A DNA stretch of 64,000 nucleotides. Source: Glandiceps talaboti. Its lineage: Eukaryota > Hemichordata > Enteropneusta > Spengelidae. Where the stretch lies: contig NC_135570.1 in the NCBI RefSeq assembly GCF_964340395.1, positions 4,282,822-4,346,821 of the forward strand. Direction: 5' to 3'. The notes under the pieces were generated by a model. The model saw nothing but the letters and a program-made list of their open reading frames with translations. It was not told where the DNA came from and did not search any database. Shown one piece after another: positions 1 through 64,000 of the stretch. Position 1 is the stretch's first letter. Each line of letters starts with the position of its first letter. The position numbers and the translations under genes were made by a program.

Positions 1-3000
1 TGAATGGAACATTGAAAATGAGACCTAGTACATCGTCCAAATTACAAACCTTGAGTCCTGGGAAAGGTAATGATGGAATCGAGTCTCAAAGAAAAGCAGA
101 TGCTAGGACAATCACAGAATATATAAATAAAGAATGTAATGTCAATCTAGTTAGAAGCACAACTAGAGATAATCTCACAGGTAAGGCACTTCTACAGTAA
201 TTTGGATGTTTCACTAACAGTTTTGATATGTATGTTAAAAATTATGGGTTCTTGAGAGTCATTTCATGATTTTACATCATCGACAGTGACACATCATGGT
301 TGAACAATGAATATTCATGAGAGATGTTTTACACTGAATGGATAGTCACTTAGAATTCATGAATATTCATTGTTCAACCACTAATAATCATTTCTGCTGA
401 CTCCCATGATGCAATGTCCCATAGCAAAGAAAAGGTTGGTACTGAAAGGAATAAGCACTTAGGAGTCATGAATATTCATTGTTCAACCATGAATAATTAT
501 TTCTGTTGACTCCCATGATGCAGTGTGGTCAACAGCAAAGATACCCTTTAAATGCACAAGATCAACTTGATGTTTCTGTGAGATCACAAGTAATTGTAGG
601 TGATATAAAATCATGAAATGACTCTTCAGAACCCATAGTTTATGAAAATGACTTTGTTTCCTGAAGTGGCACCCCCTTTAAGTTTGAAAAAGAGGATTAA
701 TGTGATCCTTTCCCAAACACAAAATTTATAAAATATTATAGTTTTAAAACTGTTTGTACTGAGAATTTTACTCAAATCTTCCCTTGTGTATGTAGGGTTC
801 AGTATTAAGCCTTAAGCTACTAGTAACACTACACCCTTTCTTTTGTTTCCCAGTTTTTCCCCTGGGAAATGTTAATATTACATTTTTTTTTCATAAGTTT
901 ATATAATATTAGAATTCCTTTGTCACTTGGTTGTATGGTTATGGACAATAAGTATTCATCTAACTCACAAAGCTTATGGGTAAATATACCACAACATTAT
1001 AACCACAACAAGGGAAATACATTCCACAATTGTTATTGTTCATTAACGTGTCATAACATTGATTTCACATAGAGATGAAAAACTTAGAGAATGCAAAATG
1101 TACAATATAACAAGACGACGTCATGGTTAAAAACTGCAAGTAAGGTTTAAAAACTACAATTATATCAATTCATATTGTGAGAATTGTGTCAGCAAAATTA
1201 ACGTGAGAGGACACAGGGTGATAAGTGAGATCATTTCAACCACCAACAATTGTCTCACCCAACCCCCACCCCCCCCAACCCCACTTTCCACCTCCTCCTA
1301 CTTGTGAGAAAATTGATTAAAGTAATGAAGATACCCCTGACAATATAAAACATTAAATGTGAAAGTTTAGAACTCTGAATACACAGAGTTAAACCCCAAT
1401 GTTTGAATCCCACAGTCTCAGATTACTGCTATCCTATCAGTTAAGCCATAGGGATTAACTTGAATCAATCCTTCCGTTCAGGACCAACTGTTTCTATAGC
1501 TCTGCAACAATACTGTGTTTCTCACCAATGATAGGACATTGCCCTTTATTTATAGCAGTATATTTTTGTCACTTGTTTCACTGTTAACACAATTTATCAA
1601 GTTACAAAGGTCAATGTGAAATGATAAATGATGTATTGATATAACATCTTGTTCATAACTCCGTAGACTTAATGTAAATATACGTTGCAAGCCTTGTAAA
1701 TGACAGGCCCCACACACCTTGCGCAGTGAATTCTCTGTACCTGTAATAATGGGGGGCAGTATAGTCAACTACTGGACAGCCGACTGTTGACATAAACATA
1801 CTGCTTTACTGCTACTGGTGTAAATCTATGAAAAATTGTGTGTTTTCTGTGCCCACTGATATCTTATTTGTGTATTTTTGTCACCAGGTAATACTAGTGG
1901 TAAGTCCAGGGTAATGTCAGGGACAATATCACTACAGGCTCTTACAGGTGCTACAACTACAGAACGCATTGCTACTCCTGAAGGCAGGAAGTCCCTTATA
2001 GTAAGTACATATTGTATTGTATTGTCAGTATCATGTCATAGATTTCCGACCTAGTATAAATAAAGCCTCCCACAATGATACTGGTCTTTCTAACACTTTA
2101 TTACACAGACACAACAATCACGTTTTTAACTATGTGATGTTTACCCATTCAGTTTGTTCAGTGTTTGATCTCGATCTTTTAACCATTTCCATATCAACAC
2201 AACGCCAAAACAACATGGCTTCCCATACCCAGCATGTATCAACACAACGCCAAAACAACATGGCTTCCCATACCCAGCATGCATCAACACAACGCCAAAA
2301 CAACATGGCTTCCCATACCCAGCATGTATCAACACAACGCCAAAACAACATGGCTTCCCATACCCAGCATGTATCAACACAACGCCAAAACAACATGGCT
2401 TCCCATACCCAGCATGCATCAACACAACGCCAAAACAACATGGCTTCCCATACCCAGCATGTATCAACACAACGCCAAAACAACATGGCTTCCCATACCC
2501 AGCATGTATCAACACAACGCCAAAACAACATGGCTTCCCATACCCAGCATGCATCAACACAACGCCAAAACAACATGGCTTCCCATACCCAGCATGCATC
2601 AACACAACGCCAAAACAACATGGCTTCCCATACCCAGCATGTATCAACACAACGCCAAAACAACATGGCTTCCCATACCCAGCATGCATCAACACAACGC
2701 CAAAACAACATGGCTTCCCATACCCAGCATGCATCAACACAACACCAAAACTAATATGGCTTCCCATACCCAGCATGCATCAACACAACACCAAAACTAA
2801 CATGGCTTCCCATACCCAGCATGCATCAACCAGCCAACCCTATTTACAACCTGTGGAGGCGCACTGCCCCAGAGACCATCTCAGAAACAAATGAAAGACC
2901 CAGGAGGTAATAAAGTAAAGGGAGAATAAATCAAATTGATTGCTGTATTTCTGTGGATATGTTTATCAAGATTTAGTCTGTAAGGCATGCCATGTCATGA

Positions 3001-4570
3001 GTGCCCTCACATCGATCAACCCCTTTCATGCAAGGCTGTTGAGGGTGAGGGGACTCAACGTATCTTACTGTCCCCCACAAATTATGTCATTTAATTATTT
3101 ATTTAGTTTGTCTATCTACAATGCCTAGATCTCACAGTTAATAGCAATGAATAAAAAGATTTCACTACGTAAAAGAACCCCATGTTATTCTTCGAATGAA
3201 ACAAGAAAGCACCGAAAAAAATAACGATCTGGCTCGTGTCTGTGTCCGTGAATGCTAAACATGAAATAGAAACGTTACATCTTAAGATCTCCATGGCAAT
3301 GATTCGATACCAAAGGTAAATGTAGAGTAAACCAAGAGTAGATTGTAAATATTCAGACATACAAGAAAAAAGTGTTAGATGTATCATTGAAGTTTTCTCT
3401 CAGAATGATAACAATCATAATCTTCTCTTTTTATCTTTTTTTTTCCCCAGTCTGCACATAATATACGCAGGAAATTAGTTGCAAGTAGTAAGGACGCTAG
3501 ACGAATGCCAGGGACAGGTAAGTCTAACATTACCATATTTTTAATGCTATTTTTTAGAGGAAAGTAGAAAATTGGATTAGATGGTGAAAGTTTCAACAAT
3601 GAGCAATTTTGGCAAAATGTTACAAATTTGTACAAAATTCTAAAAAGTTTCCAGCATAGCTATGTTACCTATCAGATTCTGGAGAAAAGTTATATCAGTA
3701 ACAATGTATGAGCAAAATAAACGGACATTTAAATTATTGCAAAAAAAAACAAAAAAACAAAACAATGGATGAGGGGTTTGATCTACTGTCCTATCAGCTA
3801 TGTTCTACAATTCTATTTTGTTTCATCATTCACAGTTTCATCTCCCGTCCACAACCACCGACTCCCCCCAGTTGCCAAACCACCTTCTTTTGCCACTGCT
3901 AAGAAGAAAACTACAAAACGATGCTTCCTTTGTGGTAAAAAGACAGGCCTTGCAACAAGCTATACATGCAGGTAAGGTATCTTCAGCAATTCTCAGTATT
4001 TTGAAGAAACAAATGCTTCTCAATTAAAGCGCAATGTTTCTATCCCAGGTTCTGACATCAGTGAAGTTGTAAGGATTTGGTAAGATAATTCTGTTATTCA
4101 GGACCAACTTTTTCGTTAAACTGAACAAAGTAACCAATTATAACCACCTGTCAGTGTGATGGATTACTACTGACATGTGCAGTTCATCCATAGCCTAGCA
4201 GGAGATTTAGCTAGATTACTAGACATTAGAAAGAGATCACTCGTTGTGTCAGTGCAGTAAGGTCGTAACTGTTATGCAGTTGTATAGATCTTACTGCACT
4301 GACACGACGAACTACATGTATAGTAACTAGACTAGTGTAATTTTCACCATGTTGGAATTATCCTATGTACAGAAAAACATGCAAAGTTCTACATTCCCTG
4401 TGTAATTGTGATGATATTGATTGATATCTTACAGGTGTGGAAATAACTTCTGTGCTACGCATCGCTATGCAGAGTCCCACAATTGTGGTTTTGATTACAA
4501 GGCAGCTGGGAGGAAGCTTCTAGAACAAAGCAACCCTGTAGTTAGTGCACCAAAACTACCTAAAATTTAA
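1..4570 (+). CDS. ZFAND4: AN1-type zinc finger protein ZFAND4, 3' exons (5' end outside window)
   Basis: Five exons are visible: <1-180, 1888-2000, 3451-3517, 3836-3971 and 4435-4570 (stop TAA at 4568-4570). Phases join without a shift (1, 0, 1, then a split Arg codon), and every intron is GT...AG. The last two exons encode a complete AN1 zinc finger starting CFLCGKKTGLATSYTC, with spacing C-x2-C-x11-C-x-C-x4-C-x2-H-x5-H-x-C. It is followed by a short tail ending in APKLPKI, typical of the ZFAND4 (AN-UBL1) C-terminus. In the family this finger follows an N-terminal ubiquitin-like domain, which would lie upstream of the window. The earlier exons are Ser/Thr/Lys-rich and look disordered. AN1 proteins act in ubiquitin/proteasome stress pathways; the exact role of ZFAND4 is poorly known. 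The intron at 2001-3450 carries a 45-bp minisatellite. An ATTAAA near 4612 is a possible polyadenylation signal. Confidence 0.9.
236..680. mobile_element. MITE family A, near-complete palindromic copy
   Basis: The left end (about 243-280, ATGGGTTCTTGAGAGTCATT and on) is the reverse complement of the right end (about 598-640) with few differences, so the element is a terminal-inverted-repeat foldback. Inside are repeated modules with CATGAATATTCATTGTTCAA and ATGATGCAATGT. It codes for nothing. The same modules recur at 10.9, 21.9, 23.5, 50.9, 51.4/54.6 and 61.6 kb, so this is a dispersed non-autonomous DNA transposon family. It lies in a ZFAND4 intron. Confidence 0.75.
1378..1456 (-). other. 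tRNA-like sequence (tRNA pseudogene or SINE head)
   Basis: On the minus strand a stretch contains an A-box-like TGGCTTAACTGATAGG, a possible anticodon stem CAGT/ACTG around an 8-base loop, and a B-box-like GGATTCAAACA at about the right spacing. The T stem and acceptor stem do not pair well. A functional tRNA gene is therefore not supported; a decayed tRNA or the head of a SINE is more likely. Confidence 0.3.
2193..2830. repeat. 45-bp minisatellite, about 14 copies, in a ZFAND4 intron
   Basis: The unit begins ATCAACACAACGCCAAAACA and repeats every 45 bp with almost no variation apart from GTATC/GCATC alternation at the unit junction; the last three copies have a few changes. Because 45 is divisible by three, long open frames appear on both strands. 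They have no splice signals, carry no domain and are artefacts of the repeat. High homogeneity points to recent expansion or ongoing conversion. Confidence 0.95.
2960..3080. repeat. Dispersed repeat fragment (TGAGTGCCCTCA type)
   Basis: A stretch with TCATGAGTGCCCTCACATCG, TCAACCCCTTTCATGC and GTTGAGGGTGAGGG resembles parts of 12590-12700, 15140-15265 and 63010-63045. This suggests another dispersed short element. The ends cannot be fixed by eye. The rest of this intron to 3450 shows nothing recognisable. Confidence 0.4.
4100..4335. repeat. Foldback element with a stem of about 20 bp, last ZFAND4 intron
   Basis: TCGTTGTGTCAGTGCAGTAA at 4241-4260 pairs with TTACTGCACTGACACGACGA at 4291-4310 across a loop of about 30 bases, and the flanks (CTAGATTACTAG / CTAGACTAG) extend the pairing loosely. 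The left half (TAACCAATTATAACCACCTG) is closely matched at 62710-62800, so this is a dispersed MITE-like family. Confidence 0.6.
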
Positions 4571-5667
4571 ACAGGAAAATTTTATGAAGTGCTTGACATG
4601 CTTTTTGTATAATTAAAGTTTTTAGACGTTGCCAATCAGTATTGCGGAAATGTGGTTTACTGTGTTCAGGTCTTGATGGTGTTTGCAAATACTGGGTCCA
4701 AAATCTGTCAATGTAATAACAGTATTTACATCTACAGCAGATATTCTGTTGGAACACTTTGAAGCAGTATAGATGAGAGCAACAGTTGTTTTATCAAACG
4801 TTTTCCTCAAAATACCATCCAGTAAAGGGTCCACCCCTATGAAATTTAAAGAATGAACATTTCTTGTGTCTCATGTAAATATATCTAGGTTGTTCTATTA
4901 TTCTACGGGGCATACAGTGATGGTATGATGGGTTAAACACGATAATGCATAAAATGATGACTCAATTTGCAAAAATCAGTAAATATGAATTTATTATTCA
5001 TGTACATAATTTTTATTCCTTCAAAATTTTCATCTAGTATGTTTTGTATGAGTTCATATTCTGAGACCCGTAACGTCTTACCCTACAAATTTATTAGTTC
5101 AATATTTGAACTCTTCATTTGGTGAATCATCATGCTTGATTTGAATTCCTTCAACGCAACAAAAGTATGAAAACAAATGTGACTGACATCTATACTGCTT
5201 TGATCTATGTGAATGTTCACTCACAGACGTTTTCTATTTGCCAACCCAAAAGACAGACTTCTTGCCAGTGCATTTGAAAACTCTTCTCTTGACTCTTTGA
5301 TAGGAAAGCTTCCTAGCGTTTTGTGTGCAATGTCTTAGGAAGCCCTGACTTACTTTTAAAAAATTGTAAACATGTCAATCGACTAAGACATGTTTTCTGT
5401 ACATACTGAGTGCATGTAACATTTTTAACAGTAATGAGAGAGAGAAAGAAATATTGGGAATTGATCCTCCATTGCTTGATGTGCAATATAATTTGTGTTT
5501 TTTATTCTACCGACTAATTATGATAAGTGAGTTGAAATCCTGTTATCGCTCACCAAAATACTTTGACAAAAACCTCATTGCAGATTCTTTGTTTCGCTGC
5601 GTCATTCCATGTTCTCTTCTAGAAATTCTCTGTTTACTATCTGCATAACAATTGAAATCAGTCTTGT

Positions 5668-6056
5668 ATGTAAATGAATTTGATATGCAAATGAGTTCCC
5701 CTCACATAGTTTATCTGCATAACAATTGAACTAAAGTGATATGTAAATGAGCTTGTATTCTCAAAATATATCATCTGCCTAATAATTGAACTGAAGTGAT
5801 ATGTAAATGAGCTTGTATTCTCAAAATATATCATCTGCCTAATAATTGAACTGAAGTGATATGTAAATGAGCTTGTATTCTCAAAATATATCATCTGCCT
5901 AATAATTGAACTGAAGTGATATGTAAATGAGCTTGTGTTCCCATACAGCATATCATCTGCATAACAATTGAACCAAAGTGATATGTAAATGAAGTTGTAT
6001 TCTCAAAGTATATCATCTGCCTAACAATAGAAGTGAGTGATATGTAAATGAGTCAA
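5668..6056. repeat. 60-bp tandem repeat, about 6 copies
   Basis: The unit contains TGATATGTAAATGAGCTTGT followed by TATTCTCAAAATATATCATC and an AATTGAACTGAAG segment, with a period of exactly 60 bp. The central three copies are identical and the outer copies diverge, as expected of an array expanding from its middle. Confidence 0.95.
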
Positions 6057-7109
6057 TTAATATACAAAGTAGATAAAGGTTTATATGGTGATGATGGCTG
6101 TGTATATTAGAGAGTGAAGTTGTGTACATTTTTTAAACCACAAACCAGTCTTATTGCTGTTACTATTGTATGTGAGTAACTTGACTTGAAATTTTAAAGG
6201 GTTTAACCCAACAAGCCTAGGTTATATACATTTATCAGGGTATATATACATTTCCTTGCTATGGTTTCAGAGAATCTGTCTCAGTGAACGTAAAAGGGCA
6301 GATACAGCTAACTAATTCAGCACTATTAATATAAACCAGGTCAACGTTAATTATCATTGGCCAAACAGCTTTCATCAACTTTTTATATCTCTTTGAATTT
6401 TGAGAAAACACCCAACATATTTTAATTTTGTTCATTTTCTGTTTGTCCCATTTTATACATGATCCAGTCATACAGTGTTTTTGAAAAAAAAAATTGTGTA
6501 AATACATTTGTACATCTAACATGTATCCGATTTCAAGATATATAAATTCTTGCAATATATTTTAAACTACCTATACCTGACATCATATAGGTTACAATTA
6601 CTACTGATGTTGTCTTATTTTACATCTATGCATTCTTCACATCAAATATTTTTAACCTCATTTTGGAACATGAAGTGTCTAGCAGTGCAGTTTTAACTAA
6701 GTTTACTGTGTTCTGAGAAAAAAAGGTTTTGATTTCCTGTGTATGAGACTGGTTAAAAACTTTTGTGCATTGTATACGCCTATTTGTTAAGTTTCAAATT
6801 TTTTGAAAACGTTTTTAAAAGTGTTATATTAAGCCCCGTTATTATGTATTGGTAAACAAACTGCACCATAACCATCCAGTTTATGTACACATTGTGAGAC
6901 AAACTAAAAATTGTGGTATTTTGATTCATTTCCCCCCAAAAAAACAGCTCTCTTAGGTGCAAAACGTATTTGAAATTGAAGTCATTTTTGTGCTCAATGA
7001 CTACAAAAGTGGTTGTTATTTCATTTGAGGGAAGACTTAGACTTTAAGATATGTCATGTTGCTCCAACCTTATTAACCTGCTGCTAACAAGGGGTTAGCA
7101 ATGCTTGAG

Positions 7110-7872
7110 GTTGCACCGTCATGGCCAGTGTACCCTCTAATGTTAGCCAAACTTTGTTGTTGTGAGTCAAAATGATAAAAACTGGCATTTCTTGTAAGTC
7201 ACCACATAGTAAGATATAGGGGAACACTAAATTTTGGTGCGTCACTAGAAATTGTGTGTGTCAGTGGTGCGTCAAATTGGCTTAGAGGGCACACTGGTCA
7301 CCACATATTAAGAGATAGGGGAACACCAAATTTTGGTGTGTCACTAGAAATTGTGTGCATCAGTGGTGCGTCAAATTGGCTTAGAGGGTACACTGGTCAC
7401 CACATAGTAAGAGATAGGGGAACACCAAATTTTGGTGCGTCACTAGAAATTGTGTGCATCAGTGGTGCGTCAAATTGGCTTAGAGGGTACACTGGTCACC
7501 ACATAGTAAGAGATAGGGGAACACCAAATTTTGGTGCTTCACTAGAAATTGTGTGCATCAGTGGCACATCAAATTGGCTTAGAGAGCACACTGGTCACCA
7601 CATAGTAAGAGATAGGGGAACACCAAATTTTGGTGCATCACTAGAAATTGTGTGCATCAGTGGCATGTCAAATTGGCTTAGAGGGTACACTGGTCACCAC
7701 ATAGTAAGAGATAGGGGAACACCAAATTTTGGTGCTTCACTAGAAATTGTGTGCATCAGTGGCGCGTCAAATTGGCTTAGAGGGTACACTGGTCACCACA
7801 TAGTAAGAGATAGGGGAACACCAAATTTTGGTGCTTCACTAGAAATTGTGTGCATCAGTGGCACGTCAAATT
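7110..7872. repeat. 99-bp tandem array with an adjacent inverted single copy (amplified MITE end)
   Basis: From about 7195 to 7872 a 99-bp unit (GTCACTAGAAATTGTGTGCA, then TCAAATTGGCTTAGAGGGTA, then CACTGGTCACCACATAGTAA) repeats nearly seven times. Just upstream at about 7117-7155, CAGTGTACCCTCTAATGTTAGCC is the inverted form of the unit core (GGCT...AGAGGGTACACTGG). One inverted copy facing a direct array is what a MITE would look like if one of its terminal repeats were tandemly amplified. The 253-aa open frame across it is a by-product of the period being a multiple of three. Confidence 0.85.
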
Positions 7873-10019
7873 GGCACACTGTTGATGGCATACCTTACAG
7901 ACTAGGGCAGACCATGCTAGACATATTCTCCATCGTTTCATTTACTGTTTGCATAGGAACATCAAAATACATGAATGTGCTTTCATTTCTGTTGCACAAA
8001 ATTTCATCTTTTTGAGGTTTTCTAATGCCGTTTACCAATACTGTCATATTCTTTTAATTAGTTCCAGAGAGCTAGGGAGCCCTCTTGGAACTATTGGTTT
8101 GCCTGGAACATAATAGGTTCTTGCTTTCTGGACTCGATAGAGGGTATTTTGATCTTACCTCTAGTGTTCAGCATTATCTTAAGATTGAGCTGCATATCTG
8201 TCTGTTCAAGCCAATACGTAAATGAGAGTTGGGATGAAGCGTTTACATTTTACTTAAAGTCATTACAGTGACAATATACACAACACAACACATAAAACCA
8301 GTCAGCCAAACCAGAACTACACAAAGTTACGTTTCATTTAAGATGACAGAACAGTTGATTTTGAAGGGATATGAGAAACACTTTGATTGAACTTGAAAAG
8401 GAATAATTATGTTAATTTCTTGACCCTTGACCCTTACATTGAATATTTAAATTAGCATGAATATTCATCAATTTTTACAAGTATGGCTGACGATGTTTTT
8501 ACTTCTTTAAAGTTTTAATGACATTCTGAAAATCATGTGCATTCAATATAAATTTACAAGATAAATAATGTGAGGTATTGGTTGTGTTTGTGCTGGATCA
8601 TGTAATATTGGTCTTTTGAAGGTTTTACAGCATGTATTTGAATGGACATTGCATAGTACAAGTACATGTATTGCTAAAACCGCAAAGTAGTCCACAACGC
8701 CAAATGCACGACACAACAATGTATATTTTCACACATTGTTACTATGTAAGAATCATACTTTTTTTTGATAATTTAAATGACTCATTCCAAAAAACAAAAA
8801 AAACTAAAAACAGAAATGCATATCAAGGGATTTCAAACCAAACTTCACTGTTCTTCGAGTAGTAACAGTCATGTATAATTTTTGTAAATTAGCAACAAAT
8901 TTTTCGTTCAGATAATTCGAACTTTCTTTAGGGGCCAAGTGTTGTAAATATAACAAATTACACCCAATCATGACGATAATTTTCTGGGCGATCAGAAATT
9001 TGAAATTTAGATCTGTTTTTACAACGAGTTCAGTGTCGAAGCTTGGATTGAAGTTATACCCTTGCAAAGAACACCTGAAATTACAGTATATTACATTAAC
9101 TATTTTTTTGTGAAATCATACCCTGATTAAAAATTATGATACAAGGGCATAATTTGCTTTATTTATGATATGTGTCTAGCATTGCATTCTTTGTTGTTTC
9201 AGTCACATGTGACAAGTGCTAGCATCCTCATTTGTGGACTAGTTTCTATTTGAACTGTCTTGCCTTGCACACATCCACACCTGACTGAGTGCCTACAAAA
9301 ACCACTTAAAAATCTGAAAAATCAGGTGAGAAATATGATAAATAAAGCGAATTAAACCTTGCCAATTATTAAATAGATCATCCCAGACATCATGTTACTG
9401 TTATGGTTTTGAAAGGGGGTATTTTATAACAGCCATTGGGGACAGAATTAAAGTGATAACTTTCGTAAATAGTTTTACAATTTCTTACATAAGAGAAATA
9501 TGGTATATTACCAGTCCTATCAGGTGCCGGTTATAACTCATTTGTGTAGCCATTGATTTTAATATCACCTCTGTAGTGTGTGTTTGTGTGTGTGAAATGT
9601 TTTTCTGTTCATACTGCATGTTGTTGTCATTGTTTATAATGTAACACTTTACTCTCTCTCTTTATCTTGTTTTAACAATTGCATACATTGTAATTGCAAT
9701 TAAATCACTGAAAAAAAAAAGAATGTGTATAAACTTGAAAAAAATTATTGGTTTTTTGTTCCCAGAAATAAATTTCATGGGTTGTTTTTATAAAAACAAT
9801 TAATGTGTATGTGTAATTTTTCATGTGAGGTCCTTACATGAATTCAATGATGATTGTTTGATAGTGATATTAAATTGATATTGATTTCTTCCAGATTTGA
9901 CTAACAGTCATTGCTGGTGGCATTCCTCACACTTGGTGCAACAGAACTGGGAACACTTTCAAAGGTGAATCTTACATGTGCAGAGCTTACCTACCTACCT
10001 AACTTACTCTACAAACAAC

Positions 10020-10196
10020 ACCCACATACGTACGCACGCACGCACGCACGTACACAGACATTTCATACATACATACATACATACATACATACATACATAC
10101 ATACATACATACATACATACATACATACATACATACATACCGTACATACATACATACATATATACATACATACATACACACAGACAGACAGACATG
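10020..10196. repeat. Compound tetranucleotide microsatellite
   Basis: Runs of ACGC, then a long CATA/TACA tract from about 10067 to 10182, ending in CAGA repeats. This is plain microsatellite DNA; open frames in it on both strands are not genes. Confidence 0.97.
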
Positions 10197-10934
10197 CAAG
10201 TAACATATAATAATCAGAATGCAATTTACCCGTGTACATCGTGTGTGGCGTGAATAGAGTAGAACTCAGTGATAAAATCTGGTATCATCTTGACTTCATC
10301 AAATATGTATATGTATGTATACATACAGTATTGCTACATATATGTTCTGAAAAACTGCCATGTTTTAATTCTGCATCAGCTATTAAGACAGTTTTCAAAG
10401 TCTATTTACGTAAATCTATTAAAAAGTCAGGACTGCTGACAGTGTAAAGGTACTAGATGTAACAGTGACAAATCGTTTGCATATGCATAGATAAATTCCT
10501 ATTTCATCACTGCTATTATTTAGATAAGGTCTTTACAGTAATCTATGTAAAACCTGGAAAACAATTTGTTCAATATGAATTCATACTTTGCACCTCCAAC
10601 TTACAACTTGTGAGGCTTCCAAAACTACACAGTAGTTTGTAATCATTAATATAGTCAAGAAATATATTGTTTAACCAATCAGACTGATCCTTACAGAGTG
10701 CTTCAAGTCTACTGTACGGTTAACATGTCTAGAAGAGACAATTGTTAGACTGACCTCTGAAAATATTAAAACTTTTAAAGTCACTTTAGACACTGGGGGC
10801 ACTATTTGGAAGCAGGAGTTGTTCATTACTACAGCAGACTGTTTCAAAATCCTCCCTTCAAATTGTATGATGATAAAATTTGATGACATTCTTTGCCAAT
10901 TCAAATAGATGTAATATCATTCGTTTTCTTGGGA

Positions 10935-11228
10935 ACACCACTAAAAGGAAATGGAATCATTTTCATAAACTTTGGGTTCTGGAGAGCCATTTCATGATTT
11001 TACATCACCTACTTACACGAGATTTCAGAAAAAAATCAACTTGAACTTCTACCTTATTTGGGGATTTTTGTTGTGGGTCACATTGCATCATGGGAGTCAG
11101 CAGAAATACATATGCAATAAGTGAACAATGAATATTCATGACTCATGGGTGGTTCTTACCTTCAATGAAAATGGCATGAATATTGTTTTAGTTTATGAAA
11201 ATGCCTTTATTTCTTGGTGTGTTGTTCA
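10935..11228. mobile_element. MITE family A copy, partly truncated
   Basis: It starts with GAATCATTTTCATAAACTTT, then GGTTCTGGAGAGCCATTTCA and TGATTTTACATCACCT, has the internal GCATCATGGGAGTCAGCAGA and ATGAATATTCATGACTC modules, and ends near AAATGCCTTTATTTCTTGG. The right arm is shortened relative to the full copy at 61.6-62.0 kb. Confidence 0.7.
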
Positions 11229-13675
11229 ATTTTAACTCTCAAACCTGGAGTGTCTGTGCGTGATGCTAGCTATTTACAAAGTAGTGAACTGGAACATGGT
11301 GTATTTATGAAACACAAAGTTTTAACCCACATCAAACAATCAGGATGAAGTGTAGCATTGATTGACAAACAAACTATAAACCTTTTATTATATGTTTTTA
11401 TCTTTAGATCAGTTTTTATTAATTATTAAAAAAGGTGCAAATACTAATTAATATGGAAAGCCTACTGTTACGACAAGAAAAGAGATAGAAACATTTAGTA
11501 TACATTTTCTATTTAATGGAAACTGACATCCATATTACATGAAATGACTACAACTATATGTCTCCTTAACATAAAATATTACATCACAAGGATAAAGATA
11601 AAGAATATTATACTTGAAGTGGAACAAACTGAGTTTTTACTGGGTTGGTTTAGTGATAGTACCACTAATTTGACCTAGTAAAATGATAATGTATACTTCT
11701 GACATTGTTGGCACAAATGATGGCAGTTTGACACTCTATGTTCAAATTAAATCATGGAATCGATAACATATCATGTCAAAAATGTGAGGTTTCAGTTCTG
11801 TCATAGTAAAAGAGGATAAGTATGTTCAGTAAGTAGGATACTGCAAGAACCTTTAAATATGCAGCAGTAAGTACCCCAATGGGTATAAACTCAGCTTAAA
11901 AATTATCCCCTCCCCCTCCCCAAGGTTTACTCAGCTTATGCCATTTAAGTGACTATACTAGTGTTTCATGTTTGAAGAATTACTGGGTTTGTCCCTTAAC
12001 AATGTGGAAAGAAACCTGACATAATGAGACTTTTAATATACAAACTACGAAAACACATATACAGAGAAGAGGACAGTTTATCATGTCAAAACATATAACA
12101 GAGTTACATACAACACAACATAATTTGCTCTACAGACTTGATACTGCAGTGAAATATACATAATAGTACCAAATACTGTAATAACTTTAACAGTGATCAG
12201 ATATACAAAAATAATTCTACTTTATGAATATTTTTTTTCAAGTAAACCTTCAAATAATATATTATACAAGGTATTGAGACTAATTTGTGGTAAAAAGAGG
12301 TATTCTAAGCAGTTCTCCCAAGATAATAGTTATAGCATAATATCAATTTACATAAACATGCATGACATTGTTATGTAAAGTAGATTGATTTACATAACAA
12401 TTTCATGTTATTGTTATGTAAATAATATATTTACATAGCCAATATAATTTATTGTTATGTAAATTCATATGCATAGAATCCTAATATACGAGTTACAATG
12501 TTATATATAGAGTCCTGTGAGAAGAACAGCAATTCTGGCTATTGTTAGCGCTAAAGCCTTTGCATGCCTATCGTCATTTTCACGATACCAGTAGGTGAAT
12601 TAGTCTGTACGGTACACCATAACAGGGCACCCTAACACATTGGTCAACCTCTCTCGGTAGAGAGGAGGTCAACGAGGGTGAAATGACAAGACGTATCTTA
12701 CAGCCTATAGGTGAATTTTCCTTTGAACAAGCAATGCAGTTGGCTGCGATATCACCACAGCATATCTAGCTATCAAAATGCTATTTACAGTATGCTTTTT
12801 TGTATATAAATAACGCCCTCTCTGGCTATAAATAGAAAGCTGTGTCAATATGAGAACTAACCACTGAAGCAAGTGACAGCACATTACACTGCATTTTTGC
12901 TATGATCAACTATTGGTTATGACAAAGTTGTATCTCATGCCCTAAACACATTGCTAGTATGAATTGACTAACTCAGCTTACACAGGGGAGATGTAGGTTT
13001 GTGCTAGACTCACTCAGCTTACAGGGGAGATGTAGGTTCATTGGAGATAAACACTGACCTATTTGGAAATGACTAATTCTCAGTAAATAGTGATAACTAT
13101 CTAAAACAATATATTTTCAGAAAGGTAATTATGTGAATTGTATTGTCACGTTTTTCACTTATACCTAAAATTGGTGTGTTTATGAGGTAAAAACTAGATT
13201 TTTATTATTTCTATTCAAAATTTTATGAAAAAATGTAATGTGACAACGAACTGCAGGGTCCTTTTTTAAAAGTATTTTAAATTCTTTAGATTTCAAATTG
13301 TATGCTCGTATCATTTATTGTTCCTTTGCAATACGACAGTGAAAATGAGGTGCTAAACTGTCAGTACATGGAATAAGTATCATGTTGAAATTCAAGTTTA
13401 TGTCATTGAAATTACTGCAGACTATTCTGTATTTGAGTTCAAGTTAACGAGAAATGAACACAGAGCACAACTAAAATAGAAATAAAATACCCCCTGCAAG
13501 TGTTACATGAGTCTTGCGATATATGCTATTTTTCATCATTTCTCTACTGTACCCACAGAGGGCAGAATTCAATGAAAAGGTCTATTAGAAAAGGAGAATG
13601 GCCAAGATATATCCAGGGTCTCTGCAAAGTGGGAATACCTCTATATACATATGTATTAGCAAGTCTTCTGTATCA

Positions 13676-18543
<4,868 letters not shown>

Positions 18544-19255
18544 CTTCTCCTTAGCAAACGGTTAACGTTTTGAAAATACGAAGTTCACTACAAACTGACG
18601 TCAACTTCGGTCAAGTCGGAACAAGAACTCAACACAAATACGCGTGCGCTTACATGCAAAATGTACGGTATTTGTGTATTATATCGAAAATCTAGTAGTA
18701 CCTACCTCAAAATGAAGCTATTGCAAGTTGACAGCTACTGTTTGATTTACCAATTTGACTCGAAAATCCGTCAAAATGTCATCTCAGGAGTCAAATGCAA
18801 GAAAAATGTCAATGTTGTCACCATTTCACAGCAACGACCTGCAGGAACATACGAAATGGTGGTCATGTGACCATACCTTGACCAATACTAGGTCGTTTTC
18901 AATCGATACACTATTGAGGTCAAATATTGTCCAATCAACTCACGCCTATCATCGGAGCATAATGGCGACGACGACACCATAGCAACAATAATAGTCCACC
19001 ATCTTGTCAGAGGAAGCCCTACGATAGACCAGAAGCGAAACCTCAAGACAGTATTCGGCGGAATTTGAAGACCGAACCCTTCTATACCGCAATATATGTA
19101 AAGATATTGAAAAAATTATTACTTCGATGTAGTTAACGGGACGATACGAATATATATCGCTGTGTGGTGTGCAAAACTGTCAGCGTCCCGTACAGTGCAA
19201 TTTTGAAATTTTAATCTACACAGCTTCAATGTTTTCCTGAGTTTAGACAACCAAA
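18544..19255. promoter_or_regulatory. Divergent promoter of ENKD1 and the C2orf81 homologue
   Basis: The 712 bp between the two start codons contain both 5' UTRs and both promoters. There is no TATA box at an obvious distance. The region is richer in CpG than the introns around it and contains an X-box-like RFX site at 18973-18986. A second pair of half sites (GTCACC at 18817-18822, AGCAAC at 18830-18835) has a spacer too long for the consensus. Small open frames inside lack support. Confidence 0.65.
18973..18986. promoter_or_regulatory. Candidate RFX X-box (ciliary gene element)
   Basis: GACACC-AT-AGCAAC fits the X-box pattern GTNRCC-N(1-3)-RGYAAC at 11 of 12 half-site positions (the second base is A instead of T). 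It lies 270 bp upstream of the C2orf81 ATG and 430 bp upstream of the ENKD1 ATG. RFX factors drive ciliary genes through this site; both flanking genes are plausible targets. By chance alone one such near-match in a random 700-bp region would be uncommon but not impossible. Confidence 0.5.
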
Positions 19256-22200
19256 ATGTCAAGAGCAACTGTGTCTAAGTCACGAGCTGACAAGAATAAA
19301 TCAAAAGATTCGGACAGGGCAGGAACACAGTCAGCCTCCGTACCTCCAATTAGTAACGATGTTGTTCCCGGGAGATTTACAGAAGGCGATTGGTGAGTTC
19401 ATGTTTTAGATGGCTAACGTGTGTTTTTGTCATATTGCATGCTCACATACTGCAGTAAACACATAGCCAGATTTACCTGGTAATTCAAATAAAATCAATA
19501 GGAAACCAACAACTCAATACATGAACATATTGTACAGGATTCAAAACAAATAATTATGAATTCAAATTTTAAAAAAGTTATAATTGAAGAACTTTTAAAA
19601 TATGATTGATTATATTACTATAAGTTATAATAATTGTTTATTAATTAAATGTATATATTCAAATAATATATTTTATTTTATCTAACACATGAATTCATAT
19701 TCACACTTCACAAAGCTCATTCTACAACTGTAGATTGTGATGGTGTTTGGCCATGTAGTGACTGTCAACAGAGAAGATGTGACAGTCATGCAACATAATT
19801 TTATAGCTATATAAACATCCACATATCCATAACGGTGTCAATATATAGACCAGGTACATAGCAGTTCCCTTTAAAATTGTTGACAACCAGCTATTTTAAA
19901 GTATGTATGAGAACTGAGTAAGCATCTCTGTAATACTACTAGTATTTTGAAATGTGAACTTGGTTTTCATCTTATCAAATTACAGGTCGCATCTTCTGGA
20001 AAGAGAGGAGGGAGAGGAGTTCATTGTTGATATGGTGGAGGAGATAGTTGACTCTGCTATGACTGTCATCTATGACAACTATATACAGAGACAATTATTT
20101 CCTTACACCATAACCCAAGCTAAAGATGCCATCCTACAGATTATTGAGGTGAGACATGATATAGAAGTCTTAAAGTGGCCATATGGATGAGGATTGGGTA
20201 TTGATTTTGGATTTTTTTAAAATTTATAAAACAATTTTGTAATGGCTTACTACTTGAACAGTCAATGTTAAACAACATATGCCAAGTCCTTGTTTGTGAC
20301 ACAATAACATGCAAAAGATTAATAAATGTGTAAAACTTTTGTCATTGTACGTACAATAACAAACTTTTAGCACATTTTGAAGCTTTTTGCAATGTATTGA
20401 GTTACAAACACAGACTCTATGTTGTTTCACATTGATTTTTCAAGTAGGAAGCCATGATAAAATTGTTTTATAAATTAAAAATCCAAAATAAATACCCAAT
20501 CCTCATCCATATAATATGGCCACTTTAAGAAATAAACAGAATCAAATATGCGAAATTAAACTCAAAAGTCAAACTTTTTCATACTTGAATCTCAGTATCT
20601 CAACAACTGCCAGGTTATGTGTATGCATATACACCACAAATGTTTAGAAGTTAATTTTACAAACTCTACATGTATAGGTCATGGAATCATTCTATGAAAA
20701 GACACTCAACACAAAACGTAAGCTTTCTATATTAAAATTAACTTATTTTGTCTAGAGATCAAAGTAACATATTTTGATTTTTTTGTTATCAGTGGCAATT
20801 TCTTGCAAGAGACGAAGGAGAAGGAGATGTAATCAATGACCAATCATGGCAAGAAGAAGGAGGTGAGTTGAGTAGCATCTTATCATATAATAAACTATGT
20901 AATGATTTTATGTAACTATTCTGATGTGGATTGTTGAGTCATAAGGGTCAAGTGGTTGTAGTAGATTCACGATGGTTAAATGGTTAGAGTAGTTTAGAAT
21001 GTGGTTCAAGCCTCGTTGGGCCACTGTCGTTTGTTTCTGAATGGCTAATGTCATTGGGCAAGATTTGAACCACTATTATGCCATAGTCACCCCAGCTGTA
21101 TAATTAGGCATCTCCAGTTGTATTATTAGAAACCTGGTAGGACAGAGTTCGTTTTGTGAATTCTTTTATTCTATGCGCTTATGCAATGGAGTGTGTGCTT
21201 GCAAGGGAGTTGAGGATATGGCCTCTGTGCCAATATGGGTCTGTGCCAGAGTACTAATTTTACAGCACTATGATCATGACATTTATTGTGAAAGTTGCTT
21301 TATAAGTGTGTACCATTATTATCACTGTCGTATGGCTTTGTGTTCAGTCCTTGTGTTCAGCTCTATGGATGCAACTGGACAGAATGCCAGGACTAGATTC
21401 ATACTGAAGGGGTTACATCAGGAATATGAAATTACCAGACCAAATTGAAAGATTCAAATCGGAACAACTCATACAAATCAAAATTTGACTTGTCGACTCC
21501 TGACTCCTAAAAAAGCTTTTAACAACATGATACTTTTATTGTGTCTTACAGAACCAATTCCAGCAGTTACCGATTCCTGGGCACAGGGATCAGTACCCAG
21601 ATCACATATTCCTATAAGAACACCAACACCATCAGAACATGATACTGAGGTGACCTCTGTTAGTAATCTGTCTAGACCAGGTACCGTTACAGAGGATGAT
21701 CTTACTACATTCAATGAAACGTCGGCTGATGAAATCCAACATGAGGAATTGGCTAAACCACAAGTAGAAACCATTGAAGAACAACAAGAAGAACGTGTAC
21801 CTTCTCAACAACAACAAGTTGATGATATGCAAGAAGAAGAAAATAGAGAAGCTTCATCCCTACAACCTGAACCTGTGAGTATTACAAAAAGGGAAATGAC
21901 ACTCCAGGAAATAAAGGTATTTCATAAACTTTAGGTTCTGGAGAGTCATTTCATGATTTCACATCACATAAATTTCATTTGATTGCCAAGAATCATCAAA
22001 TTGAAACTCTTATATCATAAACTCATTTATTGCAATGGTACATTGTTGTCATCATGGGTGTTTGGAGACACAAATATGTATTAGATAAACAATACATATT
22101 CATGACAAATTAATATTGAAGGTAATAAGCACTTAGGAATATTGTATGGTGTATATTATTTTTTCGTTGATTTAAGTTTTCTTTATCAAAGCAACAACAA

Positions 22201-25200
22201 ACTTAAAAAAATTTCTGAGGTGTATTCTACATGTCTGTCAGTAGTAATTCAGCATAATACTGCAACTTCAATTTATACCCTATCTCAACCCATTTTTTCC
22301 CCACACAGCCAAAGGAGATCAAGAAAAAACGAAAATTTAAGTATAAACCCCATCGTGGTCCAATAAAGTCTGCTGGTCTCAAAGAAATGACAAAGACACT
22401 GGAAGAAACAGAGAAAGAGTTGATTGAAGCTGAACTCAGAGCACAGCTTATGGCACCAGAAAGTGAAGCTGACTCAGCACCAATTGATCTTTTACAAATG
22501 CCTTCATCGTGCCACTCAATACTCAAGGTAAATTTACAATCTTAGTGGGTAAAGAATTTTTATTAAAAATCATTGTAAATTAGTACTTTCTCAGTTTGCC
22601 ATGTAAACTCGGACTCTTATTTTTTTATTATAATGAATAGATAAGAGTTCCTAGGTTATATCAGGATTTATATATTTCTCTTTGTACCCCTCCCCTCATC
22701 CTAATTTTTCTCATCAAAATGATTAGTAAATCAGCAAAATTATAATCACCATTTTATGTCCTATCTTGTGTGTCATATTATAAAGTTAAATTGAAAAGTA
22801 AATAGATACATGACATTGATAGCTAATGTGCAGGCGATGTTTTCAATTTTACTGTGTAAAAGTTGTAGCAATTTTACTGACAATATATAACATGTATGAC
22901 AGACATGTGTGAAGTGAAATAACGTGCCATCATACAGACATCAAAACATTGACACCCACATGTCTGCGTCTAGTTTCATTAGTTTACTTCATTCAGATAA
23001 AAGTATCAAGAAATTGCAATCTTGCTATCTTAAAGTATAGAATGTTCAGTTTCTTATTGGTTTCTGTGTGGTTGTTTAAACAGGGCCAGTGAACGCTAAC
23101 ATGAAATGGATGGTATAGGTATATTTATTTTATTTGCTATACTATACATTTTGAAATCCACCTGCTGTGCTTGTTCATTTTCGCAAATGAAATAGATTTG
23201 AAAGATTCGTAGCTCAAAGTCAAAAGGTGACACTGCAGCATAGATTTTCTTTCCAAACCATACTGTATGTGAGATATTCTGACATATGGTACTATGACAT
23301 TACAGGCACAAGCTGGCAGACCTCCAGGTAACAAAGATGTGACGTATGACGAAAAGGGCAATGTTGTATCTGTTCTGAGGATGGACCCAGAAAGGTTACC
23401 TTCTCACAGGTCAGACTACTTTTCTACTCATCTTAAAAATACTATTTTTTTGTATTTTTGTCATGATTCAAATAATTCAAGATTTAAACAGTGAGCATTC
23501 TTGTGTTTGCTTCAGTCTACACATGTACATGTATTAGATGAACAATACATATTCATGACTATCTGAAGGTAATAAGCTTTGAGGTGTCATGAACATTTAT
23601 TGTTCATCAAATAGATATGTGTGTCTGCTAACTCCCATGAGGCAACACTTGATCACTGCATAGACAGTCACAGAACAATGGATGTCACACAAGTTCCTTA
23701 ATTCCTGAAGTGGTGTTTCCCTTGAATAACTTTGTGTACTTGTTGACTAATTTACATGGTTATTGTTAACAGGATAAAAACACAGTTCAGCATAGTAGAC
23801 CCAGCTGTTGAAGCAGCACATGCAAGACTTATAGCCATGAGAACTGGACGATACAGAATGTCACAGACAAAGTCCAAAATGACAACAAGAACAACAACTA
23901 CAGTAGACCATAGTAAGTACACATATAAAACTGTTCGTCTTGTGCAGATTATATTTTCATTATTGTATTCCCAACCATGAGATATCCAGCTGTTAAAATT
24001 TGTTGAAAATATAGAAGTGGCCGGCTCCGAAAGTTGTAAATTGGGTACACCATTGATCAGTCATGTTGAATGTAAGAACAATACACTGTGAAGAATGTTG
24101 CAAAGAATTAGTGTAAGATGTAGATATTGGGTTTTGTCGTCTTTCGCTGTAGTTTGGTTTGTTTTCACCACAGTCATGCTGACTCTGTACAAATATATAA
24201 TAGTACATTAGTAGTAGATTATTTTTCTTACCGCCGTAAAAATGCATTTCACTGTATTCCTAGGGAACTATTTGAATATGATGTCACTCCACAGTCAGTA
24301 ATATAAAGATCAAGACAAAGTTGGGGGTGCCAAACTAAGTAGAAGGCCCCTCAGACACATTTGATTTTACTTGTCTTTTACTAAATCACAGCTTGCATAG
24401 ATGGAGTTACAGTGTATCATGTCCTCTCTCTTTCATACCTAAAAGAAAATTAAATTAATCAAATCATTGATTCAGAGATCTGAATGGGTATCTCATGTTG
24501 ACATATGGTTTACATATTTTAATATTGTATAGTCTCTTTCTCCCAACATGTACTTAGTTATGAACAAACTAATAGTAATACCCCCTAGGGAGAAAGAGGA
24601 TTAATTTGTGTTTAGTTGTGCACAAACTAGTACCCCCTAGGGAGAAAGATTATTAATTTGTATGTAAATAGTTCTATATGTCAATCATGTGTATTAACAG
24701 TATGTTCTCATAATTTCTCTATTCACTGGTGTGTGTATGCCATATGTTCCACAACAGTGATAGATTTGTAATAACTCACATGGCTGTTGCGTAAAGTGAT
24801 AAATGTTTGTCTCATTTCATTCTAGCAATAAAAACAAATGCAGCTACAACACAGAGTGTTATGACTATTGACACATTTCCAAACCAAAATGCCAGCAATG
24901 TTGTAGATGGTGCTGTAACACCATTACCGCCACCTCTGGTGAGTTGTGGTAATTCTTTTGTTTTTATATCAAGGCCAGCAATGTAGGAGAATTGTGACAT
25001 GGAGAAATATCTGTGACTCAAACATAAAACACAGATTTCAAATATGTGAAACATGCATTTGTTTGATTGTAAACCTAAAGCTACCATTTGTATTTTTGTA
25101 TAGTCTAAATTTTTTGAATGCTCTACACTTGAAAGTAATATTTTTGTAAATTGAAGGTTTTTCAACTTTGAAATTGTTAGTAAAGACGGTATGTGATACT

Positions 25201-26343
25201 TCTGTTAGTTGATTTCACGTACTGTAATATTATGCAAAAATCAAATTCTTTTAAAAGCCCACTGGAAGTAGTTTGAAATTCAAGCTTTTTCTATGCAGAA
25301 AAATTGATAATATAGATATACGAGGATGTGAGGCATATTTCTCACTACACAGAGCTTAATATGAGCAAAATTCAGTATTATGTTGAGGATAGAATTGTCA
25401 CTTTCAAAGCTACAATTCTAACAACTGGAGTATAATATTTAGTCTAGTTCCTGACAGGGACCGTATTCCGTACCACAGTGTACTTCATCACTATCCCAGT
25501 CTAGTCAAGGCCCTGATGGAAGGTGTTAATTATGGTTCAACCCCATGGTGAGCGAAGCGAGAATGGCACATGTCAGTAGTAATCCATCACAAATTGACGG
25601 GCTGTCGCCATCACTCATTCATATTCATATGGTACAGCTGTTTTGATGATGTCCAATGTTTAACCAGGACTCCACCTCCAGTCATTTAAACTAAAATCAT
25701 GTGGGGATGCAACAACATAATCATGTTTATATGAACACTATAGGAGGGAGCACAGAAATCTGTGCGATCGTCAGGGCCTTGACTAGACTGGGATAGTGAT
25801 AGTGACATTGTAGTATGGAATACGGTCCCTGTCAGGAACTAGACTATGTGTTATTAGGCTCACGAGTCCATATAGGTCACGTGTGCTGAATAGTGGGTCA
25901 ATCTCTTGACAAAGATTGAAGTGTGCTGTCAAAAATTTCAGGTAAAATGTTCATGTTTGTGTTAGGAACAAAAGTTAAATTTGATACTTTGGTTTTGCAA
26001 AACAGATGAATTCCCATTTATAGAGTGTAAGATGTGTGTATTTATCAAGTAAATAAATTTTATCTATATTTTATTCTTATAGTTGGATTCTATGGAGCTT
26101 GCTCCAGGTGTCTTAGTGAAGGAAGGTAATCGTATTAGAAGAGGACCAAAACTGAAACCAAGGCAGGAAGACATTGTGTCATCAGCAACCATTAGAGCTT
26201 TGCGGCCTCTGACCACTGATAACACACAACCCCGTATCCAAGTCGCTGAGATACTGGGTGTCCACTCACCTGTACTCAGGCCAATTCCAGCCACTGAACC
26301 AATTCCTCCTATCATGCCTCAACCTCCCATCAAATCAAACTAA
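19256..26343 (+). CDS. C2orf81 homologue (DUF4639 family), complete, 9 exons
   Basis: Exons: 19256-19392 (ATG), 19986-20148, 20793-20862, 21552-21874, 22309-22527, 23306-23409, 23773-23912, 24826-24938 and 26083-26343 (stop TAA 26341-26343). Total 1530 nt, 509 aa, phases consistent throughout. The N-terminal block matches the vertebrate C2orf81 family: DVVPGRFTEGDW, then a helical segment with acidic EEGEEF, PYTITQAKDAILQIIEW, FLARDEGEG and TDSWAQGSVP. Exon 6 has the conserved RMDPERLPSH motif and exon 9 has MELAPGVLVKEG. The middle is acidic and Gln-rich, followed by a Lys-rich stretch (KEIKKKRKFKYKP). No membrane segment or catalytic motif is visible and the molecular role is unknown. The shared promoter with ENKD1 suggests a ciliary role, by inference only. 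The donor after exon 6 (GTCAGA) is weak. Confidence 0.88.
20170..20528. mobile_element. MITE family C, palindromic copy in intron 2 of the C2orf81 homologue
   Basis: Ends TTAAAGTGGCCATATGGATG and CATCCATATAATATGGCCACTTTAA are inverted repeats, and the inner arms pair too (ATAAAACAATTTT / AAAATTGTTTTAT). The element is thus a foldback of about 359 bp. A second copy lies at 50140-50489 and a fragment at 51375-51402. It codes for nothing. Confidence 0.85.
20945..21130 (+). mobile_element. tRNA-derived SINE with conserved tail domain
   Basis: The head has an A-box-like GATGGTTAAATGGTTAGAGT and a B-box GGTTCAAGCC about 40 bases on. The tail has TCATTGGGCAAGATTTGAAC and CCCCAGCTGTATAATTAGGC, a module shared by many animal tRNA-SINE families. 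Target duplications were not identified. It lies in intron 3 of the C2orf81 homologue. Confidence 0.65.
21915..22140. mobile_element. MITE family A, left part
   Basis: Begins TTTCATAAACTTTAGGTTCT then GGAGAGTCATTTCATGATTT, and continues into the CATCATGGG and ACAATACATATTCATGAC modules, ending at AATAAGCACTTAGGA. The right arm is missing. It starts about 40 bp inside intron 4 of the C2orf81 homologue. Confidence 0.65.
23520..23735. mobile_element. MITE family A, right part
   Basis: Contains ATTAGATGAACAATACATAT, CATGACTATCTGAAGGTAAT, ATGTGTGTCTGCTAACTCCC and CCTGAAGTGGTGTTTCCCTT, the right-hand modules of family A. The left terminal arm is absent. It sits just upstream of an exon acceptor at 23772. 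Confidence 0.6.
24543..24665. repeat. Short tandem duplication (CCCCCTAGGGAGAAAGA)
   Basis: TAGTTATGAACAAACTAATA with CCCCCTAGGGAGAAAGAGGA TTAATTTGT is followed at once by a second copy (TAGTTGTGCACAAACTAG, CCCCCTAGGGAGAAAGATTA). Intronic, no function seen. Confidence 0.8.
25440..25847. mobile_element. MITE family E with terminal inverted repeats of about 77 bp
   Basis: TAGTCTAGTTCCTGACAGGG... at the left is matched, inverted, by ...CCCTGTCAGGAACTAGACTA at the right. Pairing continues through TATCCCAGTCTAGTCAAGGC for about 77 bp with a handful of mismatches. The interior has a GAGCGAAGCGAG stretch and no coding capacity. Related single ends occur near 41655 and 52322. It lies in the last intron of the C2orf81 homologue. 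Confidence 0.85.
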
Positions 26344-26394
26344 AACTTAATTTTCTCATAATGTGGACAATATACATAATACAAGATGTAACTT

Positions 26395-26707
26395 ACAACC
26401 GTTCTCACTGACCTGTTACTAACTGCAAACTAAATTCACTGTGTATAACAACAACCAACCATTGATTGTGCAGACTGCCTTGAAGTTGTGCAAGTTTTTT
26501 TCAGATGGAATTTTAAATGTGAAAAGCAGTGTGAGATTTTACAGCACACTAAGTCTTCAAGTTGATCCTCTGAACGTTATGTAGACAGTTTACAAGTACA
26601 ACGATTTATTCAACAAGATGTCCAATTCACTGACTGTTTTCCAAACACTGTTGTTCCACTAATTCTTATTATTTACAGAGCTGTAACAGTTGAATGAGAA
26701 GGGTTGT
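26395..26707. mobile_element. MITE family D in the 3' UTR of the C2orf81 homologue
   Basis: ACAACCGTTCTCACTGACCT at 26395 and TTGAATGAGAAGGGTTGT ending at 26707 are inverted copies of the same 25-bp end. The element begins about 50 bases after the stop codon, so it lies in the transcript. The same end sequence forms the 54-bp array at 60.15-60.67 kb. Confidence 0.7.
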
Positions 26708-26887
26708 ATTTGTTGATTTACAGCGCTGATTGTCATCATTTTGAAAAATGATCGAAGTCTTACGCTCTACATTCCTATACACTTTTGTTCTAAAAGTCAC
26801 CTGTATATGATAACCATTATAATGTATATAGTCTGTTCTAAAACTGATTTTTTTTCTCTCCGGTATTTGTAAGACCCTGACTCAGAA

Positions 26888-26893
26888 ATTAAA
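26888..26893 (+). terminator. Possible polyadenylation signal of the C2orf81 homologue
   Basis: ATTAAA, about 545 bp after the stop codon, just past MITE D and before a GT-rich microsatellite that could serve as a downstream element. Signal only; no cleavage site evidence. Confidence 0.35.
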
Positions 26894-26979
26894 ATTCCTT
26901 GTATATTTGATTCTAGATTGACTTATCTTTCTTTTGTATTGGACAGAAAGTCAGATTGTAATAAAAATTTATAATAATA

Positions 26980-27003
26980 TGTGTATGTATGTGTATGTGC
27001 ATG

Positions 27004-27043
<40 letters not shown>

Positions 27044-27106
27044 TGTGTTTGTGTGTGTGTGTGTGTGTGTATGTGGCTGTCTGTGTGTGTCTGTGTGTGT
27101 GTGTGT
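26980..27106. repeat. (GT)n microsatellite, interrupted
   Basis: GT-rich run with TTTG and CTGT interruptions. Around it, 26900-28065 is the gap between the C2orf81 homologue and the acid phosphatase gene. Apart from this run and the phosphatase promoter nothing is recognisable there. Confidence 0.95.
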
Positions 27107-28065
27107 TATCATTCTATGATATTATATTACACTGTAAGTTTCTATAGCCTGTTTATATGCCATTCTTCAATCAAGCCAGAACATGTGGACATCTGTTAAG
27201 CATTCCCATAAAGATGTTAGTGGTTTAATACGACAATGGACTGGCACTGGATCTATAACTTTGCTAGTTCTTGTTTGCTATATTACTTGTGCTATGTCCT
27301 GAATCATTTAAAGTCGTTATTACAGTTTGAAGTATTCACGATCACATGAAGCTGACTAGTCTCAGTGGGTAGTGATTTACATACTGTGTATGTCAGACTA
27401 TGATTATTCAAATGAAGTCATTATGTAAATGAACATGTGCAACTATGGTGAATACATGAGTTAACATTACGATTAACGCAACACATGAAGTGTGATAAGC
27501 TACATATAATTTGCATGTAATTGTATAAATTTAAAGATATACTTGTAACAACGTTTGGGGTACGAGTGTGGCTAACTGAATCAGTTTGAACTGGATCGAG
27601 GCAGCACAAACAGGATTGTATGTGTAGATGAGAGATAGCCTAGTTACAGACCCAAAGACATAGACAGGCTAAAGAAGATATAAACACCAAAATAAATGGG
27701 CATTTAAGGAGAATATACCAATAAATAATGCATACCTAAATATAATGTATTCTTTTTTATAATTTGTAATCTTGCAAAAAAAGAAATTTCTGTCAAATTT
27801 TACAATAATTCTATTTTGAAATAAAGTCTGAATTTGTAATATATTGAAGAAAAATATGAAACTCTCAGCATAGATAAAGTGAGAAATCAGAAATGTATGA
27901 GGCCATATTAGAACAACAAGCAAAATATTTTTGGTCGCCATAGGGGGCCTCTGTGGATCATGGATTGGAGGCACAACAACATACAATAAAAACTGTCTCC
28001 CTAGGTGGTCTATGACTAAATATTAATAATCTAGGGGAGCTGTATCAGTTACTTCAGTTGCAGGT

Positions 28066-29023
28066 ATGGCTACGTCGTCGAGTGTGTGTAGATGTTGGGA
28101 CGTCCTGCTTGTTCTTTGTCTTTTCTTCGGAGTATGCAAGCCCGAAAGAACACTTGAAATGGTACACGTGGTAGGTTCCATTACTTTAGCTAACATTTTT
28201 GTTCCCAAATTACCGAAAATATTTGCATGTAACGTACAACGTTGCGCCAACAATCCAACATGTTCGAGTTCAATGCAGTATGGCCCTGCCCGTCGGCGTG
28301 TACGTGTTTTGTATGTTGACCCAGCATGTGACCTATCGTATGGTTGTTACAAACACGGAAATAGAAACTAAGAAACGCAAATATGAATCCCTTCATCATG
28401 TATTTCATAATCTTTTTTATTGTCACTGGAGTACAATGTCCTTATTTACTCCAGGTTTACTATTAGGTTGATCCTGTAGCAAGCTCAGATATTTTCAGTC
28501 GCTAAATATTCATGTAAAATTGAGACAGTAAAATACTGGTCAAACGATTTCAACTGCCAACGCAGTTTACAACAGAATTGGTTAAAGTAATTAATAATAT
28601 TAAGAACGGAATGAAAACCACAATCCTTGACCTAGTCTCAGCCTTGGAATGGTTGTGAAGTAATTTCCCTTTAGGGTAAAGTTACTTTGAACAGCACGGC
28701 TTGTAGCCCAACCAATATATTTAGTCACACCAATTTACACACTAAAATTGCCACACATAAATATATCACACGGAGCGTAATTACTTACTTGTTTTCACTT
28801 TGCTGTCTGTCCTTCGAGTGCCGGTATTTGCCGATCCGGATGGCATCGTGACTTCTGGCACAGAGGGCGCCATCCGCCACCTGGCTGACAGCTGCACAGG
28901 GGCCTGTGGACTGTCAGCAGGACAGTAGTCGGCAAATACCACACTCTCCCCCGTCCTAATGAAAAAGGCCCAACTGGGGAGGGGGGGAAATTGTTCCTCC
29001 GACACCATCCCATTCTATTTTAA

Positions 29024-29054
<31 letters not shown>

Positions 29055-32000
29055 TCTCTTCTTTTTTTTTTTCTTTGTCATGCCCCTACTAAATTTAAAC
29101 GGTCAGCCCAGGGTGTTGGAATTCTGGATGTTCCCTATTCGCCTATTTGCTGCCACAGCCCAACTTTCCCCACTGGTGGAATAGAAAGGCTACCCTCGTT
29201 CTAGAAGCCATACAGGTGCCTGGTGTTCCTTACCGTGAGATCTAGCACTTGTGCAAGTGTGATCCCACGGCAGTCGGCTACCAAGGCGGCCACATCTCCA
29301 ATATAGATAGGAGTGTTTAGCCTTGGGTTACCCGGTACAGGGAGGTATGGCGAATCAGTCTCTATGAGGAGGCGATTCCCCGGCACCACCCTGAGGGCTT
29401 CCTTCTGAAGGGGGGAGAATCTACTTACCATGGCTGTATAACCAAAGTAGCAGTGAGGGAACGCCTCAGTCCACTGCCTCACCAATGCTGGTGAGCCCAG
29501 GAAACAGTGCAGGTGTATGGGTTGGGCCAAGTCACAGTGGGTCCTAACTAATTGTAGGGCCCTCTGGCTTGGTCCTGCCGCACATACATCACTGCTTGCT
29601 CCCCGGAGGTGTAAAACCAAGGGTTTCCCTGGGGTGCACATTTGCAATGCCTGGCATAGGACGACTTCCTGATCCTGCCATTTTTTTTTGGCTACGGACC
29701 AGTCTAATCCGACCTCCCCTAGAGCTGCCACATGGGGCGATCGGACCAGTTCCCTCAGTCGATGTAATGACTGGGGTGCCACCCTACCGGCATGCTTTGG
29801 ATGTATTCCAACCGCTACCTTCCAACGGTTGTTGGCGGAAGGCAGAGTTGGGTATGACCCGGGGTCACAGTAAACCTCGACACCACCCAATACCTCTACC
29901 ATATGTTTTGGTTTGGGTACTGAGGGTGCCGAGACTACCTCATCAGAATTAGAGGGGCGACGCTGGCCAGTCCGCCAGGCTGACAGGATACGATCCAAGT
30001 GGAAATGTGAATCGTACGCTCTCAGTCGTGCGGGTGGCAACGAACCCCTCAAACTTTGACCGGGCACACTTACACCCTGCGAAGGGGGAGCTGGTGTAGC
30101 TTGCTCCACCACATTCGCCCGTGCACTCCTCTCTCCCTCTACTGGCGGCGCACTGACGGTTGCGGATCGCGCGGATCGCGGTTGACCCCCTCGTTGTGAC
30201 ATTACAGAAGGCGAGGCAGTCATTCTTACCAGTTGGCCAACCGATACAGGCTCACCAAACATGGTTGCAAATGCTGCCCGTTGCTCCTCTGTAAGAAACA
30301 ACAAGAGTGTCAATATTACCCTCCAATGAACCAACACGGCAGGGGAGTTTGGTGGGCTCAGTGTGAACCTTTGTGGGATGGGAGCCCATCCAAACTCCAT
30401 ACACAACCGGCGCATCACTGGAAGGTAATTGTCCGTGATCAACGCGCCTGCTGGTATGCGCAGATGTTCCGCGCTTTTGAGGAGGGACACCAGTTCAACA
30501 GCAGGGTCTGACCCTGGCCTGCCCTCACCCAATATGCAGTCACGCAACATCCTCAGTGCAGAGGACACCTTGTTCCTGACCATTGGGTGGTCACTCTCCC
30601 AAAGTGCTGGGGGAATATGCTTAAGGAACATGTGTTCCTTCAATTTTTTGCATTTCTCCCCACACTCTGGAATTGGACAAAGGACAGTGCCCGGGGGCAT
30701 CCTGCCTCGTGTCTGAGGAGGGTGTATGAGGGGGCTGGGTTCTGCTGGGTTCGACCGGCCTTTGCCAACCGTCACCCTGCGAGGTCCAACCTCACCCTCA
30801 CTACGAAATGTGACTTTCATCTCAGAGAACTTCCGTCCTGGAGAAATGGCCCTTTCCTTGGGAGTCCCCACAGGGGGGCTCACCTCAGAACTGACTCTTG
30901 GGTTTGTCTGACCAGGGTTTTTCTTCCTCCTACGCCTACGTGATTTACTAATCCCTCTGGTTACTTCAGGCTGCCCTTCAGTTAACCTTTGGGATGAAAC
31001 CATTGTAGGGGGGGAAGCTAAAGCCCTTGCCCTACGCCCCCGCTTCTCTCTGGCTGTTCCCCGAGACCTAGTCTAGGACTGGTAGTACTTATGGTAACCC
31101 TAGGGGTGGGTACAGTGTAGGGAGTAGGTTACCAGGCCCCCCGCAACTAAATACAATCGCTACTCCAAATATACCATGGGGGAGGCCGGAACAACAATAC
31201 ATGTACCCACCGACTTATCCATATTTATCTTACCCCTACTACCGTTCTACTAACTACTAACGTTCTATTTTTCTTCCTCCTACGCCTACGTGATTTACTA
31301 ATCCCTCTGGTTACTTCAGGCTGCCCTTCAGTTAACCTTTGGGATGAAACCATTGTAGGGGGGGAAGCTAAAGCCCTTGCCCTACGCCCCCGCTTCTCTC
31401 TGGCTGTTCCCCGAGACCTCCTCCTCCTACGCCTTACCCTTTGAGAAGAGTCCTCAGCTGAAATGACTCCACTCTCCCAACCCATCGGAAACTCCTCCCT
31501 ATTGGGAATGGCAACCGAGGGCGGGGAAGAGGGGCCCTCCAGTGCAGGCATCTCATCCTCAATTTCATGGCTGGCCGGTAGGAAGCAGCCTCCCTCACTC
31601 GCCTCAACTACCTCCTCAAGGGGGGCAGCCGCTGCGAGGGAAAGGTGTTCCTCCAGCGCTGATGGGTCACCCAGAGGCCGGCTGTCCTCAAAAGAGGGAA
31701 CCAACCCCGAGTGATCCATCTGTGCCACATCTGTCCCCTCTGGTGGCAGTTCCTTTTGATTATGGACTACTGGCAGGACAGCTTCAAGGGCTGCCCCTTG
31801 CGACTGGTCTGAGTGCTCAGATGGTCGCTGCCAGCTCTCCACAATCTCTGGGAACTTGGTCCGATAATCTTTGACCATGCCATCATCTGGGACAGAGTAG
31901 TCAGCCACATACCTTTTTTTGGGTTTAGGCGTCTCTTGCCACCTCATTTGACGCCTGCTAGTATGGATTAGATTGGCGTCAATCCAAGTACGATCAATGC

Positions 32001-35000
32001 CCAGCCGCAAGTCCGCTTCCTGTCGGATCTTGGAAACCCAGTACCAATTCCCAACACGCCTGGCTATTTGATACTGACCTTTTAGGGCCTGCTTTTTCTC
32101 AATTAGGGGGGAGGTGGCGAGTGCATCGGTGAGTCTGGACCAGGTCATCAGGACCTTCATCCTCGTGGACCGCTGCACTCTCCGCAAGGCCTCCTCCCCG
32201 GTTTCCGGTTTTCGGTCTTGTTCCTTGCGGCTGGCTCCCGGCACTCTTTCTTGCTGCCACTCCCTCTTTGTTGGGCTGCTGTCGTTCATTTTTAATTCTT
32301 GTGATATGTCTCTAAGGGATAAAGGTAATTCCATGCAACAGATTATTTACACGTCGGACAAGTGTACTCCTTAATTTTCTGAGCTTCACGCGAGGTTACC
32401 GCCACACAGGTCCCATGATACCACTCATAACAGCTGTCACACTGTATCATGAATTCGCCTCTGTAGGGCTTCCTGCATGTGCAATACAATACAGTATCGT
32501 TTGCATCAGAAACTAAGGGTTTACCCTGGCTATGCTTATTGAGATTATTTTTGAATCTTAAGATCCATGAGGGTTTGTCTCGACTTTTGCATAATTTAAT
32601 CCGGTCATGGTTTGCTGTCACGATGGCACGCTGGAACTTAATCTTATATAAGTATGGGGTTAACTTAGTGATGATTAGCCCAGGGCCTTTCCAAGGTTGA
32701 CTAAGTTTACGTGACTTACCCTTTGCTGTTGCTGATTCGAGGATATAAACATAATCACCTACCTTATACGGATGCATGTTTACCCTCAAATCATAATCCC
32801 TTTTCATTCTCTCTTGTGAGGATTTCAGAATGGACCTGGCAACTTCGTGTGCTGTATGTATGGCTCTCTCAAGGTCAGTGATATATTGGATCTGGCCTTG
32901 GGGGGAGTCAGTGTCCTCCTCCTTGATGTTGAATATGAGGTCCGCCGGCTGGTTGATCTCACGGCCCAACATCAATTTGTTTGGTGTGAAGCCAGTACTC
33001 CTATTAACACATGACCTCAGGGCCCCTGCAATCTGTGGCAAGTACAGATCCCAATCTGTTTGAGATTTGCTGACAAAACACCTTACTGCATCCATGAGCG
33101 TCCTGTTGAAGCGCTCGACTTGGCCATTGGCAGATGGTCTGTATGGTGTTGTCCTAGCTTTGTGGATCTGCAACACTTCACAGATTGCGGTGAACAGCTT
33201 ACTCTCGAAGTTCGGTCCTTGATCTGAAAAAATCTCAAATGGGTAGCCAAAACGTGAAAAGAAACCATTCACAGCTGCTTGGGCTGTTACCTCAGCAGTC
33301 TGAGATGGCAGGGGAATACATTCCACCCATTTCGTGAATTGGTCTACCATCATGAGAATATATTCATTACCCGCAGTCGTTTTAGGTAATGGTCCCAAAA
33401 AATCTAGATGAACCCTTTCCATTGGTGAACCAGCATGATATTGGGTGAGTTGGCATTTAGCCTTCCTCACTGGTTTTTTGCTTTTATTGCAGATAGGGCA
33501 GGAAGAAATAAAGTGGTTGATATCCTTGGACATACCATGCCAAAAGTATTTTTCCCGCACCTTGGCCCTTGTTCTGGTCATACCCTGATGGCCAGCAGCC
33601 GGAATATCATGGTGTAATGTGATAAGTTCGGTCTGCATAGCTCCCGGGACAACCAGAACTGCAAGATTGTCATCAATTCCCTTTTTCTTTATAACCCCGC
33701 CGTCTAGGTAAAAAAGGTCTCTATTTATCCAATAGTATTTCCTAGAAGGGGAAGCCAAAAAGATGTCCTTATCCCTGGGTTTAGTTCCTACTTTTAGCCA
33801 TTGCAGAAGGTCTTGTAGATTTGGGTCTTTCCCCTGGGCCTCCTCAATATCAACATCCTGATACCCCAGAAATGACATACCAGTGTTTTTCCCCCTAAAT
33901 CTGGTGACTACACAAAGTCGGGGGCCTGGTTCAGATATTTTCACTATGTCAATATCAGGGTATAAACTATCGTATAAACTATCGTTGGGTTGAGAGATGC
34001 TCTCAGGGTCCCAATTAACTTTCTGGTCAGGCTCCCAGGGCCAGAGTGGATGATGATTATGGACACCTACCTGAGAAGTGACAGAATCTTGCATAGGCCT
34101 TACCAATTCACACTTAGGTTCATTAAGAACTTCTTCCAAGGGGGACACCGCTGCAAGAGGGATCACGTCATCCACATCTTCCTGGAATTTGTACCAATTA
34201 CAGTGAGCCCTAGTGCAGTACGGACATCCACCACAGGGAAGGTTCTCTGGATTCACCTGAAATGAAAAGTCTGGACAAGGGTTGTCATGGTACATGCGGG
34301 AGAGAGCATCAGCATTGACGTGCTTACTACCTGGACGATGTTGAACAGTTAAGTGGTACTGACTCAATTCTTCCAACCATCTGGCTATTTGGCCTTGTGG
34401 CTCCTTAAAGCGCAGTAACCACGTTAAACTATTATGGTCCGTTCTTACAGTGAAGTAGTTGCCCAGCAAGTAGTGTTTAAACTGCCGAGTAAACCTAATC
34501 ACTGCAAGTAATTCTTTTCTAGTAGTGCAGTAACGCCTCTGCTCTGCTGTCAAGGAATAGCTACCATATGAAACTACCCTTTCCACCCCGTCTTGAACCT
34601 GAAGAAGTTCTGCACCTATGGCAAAATCTGAAGCATCAGTGTCCAGAATGAATGGATCCTGACGGTTAGCGAGAGTTATTACGGGGGCCGAAGATAGTGC
34701 TAATTTGATTTGTTCAAAAGCATCAGTATGCTCCTGGCCCCAACTGAATGGCTTCTCACCCGTCAGACAATACAATGGAATGGCCATTTTGGCTAAATCT
34801 TTAATGAAAGCACGGTGATAGTTGGCAAAGCCTAAGAATCTTTGGACTCCCCTAACATTCTTTGGAATGGGCCAGTCCCTGATAACTTTTATTGATTCCT
34901 GTTCTAGTTCGACCTTACCATCCTTCACTATGCGTCCTAGGAAGACAACTTGTCTCTGAAATAGCTCACACTTGCGGGGCTTCAGTTTTAATTGAAACTC

Positions 35001-38000
35001 TCGCAGTCGCTCAAATACCATCCTGAGGTTACACAGGTGATTTTCAAAGCAAGTGCCCAACACTAGTATATCATCAAGAAATGCCAATACAATGTCCCAT
35101 TCTAACCCTCTTAGCACTAAGTTCATGACCCTTGAAAAAGTCGCTGGGGCATTGCAGAGTCCAAATGGCATACGAGTAAATTCATATAAACCGTACTTGG
35201 TAGTAAAAGCGGTTTTCTTACAATCGGCTGCATTGATTTTAACTTGCCAGTAAGCCGAGTTTGCATCTAATTTTGTATACCAAGAGTGACCCGACAATGC
35301 ATCAAAGCACTCATCAACAAGTGGGAGGGGGAATACGTCTTTCATGGTGTTTTGATTCAAAGACCTATAGTCAATGCACCATCGGACGCTTCCATCTCTC
35401 TTCCTTACAAGAACAGGTGCGGAAGCCCAATCAGAAGTCGACGGACGGATTACCTTAGAATCTAACATTTTATTTAAATGAGCTTCTTCCTCATTGGCAA
35501 AACACATGGGGGTTCTCCTCATGCGCTCTTTACTGGGCCTCGCATCACCAGTGTCGATTTCGTGTTCAAGGGCCGTAAAGTTGCCAAGGTCGAAGTCATT
35601 CTTAGCGAAAACATCTGAATTTTCATACAGTAATTGTTTTACCTGTTTCGCTTGTTCCAGATTTAAGTTGGATATAGACCTTTCATAAAGATCTTGTAGA
35701 TGTTCAGGTATCTGCCAATCCGTGATCGTTTCTGATGTTGGCTCCGGGGCCTTTTCAAAAGGAATGTGGTCAGCCTCGGCTGCCTGTGCAATGACCTTGC
35801 CTTTATGCAAAACCACTGGCTCCACAGACGGGTTAACCACACAAATTTTTGGCATTGATCCTCCTGAATGCAAGGTCTTGGGAACCATAACCTTCAGACC
35901 TTCCACCGGCTCAACTAAGTAGTCAGACATCTGCTCCGAAATGGTACAGGGTAGTCTTACCACTGAGTTGGGGGGAATATCTGTTCTACGGGTCACAGTG
36001 ACCTTTGCTATCCTAGGTGGTGCCGGCCTATTGTCAAAAGACATGCTAATGATCTCAGTCCCTATTTGAAGTCTACCATTTAAAAGATCTAATTTTGCCC
36101 CATTGGATTTAAGGAAATCTAAGCCCAAAAGCATTTCATTCCCAATTGGTGCGACATAGACCTTTTCCCAGAAAGAGCTTTTACCTAATCCAAGTTCTAC
36201 TGGACCTATAATAAAACCCTTCATCTTTAAATCCCTACCAGCAGTTTGCATGGTTACTGATTTGATAACTGGGGGTTTAACTTTGATCTTATTATAAAGC
36301 GTATCTGAAATAATGGTGACTTCAGCAGCTGTGTCAATGACAGCATAACTTGAGTGCCCCTGTACTGAAATTGGAATACTGTACATTGACCCTGACTGCA
36401 ACTGACAAACTGTCACCTCATCAGCATCATTGGCATGAGAGGCTATAATTTGCTCAGCTTGATTTTTTATTTGCTGCAACTTTGGTGAGTCCACACGTTC
36501 TGTCATATCCTCATTGAAAGGGGATGCAGACGAGGGAATACCATTACAAGGACTGGACTGGCCTTTGACTAAACGGGTCAACCCTAGGCCTGGTAAGTTG
36601 ACCCTTTGGTGTTTCCCGAAAAATTGTTAGACCTGGGGGGTGACCGACTACGCATGGGGGAGACTGAAGGACAATCCCTGATGTAATGCTCCATTGACCC
36701 ACAACGGAAGCAACCCTCAGATGTTCGCTTGGGGGAACTTGACCTTTGTGGTGACCTATTCGAAACTAAACTGCCTATGTGTTGCGTCACAGTAGACAGT
36801 TGTTGCGTTAAGTCTGCCAAACAGGATTCTAAGTTCTTTAACCTTCGATCTATATCCCCTACTCTGCTACTCTGGTCACCCGACTTCTCCTGCCTAACAA
36901 CTTGTTGTCCTGTATGGACAGAATTTACTGATAAGGCCTGAGCCCGAACCAAGTCTCCATCAGCATCCATATCAGAGGTTGCGAATCGTACTTGGGGGCG
37001 TGGTGCCCTATCAGAAATGGAGGTGTTTACATACTGGCACCATTTAACCCTTTCTAAAGCCTCCCCTAAAGTGGATGGTTTGAGAATGGCAACAGTGCGG
37101 CCAGCTTCTTTGTCCCAGCAGCTTTGCAAGAACTTTAGGACCATATACTGTTCGACTTCCCTTTTAGGGACACTACTGAAGGCTACAGTAGCGAGGGACA
37201 TAACTCTGTCCGCCCAGTCTCGTAAGGTCTCTGAATGCTCCTGTTTGCACTGCTGAAACTTGATTAAAGCAGTCTCGGGTAGTTCTTGGTCCCCGAATCT
37301 ACGCCCCATATTTTTGACTAAGGTGAAATAGTCAATCTCTGCTTCCTGATCTAATAGGAGAGCGTAGAAATCTCTGGCCTTACCAGTTAAACACCAACAT
37401 AATTGGTCTCTTCTTTCCTGGGCTGTCCATTCAAAACTGTCGGCCAACTTAGTGAAGATGATGTAAAAAGGTCTCCACTTACCCACACCGTCATAAGTTA
37501 CAGTCTTGGGTATTCTGGCCGGCCTATTTGATGGTCCTGCGTACTCCCTCTCTCCCGTACTCCGTGGATGTGGGTAGGGGAGGGGAGTCACAGAAGCTGG
37601 TGCTGTGCCCTGAAAAAGACTAGAGACAGGATGCCCTTGAGGGACCTGGGCAGGGGTGGCCATAACTGGACTTTGCCGGTCAGCACCACCCTGTACTCCA
37701 GTGTCAGGCGAAACTGTATAATCTGACATATGAAATGATGGTAACGGATTCATCGGTGTTGATTGTACACTGGTGCTAGCCACACCACCTCTTACCGGAC
37801 CATCCGAGACATGGGGCATGTACCCTGGGTAGTAGGTAGGGGGTTGTGGTTGTACCATGTACGGCATAAACGGCTGTTGCATTGGCATAGGTTGGTAGTA
37901 GGGGTAAGATAAATATGGATAAGTCGGTGGGTACATGTATTGTTGTTCCGGCCTCCCCCATGGTATATTTGGAGTAGCGATTGTATTTAGTTGCGGGGGG

Positions 38001-41000
38001 CCTGGTAACCTACTCCCTACACTGTACCCACCCCTAGGGTTACCATAAGTACTACCAGTCCTAGACCTAACTGCCGGTTGTCCTTCCGAAGGGTGAACCC
38101 TTGAATCAATAACTCTCACAACAGAATCTATTGTCGGGTCCCCTGTCGGTTGGTAAACACTCGTTGTTGGAGCTGCTGAAGTCATTGTCATTGTCGGCTT
38201 AGTGGTGGTTGTTGTTGTTGTTGTTGTTGTTACTGCTGTTGTTGTTGTTGTTGTTGTTGTTGGTGGTGGTGTAATAGAAGTGTCAACTAAGCCTCCACCA
38301 CCAGTTAATGGGGAAACAGCAGACATGTGGGAACTAGTTGAAAGATCGTATGGTTGATCTGTCGAGGGAGTTAGGGCTGCCGCCATATCTAAGCCTAGAT
38401 TGTCGTCAATTTCTGGCGTGGCTTGTAATGCCGATGCAGGCGTAAAATCAACCCTATTTAAAAAGTCGTTAGAGACTTTAAAATGAGGCAACTCCCTTAA
38501 ATTTTCAAATTTTAAGTCCCCAATGGCGTCTCTAAGATTAATAATGGCTTCAGCAGTTTTCTTACCGATATTCGAAACCGTTAACAGTTCCCTCTGACTA
38601 CAAATATTAATGTAGAGGGGATTGTACTCCATTGTCAGCTTAAAGTACTACCGTTATTTGACGTTAAATACACAAACCCCGGCGACACAACTCTATGGAA
38701 ATGAAGCAAGGTACGTGTAAGTGACTCTGCCTGTATGTAAATCGTCAAACTTCGATAGATTTGAATAGGGCGTTCCCAACAGGTAGACGTCCTAAAAAAA
38801 TTGTTTACCGTTGCTAAATACTAGGTACCAGATATATATACAAGTTAAATTAATTTAACAGGCAATTACCGTGAATACCTTAGATCTAGAACGTGTAAAA
38901 ATACTGTCCTTACTGAGGCTACTAAAGTACCAGAGCAAGTGACAAAAAAAAATTTAGTTTCCAAACGACCCTCTCCTAATCAGACGAAAGCAAAAAAAAC
39001 AAGAATCAGATAGGTTGACTACACTAATTGGTAATCACCCCAGAAAATTTAGTGGTAGCTCAAATTAAAAGAAGGAGTAAGCAAATAATGCAACGAATCG
39101 CCTAAGACGGCTCACAAGATGCTATTGAAATGTGCAAAAATAAATTCGCAGTATCAATGCACTCGGGCCTTTTCAAAGACAAAAAGTTTGCAGAATTTGG
39201 AAAGCAATCGAAATACTAATAAATTAGAAACGAAAACTTTCTAGACGGTTAGTGTACGCTTTTAAATAAATTGTAACCAACCAAAACTGAAAGGTGGATC
39301 GTTGAAAACTGTACAGGCAAAAGAATTTGACAGCGAATATATTACTTCGCCGTGTGTACGTGGCAACGCCCGCTTAGCCTACAAATGCGGCGATTTTTCA
39401 GTGTAGACCAAAAACTTCTCCAATATTAATTTTCACACAATTAGAGAAAAAAAATGATACACTGCAAACCTAACACGCATCAATAAACTAAACTGCTACG
39501 AGTGTAATTGATTTGCAAATATCAATCAGACTACAATTTAATTTATGCGAAAACAAACTCGTCGCGGGAAATTCAAATGCAATGTCGGCGAAAGTCCTTC
39601 GTCAGCAAAGAACACAAATTTCTACTAAATTGAGGTACCGTAGTACGAAGGAAATATCGGAACAAATCGGCATATGACGCTGCGCCAAAGCAGTTTTGCA
39701 ATTTGACACGAACGTCGCCTTTTTATGACTTGTAACCGAACTCTCCGACGCAGTTCGTACTAATCAAATTAGCGAAACAATGCTCAATTTGTAACAAAGA
39801 AATTGTCACCGTAGTGAGAGTACCCTAGTACGAAGAAAGATCGAAACAAGTCGGCATTGACGTAGCGCCGAAGCAATTAGCAATTCGACACAAACGTCGC
39901 CTTTTTTGTGACTTGTAGCCCGAAACCTCCGACGCAGTTCGTACTGTCAAGCCGGCAACAAAATTATCACACAACAAATAATAAACGATTTCCAACGCAA
40001 GCTCGAAAAAGTCGCAGCGCCAGTGAAGTAATTTCCCTTTAGGGTAAAGTTACTTTGAACAGCACGGCTTGTAGCCCAACCAATATATTTAGTCACACCA
40101 ATTTACACACTAAAATTGCCACACATAAATATATCACACGGAGCGTAATTACTTACTTGTTTTCACTTTGCTGTCTGTCCTTCGAGTGCCGGTATTTGCC
40201 GATCCGGATGGCATCGTGACTTCTGGCACAGAGGGCGCCATCCGCCACCTGGCTGACAGCTGCACAGGGGCCTGTGGACTGTCAGCAGGACAGTAGTCGG
40301 CAAATACCACAGTTGAACTATTAATTTGGGCAAGATTTTTTAGGTTGCTTCTCAATTTTAGGGGTAAAATTATGCTCTTAAAATGAAAAACTCTTAACTA
40401 AGGAGCAAAATTGCTCCTAAATGAAAAACTTGTGAGCAAAATAAAATGATTTATACCACAGACTTAGTAAAAAGTTGAATTTTTGTGTAGCAAACTTACA
40501 GTAGAAATGATGTTGGCTTGGTGTTTCACTCGTGGGGCATGTTTTTTTTGGACACAAAGATAGACAAATTTCAACTCTAGACTAAAACAATAACAGAGAC
40601 GCTACACATACAACAGGATCTTGTACCCAATCACATTGAACACTGATAAATAAGCATTGCTATTCTTTCACAGTGCAGTAAAAACGGACTTGGTGATTTT
40701 AATGGCTGCAATTGTGTATTTTCTAACTGATTGTCAACATATCAACTTGACTACTTCTACATTCCCACTGTGCACTGCACCTATGTAACTGTTTCTTTTG
40801 CAATAGAAGTCTGAATGTGTGTAAACAAAATGTCATGTTACATGAATGAAACACCAAACCAAAAGTCATTTGTAATTCTTATCAACGCCATTCAATGTCA
40901 CAGATGCCATGATTTCATATTATAAAACTACAACACATCAATGGCAATTGTAATAGTCTGGATGCCAACATGGTCTCTAACTAAACCACAGGTTAGGGTT

Positions 41001-44000
41001 AGGGTTAGTTAGGGTTAGTGAGTGGAGGAGTAAATTGTAACGATACCAGTATGGGAATTAGATTACAATGAATGGACTTTGTTAGTGCAAATAAAAAGGT
41101 CCCTCATTATCATGATAGTAATAGTCATCATGTCACCTTTAAAATTTATGATATTCATGGAGTTCAGAAAGCTGTTACTGGCAAATATTGAATAATCGTA
41201 ATGAGGTAATATACTAGTACATGTACTAGTACTTAATAGTATTGAATAATAAAGTGGCTTCAAAATTTTAGTCGAATGGAACTAAAAATGAAATTTTACT
41301 TTTTAATGCCAGTAAATTAAAGATACTACCTGCTCAATGCTGATAACTACAGAAATTCACCAGTTTTGGACTATTTATCACCTGCAAATGCCAGTAATTA
41401 CCGACAACTTCATAGGTAGCTGGGTTCCTTATACCTGTATCTGCCAAACCATGGCCTATTTTTATTGCTATATTGACATAGAATACTGATTGTTGAGTTT
41501 AATAGTCTAGCTGATGTCAAAACCTGTTTACATCATAGTGTCATTCGCTGTCTTTAGATTAGAAAGGCAATGATGCATTGTTGAAGAGAGTGTTGCTTTG
41601 TAGTCTACTTCCTGTACGGTATCATTACCATTTACACCTCCACTCACAGTTTAGTTCCTGTATGATATCATTATGATTTACACCTCCACTCAGAGACCAT
41701 ATTGGCATTCAGACTCGTTCTTTGTGAAAGTCATACATTTTTTATAAAACCAAATATGTTGATCAGTACGTATACATGTAGGTGTCTTTTTAGCAAAACC
41801 GAACAGGTTCAGTAGTGCTATAGGCATGTTTAAATGTCTGTTTGTATGTATGTATGTATGTATGTAAATAGTAAAAACCTCCAGACTGATTGCCTTGGTA
41901 TTTGGTGAGGACATAGTACTTATGGTGGGTAATGTGTGTGGAAAATTGTTAAAATGAAAATGATTATCACAGCTTCGCAACTTGGGGTTAAAAAAATATG
42001 ATTTTTGGTAAAAAAAGAATAAAAGCTCATAGTACTTTGACAGTTTTGAGTTCGGAAGACACATCAATTTCATGTTGTTACTTGTTTGTATTATGTTTTT
42101 TGATTCATTTTTTGATACATGTGATATGTCAATGTATAAAAGAACATTTATGTACATGATGCATGCAAAAATATTGGGTTTATACCATAGCGGTTCGACA
42201 TCACGACAGCTTGCTTGTACATCATTGGTTCTTCAGTGCTTAGAGTCAAAATGTTCAAATCAACATTATTTTTCCTAATTTTTCATAAATTATTCTTGAA
42301 ATATTATTTTCCAATATTTTTCTTCATTCAGCTGGAAAATGCTCCAGACATTAGGAGTTTGTCATGAAACCCCCTAGGTCACTCATATTTTCCTTGGCTG
42401 AATGAAGATAACTTGGGGAGTAATATATAGTATTGATTCAGTTTTGAAAATATATTTTAGAGTCAATATTTTGATGAATTGTTTTTGTATTAGGTCAAAT
42501 AAAAAAAATTGTGTGTTTTCGATAACCTGACCCACCCTAGTTTAAGCCACTGACCCTAACAATGTTTTTAAATTTAAACAAAAAGATAAAACATTCTTTG
42601 TCTTCTTGACCTTCATGCATGTCTGTTTTCTTTCCCCAATTCCCCAAGTGATGTCTGTACATATTTCATCAAACTACCACATTTTTGTTTTTTTTTTGGT
42701 TGAAGCAATATTTTTCACAAATATGAACAATTAAAAATATAAAATAAAATCCTGGCCTACCTACCCTATTTTCTGAGGCCATGTTATTAAAAACACACAA
42801 TTATTATTTTTGCCTTAGTTCTGAAATAATACGAAATATTATTCGAGAGCAAGGAAACAACGTTTTAGGTTATATTTTGACGACGGTTTAGGTGGATTCA
42901 AAGCTGCATAGCCTTGAATAGTTTAATCAGATTTAAAATATATATACACTGTAAAATAATTTGTGCCAATTTGCAAGTTTCTGTGCTATTCAAACCTTAC
43001 ATTTTTATAATAAAAAAGACTGCTGTGATCTATTGATGAATGTTATCTGAACATCTAGATGTTTTCACACAATAAAAAACAGATGGTCACTTATGTACCT
43101 ATCACCACTCAATTTTATGAATTCTGACACTATTCAAAGTAAACACGCCAGTGAGTATAAACTATATCAGGAAAAAACTAGTCCATGTATTTTATATCAG
43201 GTGTCATCAGTTAAATCCTTTGTTTGCCGGCCACATGTGACACTGTACAATAATTTACCCATAACTCTCTCTGATCTGTACTGTCGAACATCATCTCCTT
43301 GATTGAAGTCAGACAAATTTCACCAGTGTTACAGGGTTTTGTAAACACATTTTTCACATTTACAAAGTGTAGATTTGCCACTGATGAGTTTCTGAATACC
43401 TAATTTTTTAGGTTTTGCTATCAATGATTTATTATAGGAAATTTTTGTGAACAGATTTTTTAGAAAGACATGCAGAATATTTGCAACGAATTTAAGGAAA
43501 ATATCTCCACCTGTTATGACTCTGCCAAAGATGTATATTACTCTGAATAGGTATAGCAAAGGAAATTTGGATATTAAACTCTCCATGCAAAGTGACTACC
43601 CAAGTTAGGGACACTTTGACATTGAAAAGTGTTTTATTCAGAGTACATGTTTAATTTAGTTGTTAGTACATTTTTATAGAACATTTAGACCTTTATTTTT
43701 TATTACTAAGCATACTTTTGTTATATATTATTTAAACATAATTATTCTTACAATTTTAAGATGTATGGGATTTTGAAGAAGTTATAAAATAAGGATATTT
43801 GCACACAGTAACATGTTTTTTAGGAATACGACAAAATATAATCTGTGTCTGAATACAGACTACAGAACCACCTGTACCAAACATGATGGCTAATAGGGAA
43901 CTTGCAAACCCGCCATGTCTAATATTGCATCATGGGAAATGTGATAATAAATACTAATAAATTAGTATTGTAAATAATATTGTTAAATTGTTTATAACCA

Positions 44001-47000
44001 ATAATCAATTCATATTTACCCTGCCCAGTGTGGGAGGTTTATTTTATCAGTAGCTACAGATAAGTTATTATGATAACCACAGATAATACCATAGTCCTTT
44101 GCGTCTGAGCATGCTCAGTGTGGATTGCAAGTTCCCTATTCTAATAGCCTTCTGAAGGTCATCAGAAGACAATGATAAGCAACAACTCAACTAAGCCATC
44201 ATTTTGAGAGCTCTGGAAGGTTAGATGTAGTAGCCTTCATATTGATTGCTATACAGCCATGGAAGGCTTTCCTTAGCAATAAGACAACTGTAAACAGTGT
44301 AGACAATATACTTAGTAGCCAATGTACTGTATATAGTTGTATACATTAATATATTATTTAGTCGTTTTTTAGGCCACAAGTCAAAATGACAATTATAAAA
44401 TTTTAACTAATGAAAAAGAGAATACAGTATAAAAGGTTACAAAATATTTAGCATTGTGTCCAAAAAGCCCAGCAGTGATTGTTCTTTTTGTGTAGGTTGG
44501 CGGGCTTCGGTCTTAGCAAGATCTTCTGATAAAATTTTACCGGGCAGTTATTGAGAGTGAATTAACAATCGCCATTATTTTCTGGTACGGGAGCTCCACT
44601 GCGGAGGACCGACACCTACTAAACCGTGTGATATGTTCAGCCACAGATACTTGTCTGTGGTTCAGCCGAGTGCATTATTGGTGTAAATCTGCCTCATTTA
44701 GATGATATTTACAGGTCTAGGATGAAAAAGAAAACAAAATCGATTCTATCCGATTCTTCCCATCCGGCCAACAATCAGTTCTCCCTTATGCCATCAGAGA
44801 AATGATATCACAAAATCAGAACGTCACAGAAAAAGTTTTTACCCGTCAGCAGTCCGCCAATTAAATGGGACGGACCTTCTAGCCAGATGCTTGTAATTCT
44901 AGTCACTGTTATTGTTAGTGTTTATTTGTGAGTGTTTGTATTTGACTGGTAACTGTTGTTGGATGTTGTATTTAACTGCTATTTTTAGGGTAAGAGCCAA
45001 CATGGTTTCTAATTTGTTTTTTATATATACACTAGTGAATAAACTATGAATTGTTTGTATGTTGTTGAAACTTATAAATTTTTTAAGCAATATCAGGCGT
45101 CCATATAAAATTCTTGACTTAAATCCATAGCTTTGTAAACCAATTTACCAAGATTCCTCAACAAAGTTACACAGATCTATACAGGTAACATGTCTTGTGT
45201 TGTTTGCTCTTGCCAAAACCAGCTTTTTTCATCAACACCTGCAAACACAATATGATCAATTTATAAAATAATATTTCATCTTGTTTATTGCAGCTGTATC
45301 GCCATGGAAACCGGTCTCCGACAAGACATTATCCTAACGATCCAAATCCTATTAGTACGTGGCCACAAGGTCTGGGTCAGTTAACTAACGTAAGTCATAC
45401 ACTACACATCTTTGGAGCAAATATGTTTTGGGATGTTTACAAACATGAATTTGACACTAAAATTTTGAGAAGTTTCATGATTTTTTTCCCAGTATCATTC
45501 GCAATTCCAAGATATGTCTTCGTTTAATCTGTGCTCGTGATTCTCTTTCTGTCCTAAGTTGCTCAGATGGGTCAAAGGTCATGCACATGTTCAAAGATGA
45601 GGATCAAATCAAAACTCTACACAATATTGAAAAAAATCAAGAGTCGAAAGTCTACATCAGTAAAACACAGCAGTCATCCAAGTTATTTGTGCATGTCATT
45701 GGTATTCCAGTCACCAGAACTTTTACTTATATTAAGCAACAAGGGACAGAAAGACAACCAAATCCTTACAAGAAAACAGATCAAACCAAGATATACCTAG
45801 GGAGATAAAAAACGTGAAAAAAAACCATAACATTTTTGCATTTCAGTTTCAAACTCTTGTTTGTAAACATCCCAAAAGACACATACACCAAAGATTTGCA
45901 GCACATGACCACTGGAGCTCCCAGCTTATAAGTACCTGGTACTCTTCTGCCAAATTAGACTACTTTAGTGCCTAACACTAACAAACAGGTCATTGTGGCA
46001 ATGTACTACCGGTAAGTTTTGGATCTAAAGGATATAGTCTCACCAGAGATAGGTAACTGTAACTGTACAATTTATTTACAAAAGGTTCCATTGTTGTCTT
46101 TTTGACTACAGTTATATCGTCATGGTAACCGATCTCCAGCAAGACAATATCCCACAGATCCAAATCCTGTTAGTACATGGCCACAAGGATTTGGTCAGTT
46201 AACAAATGTAAGTTCTGTGTAACTGATACTCGACAGCCAAAGATATAAAAAATGAATCATGGGAGGTACTGCGATAGTTTTTTTGCACTGTGTGTAATAG
46301 AGGACACTGGAAGTGTCACCCACAAATACACTTTAACAGTCTATAATGTTACACATTGTGACTGCGTAAAATTCTTCTTTTTTTTTTCTAAACATTTTTT
46401 GTTTTTTCTAATGTTTAGCACATACAGTTACAACATGAAGTATTTTCATAACCACACGTTATCTCTATTACCACCTATTCACAAGTGAAGAGCTACGTAA
46501 TGGCATGGGTGTGTGTGTGTGTGTGTGGGGGTATTATTTTCACCACGGGTGTGTGGGGGGAAGGGGTGGTATGAGGAGAAACTTTTCACAACCACTTTAT
46601 CACTGCTACAACCCATTCATAAGTCAAAATATGGGGCCTATGTCTTCAATGAAGACTTGTTAGAATGTTAGTGCCAGTAAGAAAATCATAGGACATCCCT
46701 ATTCTAAATTATGTTCCTACTTCCACTACTCCACTACCTGGTGTGAAAATAATAACCCAACCCCCCCTCCCCCCTCGGCTATATTGACTTGTGAATGGGT
46801 TGTAACAGTGATAAAGAGTGGTTCTGAAAATAATACCCCCGCCCTCCCCCTCGCTATATTGACTTGTGAATGGGTTGTAACAGTGATAAAGAGTGGTTCT
46901 GAAAATAATACCCCCGCCCTCCCCCTCGCTATATTGACTTGTGAATGGGTTGTAACAGTGATAAAGAGTGGTTCTGAAAATAATACCCCCACCCTCCCCA

Positions 47001-47798
47001 CCGCTATATTGACTTGTGAATGGGTTGTAACAGTGATAAAGAGTGGTTCTGAAAATAATACCCCCACCCTCCCCCTCGCTATATTGACTTGTGAATGGGT
47101 TGTAACAGTGATAAAGAGTGGTTCTGAAAATAATACCCCCACCCTCCCCCTCGCTATATTTTGACTTGTGAATGGGTTGTAATAGTACTTGATGTAAAAT
47201 ACAGGTTGAATGTCAGTATACAATATCAACTAAACTGCATCATCCCCACACCCACCCCTACCCCATTACCTTTTAATACAAAATGATTGGGCTATAATAC
47301 ATCTGATCATGTTTTACAGTATTGAGTAAACAGATTTAAGCGAATACTTCATACTCTTGCAACAAATTGTTCTGTAGATAATTTTTTCCAGTACTGTACA
47401 TGCAAAATTTAAATGTAAATATAAAAAAATAAATATTTTTACTACCATTGTGTGATATACCATATGGTAAACTGTAAGTAGATTGATAGGATTTTGTGAC
47501 TTCTACATGAACTATAGTAATTGTTTTCTGGGACCAAGAATTTTTAGAAAAAATTGGAAAATTTATTAGGAATTAGTTAGTTTAATAGTTGATGTTGCTT
47601 TTTGATATTATTTGACCCAAAAAAATATAATATGTTCCTTTGAAGTATCAAATACGACATTGTGGATTTCCTTTTGTATGAGAAGTGAAAGGAAACATCT
47701 GGAATTGAGAGGACGTATGTAGGATCAAGGATAGATGAATAGAGATTTGAATTTTAATAGTATTGAATAGTATCACTGTGTAGCAAAATTCAATTTGC

Positions 47799-47881
<83 letters not shown>

Positions 47882-50800
47882 CATGGACACATGGGATGGG
47901 GGTACAAACACCCACATAAGGCATAATGATAAAAATCAACAAATCCTCTACCCATAAAACAGTAATGATTGAGAAGAACCATAACGTCCCCTAAATTCCT
48001 TAATTTCCAACCAGGCTGACAAAGTCAGATGAACAGAGGGAAGGAAGAGGTAGAGGGTTAAAGACAGTTGTAGAGAGCTAGAGACACATTTGTAGAGAGC
48101 TGGAGACACATTTGTAGAGAGCTAGAGACACAGAGTTGTAAAGAGCTAGAGACACAGAGTTGTAAAGAGCTAGAGACAGAGTTGTAAAGAGCTAGAGACA
48201 CAGAGTTGTAAAGAGCTAGAGACACAGAGTTGTAAAGAGCTAGAGACACAGAGTTATAAAGAGCTGGAGATAGTTATAAAGAGCTAGAGACACAGAGTTG
48301 TAAAGAGCTAGAGACAGAGTTGTAAAGAGCTAGAGACACAGAGTAAAAGAGCTAGAGACACAGAGTTGTAAAGAGTTAGAGACACAGAGTTGTAAAGAGT
48401 TGGAGACAGAGTCGTAAAGAGCTAGAGACACAGAGTAAAAGAGCTAGAGACACAGAGTTATAAAGAGTTAGAGACACAGAGTTATAAAGAGCTGGAGATA
48501 GTTATAAAGTGCTAGAGATAGAGTTATAAAGAGTTGGAGACAGAGTCGTAAAGAGCTAGAGACACAGAGTTGTAAAGAGCTAGAGACAGAGTTGTAAAGA
48601 GTTGGAGACAGAGTCGTAAAGAGCTAGAGACACAGAGTTGTAAAGAGTTGGAGACAGAGTTGTAAAGAGCTAGAGACAGAGTTGTAAAGAGCTAGAGACA
48701 CAGAGTTGTAAAGAGTTGGAGACAGAGTTGTAAAGAGCTAGAGATACAGAGTTGTAAAGAGCTAGAGACACAGAGTTATAAAGAGCTAGAGACACAGAGT
48801 TATAAAGAGCTAGAGACACAGAGTTGTAAAGAGCTAGAGACAGAGTTGTAAAGAGCTAGAGACACAGAGTTGTAAAGAGCTAGAGACACAGAGTTGTAAA
48901 GAGCTAGAGACACAGAGTTGTAAAGAGCTAGACACACAGAGTTGTAAAGAGCTGGAGACAGAGTTATAAAGAGCTAGAGACAGAGTTGTAAAGAGTTGGA
49001 GACAGAGTTATAAAGAGCTACAGAGACACAGAGTTGTAAAGAGCTAGAGACACAGAGTCGTGAAGAGCTAGAGACACAGAGTCGTGAAGAGCTAGAGACA
49101 CAGAGTTATAAAGAGCTAGAGACACAGAGTTGTAAAGAGCTGGAGACAGAGTTGTAAAGAGCTGGAGACAGAGTTGTAAAGAGCTAGAGACAGTTATAAA
49201 GAGCTAGAGACAGTTATAAAGAGCTAGAGACAGAGTTGTAAAGAGCTAGAGACACACAGTTATAAAGAGCTAGAGACACAGTTATAAAGAGCTAGAGACA
49301 CAGTTATAAAGAGCTAGAGACAGAGTTGTAAAGAGCTAGAGACAGATTTGTAGAGAGCTAGAGACAGAGTTGTAAAGAGCTAGAGACAGAGTTGTAAAGA
49401 GCTAGAGACAGAGTTGTAAAGAGCTAGAGACAGAGTTGTAAAGAGCTAGAGACAGAGTTATAAAGCGCTAGAGATAGAGTTGTAAAGAGCTAGAGATAGA
49501 GACAAACCGTTTACATACAGACAGGACACAATAAACAAGCCTCACCGAATCAGATCTAGACTGACAAGCAGGCACACTGACAGACGGAACCAGACATGAA
49601 CTGTTGAGCCTCAGTGTAGATCATTAAAGTAAAAAAAAAAAACATGCTCATAATATTTATCACCATTAATCTTTCTTCACAATTTGTTTATTTTTAGTCT
49701 GGTAAAATGCAGCAATTCAAGTTAGGACAGTGGCTGCTTGAAAGATATGGAGGTTTATTCCTGAACAAGACATACATGCGTAGTGAAATATATGTACGTA
49801 GTACCGATATAGACAGAACATTAATGTCAGCAGAGTGTAATTTAGCTGGAATGTACCCACCCAATGGAGAGCAAATATGGAATCCAGACCTCAAGATGCC
49901 ATGGCAACCAATTCCAGTACATACAACAGTAAATTCTGAAGATACTGTAAGTTTCAAACTGTTTGTTTTAGTATACTTGTTGTATATTGATTACACTAGA
50001 TGTAAACTGAATGCTTTCCATAATGTATAAAGTTAGCGCCATGTTACCTGAATGTTTTCAGACCTGTAGAGAGTGTACATGGCTATCAAACGAGATCAAC
50101 ATCTAGAATGATATGTATATAAGCACACAACACAGATTTTTAAAGTGGCCATATGGATGAGGATTTGGTATTTATTTTCAATTTTTAATTCATATAACAA
50201 TTTTATCATGGTGTCTTATTTGAAAAATCAACTTGAAACAACATTGACAAAATCTGTGTTTGTAACTCAATACATTACAAAAAGCTAAAAAAAATGTGTA
50301 AATAAATTTGTTATTGTATGTCCAATAAGAAACATTTTACACATTTATAAGTCTTCTGCAATTTATTGAGTTACAAACAAGGACTTGGCATATGTTGTTT
50401 CATATTGATTTTTCAAGTAGGAAGTCATGATAAAATTGTTTCATAAATTAAAAATAATACCAAATCCTCATCCATATGGCCAGTTTAAGAGAAATTTTAT
50501 TTTCAGTGGTGCTAAAATTTGGAACAGTCATCCAATGGATGTCAAGTCATGTTCAAGCTTGAAATCTTTTAAAATGAAATTGAAGTCTTATCTTTTAAAC
50601 CAGACGTAAATATTCTGTCAACTTCTCTTTTTTTCAGTTTCAGTATTTTATTTTGTAACTCATACTAGTAGTTGCTGTTCAGTCCTTTTCTGATTTTAAT
50701 GTGCATGTGTATTTTATGTAAATATTGTATATTTTCCTTCTCGACATTGTGTAAGCAGACCCTATAGTATGGCTCAACAATTATTTGACATTACATAAAA

Positions 50801-53288
50801 GTCAATAATGATACTTCTAATAGCTCAGTCACCCATTTATCAGAACGAGAAACATCCTCCCTGCTATATATTACATGTACCTGCTTAGTAAATGTACCTT
50901 GTGCCTTTATAGGGTATCTTTGCTGTGGGCCATTGCATCATGGGAGTCATTAGAAGGTGGAACAATGATAATTCATGACGCCTAAGTGCTTCAGTGTAAA
51001 ACATCTCTCATGACAGACTTATGAAAATGCCTTTATGTGGCATTCCCCTTGAACCATTAGTTAACCTACAGCTTGTATGTGACAACACCCCCCCCCCCCC
51101 AAATAAGTGGGGTTCGGTCATCCCCCCCCCCCCCCCCTTTTTCTTTCTCATGAGTGTCAAGATTTTACAGTCTTGCTTTCAAATACAATGTCCATCCATA
51201 CATGGAAAATATGAAAACTTATTTTCATGTTTTTTGTCAATTTTGTAGCTGATAGGATTTCCCAACTGTCCAAAGTATAATGGACTTGCAGATAAGGTCA
51301 GATACGGGGAGAAAGCCAAACATTATGAAGAGGTGAACAAGGTAAGCTTAAAAAAATCAATACTCTGCATTAATTTAAAGTGGCCATATGGATGAGGATT
51401 GGTTACTGGAACTAGATGTATTTTTTATAAACGATGTTGGTGTCTGTAAAGTCGTTTCATCATTTTACACCACATCAATTTTGTGTGATTGCGAAAAAGC
51501 ACAAAATTGAAACTGCTCATTTCTATTGATCTCACACTGGTCTACTGTTGCATCATGGGACTTAGAAGACATGCGTATTTATTAGATGAACATTGAGCAG
51601 GGGTTAGGTAGGAAATATTAGCTATGACCCAAATATAGTTAGCAACAGGGAGCCTATGAAACATGTTATGTAGCTAAATCTCTTTACTTGTGACTGCGTG
51701 AGTCACTTTGAGAGGCGTGAAAACAGATTGTTACATTGCAAGAAAAATAAAAAGTCCTCGTTGATGGCACTTTCAACATGGCACCCTCCCATCTTGTGTT
51801 ACTTGAGTGTTCAACAGGTAAGAATTTTATGTGATTTCTATGTTTTAGTCCAATTTTACGTTTGTACAGTGCATGCATTCTGAGAGAAATGGGTTTGAGA
51901 CTCGTACAGTGAATGATGTTAAATATTTTTCATTGTGCAGGGCTTGAAATGAACCTTTTTCTTTGATAGTCCTAGTGCACTACCAATTTCAGAAAGTGGT
52001 GATTGATAGTCTTGCACATGTATTCCTGAACTGAAAACAGACTTCCTCTATTAGAAATATGTGTGTTATTAAAATACTTTTATGTCTGTAAATCTTCCAT
52101 CCTTTAAATCATCACATAATCAGTGATAGCCTGAGTGTGCTACCAGCTGCAAATTATGGTAGCCCCATGACAAGAATTGGTAGTCTGTGGACATGGGACT
52201 ATTGTTAATTTTAAACCCTGTAGGTGAAATGTGTGAATACATGTAACTTCAACAAGTCTGAGCTCGTCTGCCAGGCATGCTGTAATCCTACATGTATAGG
52301 AATGCAGGGGATACAGTTGTTTAGTCTAGTTCCTATATGACGTGTTGTGATTACTACGATCATCTCCACTCACGTATAGGGCTTTTCAACAAATACTAAC
52401 CTGTGTCTCTAGTGATATAAAACAAGAATATTTTGACTATAGTTTTAGTGTTATTGGTGCATGCTTCTAATAATAAACATGATGTATACATTACATATTT
52501 AGGGGGAAATAACAAATATTAATTATATATTATAATTCAGGATATTTTTATCAATGACATTTTTTTATGGTAATGCTTTTTAAGTGCTCCAAAATTAATT
52601 TGACATGTTCACTGTAAGCGTATATTGAAAAAAAGGAAAATGTTTTGTGTAAAAAATATTCTAAGATCAAAATTAGTTAGATACACCACTATCTTTATTA
52701 ATAGCATACTACTATAAAAATCATGGTACTGTATGCAGAAAATAAATGTGTTCTAAATACTGTAACTAAGTGAAAAAAAAAAATACAAAGCAACAGCTGT
52801 TGTGTATACATCAAATGTATATTTGCATATGAAGGTGAATGTAAATATAAAGTTATCGTCAATTCAGATATAATGGAGCAAATGATTGATCGTTAGTCAG
52901 ATGATGAGAAGGGCTCCATCTACACAATGCTATTTGAAAATCAAAACACAAGTATTTTGCTGTGTTTGCACCTACTGTGTGTGTGAAGATGACAAAATGG
53001 AAATGAAAACGTAACAATTTGAAATGTTGCTGAATTGAATTGAAATGAATTGAATTGAATTGAAATTTCTTTGCCACAAAAGAGATAAACATAAAAATAA
53101 CAAGTAAACATTAACATCCAAAAAAAAGAAAATGATTTAAGGTTGTGGGTGAGAGACTGGAAAATAGTTTTGAGAAAACTAAATCGAGCCTAGCCACTCG
53201 ATTTCAAGACAATTGCATTCATACTGTGGTGACTTCAGACTACAGTTGTTCAAATTAAATAACACTACTTACAAAATCAGAAACTTCT

Positions 53289-53335
<47 letters not shown>

Positions 53336-56300
53336 ATATTTAAAGCGGATCAGTTTTAAAACAATCCATTTTCAATCGAAAACATGGTTAGTGTAAATAG
53401 GGAAACAGAAAGATTTGAAATGACTGGGTAAATAACTGAAAGCACAACAATTTCGAAAATGCACATATTTGATTTAAAGACATCAGAAATGATTAGCTCA
53501 CTGACATTCTAATGCATGTGCTAAACTATATCATTTTGTTGACGTACGTGTGTTGTTCTTTAATTGTTCCATCTTTGGTTTTTCTTTGTAGACCGTCAAA
53601 AACATTTGTCGGCCTCATGTAAACACACAAAAATACATTAAAATGTAAACAATATCAGAATGTTTACTTGACAACATTGTTGTATAAATGCAGCCTCAGA
53701 GTGAATCATTGCAGGATGCACACATCAAAATAGATTCACCTCAACCACTTATTGCATCCGCAATATCTAACATGCCAGACAAAGAGCATGAGGCGCTGCT
53801 ATCTGACATTTCTCACCAATCTAAGACTTAGAAGGAGAATTATCATATAGACCTTGTGTATGACATTCCCTAAATTGTATCCCCTGCATTCCTAGGGAGT
53901 TACAGCATGCCTGGCAGCCTAGCTCAGACAGGTTGAAGTTATTCACACATTTCTCCCAACAGCATGAAAAATATTCAAAATCATTCATTGCACAAGTTCT
54001 CAAACTTATTGCTGTCAAAATGCAAGCTATGTACAAACATTACATTGGACTGAAACGTAAAAATCACATAAAATTTGTACTTATCAAGCACTCGAGTAAC
54101 ATAGGATTAGGGAATTTATATTTTTTCAACAATAGTTATCTGTTTCATGCTTTTCCAAGTAGCTCCTGAGGTCGCAACTAACAAGATTTAGCAACATACC
54201 AATATGTTTCAGGTGCGGCTTGAGCCATAGCTCAATCTGATTAAAATCCGATGCAGTGTACACGTTGGCATTTTGTTTTTGGCTGTTACGTTTACAATAG
54301 CGATAACATTTATGTCTGTGCTCTCTGCACAGTCTCTTTTCAAACAGACTACTCTGAAGTACTGTACCGTATGTTATGGTGCATTTAATATGCGTTCTGA
54401 TTTGTTGAGTGAATTCACTCAGCACTTTCATGTGGCTTGGCAAAATCTAATGGTTTTTGTGTCAGATGTGTGTAATGAGCACTTACAAAAGAACAAACGA
54501 CAGTAAACGTAACAGCCAAAAATAAATCATGCCATGTACACTACATTTGATTTTAATCAGTTTGGGTAATCATAGCTAAGACTTCTTGCTTATCCCTTCT
54601 GAATATTCATGACCATTTCTCTGAAGGTAATAAGTGCTGTAAGAGTCATGAATATGCATTGTGCATCTAATAAATATGTATGTCTGCTAAGTCCCATGAT
54701 GCAACAGTTGTCCATGTGTGAGAGCAACAGAGATGAAAGAGTTTCAATAGGGAACTTGCAAACCCGCCATGTTGAATGTTGCATCATGGGAAATGTGATA
54801 ATAGATCAAATAGTATTGTAAACAATAATGTTACATTGTTTGTAACCACAAATAACCAATTCATAGTTACCCTGACAATTGTGGGAGGTTTATTTTATCG
54901 GTAGCTCCAGCTTAGGTATTACAATAACCACAGATAATCCTATAGTCCTTTGTGTCTGAGTATGCTCAGTCTGGATTGCAAGTTCCCTATTTGATGTTTC
55001 TTTAGCAATTGCACAAAATTGATGTGATGTGAAATTATGAAATGACTCTCCAGAATCCAAAGTTTATGAATTAATACATCTATCACCTGGAGTGGCATTC
55101 CCATTCTTTATAGCTATTGTTCCTTTCTTACACTAGAAATTCAGTGTTCTGTTGGATGGACACGACATGCTTTTGTGATGTCTGTCAGGTGGATATGACA
55201 TATTGTATTAGGTGGAAGTGAAATTTCTTTCAACTGGTTTCAGTCACTTGAAATGATTCATGAGATGACATCACCAGTGTTGCCTATTACAGCCATTGAA
55301 ATGAAATATTATATTTTGTTTCTCTTCCAACTATTAAGGGAAATAAAAAAGTGGTGTTGTGACATGTAGTCTTTTTTTGTTGGTTCCATCATACTGAATA
55401 GGGTTATACAGAGAGAAAAGAAAGAGTAACTAATCACAGATGGTTAATGAAATATACCGTTTGATATAGTATACTTGACAAATTCATGTACAATCAATGT
55501 CATGTACACATATATGTGATGACAGATCATTTTCCTGCCATAAGCGTGTACTTCACTGGTTTTTTGGGGGAAAAAGAATATGGTGAAAAAAAGCTCACAT
55601 TCTCAGGTGACAATCAATCAGTTTATTTCAGAACAATAAGGTCACAAGCCCAAAGAGCAAAGAATGTTACAAATGTTTTAGTTCAGAGAGGGAAATTCCT
55701 CTCTATTTTTCATTGCAAAATAAATAAATCAGGTGACATAGGTTGGGATGAGAAACAAATCACTGTTTTTCTTGGCCTAATGCATAGAACTCACCTGGCT
55801 TACAAGTCAGAAACAACGGTATCATGTTGATATGTATGAAAAGAAAATAACTTGAATTCTTACATTGATTCAGTCCTTGTCTGAAAGAAATCTTGGGTCA
55901 TTGTACAAATTTCTGAAATAAAATTTTTTCAAAATTTAGTCATCTTAGAATCCAATATGGCTGCCAAATACCATGATACAATGTAACTCTGTGGGAAAAT
56001 AAAAGATTGCCAATTTCCTTGAAGACATGATAGTGAAACCCCAAATATTTTTATTATTTCAAAAGGACCAGGAACAAGCTTTCATTTTGCAAAGTTTGGA
56101 GCGATTCAAAGAACATTTATTTTCAGGGAAATTTGTCCCAGGGGCGCATTTTTTCATACAGCCTGACAAGACAACTTGATACCATGCTTTCAAGGTGTAT
56201 TCTACTTTATGATTGTCTATTGCATATATAACTGACGTACATGTAATATGTATTTTTCAAACCCAAAACTGAAAGGTCTATCTGAGTTCCTCCTGCACCA

Positions 56301-58686
56301 AGATGAGATAAAAACACAAATGAAAACTGGGAATGGTTTCAACAAAACTCAAGTCAATAGGTTTTAAAAAATTCTGACTAGCTTTTGCCTTCAGAGAGTG
56401 TTCAGGTCAGGTCAGGTCAGGTCAGGTCAGGTCACAAAAATCTATGAGATGAAGATATGAATCATTTGATGGATTCTAAAGTTTTATAAAAAAAAAAATA
56501 TTTGCACTAATGACAGTTTTAACTGTTTTATGTTCATCTTAACAGGCCTTTTTGGACCTGGTGAAGGAAAAGTCTGGTGTTGGTTTTAATAGTACCGATC
56601 TGTGGAATCTTACAGCTGTTTCTGATGCAGTCTGGTTTGAGGTACTGTAATACATTTAATTTATTGCTTACTGTTTGGGGACTCACAAGAAAATCAATTT
56701 TGTTATAGTTTGACCTGCTAACATTCAACATTTATTTATTGTTTATAAAAATATCAAAAGTGCTACAAAATGTAACTAAAAAATATGGAATATATACCCA
56801 CATCATAATGTGCGTGTATGTCACGACGACACGTGTCTACGTCACTGGTTCTGCTGTGTTCGAAAAATGAGTCAAAACATTCAAAATTGCCATTCCTTTC
56901 CCCGATTTTTCTGTGATATTACTGATGCTGGTATAATTATGTTATTCTCCAATATTTTCTTAGTTCAGCCAAGTAATATACTGTTCACCTAAGGGTTTTG
57001 TCTTGTCTAGCGACTTGTAGTGACAACACCCCTTAGGTCACTTGTATTTTCCTTGGCTGAATGAAGACAAATATTGGCCAAATGTCTATGGTCTATTTTG
57101 TTATATAGAAACTTTTCAAAATTCTGTTTCTGAATAGCGTCCCCAGTGACCAAACTATAAAATCTTCCATCGTTCTAATAACTGGCATATTTACATATTT
57201 CAGTGGCAACTAAAAAATGATTCTAGAAAGTTCATGAAAACTGGCAACTAAAAAAAAATTTCTAGAAAGTTCATGAAAGTCATGGCATTCATTTCACACC
57301 ACTAGAAAATTGTTTATTTATATATTTGGTAATTTCTGAAAATGAAAATGAAATTTATGAAATAATGAGGCTTAAAATATTAAGAGCCTCCTATTGTGTG
57401 ACAGTTTAACAGGTAGTCTGCTAGAAAGATTTACCACAAAATAGTCTGGAAAATGACACAAGTTGACCAATGACAAATTTTGGAAAATTTACAGAAATGC
57501 TCAAAATTGGATGGAACTGATGGGTCCAGTCAACACATAACAGTAGAATTTTCTGACAAAAATTTGAAAACTAACCATATGCGGTACAAAACCTAAAGGG
57601 CATTGACCACAAGAAAGAAGCAACCTGGGGTTTTATTCATATGTATTTATTTATTGCAGACAGTGGAAAATAAAACTATTCCAGAATGGGTAACGAAAGA
57701 CGTTGCTAAGAAACTAAAAGATCTTATGGATTATACATATGAACTGATGCATGATAATAATGATACAGCAATGAGACGACTTAGCAGAGGTAAGACTTGT
57801 AAATTTTAGAATAGACCTTTATAATGAAGTGCGCCATCATCCGAGACTAGCAAAGTCTATAAGACTGGGTGGCAAACATCATAATAGACCTTTATAATGA
57901 AGTGTGCCATCATCCTAGATTAGCAAAGTCTGTAAGACTGACAGACATCAGGATAGACCTTTATAATGAAGTGTGCCATCATCCTAGACTGGCAAAGTTA
58001 GTAAGACTAGTAAACATCAGAATAGACCTTTATAATGAAGTGTGCCATCATCCTAGACCGGCAAAGTCTGTAAGACTGGGTGACAAACATCAGAATAGAC
58101 CTTTACGATGAGGTGCGCCATCATCCTAGACTTGCAAAGTCTGTAAGACTGGGTGACAAACATCATATTCTCACTTCATGCATATTACCCATGCATTATT
58201 TCTTCAACTCCAACAATATGCAAATATGTTTACCAACTCAGCTCTGTAAAAGTAAACATGTAAACAATTTCTTTTGCTGATGTAAATATGCACAATATGG
58301 TACCAAAGAGCAACATGTGAAAACAATAACAGATATTCCACACATTCTATCATTATCAGAAATCTACTATTTAAGTTATATACCAGATTTTTCCAAAAGA
58401 TGGGCCATGGGTAACTATTTAGTGTATTGGTGGTGTCTATATGAGATATCTGATTCTGTATTGTTAGATTTAGATCGTAACTTTTAGTTAACTAAAGTAA
58501 ACACAGGGATAATAATATGACGAGAAATGTATAGAAATGATTGCAGGTAGTTTGCAAGTGTACCTATTGTACATTTTACACGTGACAAGAAATGTTGATG
58601 GTAGTTGTCAAGGTTGTGCTGGCTTTGAAAATGGCCATATGGTTTGTTACTAGATCTTTAATAGGACGAAGGTTTTTTACATTTAC

Positions 58687-58748
<62 letters not shown>

Positions 58749-58756
58749 GCATGCAT

Positions 58757-58833
<77 letters not shown>

Positions 58834-61800
58834 ATGTCTCTAATTTTCTCTAAATTTGTTATTCACCACAGGAGTACTGCTGAATGAAGTGGTTGAACAC
58901 ATGAAAATGAAAGCAGCCTACCCAGACAACCCAGCTTATAAAATGTACATGTATTCTGGGGTAAGTATCATCTACCAAATCTTTTCAATCCTTCCTGTGA
59001 CTCTATTCACTTGATGGACCATATTTTGGCATTATGCAGCAAGTATCTTAATAAAATACAACCCTTGCAGCAGTTTTGTAGAGATGCCTATGATCAGAAC
59101 AGCATTTTATCACGTTGGGCCATTAAAACTGGCTATGTATGTTCATCATGGAAGCACTAAGATTCACAAACAAGTTGTCTTCATCCACTTTTAATTGAGA
59201 ATCAGACATGTTTTGAACACATCACTTGTCCTTCTTCAGTGTCTAACTGGATCTGATAGAATGATCCAATGTATGTCGGTTTGATATCGTGATAAGGAGA
59301 AGACTTTTCAGCACGTTTATAGTCAGTTCTAATTGTCCGCCACTGATAACACAACATTGTGATCACAGGCATCTCTAGACAACTGCTGAAGGGATCTACA
59401 TTGATAGCTATCGTAATTTTGGATTCCCACTATGCCAAATTATACAAATATTCAACATTCATTGTTATAATTGATTTATTTTCTGTTGCCTATTCTAATT
59501 AAAGAATTTGATAATATTCTAAAGCGCTGCACATACAATGAAGAAACAAGTGTTAACGTGAAATGCACCTTGGAAATAAACCCTTTGAACTTTTGCTGTG
59601 AATTTGTTCAAGGAAACTCTTGACTTATTCTCAGTTAAAATTTTTTTTAAAAATAGTGGTCGCCATACATATTTTTGAAATCAAGATAAAAAAAAATAAA
59701 CCATTTTAGAATCCAATATGGCCACCAAATACTGTGGTAACTCTATGGGAAATTACAAGATTGATGATTTCCTTGGAAACAAGATGGTGAAACCCCAAAT
59801 TTCTCAAAAGAACCAGAAGCAAGCTTCCATATGGGAAAGTGTGGAGAGATTTTAAGAATTTTGAATTTCAGTGAAATTTGTCCCAGGTTGCATTCTACGT
59901 TAAAAACGACGCTAGTGAAAGTTCAGTAGTACTAGAATGAGTGCTTTCATCTGGTGTGCCCACTGTTTTATATCTTGTTCATGTTATTCCTTTGTCAGCA
60001 TGATACAACGGTGTCTGGATTCTTGAGTGCAATGACTGTGTTTAATTACATGTGGCCACCAACAGCGTCTTGTGTTATTGTTGAACTTCATAGAGAAGGA
60101 ACGGGGCAAAGGTGATTTTATTGAGTAGTGTTACTATATAATGTACAACCCTTCTCACTGACCTGTTACAACTCAGTGAATGGTCCAACCATAGAATTAC
60201 AACCCTTCTCACTGAACTGTTACAACTCAGTGAATGGTCAAACCACAGAATTACAACCCTTCTCACTAAACTGTTACAACTCAGTGAATGGTCCAACCAC
60301 AGAATTACAACTCTTCTCATTGAACTGTTACAACTCAGTGAATGGTCCGACTATGTAATTACAACCCTTTTCACTGAACTGTTACAACTCAGTGAATGGT
60401 CCAACCACAGAATTACAACCCTTCTCACTGACCTGTTACAACTCAGTGAATGGTCAAACCACAGAATTACAACCCTTCTCACTGAACTGTTACACCTCAG
60501 TGAATGGTCAAACCACAGAATTACAACCCTTCTCACTGAACTGTTACAACTCAGTGAATGGTCAAACCATAGAATTACAACCCTTCTCACTGAACTGTTA
60601 CAACTCAGTGAATGGTCCAACCACAGAATTACAACCCTTCTCACTGACCTGTTACAACTCAGTAACTTTCAATGACATTTGACATTTTCAGATAGATGCA
60701 ACTATTTGTTTAAATTTAAAGAAGAAAGTTAAAACTTAATTCACACTCTGAGTAACACTCTGGATAAAGTTTGTAAGGGCCAGGTCATTCTAAAATTCTT
60801 TACTTTTTCAAGCAAAGAAAAAGAGTATGTGACTATTGGCTGCAAAACATTCAGGTAGGCTGTACAGTGAATAGTATTCTATGCAATGAAGTCTATGATA
60901 AGTAACAGAGACAGTTGACTGCAAAACATTCAGGTAGTCTGTACAGTGAATAGTATTCTATGCAATGAAGTCTGATAAAATCATACACCAAGTTGTAACA
61001 GTTTTGTTAGAAAGGTTGTAATTTCCACTGTATTTCCTAGCTGCATCATTAACTATATAACATGTCTGGGCACTGTCACAAATAACTGTTTCCATGAGTA
61101 CAGTTTTTTCCCAAAAAAATATCACTGCAAGATTTTGTTTTTACACGTTGACCATCATACCTTCTTCACCATCCAATGTTTGCCCACCCTAAATATAGCA
61201 CCAAAAGGGGTGTGCAACGTTTAAGAATCAAAATTTGATATGATTATGTAGATTACCATGGCGACATTCTCAGTAATGAGAATTAGCGTTGCATACTTCA
61301 GTTGAAGAAGAACTTTGTAAGAGTGCCCAAACAGATTCTTTCATTTCAACCACTAATCAATTTGATATTTTTTTTCATTTTTCATTATTGTAACCAGCAT
61401 GATCATACTCTCGCCGGTTTTCTTAGCACACTAAAGTTGTTAGATTATCACCAACCATCGACTGCTTCATGTATTCTTGTAGAATTATATAAAGAAAACT
61501 CATCTCAAAACAGGTGCATATTCTGCTTTTGATACATTCACATATATTTCACAGCTTGTAGTAGATAGGTACAAAATAACTTAAGGGGGAAACCACTCCA
61601 GGAAATAAATGCATTTTCATTAATTAGGATTCTAGAGTCAGTTTATAGTTTTGCATCACCTACAATTACATATGATGTCAGAGAAACATCAAGTTGATAT
61701 TGTCCATCCCTCGTGGGGATTTTTGTTGTGGGCCACATTGCATCATGGGAGTCAGCAGAAATATTTATGCAACAGGTGAAAAATGAATATTCATGATTCC

Positions 61801-62245
61801 TAAGTGCCTATTACCTTCAGTGAAAAGATCATGACTGCTGACTCCCATGATGCAATGTGGCCCACAGCTAAGATTCTCAAATGAGGGACAACTTCCTCTT
61901 AATGTTTCTCTGAAATTGCTTGTAATCGTAGGTGAACCATGAAATGACTCGCCAGAATCCAAAGTTCGTGAAAATTCCTTTATTTCCTGGATTAGTATAC
62001 CCCTGTTCACACCTAAGGAGGTTTTTTCAAGGAAAGTAGATTCAGTGAACAAAATAGTGACAATTTTGAAGAAGTGATTAAACTGTTGGTAACTTGTAGT
62101 GAGCAGTAGTGTCTATAAAATAAGTAACTCTACAGGTCTATGGCCCTCCACAGTTTGTACAATGACTGGACTCTTACCACAATCACAGAGTAATTCATAG
62201 TTGCCTTCTCTAGTATAAGATAGACAGATAGATAGATAGGTAGGC

Positions 62246-62292
<47 letters not shown>

Positions 62293-64000
62293 CAGATAGA
62301 GAACGATCTCGATGGATGGATAGACAGACAGATAGATAGATAGATAGATAGATCTCGCATGGTAGGGAGGGTTGTCCATATGCTTCAATTTTTATATACT
62401 TGAATAATTGAGTAGTAATGCAGCAAACTTTTAGAAATAACTATGAGAACATTTCCACTACAGTCAACTGAGAAATAGTGACTCAGGGACATGACTACAT
62501 ATGTACAAGTACAAGCTAGGAGTAGTCTACAAACCATGTATGTAGTTTTGTTTTCTACAATCTCTTTCTCTATACCGTACTGTCAAATGGCTTTCACTAT
62601 CCTGACATTCTGTTCTTACCACCACATGTGGTAGTGTAATGCTATATGGAGCATATACCACATTCTCACATGACTTACTTTAAGACTGGAGTTTGTAGTA
62701 AACTGAATGAAGTAACCAATTACAACCACCTGTCAGTGTGTGATACATTACGACTGAGATGAGCTGTTCACCCTTTCCCCAACAGGAGATTTAGCTACAT
62801 TTTCATAGAATTTGTCCGTTTGACTATAAGTGGAGAGGGAGAGATCATGGAAAATGAGCCCACACATATAGTTTTTAGACTAGCTGGGAGTGAAACACAG
62901 CAGTAAATGAGGAATAAAAATAAAACATTGCAATGTCAGTTAATGGTCCTAAATATTAAATGTAGTGGAAAATATTTATTGTGATTGTTTATAGTCTCAA
63001 TCTTATCTTGTCTGTAAGGTACGTCATGACAGCGCCCTCATTGTCATATGTATTTTTTCATTTACAGTAGGAAGCGTCGCCATGGTCACCATCATGAAGA
63101 ACCAACAGAGCTGCCACCATTCCAAGGGTAAGTAAAAAGTGTTGTAATCTCTATCTAATAAATTAATGAAATTTTGTTTTGTTACGTTTTTTAGCCATTC
63201 TGTTTATATTTCATCACCATGACTACAGTACCATTATGTCGTTAAGGGACGATTGCACAATGTCACAGGGGGAGGGGATGGGGTCTGGCATCAATGTGAT
63301 TGCTGAACTTCATTTTCGTACTTCTAACCAAATTTCGAAAACTTTCACACCTTCAATGATAAAAGCTTCTATATTTACTAGTGAGATGTTGATAAGTTGA
63401 TAAAAATTTCCCATCATCTCAGTAAACAGGTTCATAAGGCTGGTACTTTGTTTATAGTATCAATTGTAGTGGTGTGACTGCTACACTTTTTATAATGGTT
63501 TATGTCATATATAAACATGTGATGTCATATTGGGGGAAGGAGTTTTGCGATCGTCCATAATGCTTGTGACGAGATTGACGTGTCAAGTACTGTACACCGA
63601 TTTATTTTGGCGAATGAAAAATTTAATGGAATAGCAATGCAGGATGTGTTAGGCACACTACAAAACTCTTCTTTCAAATTGTGTGTGGTGGGGGGGGGGG
63701 GGGGGTGTTTTTATAAAAATACCAAGAACAGGATTTTAATTTGGCATTTGGTGAACAGTACTAGGGGGAAGTAGACACCACTTGTCAATAACTCATCCCG
63801 TATTGTGTTAAAAATGAATTAGTTTCAAACCATATGCTTATTTTTTCATATTTTAGGAACTTTACAATAGATTTGTATTATCGCAATGATTCAAGTGAAC
63901 ATGATCCTCTTCCCCTCATCATGAAAAAGTGTGGGTCACCTTGCCATTTGGAGGATTTCATGACGTTAACAGCGGATGTCAGACTAAATAGTGAGGAATG
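28066..64000 (+). CDS. Histidine acid phosphatase (lysosomal/prostatic type), 3' end outside window
   Basis: Exons: 1 28066-28170, 2a 45294-45389 or 2b 46112-46207, 3 49698-49946, 4 51249-51341, 5 56546-56641, 6 57660-57789, 7 58872-58960, 8a 59999-60111 or 8b 61398-61513, 9 63068-63127, 10 63857->64000. Using one exon of each pair gives an uninterrupted frame of about 390 aa so far (family about 420). Exon 1 encodes a signal peptide (hydrophobic [12 protein letters not shown]). The next join gives [13 protein letters not shown], the phosphate-binding RHGxRxP loop with the catalytic His. Exon 3 has [20 protein letters not shown] and WQPIPVHT; exon 8 supplies the catalytic-acid HD; exon 10 has IDLYYRND and two Cys typical of the C-terminal disulfide. 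Several N-x-S/T sites fit a secreted or lysosomal glycoprotein. A membrane tail, if any, lies beyond 64000. Predicted role: phosphomonoester hydrolysis at acid pH. Whether it is closer to ACP2 or ACP3 cannot be told here. Confidence 0.92.
28656..28943 (-). repeat. 3' LTR of the retrotransposon
   Basis: Read on the minus strand it starts TGTGGTATTTGCCGACTACT and ends AAATTACTTCA. By line-by-line comparison I see no difference from the 5' LTR. It contains a 12-bp inverted repeat (GGTATTTGCCGA / TCGGCAAATACC) near its U3 end and an AT-rich stretch (TAAATATATTGG) that could serve as a promoter element. Confidence 0.95.
28944..28956 (-). other. Polypurine tract
   Basis: On the minus strand GGACGGGGGAGAG abuts the 3' LTR start TGTGG directly. 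This is the position and composition expected for the primer of plus-strand synthesis. Confidence 0.8.
28957..29200 (-). other. Retrotransposon 3' untranslated segment with a (TA)n run
   Basis: Lies between the stop of the TatD frame and the polypurine tract. It has a TA microsatellite at about 29029-29054, a T-rich run and a G-rich run near 28976-28987. No coding signal. Confidence 0.7.
29201..31003 (-). CDS. Retrotransposon third ORF, 3' part: zinc finger plus TatD-family nuclease
   Basis: 600 aa from the ATG at 31003. Residues 109-129 form a C2H2-like finger (C-x4-C-x9-H-x4-[21 protein letters not shown]). From about residue 326 a TatD metal-dependent hydrolase begins, with every ligand of the family in place: YDSHFHLD (H333, H335), GEVGLDW (E430), LVLHLRG (H465), IHLHCFLG (H499) and [11 protein letters not shown] (D550). 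The domain ends at the C-terminus (NTRHLYGF) as in cellular TatD proteins. TatD enzymes are DNA/RNA 3'-5' exonucleases or endonucleases, so this one looks catalytically competent. The ATG lies inside the 152-bp duplication described separately; the frame was probably once continuous with the ORF at 31225-32334. Residues 1-330 are basic or Pro/Ser-rich and mostly disordered. Its role in the element is unknown. Confidence 0.85.
   Translation of the reverse strand: MVSSQRLTEGQPEVTRGISKSRRRRRKKNPGQTNPRVSSEVSPPVGTPKERAISPGRKFSEMKVTFRSEGEVGPRRVTVGKGRSNPAEPSPLIHPPQTRGRMPPGTVLCPIPECGEKCKKLKEHMFLKHIPPALWESDHPMVRNKVSSALRMLRDCILGEGRPGSDPAVELVSLLKSAEHLRIPAGALITDNYLPVMRRLCMEFGWAPIPQRFTLSPPNSPAVLVHWRVILTLLLFLTEEQRAAFATMFGEPVSVGQLVRMTASPSVMSQRGGQPRSARSATVSAPPVEGERSARANVVEQATPAPPSQGVSVPGQSLRGSLPPARLRAYDSHFHLDRILSAWRTGQRRPSNSDEVVSAPSVPKPKHMVEVLGGVEVYCDPGSYPTLPSANNRWKVAVGIHPKHAGRVAPQSLHRLRELVRSPHVAALGEVGLDWSVAKKKWQDQEVVLCQALQMCTPGKPLVLHLRGASSDVCAAGPSQRALQLVRTHCDLAQPIHLHCFLGSPALVRQWTEAFPHCYFGYTAMVSRFSPLQKEALRVVPGNRLLIETDSPYLPVPGNPRLNTPIYIGDVAALVADCRGITLAQVLDLTVRNTRHLYGF
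30918..31069 (-). repeat. 152-bp direct duplication, copy 1
   Basis: It appears identical to 31268-31419 (both start TTTTTCTTCCTCCTACGCCT and end CCGAGACCT on the plus strand). It encodes the same peptide in both ORF fragments, so the duplication arose inside one reading frame. Confidence 0.92.
31071..31243. repeat. Inverted 173-bp fragment of gag inserted in the third ORF
   Basis: GTCTAGGACTGGTAGTACTT onward to TACCCCTACTACC is the reverse complement of gag DNA at 37894-38066, apparently without mismatch. It lies between the two 152-bp duplicates, followed by 24 bp of filler (31244-31267). The inversion brings stop codons into the third frame. Confidence 0.92.
31225..32334 (-). CDS. Retrotransposon third ORF, 5' part
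   Basis: 369 aa. The ATG at 32334-32332 comes 8 nt after the Pol stop (TAA-TCTGTTGC-ATG) in another frame, which suggests termination-reinitiation or a separate mRNA. The N-terminal 130 residues are basic and helical ([38 protein letters not shown]). The middle is acidic, Pro/Ser-rich. The end is Arg-rich ([12 protein letters not shown]) and runs into the duplicated segment. The last 13 or so residues come from the inverted gag piece and are not native. I recognise no domain. It is most likely the N-terminal portion of the TatD-containing protein. Confidence 0.75.
   Translation of the reverse strand: MELPLSLRDISQELKMNDSSPTKREWQQERVPGASRKEQDRKPETGEEALRRVQRSTRMKVLMTWSRLTDALATSPLIEKKQALKGQYQIARRVGNWYWVSKIRQEADLRLGIDRTWIDANLIHTSRRQMRWQETPKPKKRYVADYSVPDDGMVKDYRTKFPEIVESWQRPSEHSDQSQGAALEAVLPVVHNQKELPPEGTDVAQMDHSGLVPSFEDSRPLGDPSALEEHLSLAAAAPLEEVVEASEGGCFLPASHEIEDEMPALEGPSSPPSVAIPNREEFPMGWESGVISAEDSSQRVRRRRRRSRGTAREKRGRRARALASPPTMVSSQRLTEGQPEVTRGISKSRRRRRKKNRTLVVSRTVVGVR
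31268..31419 (-). repeat. 152-bp direct duplication, copy 2
   Basis: Partner of 30918-31069. On the plus strand it continues into CTCCTCCTACGCC, the presumably native Arg-rich coding sequence, so the native junction is on this side for the N-terminal half. Confidence 0.92.
32343..36581 (-). CDS. pol: Retrotransposon Pol: protease, RT, RNase H, integrase, C-terminal PHD finger
   Basis: About 1412 aa, one frame behind gag (-1); the frame is open back to about 36630, overlapping the gag end. Aspartic protease: [13 protein letters not shown] (D83; DTA rather than the commoner DTG/DSG). [14 protein letters not shown] at about 401, [14 protein letters not shown] at about 469, FLDD at 501-504. RNase [10 protein letters not shown] at about 644 and [10 protein letters not shown] at about 714. 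A Cys cluster [12 protein letters not shown] lies at about 783-794. Integrase: H-x3-7-H/C-x2-C zinc finger around [19 protein letters not shown], then D1060, D1120 and E1156 (D,D35E spacing intact), followed by a GPG-containing C-terminal module. Residues 1364-1412 form a PHD finger: C4-H-C3 ligands with [13 protein letters not shown], very like PHDs that read H3K4me3. There is no chromodomain. All catalytic residues are present. Confidence 0.95.
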   Translation of the reverse strand: MTRLVKGQSSPCNGIPSSASPFNEDMTERVDSPKLQQIKNQAEQIIASHANDADEVTVCQLQSGSMYSIPISVQGHSSYAVIDTAAEVTIISDTLYNKIKVKPPVIKSVTMQTAGRDLKMKGFIIGPVELGLGKSSFWEKVYVAPIGNEMLLGLDFLKSNGAKLDLLNGRLQIGTEIISMSFDNRPAPPRIAKVTVTRRTDIPPNSVVRLPCTISEQMSDYLVEPVEGLKVMVPKTLHSGGSMPKICVVNPSVEPVVLHKGKVIAQAAEADHIPFEKAPEPTSETITDWQIPEHLQDLYERSISNLNLEQAKQVKQLLYENSDVFAKNDFDLGNFTALEHEIDTGDARPSKERMRRTPMCFANEEEAHLNKMLDSKVIRPSTSDWASAPVLVRKRDGSVRWCIDYRSLNQNTMKDVFPLPLVDECFDALSGHSWYTKLDANSAYWQVKINAADCKKTAFTTKYGLYEFTRMPFGLCNAPATFSRVMNLVLRGLEWDIVLAFLDDILVLGTCFENHLCNLRMVFERLREFQLKLKPRKCELFQRQVVFLGRIVKDGKVELEQESIKVIRDWPIPKNVRGVQRFLGFANYHRAFIKDLAKMAIPLYCLTGEKPFSWGQEHTDAFEQIKLALSSAPVITLANRQDPFILDTDASDFAIGAELLQVQDGVERVVSYGSYSLTAEQRRYCTTRKELLAVIRFTRQFKHYLLGNYFTVRTDHNSLTWLLRFKEPQGQIARWLEELSQYHLTVQHRPGSKHVNADALSRMYHDNPCPDFSFQVNPENLPCGGCPYCTRAHCNWYKFQEDVDDVIPLAAVSPLEEVLNEPKCELVRPMQDSVTSQVGVHNHHPLWPWEPDQKVNWDPESISQPNDSLYDSLYPDIDIVKISEPGPRLCVVTRFRGKNTGMSFLGYQDVDIEEAQGKDPNLQDLLQWLKVGTKPRDKDIFLASPSRKYYWINRDLFYLDGGVIKKKGIDDNLAVLVVPGAMQTELITLHHDIPAAGHQGMTRTRAKVREKYFWHGMSKDINHFISSCPICNKSKKPVRKAKCQLTQYHAGSPMERVHLDFLGPLPKTTAGNEYILMMVDQFTKWVECIPLPSQTAEVTAQAAVNGFFSRFGYPFEIFSDQGPNFESKLFTAICEVLQIHKARTTPYRPSANGQVERFNRTLMDAVRCFVSKSQTDWDLYLPQIAGALRSCVNRSTGFTPNKLMLGREINQPADLIFNIKEEDTDSPQGQIQYITDLERAIHTAHEVARSILKSSQERMKRDYDLRVNMHPYKVGDYVYILESATAKGKSRKLSQPWKGPGLIITKLTPYLYKIKFQRAIVTANHDRIKLCKSRDKPSWILRFKNNLNKHSQGKPLVSDANDTVLYCTCRKPYRGEFMIQCDSCYEWYHGTCVAVTSREAQKIKEYTCPTCK
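32346..32492 (-). other. PHD finger coding segment at the Pol C-terminus
   Basis: The last 49 codons: [29 protein letters not shown], then EYTCPTCK. Eight zinc ligands in C-x-C...C-x2-C...H-x2-C...C-x2-C order. The acidic/aromatic FMIQCD-x-C-x-x-W(Y)H pattern resembles PHDs of the PHF2/PHF8 type, which bind trimethylated H3K4. Inference: it tethers the integrase to active promoters, as chromodomains do for chromoviruses. Confidence 0.85.
36584..38632 (-). CDS. gag: Retrotransposon Gag with N-terminal helix-hairpin-helix domain
   Basis: 682 aa, ATG at 38632-38630, TAG at 36586-36584. Residues about 7-55 look like a ComEA-type helix-hairpin-helix: [20 protein letters not shown], then EAIINLRD and a second half [10 protein letters not shown]. 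Residues about 121-150 are a threonine run (GTT repeats on the plus strand). Residues 195-300 are Pro/Tyr/Gln-rich. The capsid-like region is at about 375-535 ([38 protein letters not shown]). A single zinc knuckle [14 protein letters not shown] (C-x2-C-x4-H-x4-C) is at 641-654. Gag packages the RNA. An HhH domain is unusual there, as it normally binds DNA backbones. Confidence 0.92.
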   Translation of the reverse strand: MEYNPLYINICSQRELLTVSNIGKKTAEAIINLRDAIGDLKFENLRELPHFKVSNDFLNRVDFTPASALQATPEIDDNLGLDMAAALTPSTDQPYDLSTSSHMSAVSPLTGGGGLVDTSITPPPTTTTTTTTAVTTTTTTTTTTKPTMTMTSAAPTTSVYQPTGDPTIDSVVRVIDSRVHPSEGQPAVRSRTGSTYGNPRGGYSVGSRLPGPPQLNTIATPNIPWGRPEQQYMYPPTYPYLSYPYYQPMPMQQPFMPYMVQPQPPTYYPGYMPHVSDGPVRGGVASTSVQSTPMNPLPSFHMSDYTVSPDTGVQGGADRQSPVMATPAQVPQGHPVSSLFQGTAPASVTPLPYPHPRSTGEREYAGPSNRPARIPKTVTYDGVGKWRPFYIIFTKLADSFEWTAQERRDQLCWCLTGKARDFYALLLDQEAEIDYFTLVKNMGRRFGDQELPETALIKFQQCKQEHSETLRDWADRVMSLATVAFSSVPKREVEQYMVLKFLQSCWDKEAGRTVAILKPSTLGEALERVKWCQYVNTSISDRAPRPQVRFATSDMDADGDLVRAQALSVNSVHTGQQVVRQEKSGDQSSRVGDIDRRLKNLESCLADLTQQLSTVTQHIGSLVSNRSPQRSSSPKRTSEGCFRCGSMEHYIRDCPSVSPMRSRSPPRSNNFSGNTKGSTYQA
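36586..36630 (-). promoter_or_regulatory. Gag-Pol -1 frame overlap (candidate frameshift window)
   Basis: The pol frame has a stop at about 36633 and is then open, while gag ends at 36586, leaving roughly 45 nt in which a -1 shift would fuse them. It contains a T5 run (plus-strand A at 36619-36623) but no textbook X-XXY-YYZ heptamer. Pol has no early ATG, so a shift is more likely than reinitiation. Confidence 0.5.
38633..40004 (-). other. Retrotransposon leader with an internal tandem duplication
   Basis: About 1.4 kb between the primer-binding site and the gag ATG, without a long open frame. Two diverged copies of about 120 bp lie about 180 bp apart: 39649-39765 and 39828-39945, sharing TAGTACGAAG, CGACGCAGTTCGTACT and AACGTCGCCTTTTT. 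The likely packaging/leader region. Confidence 0.7.
40005..40022 (-). other. Primer-binding site, tRNA-Ser-like
   Basis: On the minus strand, one base after the 5' LTR end, TGGCGCTGCGACTTTTTC begins. TGG plus GCGCTGCGA would pair with a tRNA 3' end ...TCGCAGCGCCA, the form of a serine tRNA acceptor. The tRNA identity is inferred from general knowledge and not checked against this genome. Confidence 0.6.
40024..40311 (-). repeat. 5' LTR of the retrotransposon
   Basis: 288 bp, apparently identical to the 3' LTR at 28656-28943, with the same TG...CA ends, followed by the GTTG target duplication at 40312-40315. Confidence 0.95.
40990..41020 (+). repeat. Interstitial telomere-like repeat (TTAGGG)n
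   Basis: AGGTTAGGGTTAGGGTTAG followed by TTAGGGTTAGTGAG: three to four TTAGGG units with one slipped copy. Short, so probably a repair scar or chance expansion. Confidence 0.8.
42310..42412. repeat. Dispersed foldback repeat family F
   Basis: TTCTTCATTCAGCTGGAAAA at the left and ATTTTCCTTGGCTGAATGAA at the right are inverted; between them is CCCCCTAGGTCACTCAT. A related copy lies at about 56960-57068 (CCCCTTAGGTCACTTGTATT, then TTCCTTGGCTGAATGAAGAC). Confidence 0.55.
43896..44136. mobile_element. MITE family B, copy 1 (TA target duplication)
   Basis: GGGAACTTGCAA at the left and TTGCAAGTTCCC at the right are inverted ends, both flanked by TA. The interior has GCATCATGGGAAATGTGATA and ATTTATCGGTAGCT-like DNA. 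TA duplication and short ends suggest mobilisation by a Tc1/mariner-type transposase. The second copy is at 54750-54987. Confidence 0.85.
44534..44897 (+). pseudogene. LINE remnant, C-terminal end of reverse transcriptase ORF
   Basis: Reads [32 protein letters not shown] in one frame up to a stop near 44697, and in a shifted frame [19 protein letters not shown] with stop at 44895-44897. These are the usual last motifs of CR1/L2-like LINE ORF2 proteins. Several frameshifts and stops show it is dead. Confidence 0.75.
45294..45389 (+). CDS. Acid phosphatase exon 2a (RHG exon, version 1)
   Basis: 96 nt, phase 0 at both ends, encoding [20 protein letters not shown] then [12 protein letters not shown], with TTTATTGCAG acceptor and GTAAGT donor. 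It carries the catalytic His loop. It differs from exon 2b at five of 32 residues (T/A, H/Q, N/T, I/V, L/F). Confidence 0.93.
45408..45898. repeat. Long imperfect palindrome between exons 2a and 2b
   Basis: Arm 1 (about 45408-45560) contains TTGGGATGTTTACAAACATG, AGATATGTCTTCGTTTAATC and TTCTCTTTCTGTCC. Arm 2 (about 45725-45898) contains their inverted forms, such as GTTTGTAAACATCCCAAAAG, AAACCAAGATATA and GGGACAGAAAGA. This foldback fills most of the 722-nt intron and would form a large hairpin in the pre-mRNA. Probably a MITE. Confidence 0.75.
46112..46207 (+). CDS. Acid phosphatase exon 2b (RHG exon, version 2)
   Basis: 96 nt, phase 0 at both ends, encoding [20 protein letters not shown] then [12 protein letters not shown], with good acceptor (TTTTTGACTACAG) and donor (GTAAGT). 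Equally intact as 2a, so it is a real alternative and not a decayed copy. Inclusion of both would keep frame but duplicate the catalytic loop. Confidence 0.93.
46445..47182. repeat. 75-bp tandem array with inverted copies upstream (amplified MITE end)
   Basis: From about 46780 to 47182 a 75-bp unit (GACTTGTGAATGGGTTGTAA, CAGTGATAAAGAGTGGTTCT, then a C-rich tail) repeats nearly six times. At 46595-46630 and 46448-46490, CAACCACTTTATCACTGCTA and CCACACGTTATCTCTATTACCACC run in inverted orientation. The open frames on both strands come from the period being a multiple of three. Confidence 0.85.
47801..47882. repeat. (AG)n followed by (ACAG)n microsatellite
   Basis: AG run from about 47801 to 47842, then CAGA/ACAG units to 47882. 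Simple sequence only. Confidence 0.97.
48062..49502. repeat. 1.44-kb minisatellite of 22-24-bp units
   Basis: Around 60 copies of AGAGCTAGAGACACAGAGTTGTAA (24 bp) and shorter variants lacking CACA (22 bp) or more, with G/T, A/G and length variants mixed. The unit is purine-rich on the plus strand, so the transcript of this intron (between exons 2b and 3) is nearly free of pyrimidine tracts here. It ends about 195 bp before exon 3. Confidence 0.95.
50140..50489. mobile_element. MITE family C, copy 2
   Basis: Starts TTAAAGTGGCCATATGGATG and ends CATCCATATGGCCAGTTTAA; the arms pair through AACAATTTTATCATG / CATGATAAAATTGTT. Same family as 20170-20528. Confidence 0.85.
50490..50609 (+). pseudogene. 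LINE remnant, last codons of reverse transcriptase ORF
   Basis: Reads [20 protein letters not shown] then [17 protein letters not shown] and stop. The pattern (F..GAK.WNS.P...K....L..FK..LK.YL) is the standard C-terminal end of many LINE ORF2 proteins. Only this tail is left, directly beside MITE C, which may have inserted into it. Confidence 0.7.
50900..51062. mobile_element. MITE family A fragment
   Basis: GGGCCATTGCATCATGGGAG, GATAATTCATGACGCCTAAG, TGCCTTTATGTGGCATTCCC: inner and right-hand family A modules, without the left arm. Followed by two poly-C runs at about 51087-51100 and 51122-51137. Confidence 0.6.
51375..51402. mobile_element. MITE family C terminal fragment
   Basis: TTTAAAGTGGCCATATGGATG then AGGATTGG matches the end of family C. 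It starts 33 bp after exon 4. Confidence 0.6.
51597..54597. mobile_element. Large non-autonomous inverted-repeat transposon inside MITE A
   Basis: Segments near the left (AAAATTGGACT-type DNA at 51800-51875 read in reverse; GCCAGGCATGCTGTAATCCT at about 52270) reappear inverted near the right (CATTGGACTGAAACGTAAAA at about 54043; GGAGTTACAGCATGCCTGGC at about 53895). Outermost ends share TAGCTATGACCCAAA / GGGTAATCATAGCTA. A further foldback at about 54215-54590 (GATTAAAATCCGATGCAGTG versus CTACATTTGATTTTAATC) lies at the right end. The interior (52.4-53.8 kb) has no transposase frame. Confidence 0.55.
53290..53334. repeat. (CAA)n microsatellite
   Basis: About 15 CAA units inside the large inverted-repeat element; a TGAAT-type short repeat also lies at about 53030-53068. 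Confidence 0.97.
54750..54987. mobile_element. MITE family B, copy 2, nested in MITE A
   Basis: Ends GGGAACTTGCAA / TTGCAAGTTCCC, TA on each side (54748-54749 and 54988-54989). The surrounding DNA, GAGTTTCAA before and TTGATGTTTCT after, is family A sequence, so B inserted into A. Close to the copy at 43896-44136. Confidence 0.85.
55920..56170. repeat. Dispersed repeat family G, copy 1
   Basis: AATCCAATATGGCTGCCAAA, TTTCCTTGAAGACATGATAG, TGAAACCCCAAAT and AATTTGTCCCAGG recur in the same order at 59650-59905. Not coding. Ends undetermined. Confidence 0.75.
56403..56434. repeat. (GGTCA)n microsatellite
   Basis: Six or so GTCAG/GGTCA units in intron 4, about 110 bp before exon 5. AGGTCA-type half sites could bind nuclear receptors, but the run looks like simple sequence. 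Confidence 0.85.
56960..57068. repeat. Dispersed foldback repeat family F, copy 2
   Basis: CTTAGTTCAGCCAAGTAATA to TTCCTTGGCTGAATGAAGAC, with the shared core CTTAGGTCACTTGTATT. Counterpart of 42310-42412. Confidence 0.5.
57810..58172. repeat. 69-75-bp tandem repeat, 5 copies, in intron 6
   Basis: Unit: AATAGACCTTTATAATGAAG, TGTGCCATCATCCTAGACT, GCAAAGTCTGTAAGACTG plus a variable GGTGACAAACATC tail. The first copy begins about 20 bp after exon 6, so the donor region is close to the array. Confidence 0.93.
58688..58830. repeat. (CA)n microsatellite close to exon 7
   Basis: CA run on the plus (sense) strand with one ATACGCATGCATG interruption, ending 41 bp before exon 7. Intronic CA repeats near acceptors can recruit hnRNP L in vertebrates; an effect here is only possible. 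Confidence 0.97.
59650..59905. repeat. Dispersed repeat family G, copy 2
   Basis: AATCCAATATGGCCACCAAA, ATGATTTCCTTGGAAACAAG, TGAAACCCCAAATTTCTC and AATTTGTCCCAGGTTGCA, parallel to 55920-56170. Ends about 95 bp before exon 8a. Confidence 0.75.
59999..60111 (+). CDS. Acid phosphatase exon 8a (HD exon, version 1)
   Basis: 113 nt, entering in phase 0 and leaving in phase 2. Encodes [20 protein letters not shown] then [20 protein letters not shown] is the canonical catalytic-acid motif. Acceptor TTTGTCAG, donor GTGATT (weak). Mutually exclusive with 8b by frame. Confidence 0.92.
60128..61024. repeat. 54-bp tandem array and an inverted end (amplified MITE D)
   Basis: From 60148 to about 60665 a 54-bp unit (ACAACCCTTCTCACTGAACT, GTTACAACTCAGTGAATGGT, CCAACCACAGAATT) repeats about 9.5 times. 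At about 60993-61024, GTTGTAACAGTTTTGTTAGA then AAGGTTGTAAT is the same end inverted. The unit equals the end of MITE D in the C2orf81 3' UTR. It fills half the intron between exons 8a and 8b, starting 17-40 bp after the 8a donor. Confidence 0.85.
60833..60975. repeat. Direct duplication of about 70 bp
   Basis: CTGCAAAACATTCAGGTAGG, CTGTACAGTGAATAGTATTC and TATGCAATGAAGTCT occur twice in a row, 70-odd bases apart. Intronic. Confidence 0.9.
61398..61513 (+). CDS. Acid phosphatase exon 8b (HD exon, version 2)
   Basis: 116 nt, phase 0 in and phase 2 out, one codon longer than 8a. Encodes [20 protein letters not shown] then [18 protein letters not shown]. The catalytic Asp is kept, but the residue after it is His instead of Thr, and about half the positions differ from 8a. 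The duplication is therefore much older than that of exon 2. Acceptor TGTAACCAG, donor GTGCAT (weak). Confidence 0.92.
61583..62005. mobile_element. MITE family A, full-length reference copy
   Basis: Left end GGGGGAAACCACTCCAGGAA, ATAAATGCATTTTCAT... and right end ...AAAATTCCTTTATTTCCTGG with ACCCCTG beyond are inverted repeats. Inside, two inverted GTGGGCCACATTGCATCATG / ATGATGCAATGTGGCCCAC blocks and CATGATTCCTAAGTGC. About 423 bp; noncoding. It starts 70 bp after exon 8b. Confidence 0.85.
62217..62352. repeat. (GATA)n / (TAGA)n microsatellite
   Basis: GATA-type tract interrupted by GAGAACGATCTCGATGGATG. Simple sequence; frames in it are not genes. Confidence 0.97.
62695..62800. repeat. 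Dispersed repeat fragment related to 4100-4220
   Basis: AAACTGAATGAAGTAACCAA, TTACAACCACCTGTCAGTGT and AACAGGAGATTTAGCTA match the foldback element near 4.1 kb in order and spacing. Confidence 0.65.
63068..63127 (+). CDS. Acid phosphatase exon 9: 60-nt His/Arg-rich cassette
   Basis: Enters and leaves in phase 2 and adds [20 protein letters not shown] between the end of exon 8 and [11 protein letters not shown] of exon 10. Known ACP2/ACP3 proteins join these parts directly, so the cassette is an insertion in a surface loop after the catalytic HD region. Because it is 60 nt and symmetric, skipping keeps the frame. RKRR is also a possible furin-type site. Confidence 0.8.

What the first reader, a model, noticed from the sequence alone, without database searches (positions are those of the whole stretch)
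29201..32334. TatD-family nuclease encoded by an LTR retrotransposon, in the env position
Downstream of pol, on the same strand and inside the LTRs, is a frame whose last 275 residues are a TatD hydrolase with all metal ligands (HxH, E, H, H, D at residues 333/335, 430, 465, 499, 550 of the 3' ORF) plus a C2H2-like finger. Established: TatD proteins are metal-dependent exo/endonucleases in DNA repair and apoptosis. Retrotransposons normally bring only RNase H and integrase. Inference: the element captured a host TatD gene and may use it to process cDNA ends, remove flaps or counter host defence. TatD/TATDN2-like gene models are numerous in some invertebrate and fish genomes; I cannot tell whether their link to LTR elements has been described.
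Basis: partly seen in the sequence, partly recalled or inferred. Interest (0 to 1): 0.92.

Follow-up and report, generated by a model that had tools for sequence, protein, structure and literature searches.

The report
TatD nuclease gene in LTR retrotransposons
A family of animal LTR retrotransposons carries, where retroviruses keep their envelope gene, a third gene ending in a TatD-type nuclease that natural selection has kept intact in some copies, which suggests that these elements use an enzyme not usually found in them.

Summary
Window 28656-40311 (minus strand) is a Ty3/gypsy-type element: identical 288-nt LTRs, a 4-bp target-site duplication, gag, pol (PR-RT-RH-IN-PHD finger) and a third ORF ending in a TatD domain (Pfam E 7e-36) with all six metal ligands. 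It is no one-off: 29 of 32 TatD loci grouped from the genome search are of this type, and 14 of the 20 seen with about 10 kb around them have gag or pol parts alongside. Two families at 45% TatD identity share the gag-pol-ORF3 plan in recently inserted copies. The TatD domain shows purifying selection (dN/dS 0.19, one pair). Relatives are named from hemichordate, sea urchin, oyster and periwinkle; those put in a tree form one clade next to a TATDN2-like host gene. A splice-acceptor-like site follows pol in five of six junctions, suggesting env-like spliced expression. The window's own ORF3 is broken by a 350-bp rearrangement. Captured nuclease ORF3s are known (bdelloid DEDDy); TatD was not found in the papers searched. 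Function is inferred: probably processing of RNA:DNA hybrids or 3' ends of the element's own intermediates. New variant of a known kind.

The parts
40024..40311 (-). 5' LTR (288 nt), identical to the 3' LTR; starts TG and ends CA on the element strand; GTTG target-site duplication outside
28656..28943 (-). 3' LTR (288 nt), preceded on the element strand by the purine tract GACGGGGGAGAG; GTTG target-site duplication outside
40003..40023 (-). primer-binding-site-like sequence CTGGCGCTGCGA... directly inside the 5' LTR; primer tRNA not identified
   Evidence: sequence; the naming is recalled
36584..38647 (-). gag: HhH-like N-terminus (HHH_3, 25.1 bits, below its cut-off of 27), PNMA-like capsid, CCHC zinc knuckle
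32343..36626 (-). pol: protease, RT, RNase H, integrase, C-terminal PHD finger
31225..32334 (-). ORF3, N-terminal part (369 codons); begins a few nt after the pol stop
29201..31003 (-). ORF3, C-terminal part (600 codons): C2H2-like finger, segment with an invariant W (HW), TatD domain
29204..30028 (-). TatD domain (about residues 326-600 of the 600-aa frame) with all six metal ligands
30918..31419 (.). rearrangement that splits ORF3 in this copy: 152-nt duplication plus an inverted 173-nt piece of gag

Best explanation
The window holds a recently inserted copy of a Ty3/gypsy-type LTR retrotransposon lineage that long ago gained a third ORF in the env position. ORF3 codes for a basic N-terminal region, a C2H2-like finger, a segment with an invariant W, and a group II (HxH) TatD nuclease domain related to animal TATDN2. 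Shown: it is encoded inside the element, it recurs in diverged families with recent insertions, its ligands are conserved, and the one suitable pair shows purifying selection. Inferred: ORF3 is made from a spliced mRNA, as env is. Inferred, and the mechanism I think most likely (about 0.35 by itself): the protein binds the element's nucleic acids through its basic region and finger, and the TatD domain trims RNA in RNA:DNA hybrids or 3' ends of the cDNA before integration, supplementing RNase H.
For: TatD HMM match and ligands. Identical LTRs, TSD, PBS-like and PPT-like sequences. Same gag-pol-ORF3 plan in the window and in the C19 copy, whose TatD is 45% and IN 67% identical to the window's and whose LTRs differ at 1 of 277 positions with an ATAC TSD. 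TatD dN/dS 0.19 (277 codons, dS 0.61) against 0.53 in the rest of ORF3, L009 versus L018. ORF3-type TatDs separated from the cellular and phage-type rows at 98/93, and joined with the TATDN2-like host gene against the other 11 at 100/96. Acceptor-like sites after pol in L009, L018, L026, L021 and L013, with 0.10-0.23 expected per junction. [quoted passage not shown] the original paper is not held).
Against: No activity, expression or splicing data. No donor above threshold was found in the leader of the window or C14 copy; the window family's acceptor is weaker (12 of 18 pyrimidines), and in L013 no ATG follows the acceptor closely. Outside this genome ORF3 and pol were not seen on one contig; none of the 120 listed pol relatives (of 619) is annotated with TatD. 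Six of 20 loci have TatD without gag or pol matches nearby, and four non-autonomous copies lack the first part of the domain. L058 keeps IN and PHD but shows no ORF3. Decaying copies give dN/dS of 0.50-1.22. No structure model was obtained.
Confidence: 0.8

Rival explanations
1. ORF3 is a counter-defence factor: a TatD nuclease that destroys guide RNAs, guide-target duplexes or other host defence nucleic acids, keeping the element from being silenced in the germ line.
For: Possible separate (spliced-like) expression and a faster-evolving N-terminal part (dN/dS 0.53) fit an accessory protein; helicase domains in retrotransposon polyproteins have been proposed to suppress silencing or to help antiviral defence (PMC6338049, part 1 of 4 of the text seen).
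Against: No sign of rapid evolution in the TatD domain itself (0.19); no data on targets.
Confidence: 0.25
2. The TatD domain acts on DNA damage or integration intermediates (AP endonuclease or 3' exonuclease on cDNA), for instance cleaning abasic sites or 3' ends before or during integration.
For: TATDN1 and TATDN3 show AP-endonuclease and 3' exonuclease activity, and the three E. coli TatD paralogs are AP endonucleases (PMC10085689, abstract and passages seen).
Against: The closest cellular row here is TATDN2-like, the paralog described as acting on RNA in R-loops.
Confidence: 0.2
3. The TatD domain is retained for nucleic-acid binding or packaging, catalysis being unimportant.
For: Some relatives have changed ligands: L020 (H335Y, H465Y, D550N, read by eye), P0010 (H465Y); non-autonomous copies lack the first part of the domain.
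Against: In the 20-row alignment five of six ligand columns hold nothing but the ligand (one of them with a gap) and the sixth has one change.
Confidence: 0.1
4. TatD genes are ordinary host genes, and their position in elements is accidental insertion or annotation noise.
For: Six of 20 TatD loci have no gag or pol match nearby; two of the six (L010, L011) have an LTR of the L009 type.
Against: LTRs with TSDs enclose ORF3 in the window, C20, C14 and C19 copies; the same order recurs in diverged families.
Confidence: 0.02

Closest known systems
Bdelloid rotifer Juno and Vesta LTR retrotransposons with DEDDy exonuclease ORF3 (PMC5408684; passages seen)
   Same: Captured nuclease as ORF3 in place of env, ORF3s in LTR elements typically expressed from spliced messages, element DEDDy ORFs closer to one another than to cellular homologs
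   Different: DEDDy (RNase D-like) exonuclease, not TatD; no TatD is named in the passages seen
Orchid Ty3/gypsy elements with an AlkB-like m6A demethylase ORF (PMC9289625; passages seen)
   Same: Extra ORF coding a nucleic-acid enzyme, retained in a gypsy lineage
   Different: Demethylase, plant host, 25-kb elements
Planarian Burro giant gypsy-like elements (PMC6431247; passages seen)
   Same: Animal gypsy-like element with several extra domains
   Different: Giant polyprotein; no TatD named in the passages seen
Animal TATDN2 (PMC10085689, PMC12709183; passages seen)
   Same: Group II HxH TatD with a long N-terminal extension; groups with the ORF3 TatDs through this genome's TATDN2-like gene
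   Different: Cellular gene; the one seen here has introns and gave no match to the element's finger segment

Membership tests
Ty3/gypsy LTR retrotransposon (Metaviridae) | Paired LTRs, TG..CA, short TSD, PBS and PPT | tested here: met
   the primer tRNA was not identified
Ty3/gypsy LTR retrotransposon (Metaviridae) | pol order protease-RT-RNase H-integrase | tested here: met
Ty3/gypsy LTR retrotransposon (Metaviridae) | RT placed inside the Ty3/gypsy tree | not tested
   no RT tree was built
TatD family (PF01026) | HMM match above the curated cut-off | tested here: met
   124 bits against 27
TatD family (PF01026) | Metal ligands HxH, E, H, H, D | tested here: met
TatD family (PF01026) | Metal-dependent nuclease activity | not testable with these tools
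   needs purified protein
TATDN2 subfamily | Group II HxH motif | tested here: met
   grouping from PMC10085689; TATDN3 shares the motif
TATDN2 subfamily | Clusters with TATDN2 rather than TATDN1, TATDN3 or bacterial TatD | tested here: inconclusive
   100/96 branch joins it with one TATDN2-like host gene; no known TATDN3 and no second TATDN2 in the tree
Bdelloid-type DEDDy ORF3 elements | DEDDy exonuclease in ORF3 | tested here: not met
   at E 0.01 Pfam finds only PF01026 in the C-terminal ORF3 frame and nothing in the N-terminal one
env-bearing LTR element (spliced ORF3) | Splice acceptor before ORF3 and donor upstream | tested here: inconclusive
   acceptor-like in 5 of 6 junctions, no donor above threshold in the window leader

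The most novel reading that the evidence does not exclude
A whole clade of animal gypsy-type elements, spread through deuterostomes and molluscs, carries a dedicated spliced ORF3 nuclease of TATDN2 descent that acts on the RNA:DNA hybrids of their own replication or on host silencing RNAs, and some hosts keep inactive copies (such as the 1293-codon HhH-TatD frame of L020) as interfering proteins.
Probability: 0.25. Interest if true: 0.85.

Novelty: new variant of a known kind. Interest (0 to 1): 0.66.

Why it matters
Fixation of extra domains in LTR elements is held to be rare (PMC9289625), so a nuclease kept over deep divergence points to a replication or evasion step that the standard RT-RNase H-integrase scheme does not cover. 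It may also explain unnamed TatD-like gene models in invertebrate annotations, and it supplies natural relatives of TATDN2, which one group could not assay for lack of solubility (PMC10085689).

Tried and rejected
Rejected: a one-off host insertion (copies on C14, C19, C20 and others); a frame kept open by chance (931- and 1145-codon frames, ligands and dN/dS). Not settled but not supported: a lineage of the same pol without TatD. Among 17 IN-PHD matches none that looked intact lacked ORF3, yet L058 keeps IN and PHD without ORF3; L053 has ORF3 but its TatD is cut after 24 residues, L057 has the finger-HW part only, L061 N-terminal parts only, L059 and L060 only the last 90 or so residues of TatD, directly at the PHD finger.

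Led nowhere: scans of viral contigs with the window protein (1 pattern match, no relative) and the pol alignment (61, no relative), and of genome contigs with the pol alignment (40, no relative). The viral-contig scan with alignment A1 gave five TatD loci of 23-32% identity, four of which went into the tree and fell on the cellular side. No tRNA genes in the window or in five loci. Equal contig lengths (9947) of an ORF3 relative (P0006) and a pol relative (P0127) hint at one contig, but I guess roughly 0.2 such coincidences by chance (not computed by any search); not used as evidence. No structure or fold search was obtained.

Caveats: the acceptor threshold (13 of 18 pyrimidines) was chosen after seeing the sites; L009 and L018 are one family, so the five junctions are four families. 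One search stopped on a script error after the rows that I cite. Six rows were dropped from the tree beforehand (L011, L017, P0005, P0016, P0018, P0141: partial or near-duplicate), and the broken or near-identical own copies (L015, L016, L022, L026 and others) were not put in. Protein searches scored only the 8000 and 7997 candidates sharing most words; one search listed the best 120 of 619. The host TATDN2-like query is one exon, shorter than the element's domain, so bit scores are not strictly comparable.
Full report
The element. On the minus strand of the window, LTRs at 40024-40311 and 28656-28943 are identical over 288 nt, start TG and end CA on the element strand, and are flanked by the 4-bp duplication GTTG. 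A primer-binding-site-like sequence follows the 5' LTR and a purine tract precedes the 3' LTR. Between them lie gag (38647-36584), pol (36626-32343) and ORF3 (32334-29201). Pfam finds protease, RT, RNase H, integrase and a C-terminal PHD finger in pol, and PNMA-like capsid, zinc knuckle and a weak HhH in gag (HHH_3 at 25.1 bits against a cut-off of 27).

ORF3. The 600-codon frame 31003-29201 ends in a TatD domain (E 7.3e-36). In this copy ORF3 is split by a 350-bp rearrangement made of a 152-nt duplication and an inverted 173-nt piece of gag. The C20 and C14 copies have 931-codon open frames there.

Not a one-off. The Pfam search of the own genome gave 37 TatD matches, which I group by hand into 32 loci; such counts are lower bounds. 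I then fetched 20 of the other 31 with about 10 kb and 11 with 1.1-4.6 kb. Three look like host genes: L012 (long Ser-rich N-terminus, TatD split by an intron, TATDN2-like), L038 (TATDN1-like, several exons) and L047 (matches only the TATDN2-like exon, weakly). The other 28, and the window, match the element's TatD with far higher scores than the TATDN2-like exon (L014 and L015 stand for the window family there). Of these 29, 20 were seen with about 10 kb or more around them (19 fetched plus the window); 14 of the 20 have gag or pol matches on the same stretch and six (L010, L011, L017, L020, L024, L027) do not, though L010 and L011 have an LTR of the L009 type. The C19 copy (L009) has the plan with IN 67%, RT 68% and TatD 45% identical to the window's; its LTRs differ at 1 of 277 positions and its TSD is ATAC. 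The C20 copy (L014) has LTRs identical to the window's and a GCTG duplication but only a short gag remnant; the C14 copy (L015 with L031) has an ATGG duplication, and its integrase matches in two frames. L022, L023, L025 and L028 are shorter copies in which RT and IN were not detected, with gag, part of protease and an incomplete TatD domain between LTR pairs 98.6-100% identical.

Does the same pol exist without TatD? A DNA search with the IN-PHD part of pol gave 17 matches. Seven were already known with TatD; the other ten were fetched downstream. Of all 17, 12 have ORF3-derived sequence downstream and 10 have at least part of TatD (in L053 24 residues, in L059 and L060 about the last 90). 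The five without ORF3 are L054 and L055, which run into another RT about 0.4 kb after the integrase, L056 and L062, which break off within pol, and L058, which keeps IN in two frames and PHD but shows no ORF3 in the 3.7 kb beyond. No intact-looking TatD-less sibling was seen, but L058 is a possible old one.

Selection. Between L009 and L018 the TatD domain has dN 0.113, dS 0.605, ratio 0.19 over 277 codons; the rest of ORF3 has 0.53 over 490 codons. L011 gives 0.20 with both. Truncated or decaying copies compared with close kin have higher ratios (0.50-1.22 for L016 and L022 with L009, L011 and each other; 0.83 for L017 with L026), as expected of dead copies. Between families dS is mostly saturated, so the case for selection rests on one family plus the conserved ligands.

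Relatives elsewhere. The protein search returned 19 relatives, including Ptychodera flava, Crassostrea angulata, Strongylocentrotus purpuratus and Littorina saxatilis; the profile search returned 23, among them P0143, 1493 residues with a CCHC zinc knuckle, a finger-like stretch and TatD, standing for 209 member sequences, which suggests a repeated, gag-like fusion. The pol search gave 619 relatives; of the 120 listed, all but five by my reading carry a PHD finger, and none is annotated with TatD. So outside this genome the link between ORF3 and pol is likely but not shown.

Tree. With 36 rows the ORF3-type TatDs (6 own, 18 external) are separated from 12 cellular or phage-type rows at 98/93, and the TATDN2-like host gene sits next to them, a 100/96 branch cutting off the other 11. 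The sea urchin row (P0018) was not in the tree. The root is for drawing only. One old capture of a TATDN2-like domain fits best; exchange between elements is not excluded.

Expression. After the PHD-finger match, L009, L018, L026, L021 and L013 have a pyrimidine tract followed by CAG, 38-125 nt on; elsewhere on the strand such sites would give 0.10-0.23 per 140 nt. In four of the five an ATG follows within a few nt; in L013 none does in the letters shown. The window family has a weaker site 34 nt after the pol end; the next ATG there opens MNDSSPTKREW, resembling MASDDPEGGPKRSW in L009 and MAEGGDEGSPKRSW in P0002. No donor above my threshold was found in the leader of the window or of the C14 copy; L009's leader stretch has four. 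Spliced expression is therefore an inference.

Known work. Searches for TatD with 'LTR retrotransposon' (two papers), with Gypsy (three), 'TatD DNase' with transposable elements (two), mixed terms (searches listed) and TATDN2 (30 of 69 listed) showed no title or abstract start reporting TatD in such elements; these hits were judged from the listing, and only PMC10085689 and PMC12709183 among the TATDN2 papers were opened. The library holds open-licence PubMed Central papers only; Repbase and most subscription papers were not searched. The closest precedents are bdelloid DEDDy ORF3s, orchid AlkB ORFs and planarian Burro.

Verdict. A real, recurrent, probably selected nuclease ORF of an LTR retrotransposon lineage; new, as far as searched, as to the enzyme, known as to the kind. 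The mechanism remains open; hybrid or 3'-end processing of the element's own intermediates is my first choice at about 0.35.

Noticed in passing
window 32343-32500 (pol C-terminus): PHD finger after the integrase, also in all but five, by my reading, of the 120 listed pol relatives; a possible chromatin-targeting module in place of a chromodomain.
   Followed up: partly
P0048 (database protein): A relative's pol carries a KptA/Tpt1 RNA 2'-phosphotransferase domain, by reading its sequence between integrase and PHD finger.
   Followed up: no
L020 4596-8474: Intact 1293-codon frame joining a gag-like HhH N-terminus (below Pfam's cut-off), tandem repeats and a TatD domain with three of six ligands changed (H335Y, H465Y, D550N); possible domesticated or interfering protein.
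   Followed up: partly
L022, L023, L025, L028: Non-autonomous copies without detected RT and IN but with gag, part of protease and an incomplete TatD; LTR pairs 98.6-100% identical.
   Followed up: partly
L014: Copy with only a gag remnant, yet with LTRs identical to the window's and its own TSD, so it presumably moved with gag supplied in trans.
   Followed up: partly
window 30918-31419: Duplication with an inverted gag piece inside ORF3; looks like template switching during reverse transcription, or an assembly error.
   Followed up: partly
P0143 (database protein): Zinc knuckle, finger-like stretch and TatD in one 1493-residue protein with 209 member sequences: perhaps a second kind of element that shares the ORF3 module.
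   Followed up: partly
window 2005-2894, 7179-8015, 46664-47229, 60142-60675: Open frames made of tandem repeats, in several frames in some places; likely satellites, not genes.
   Followed up: no
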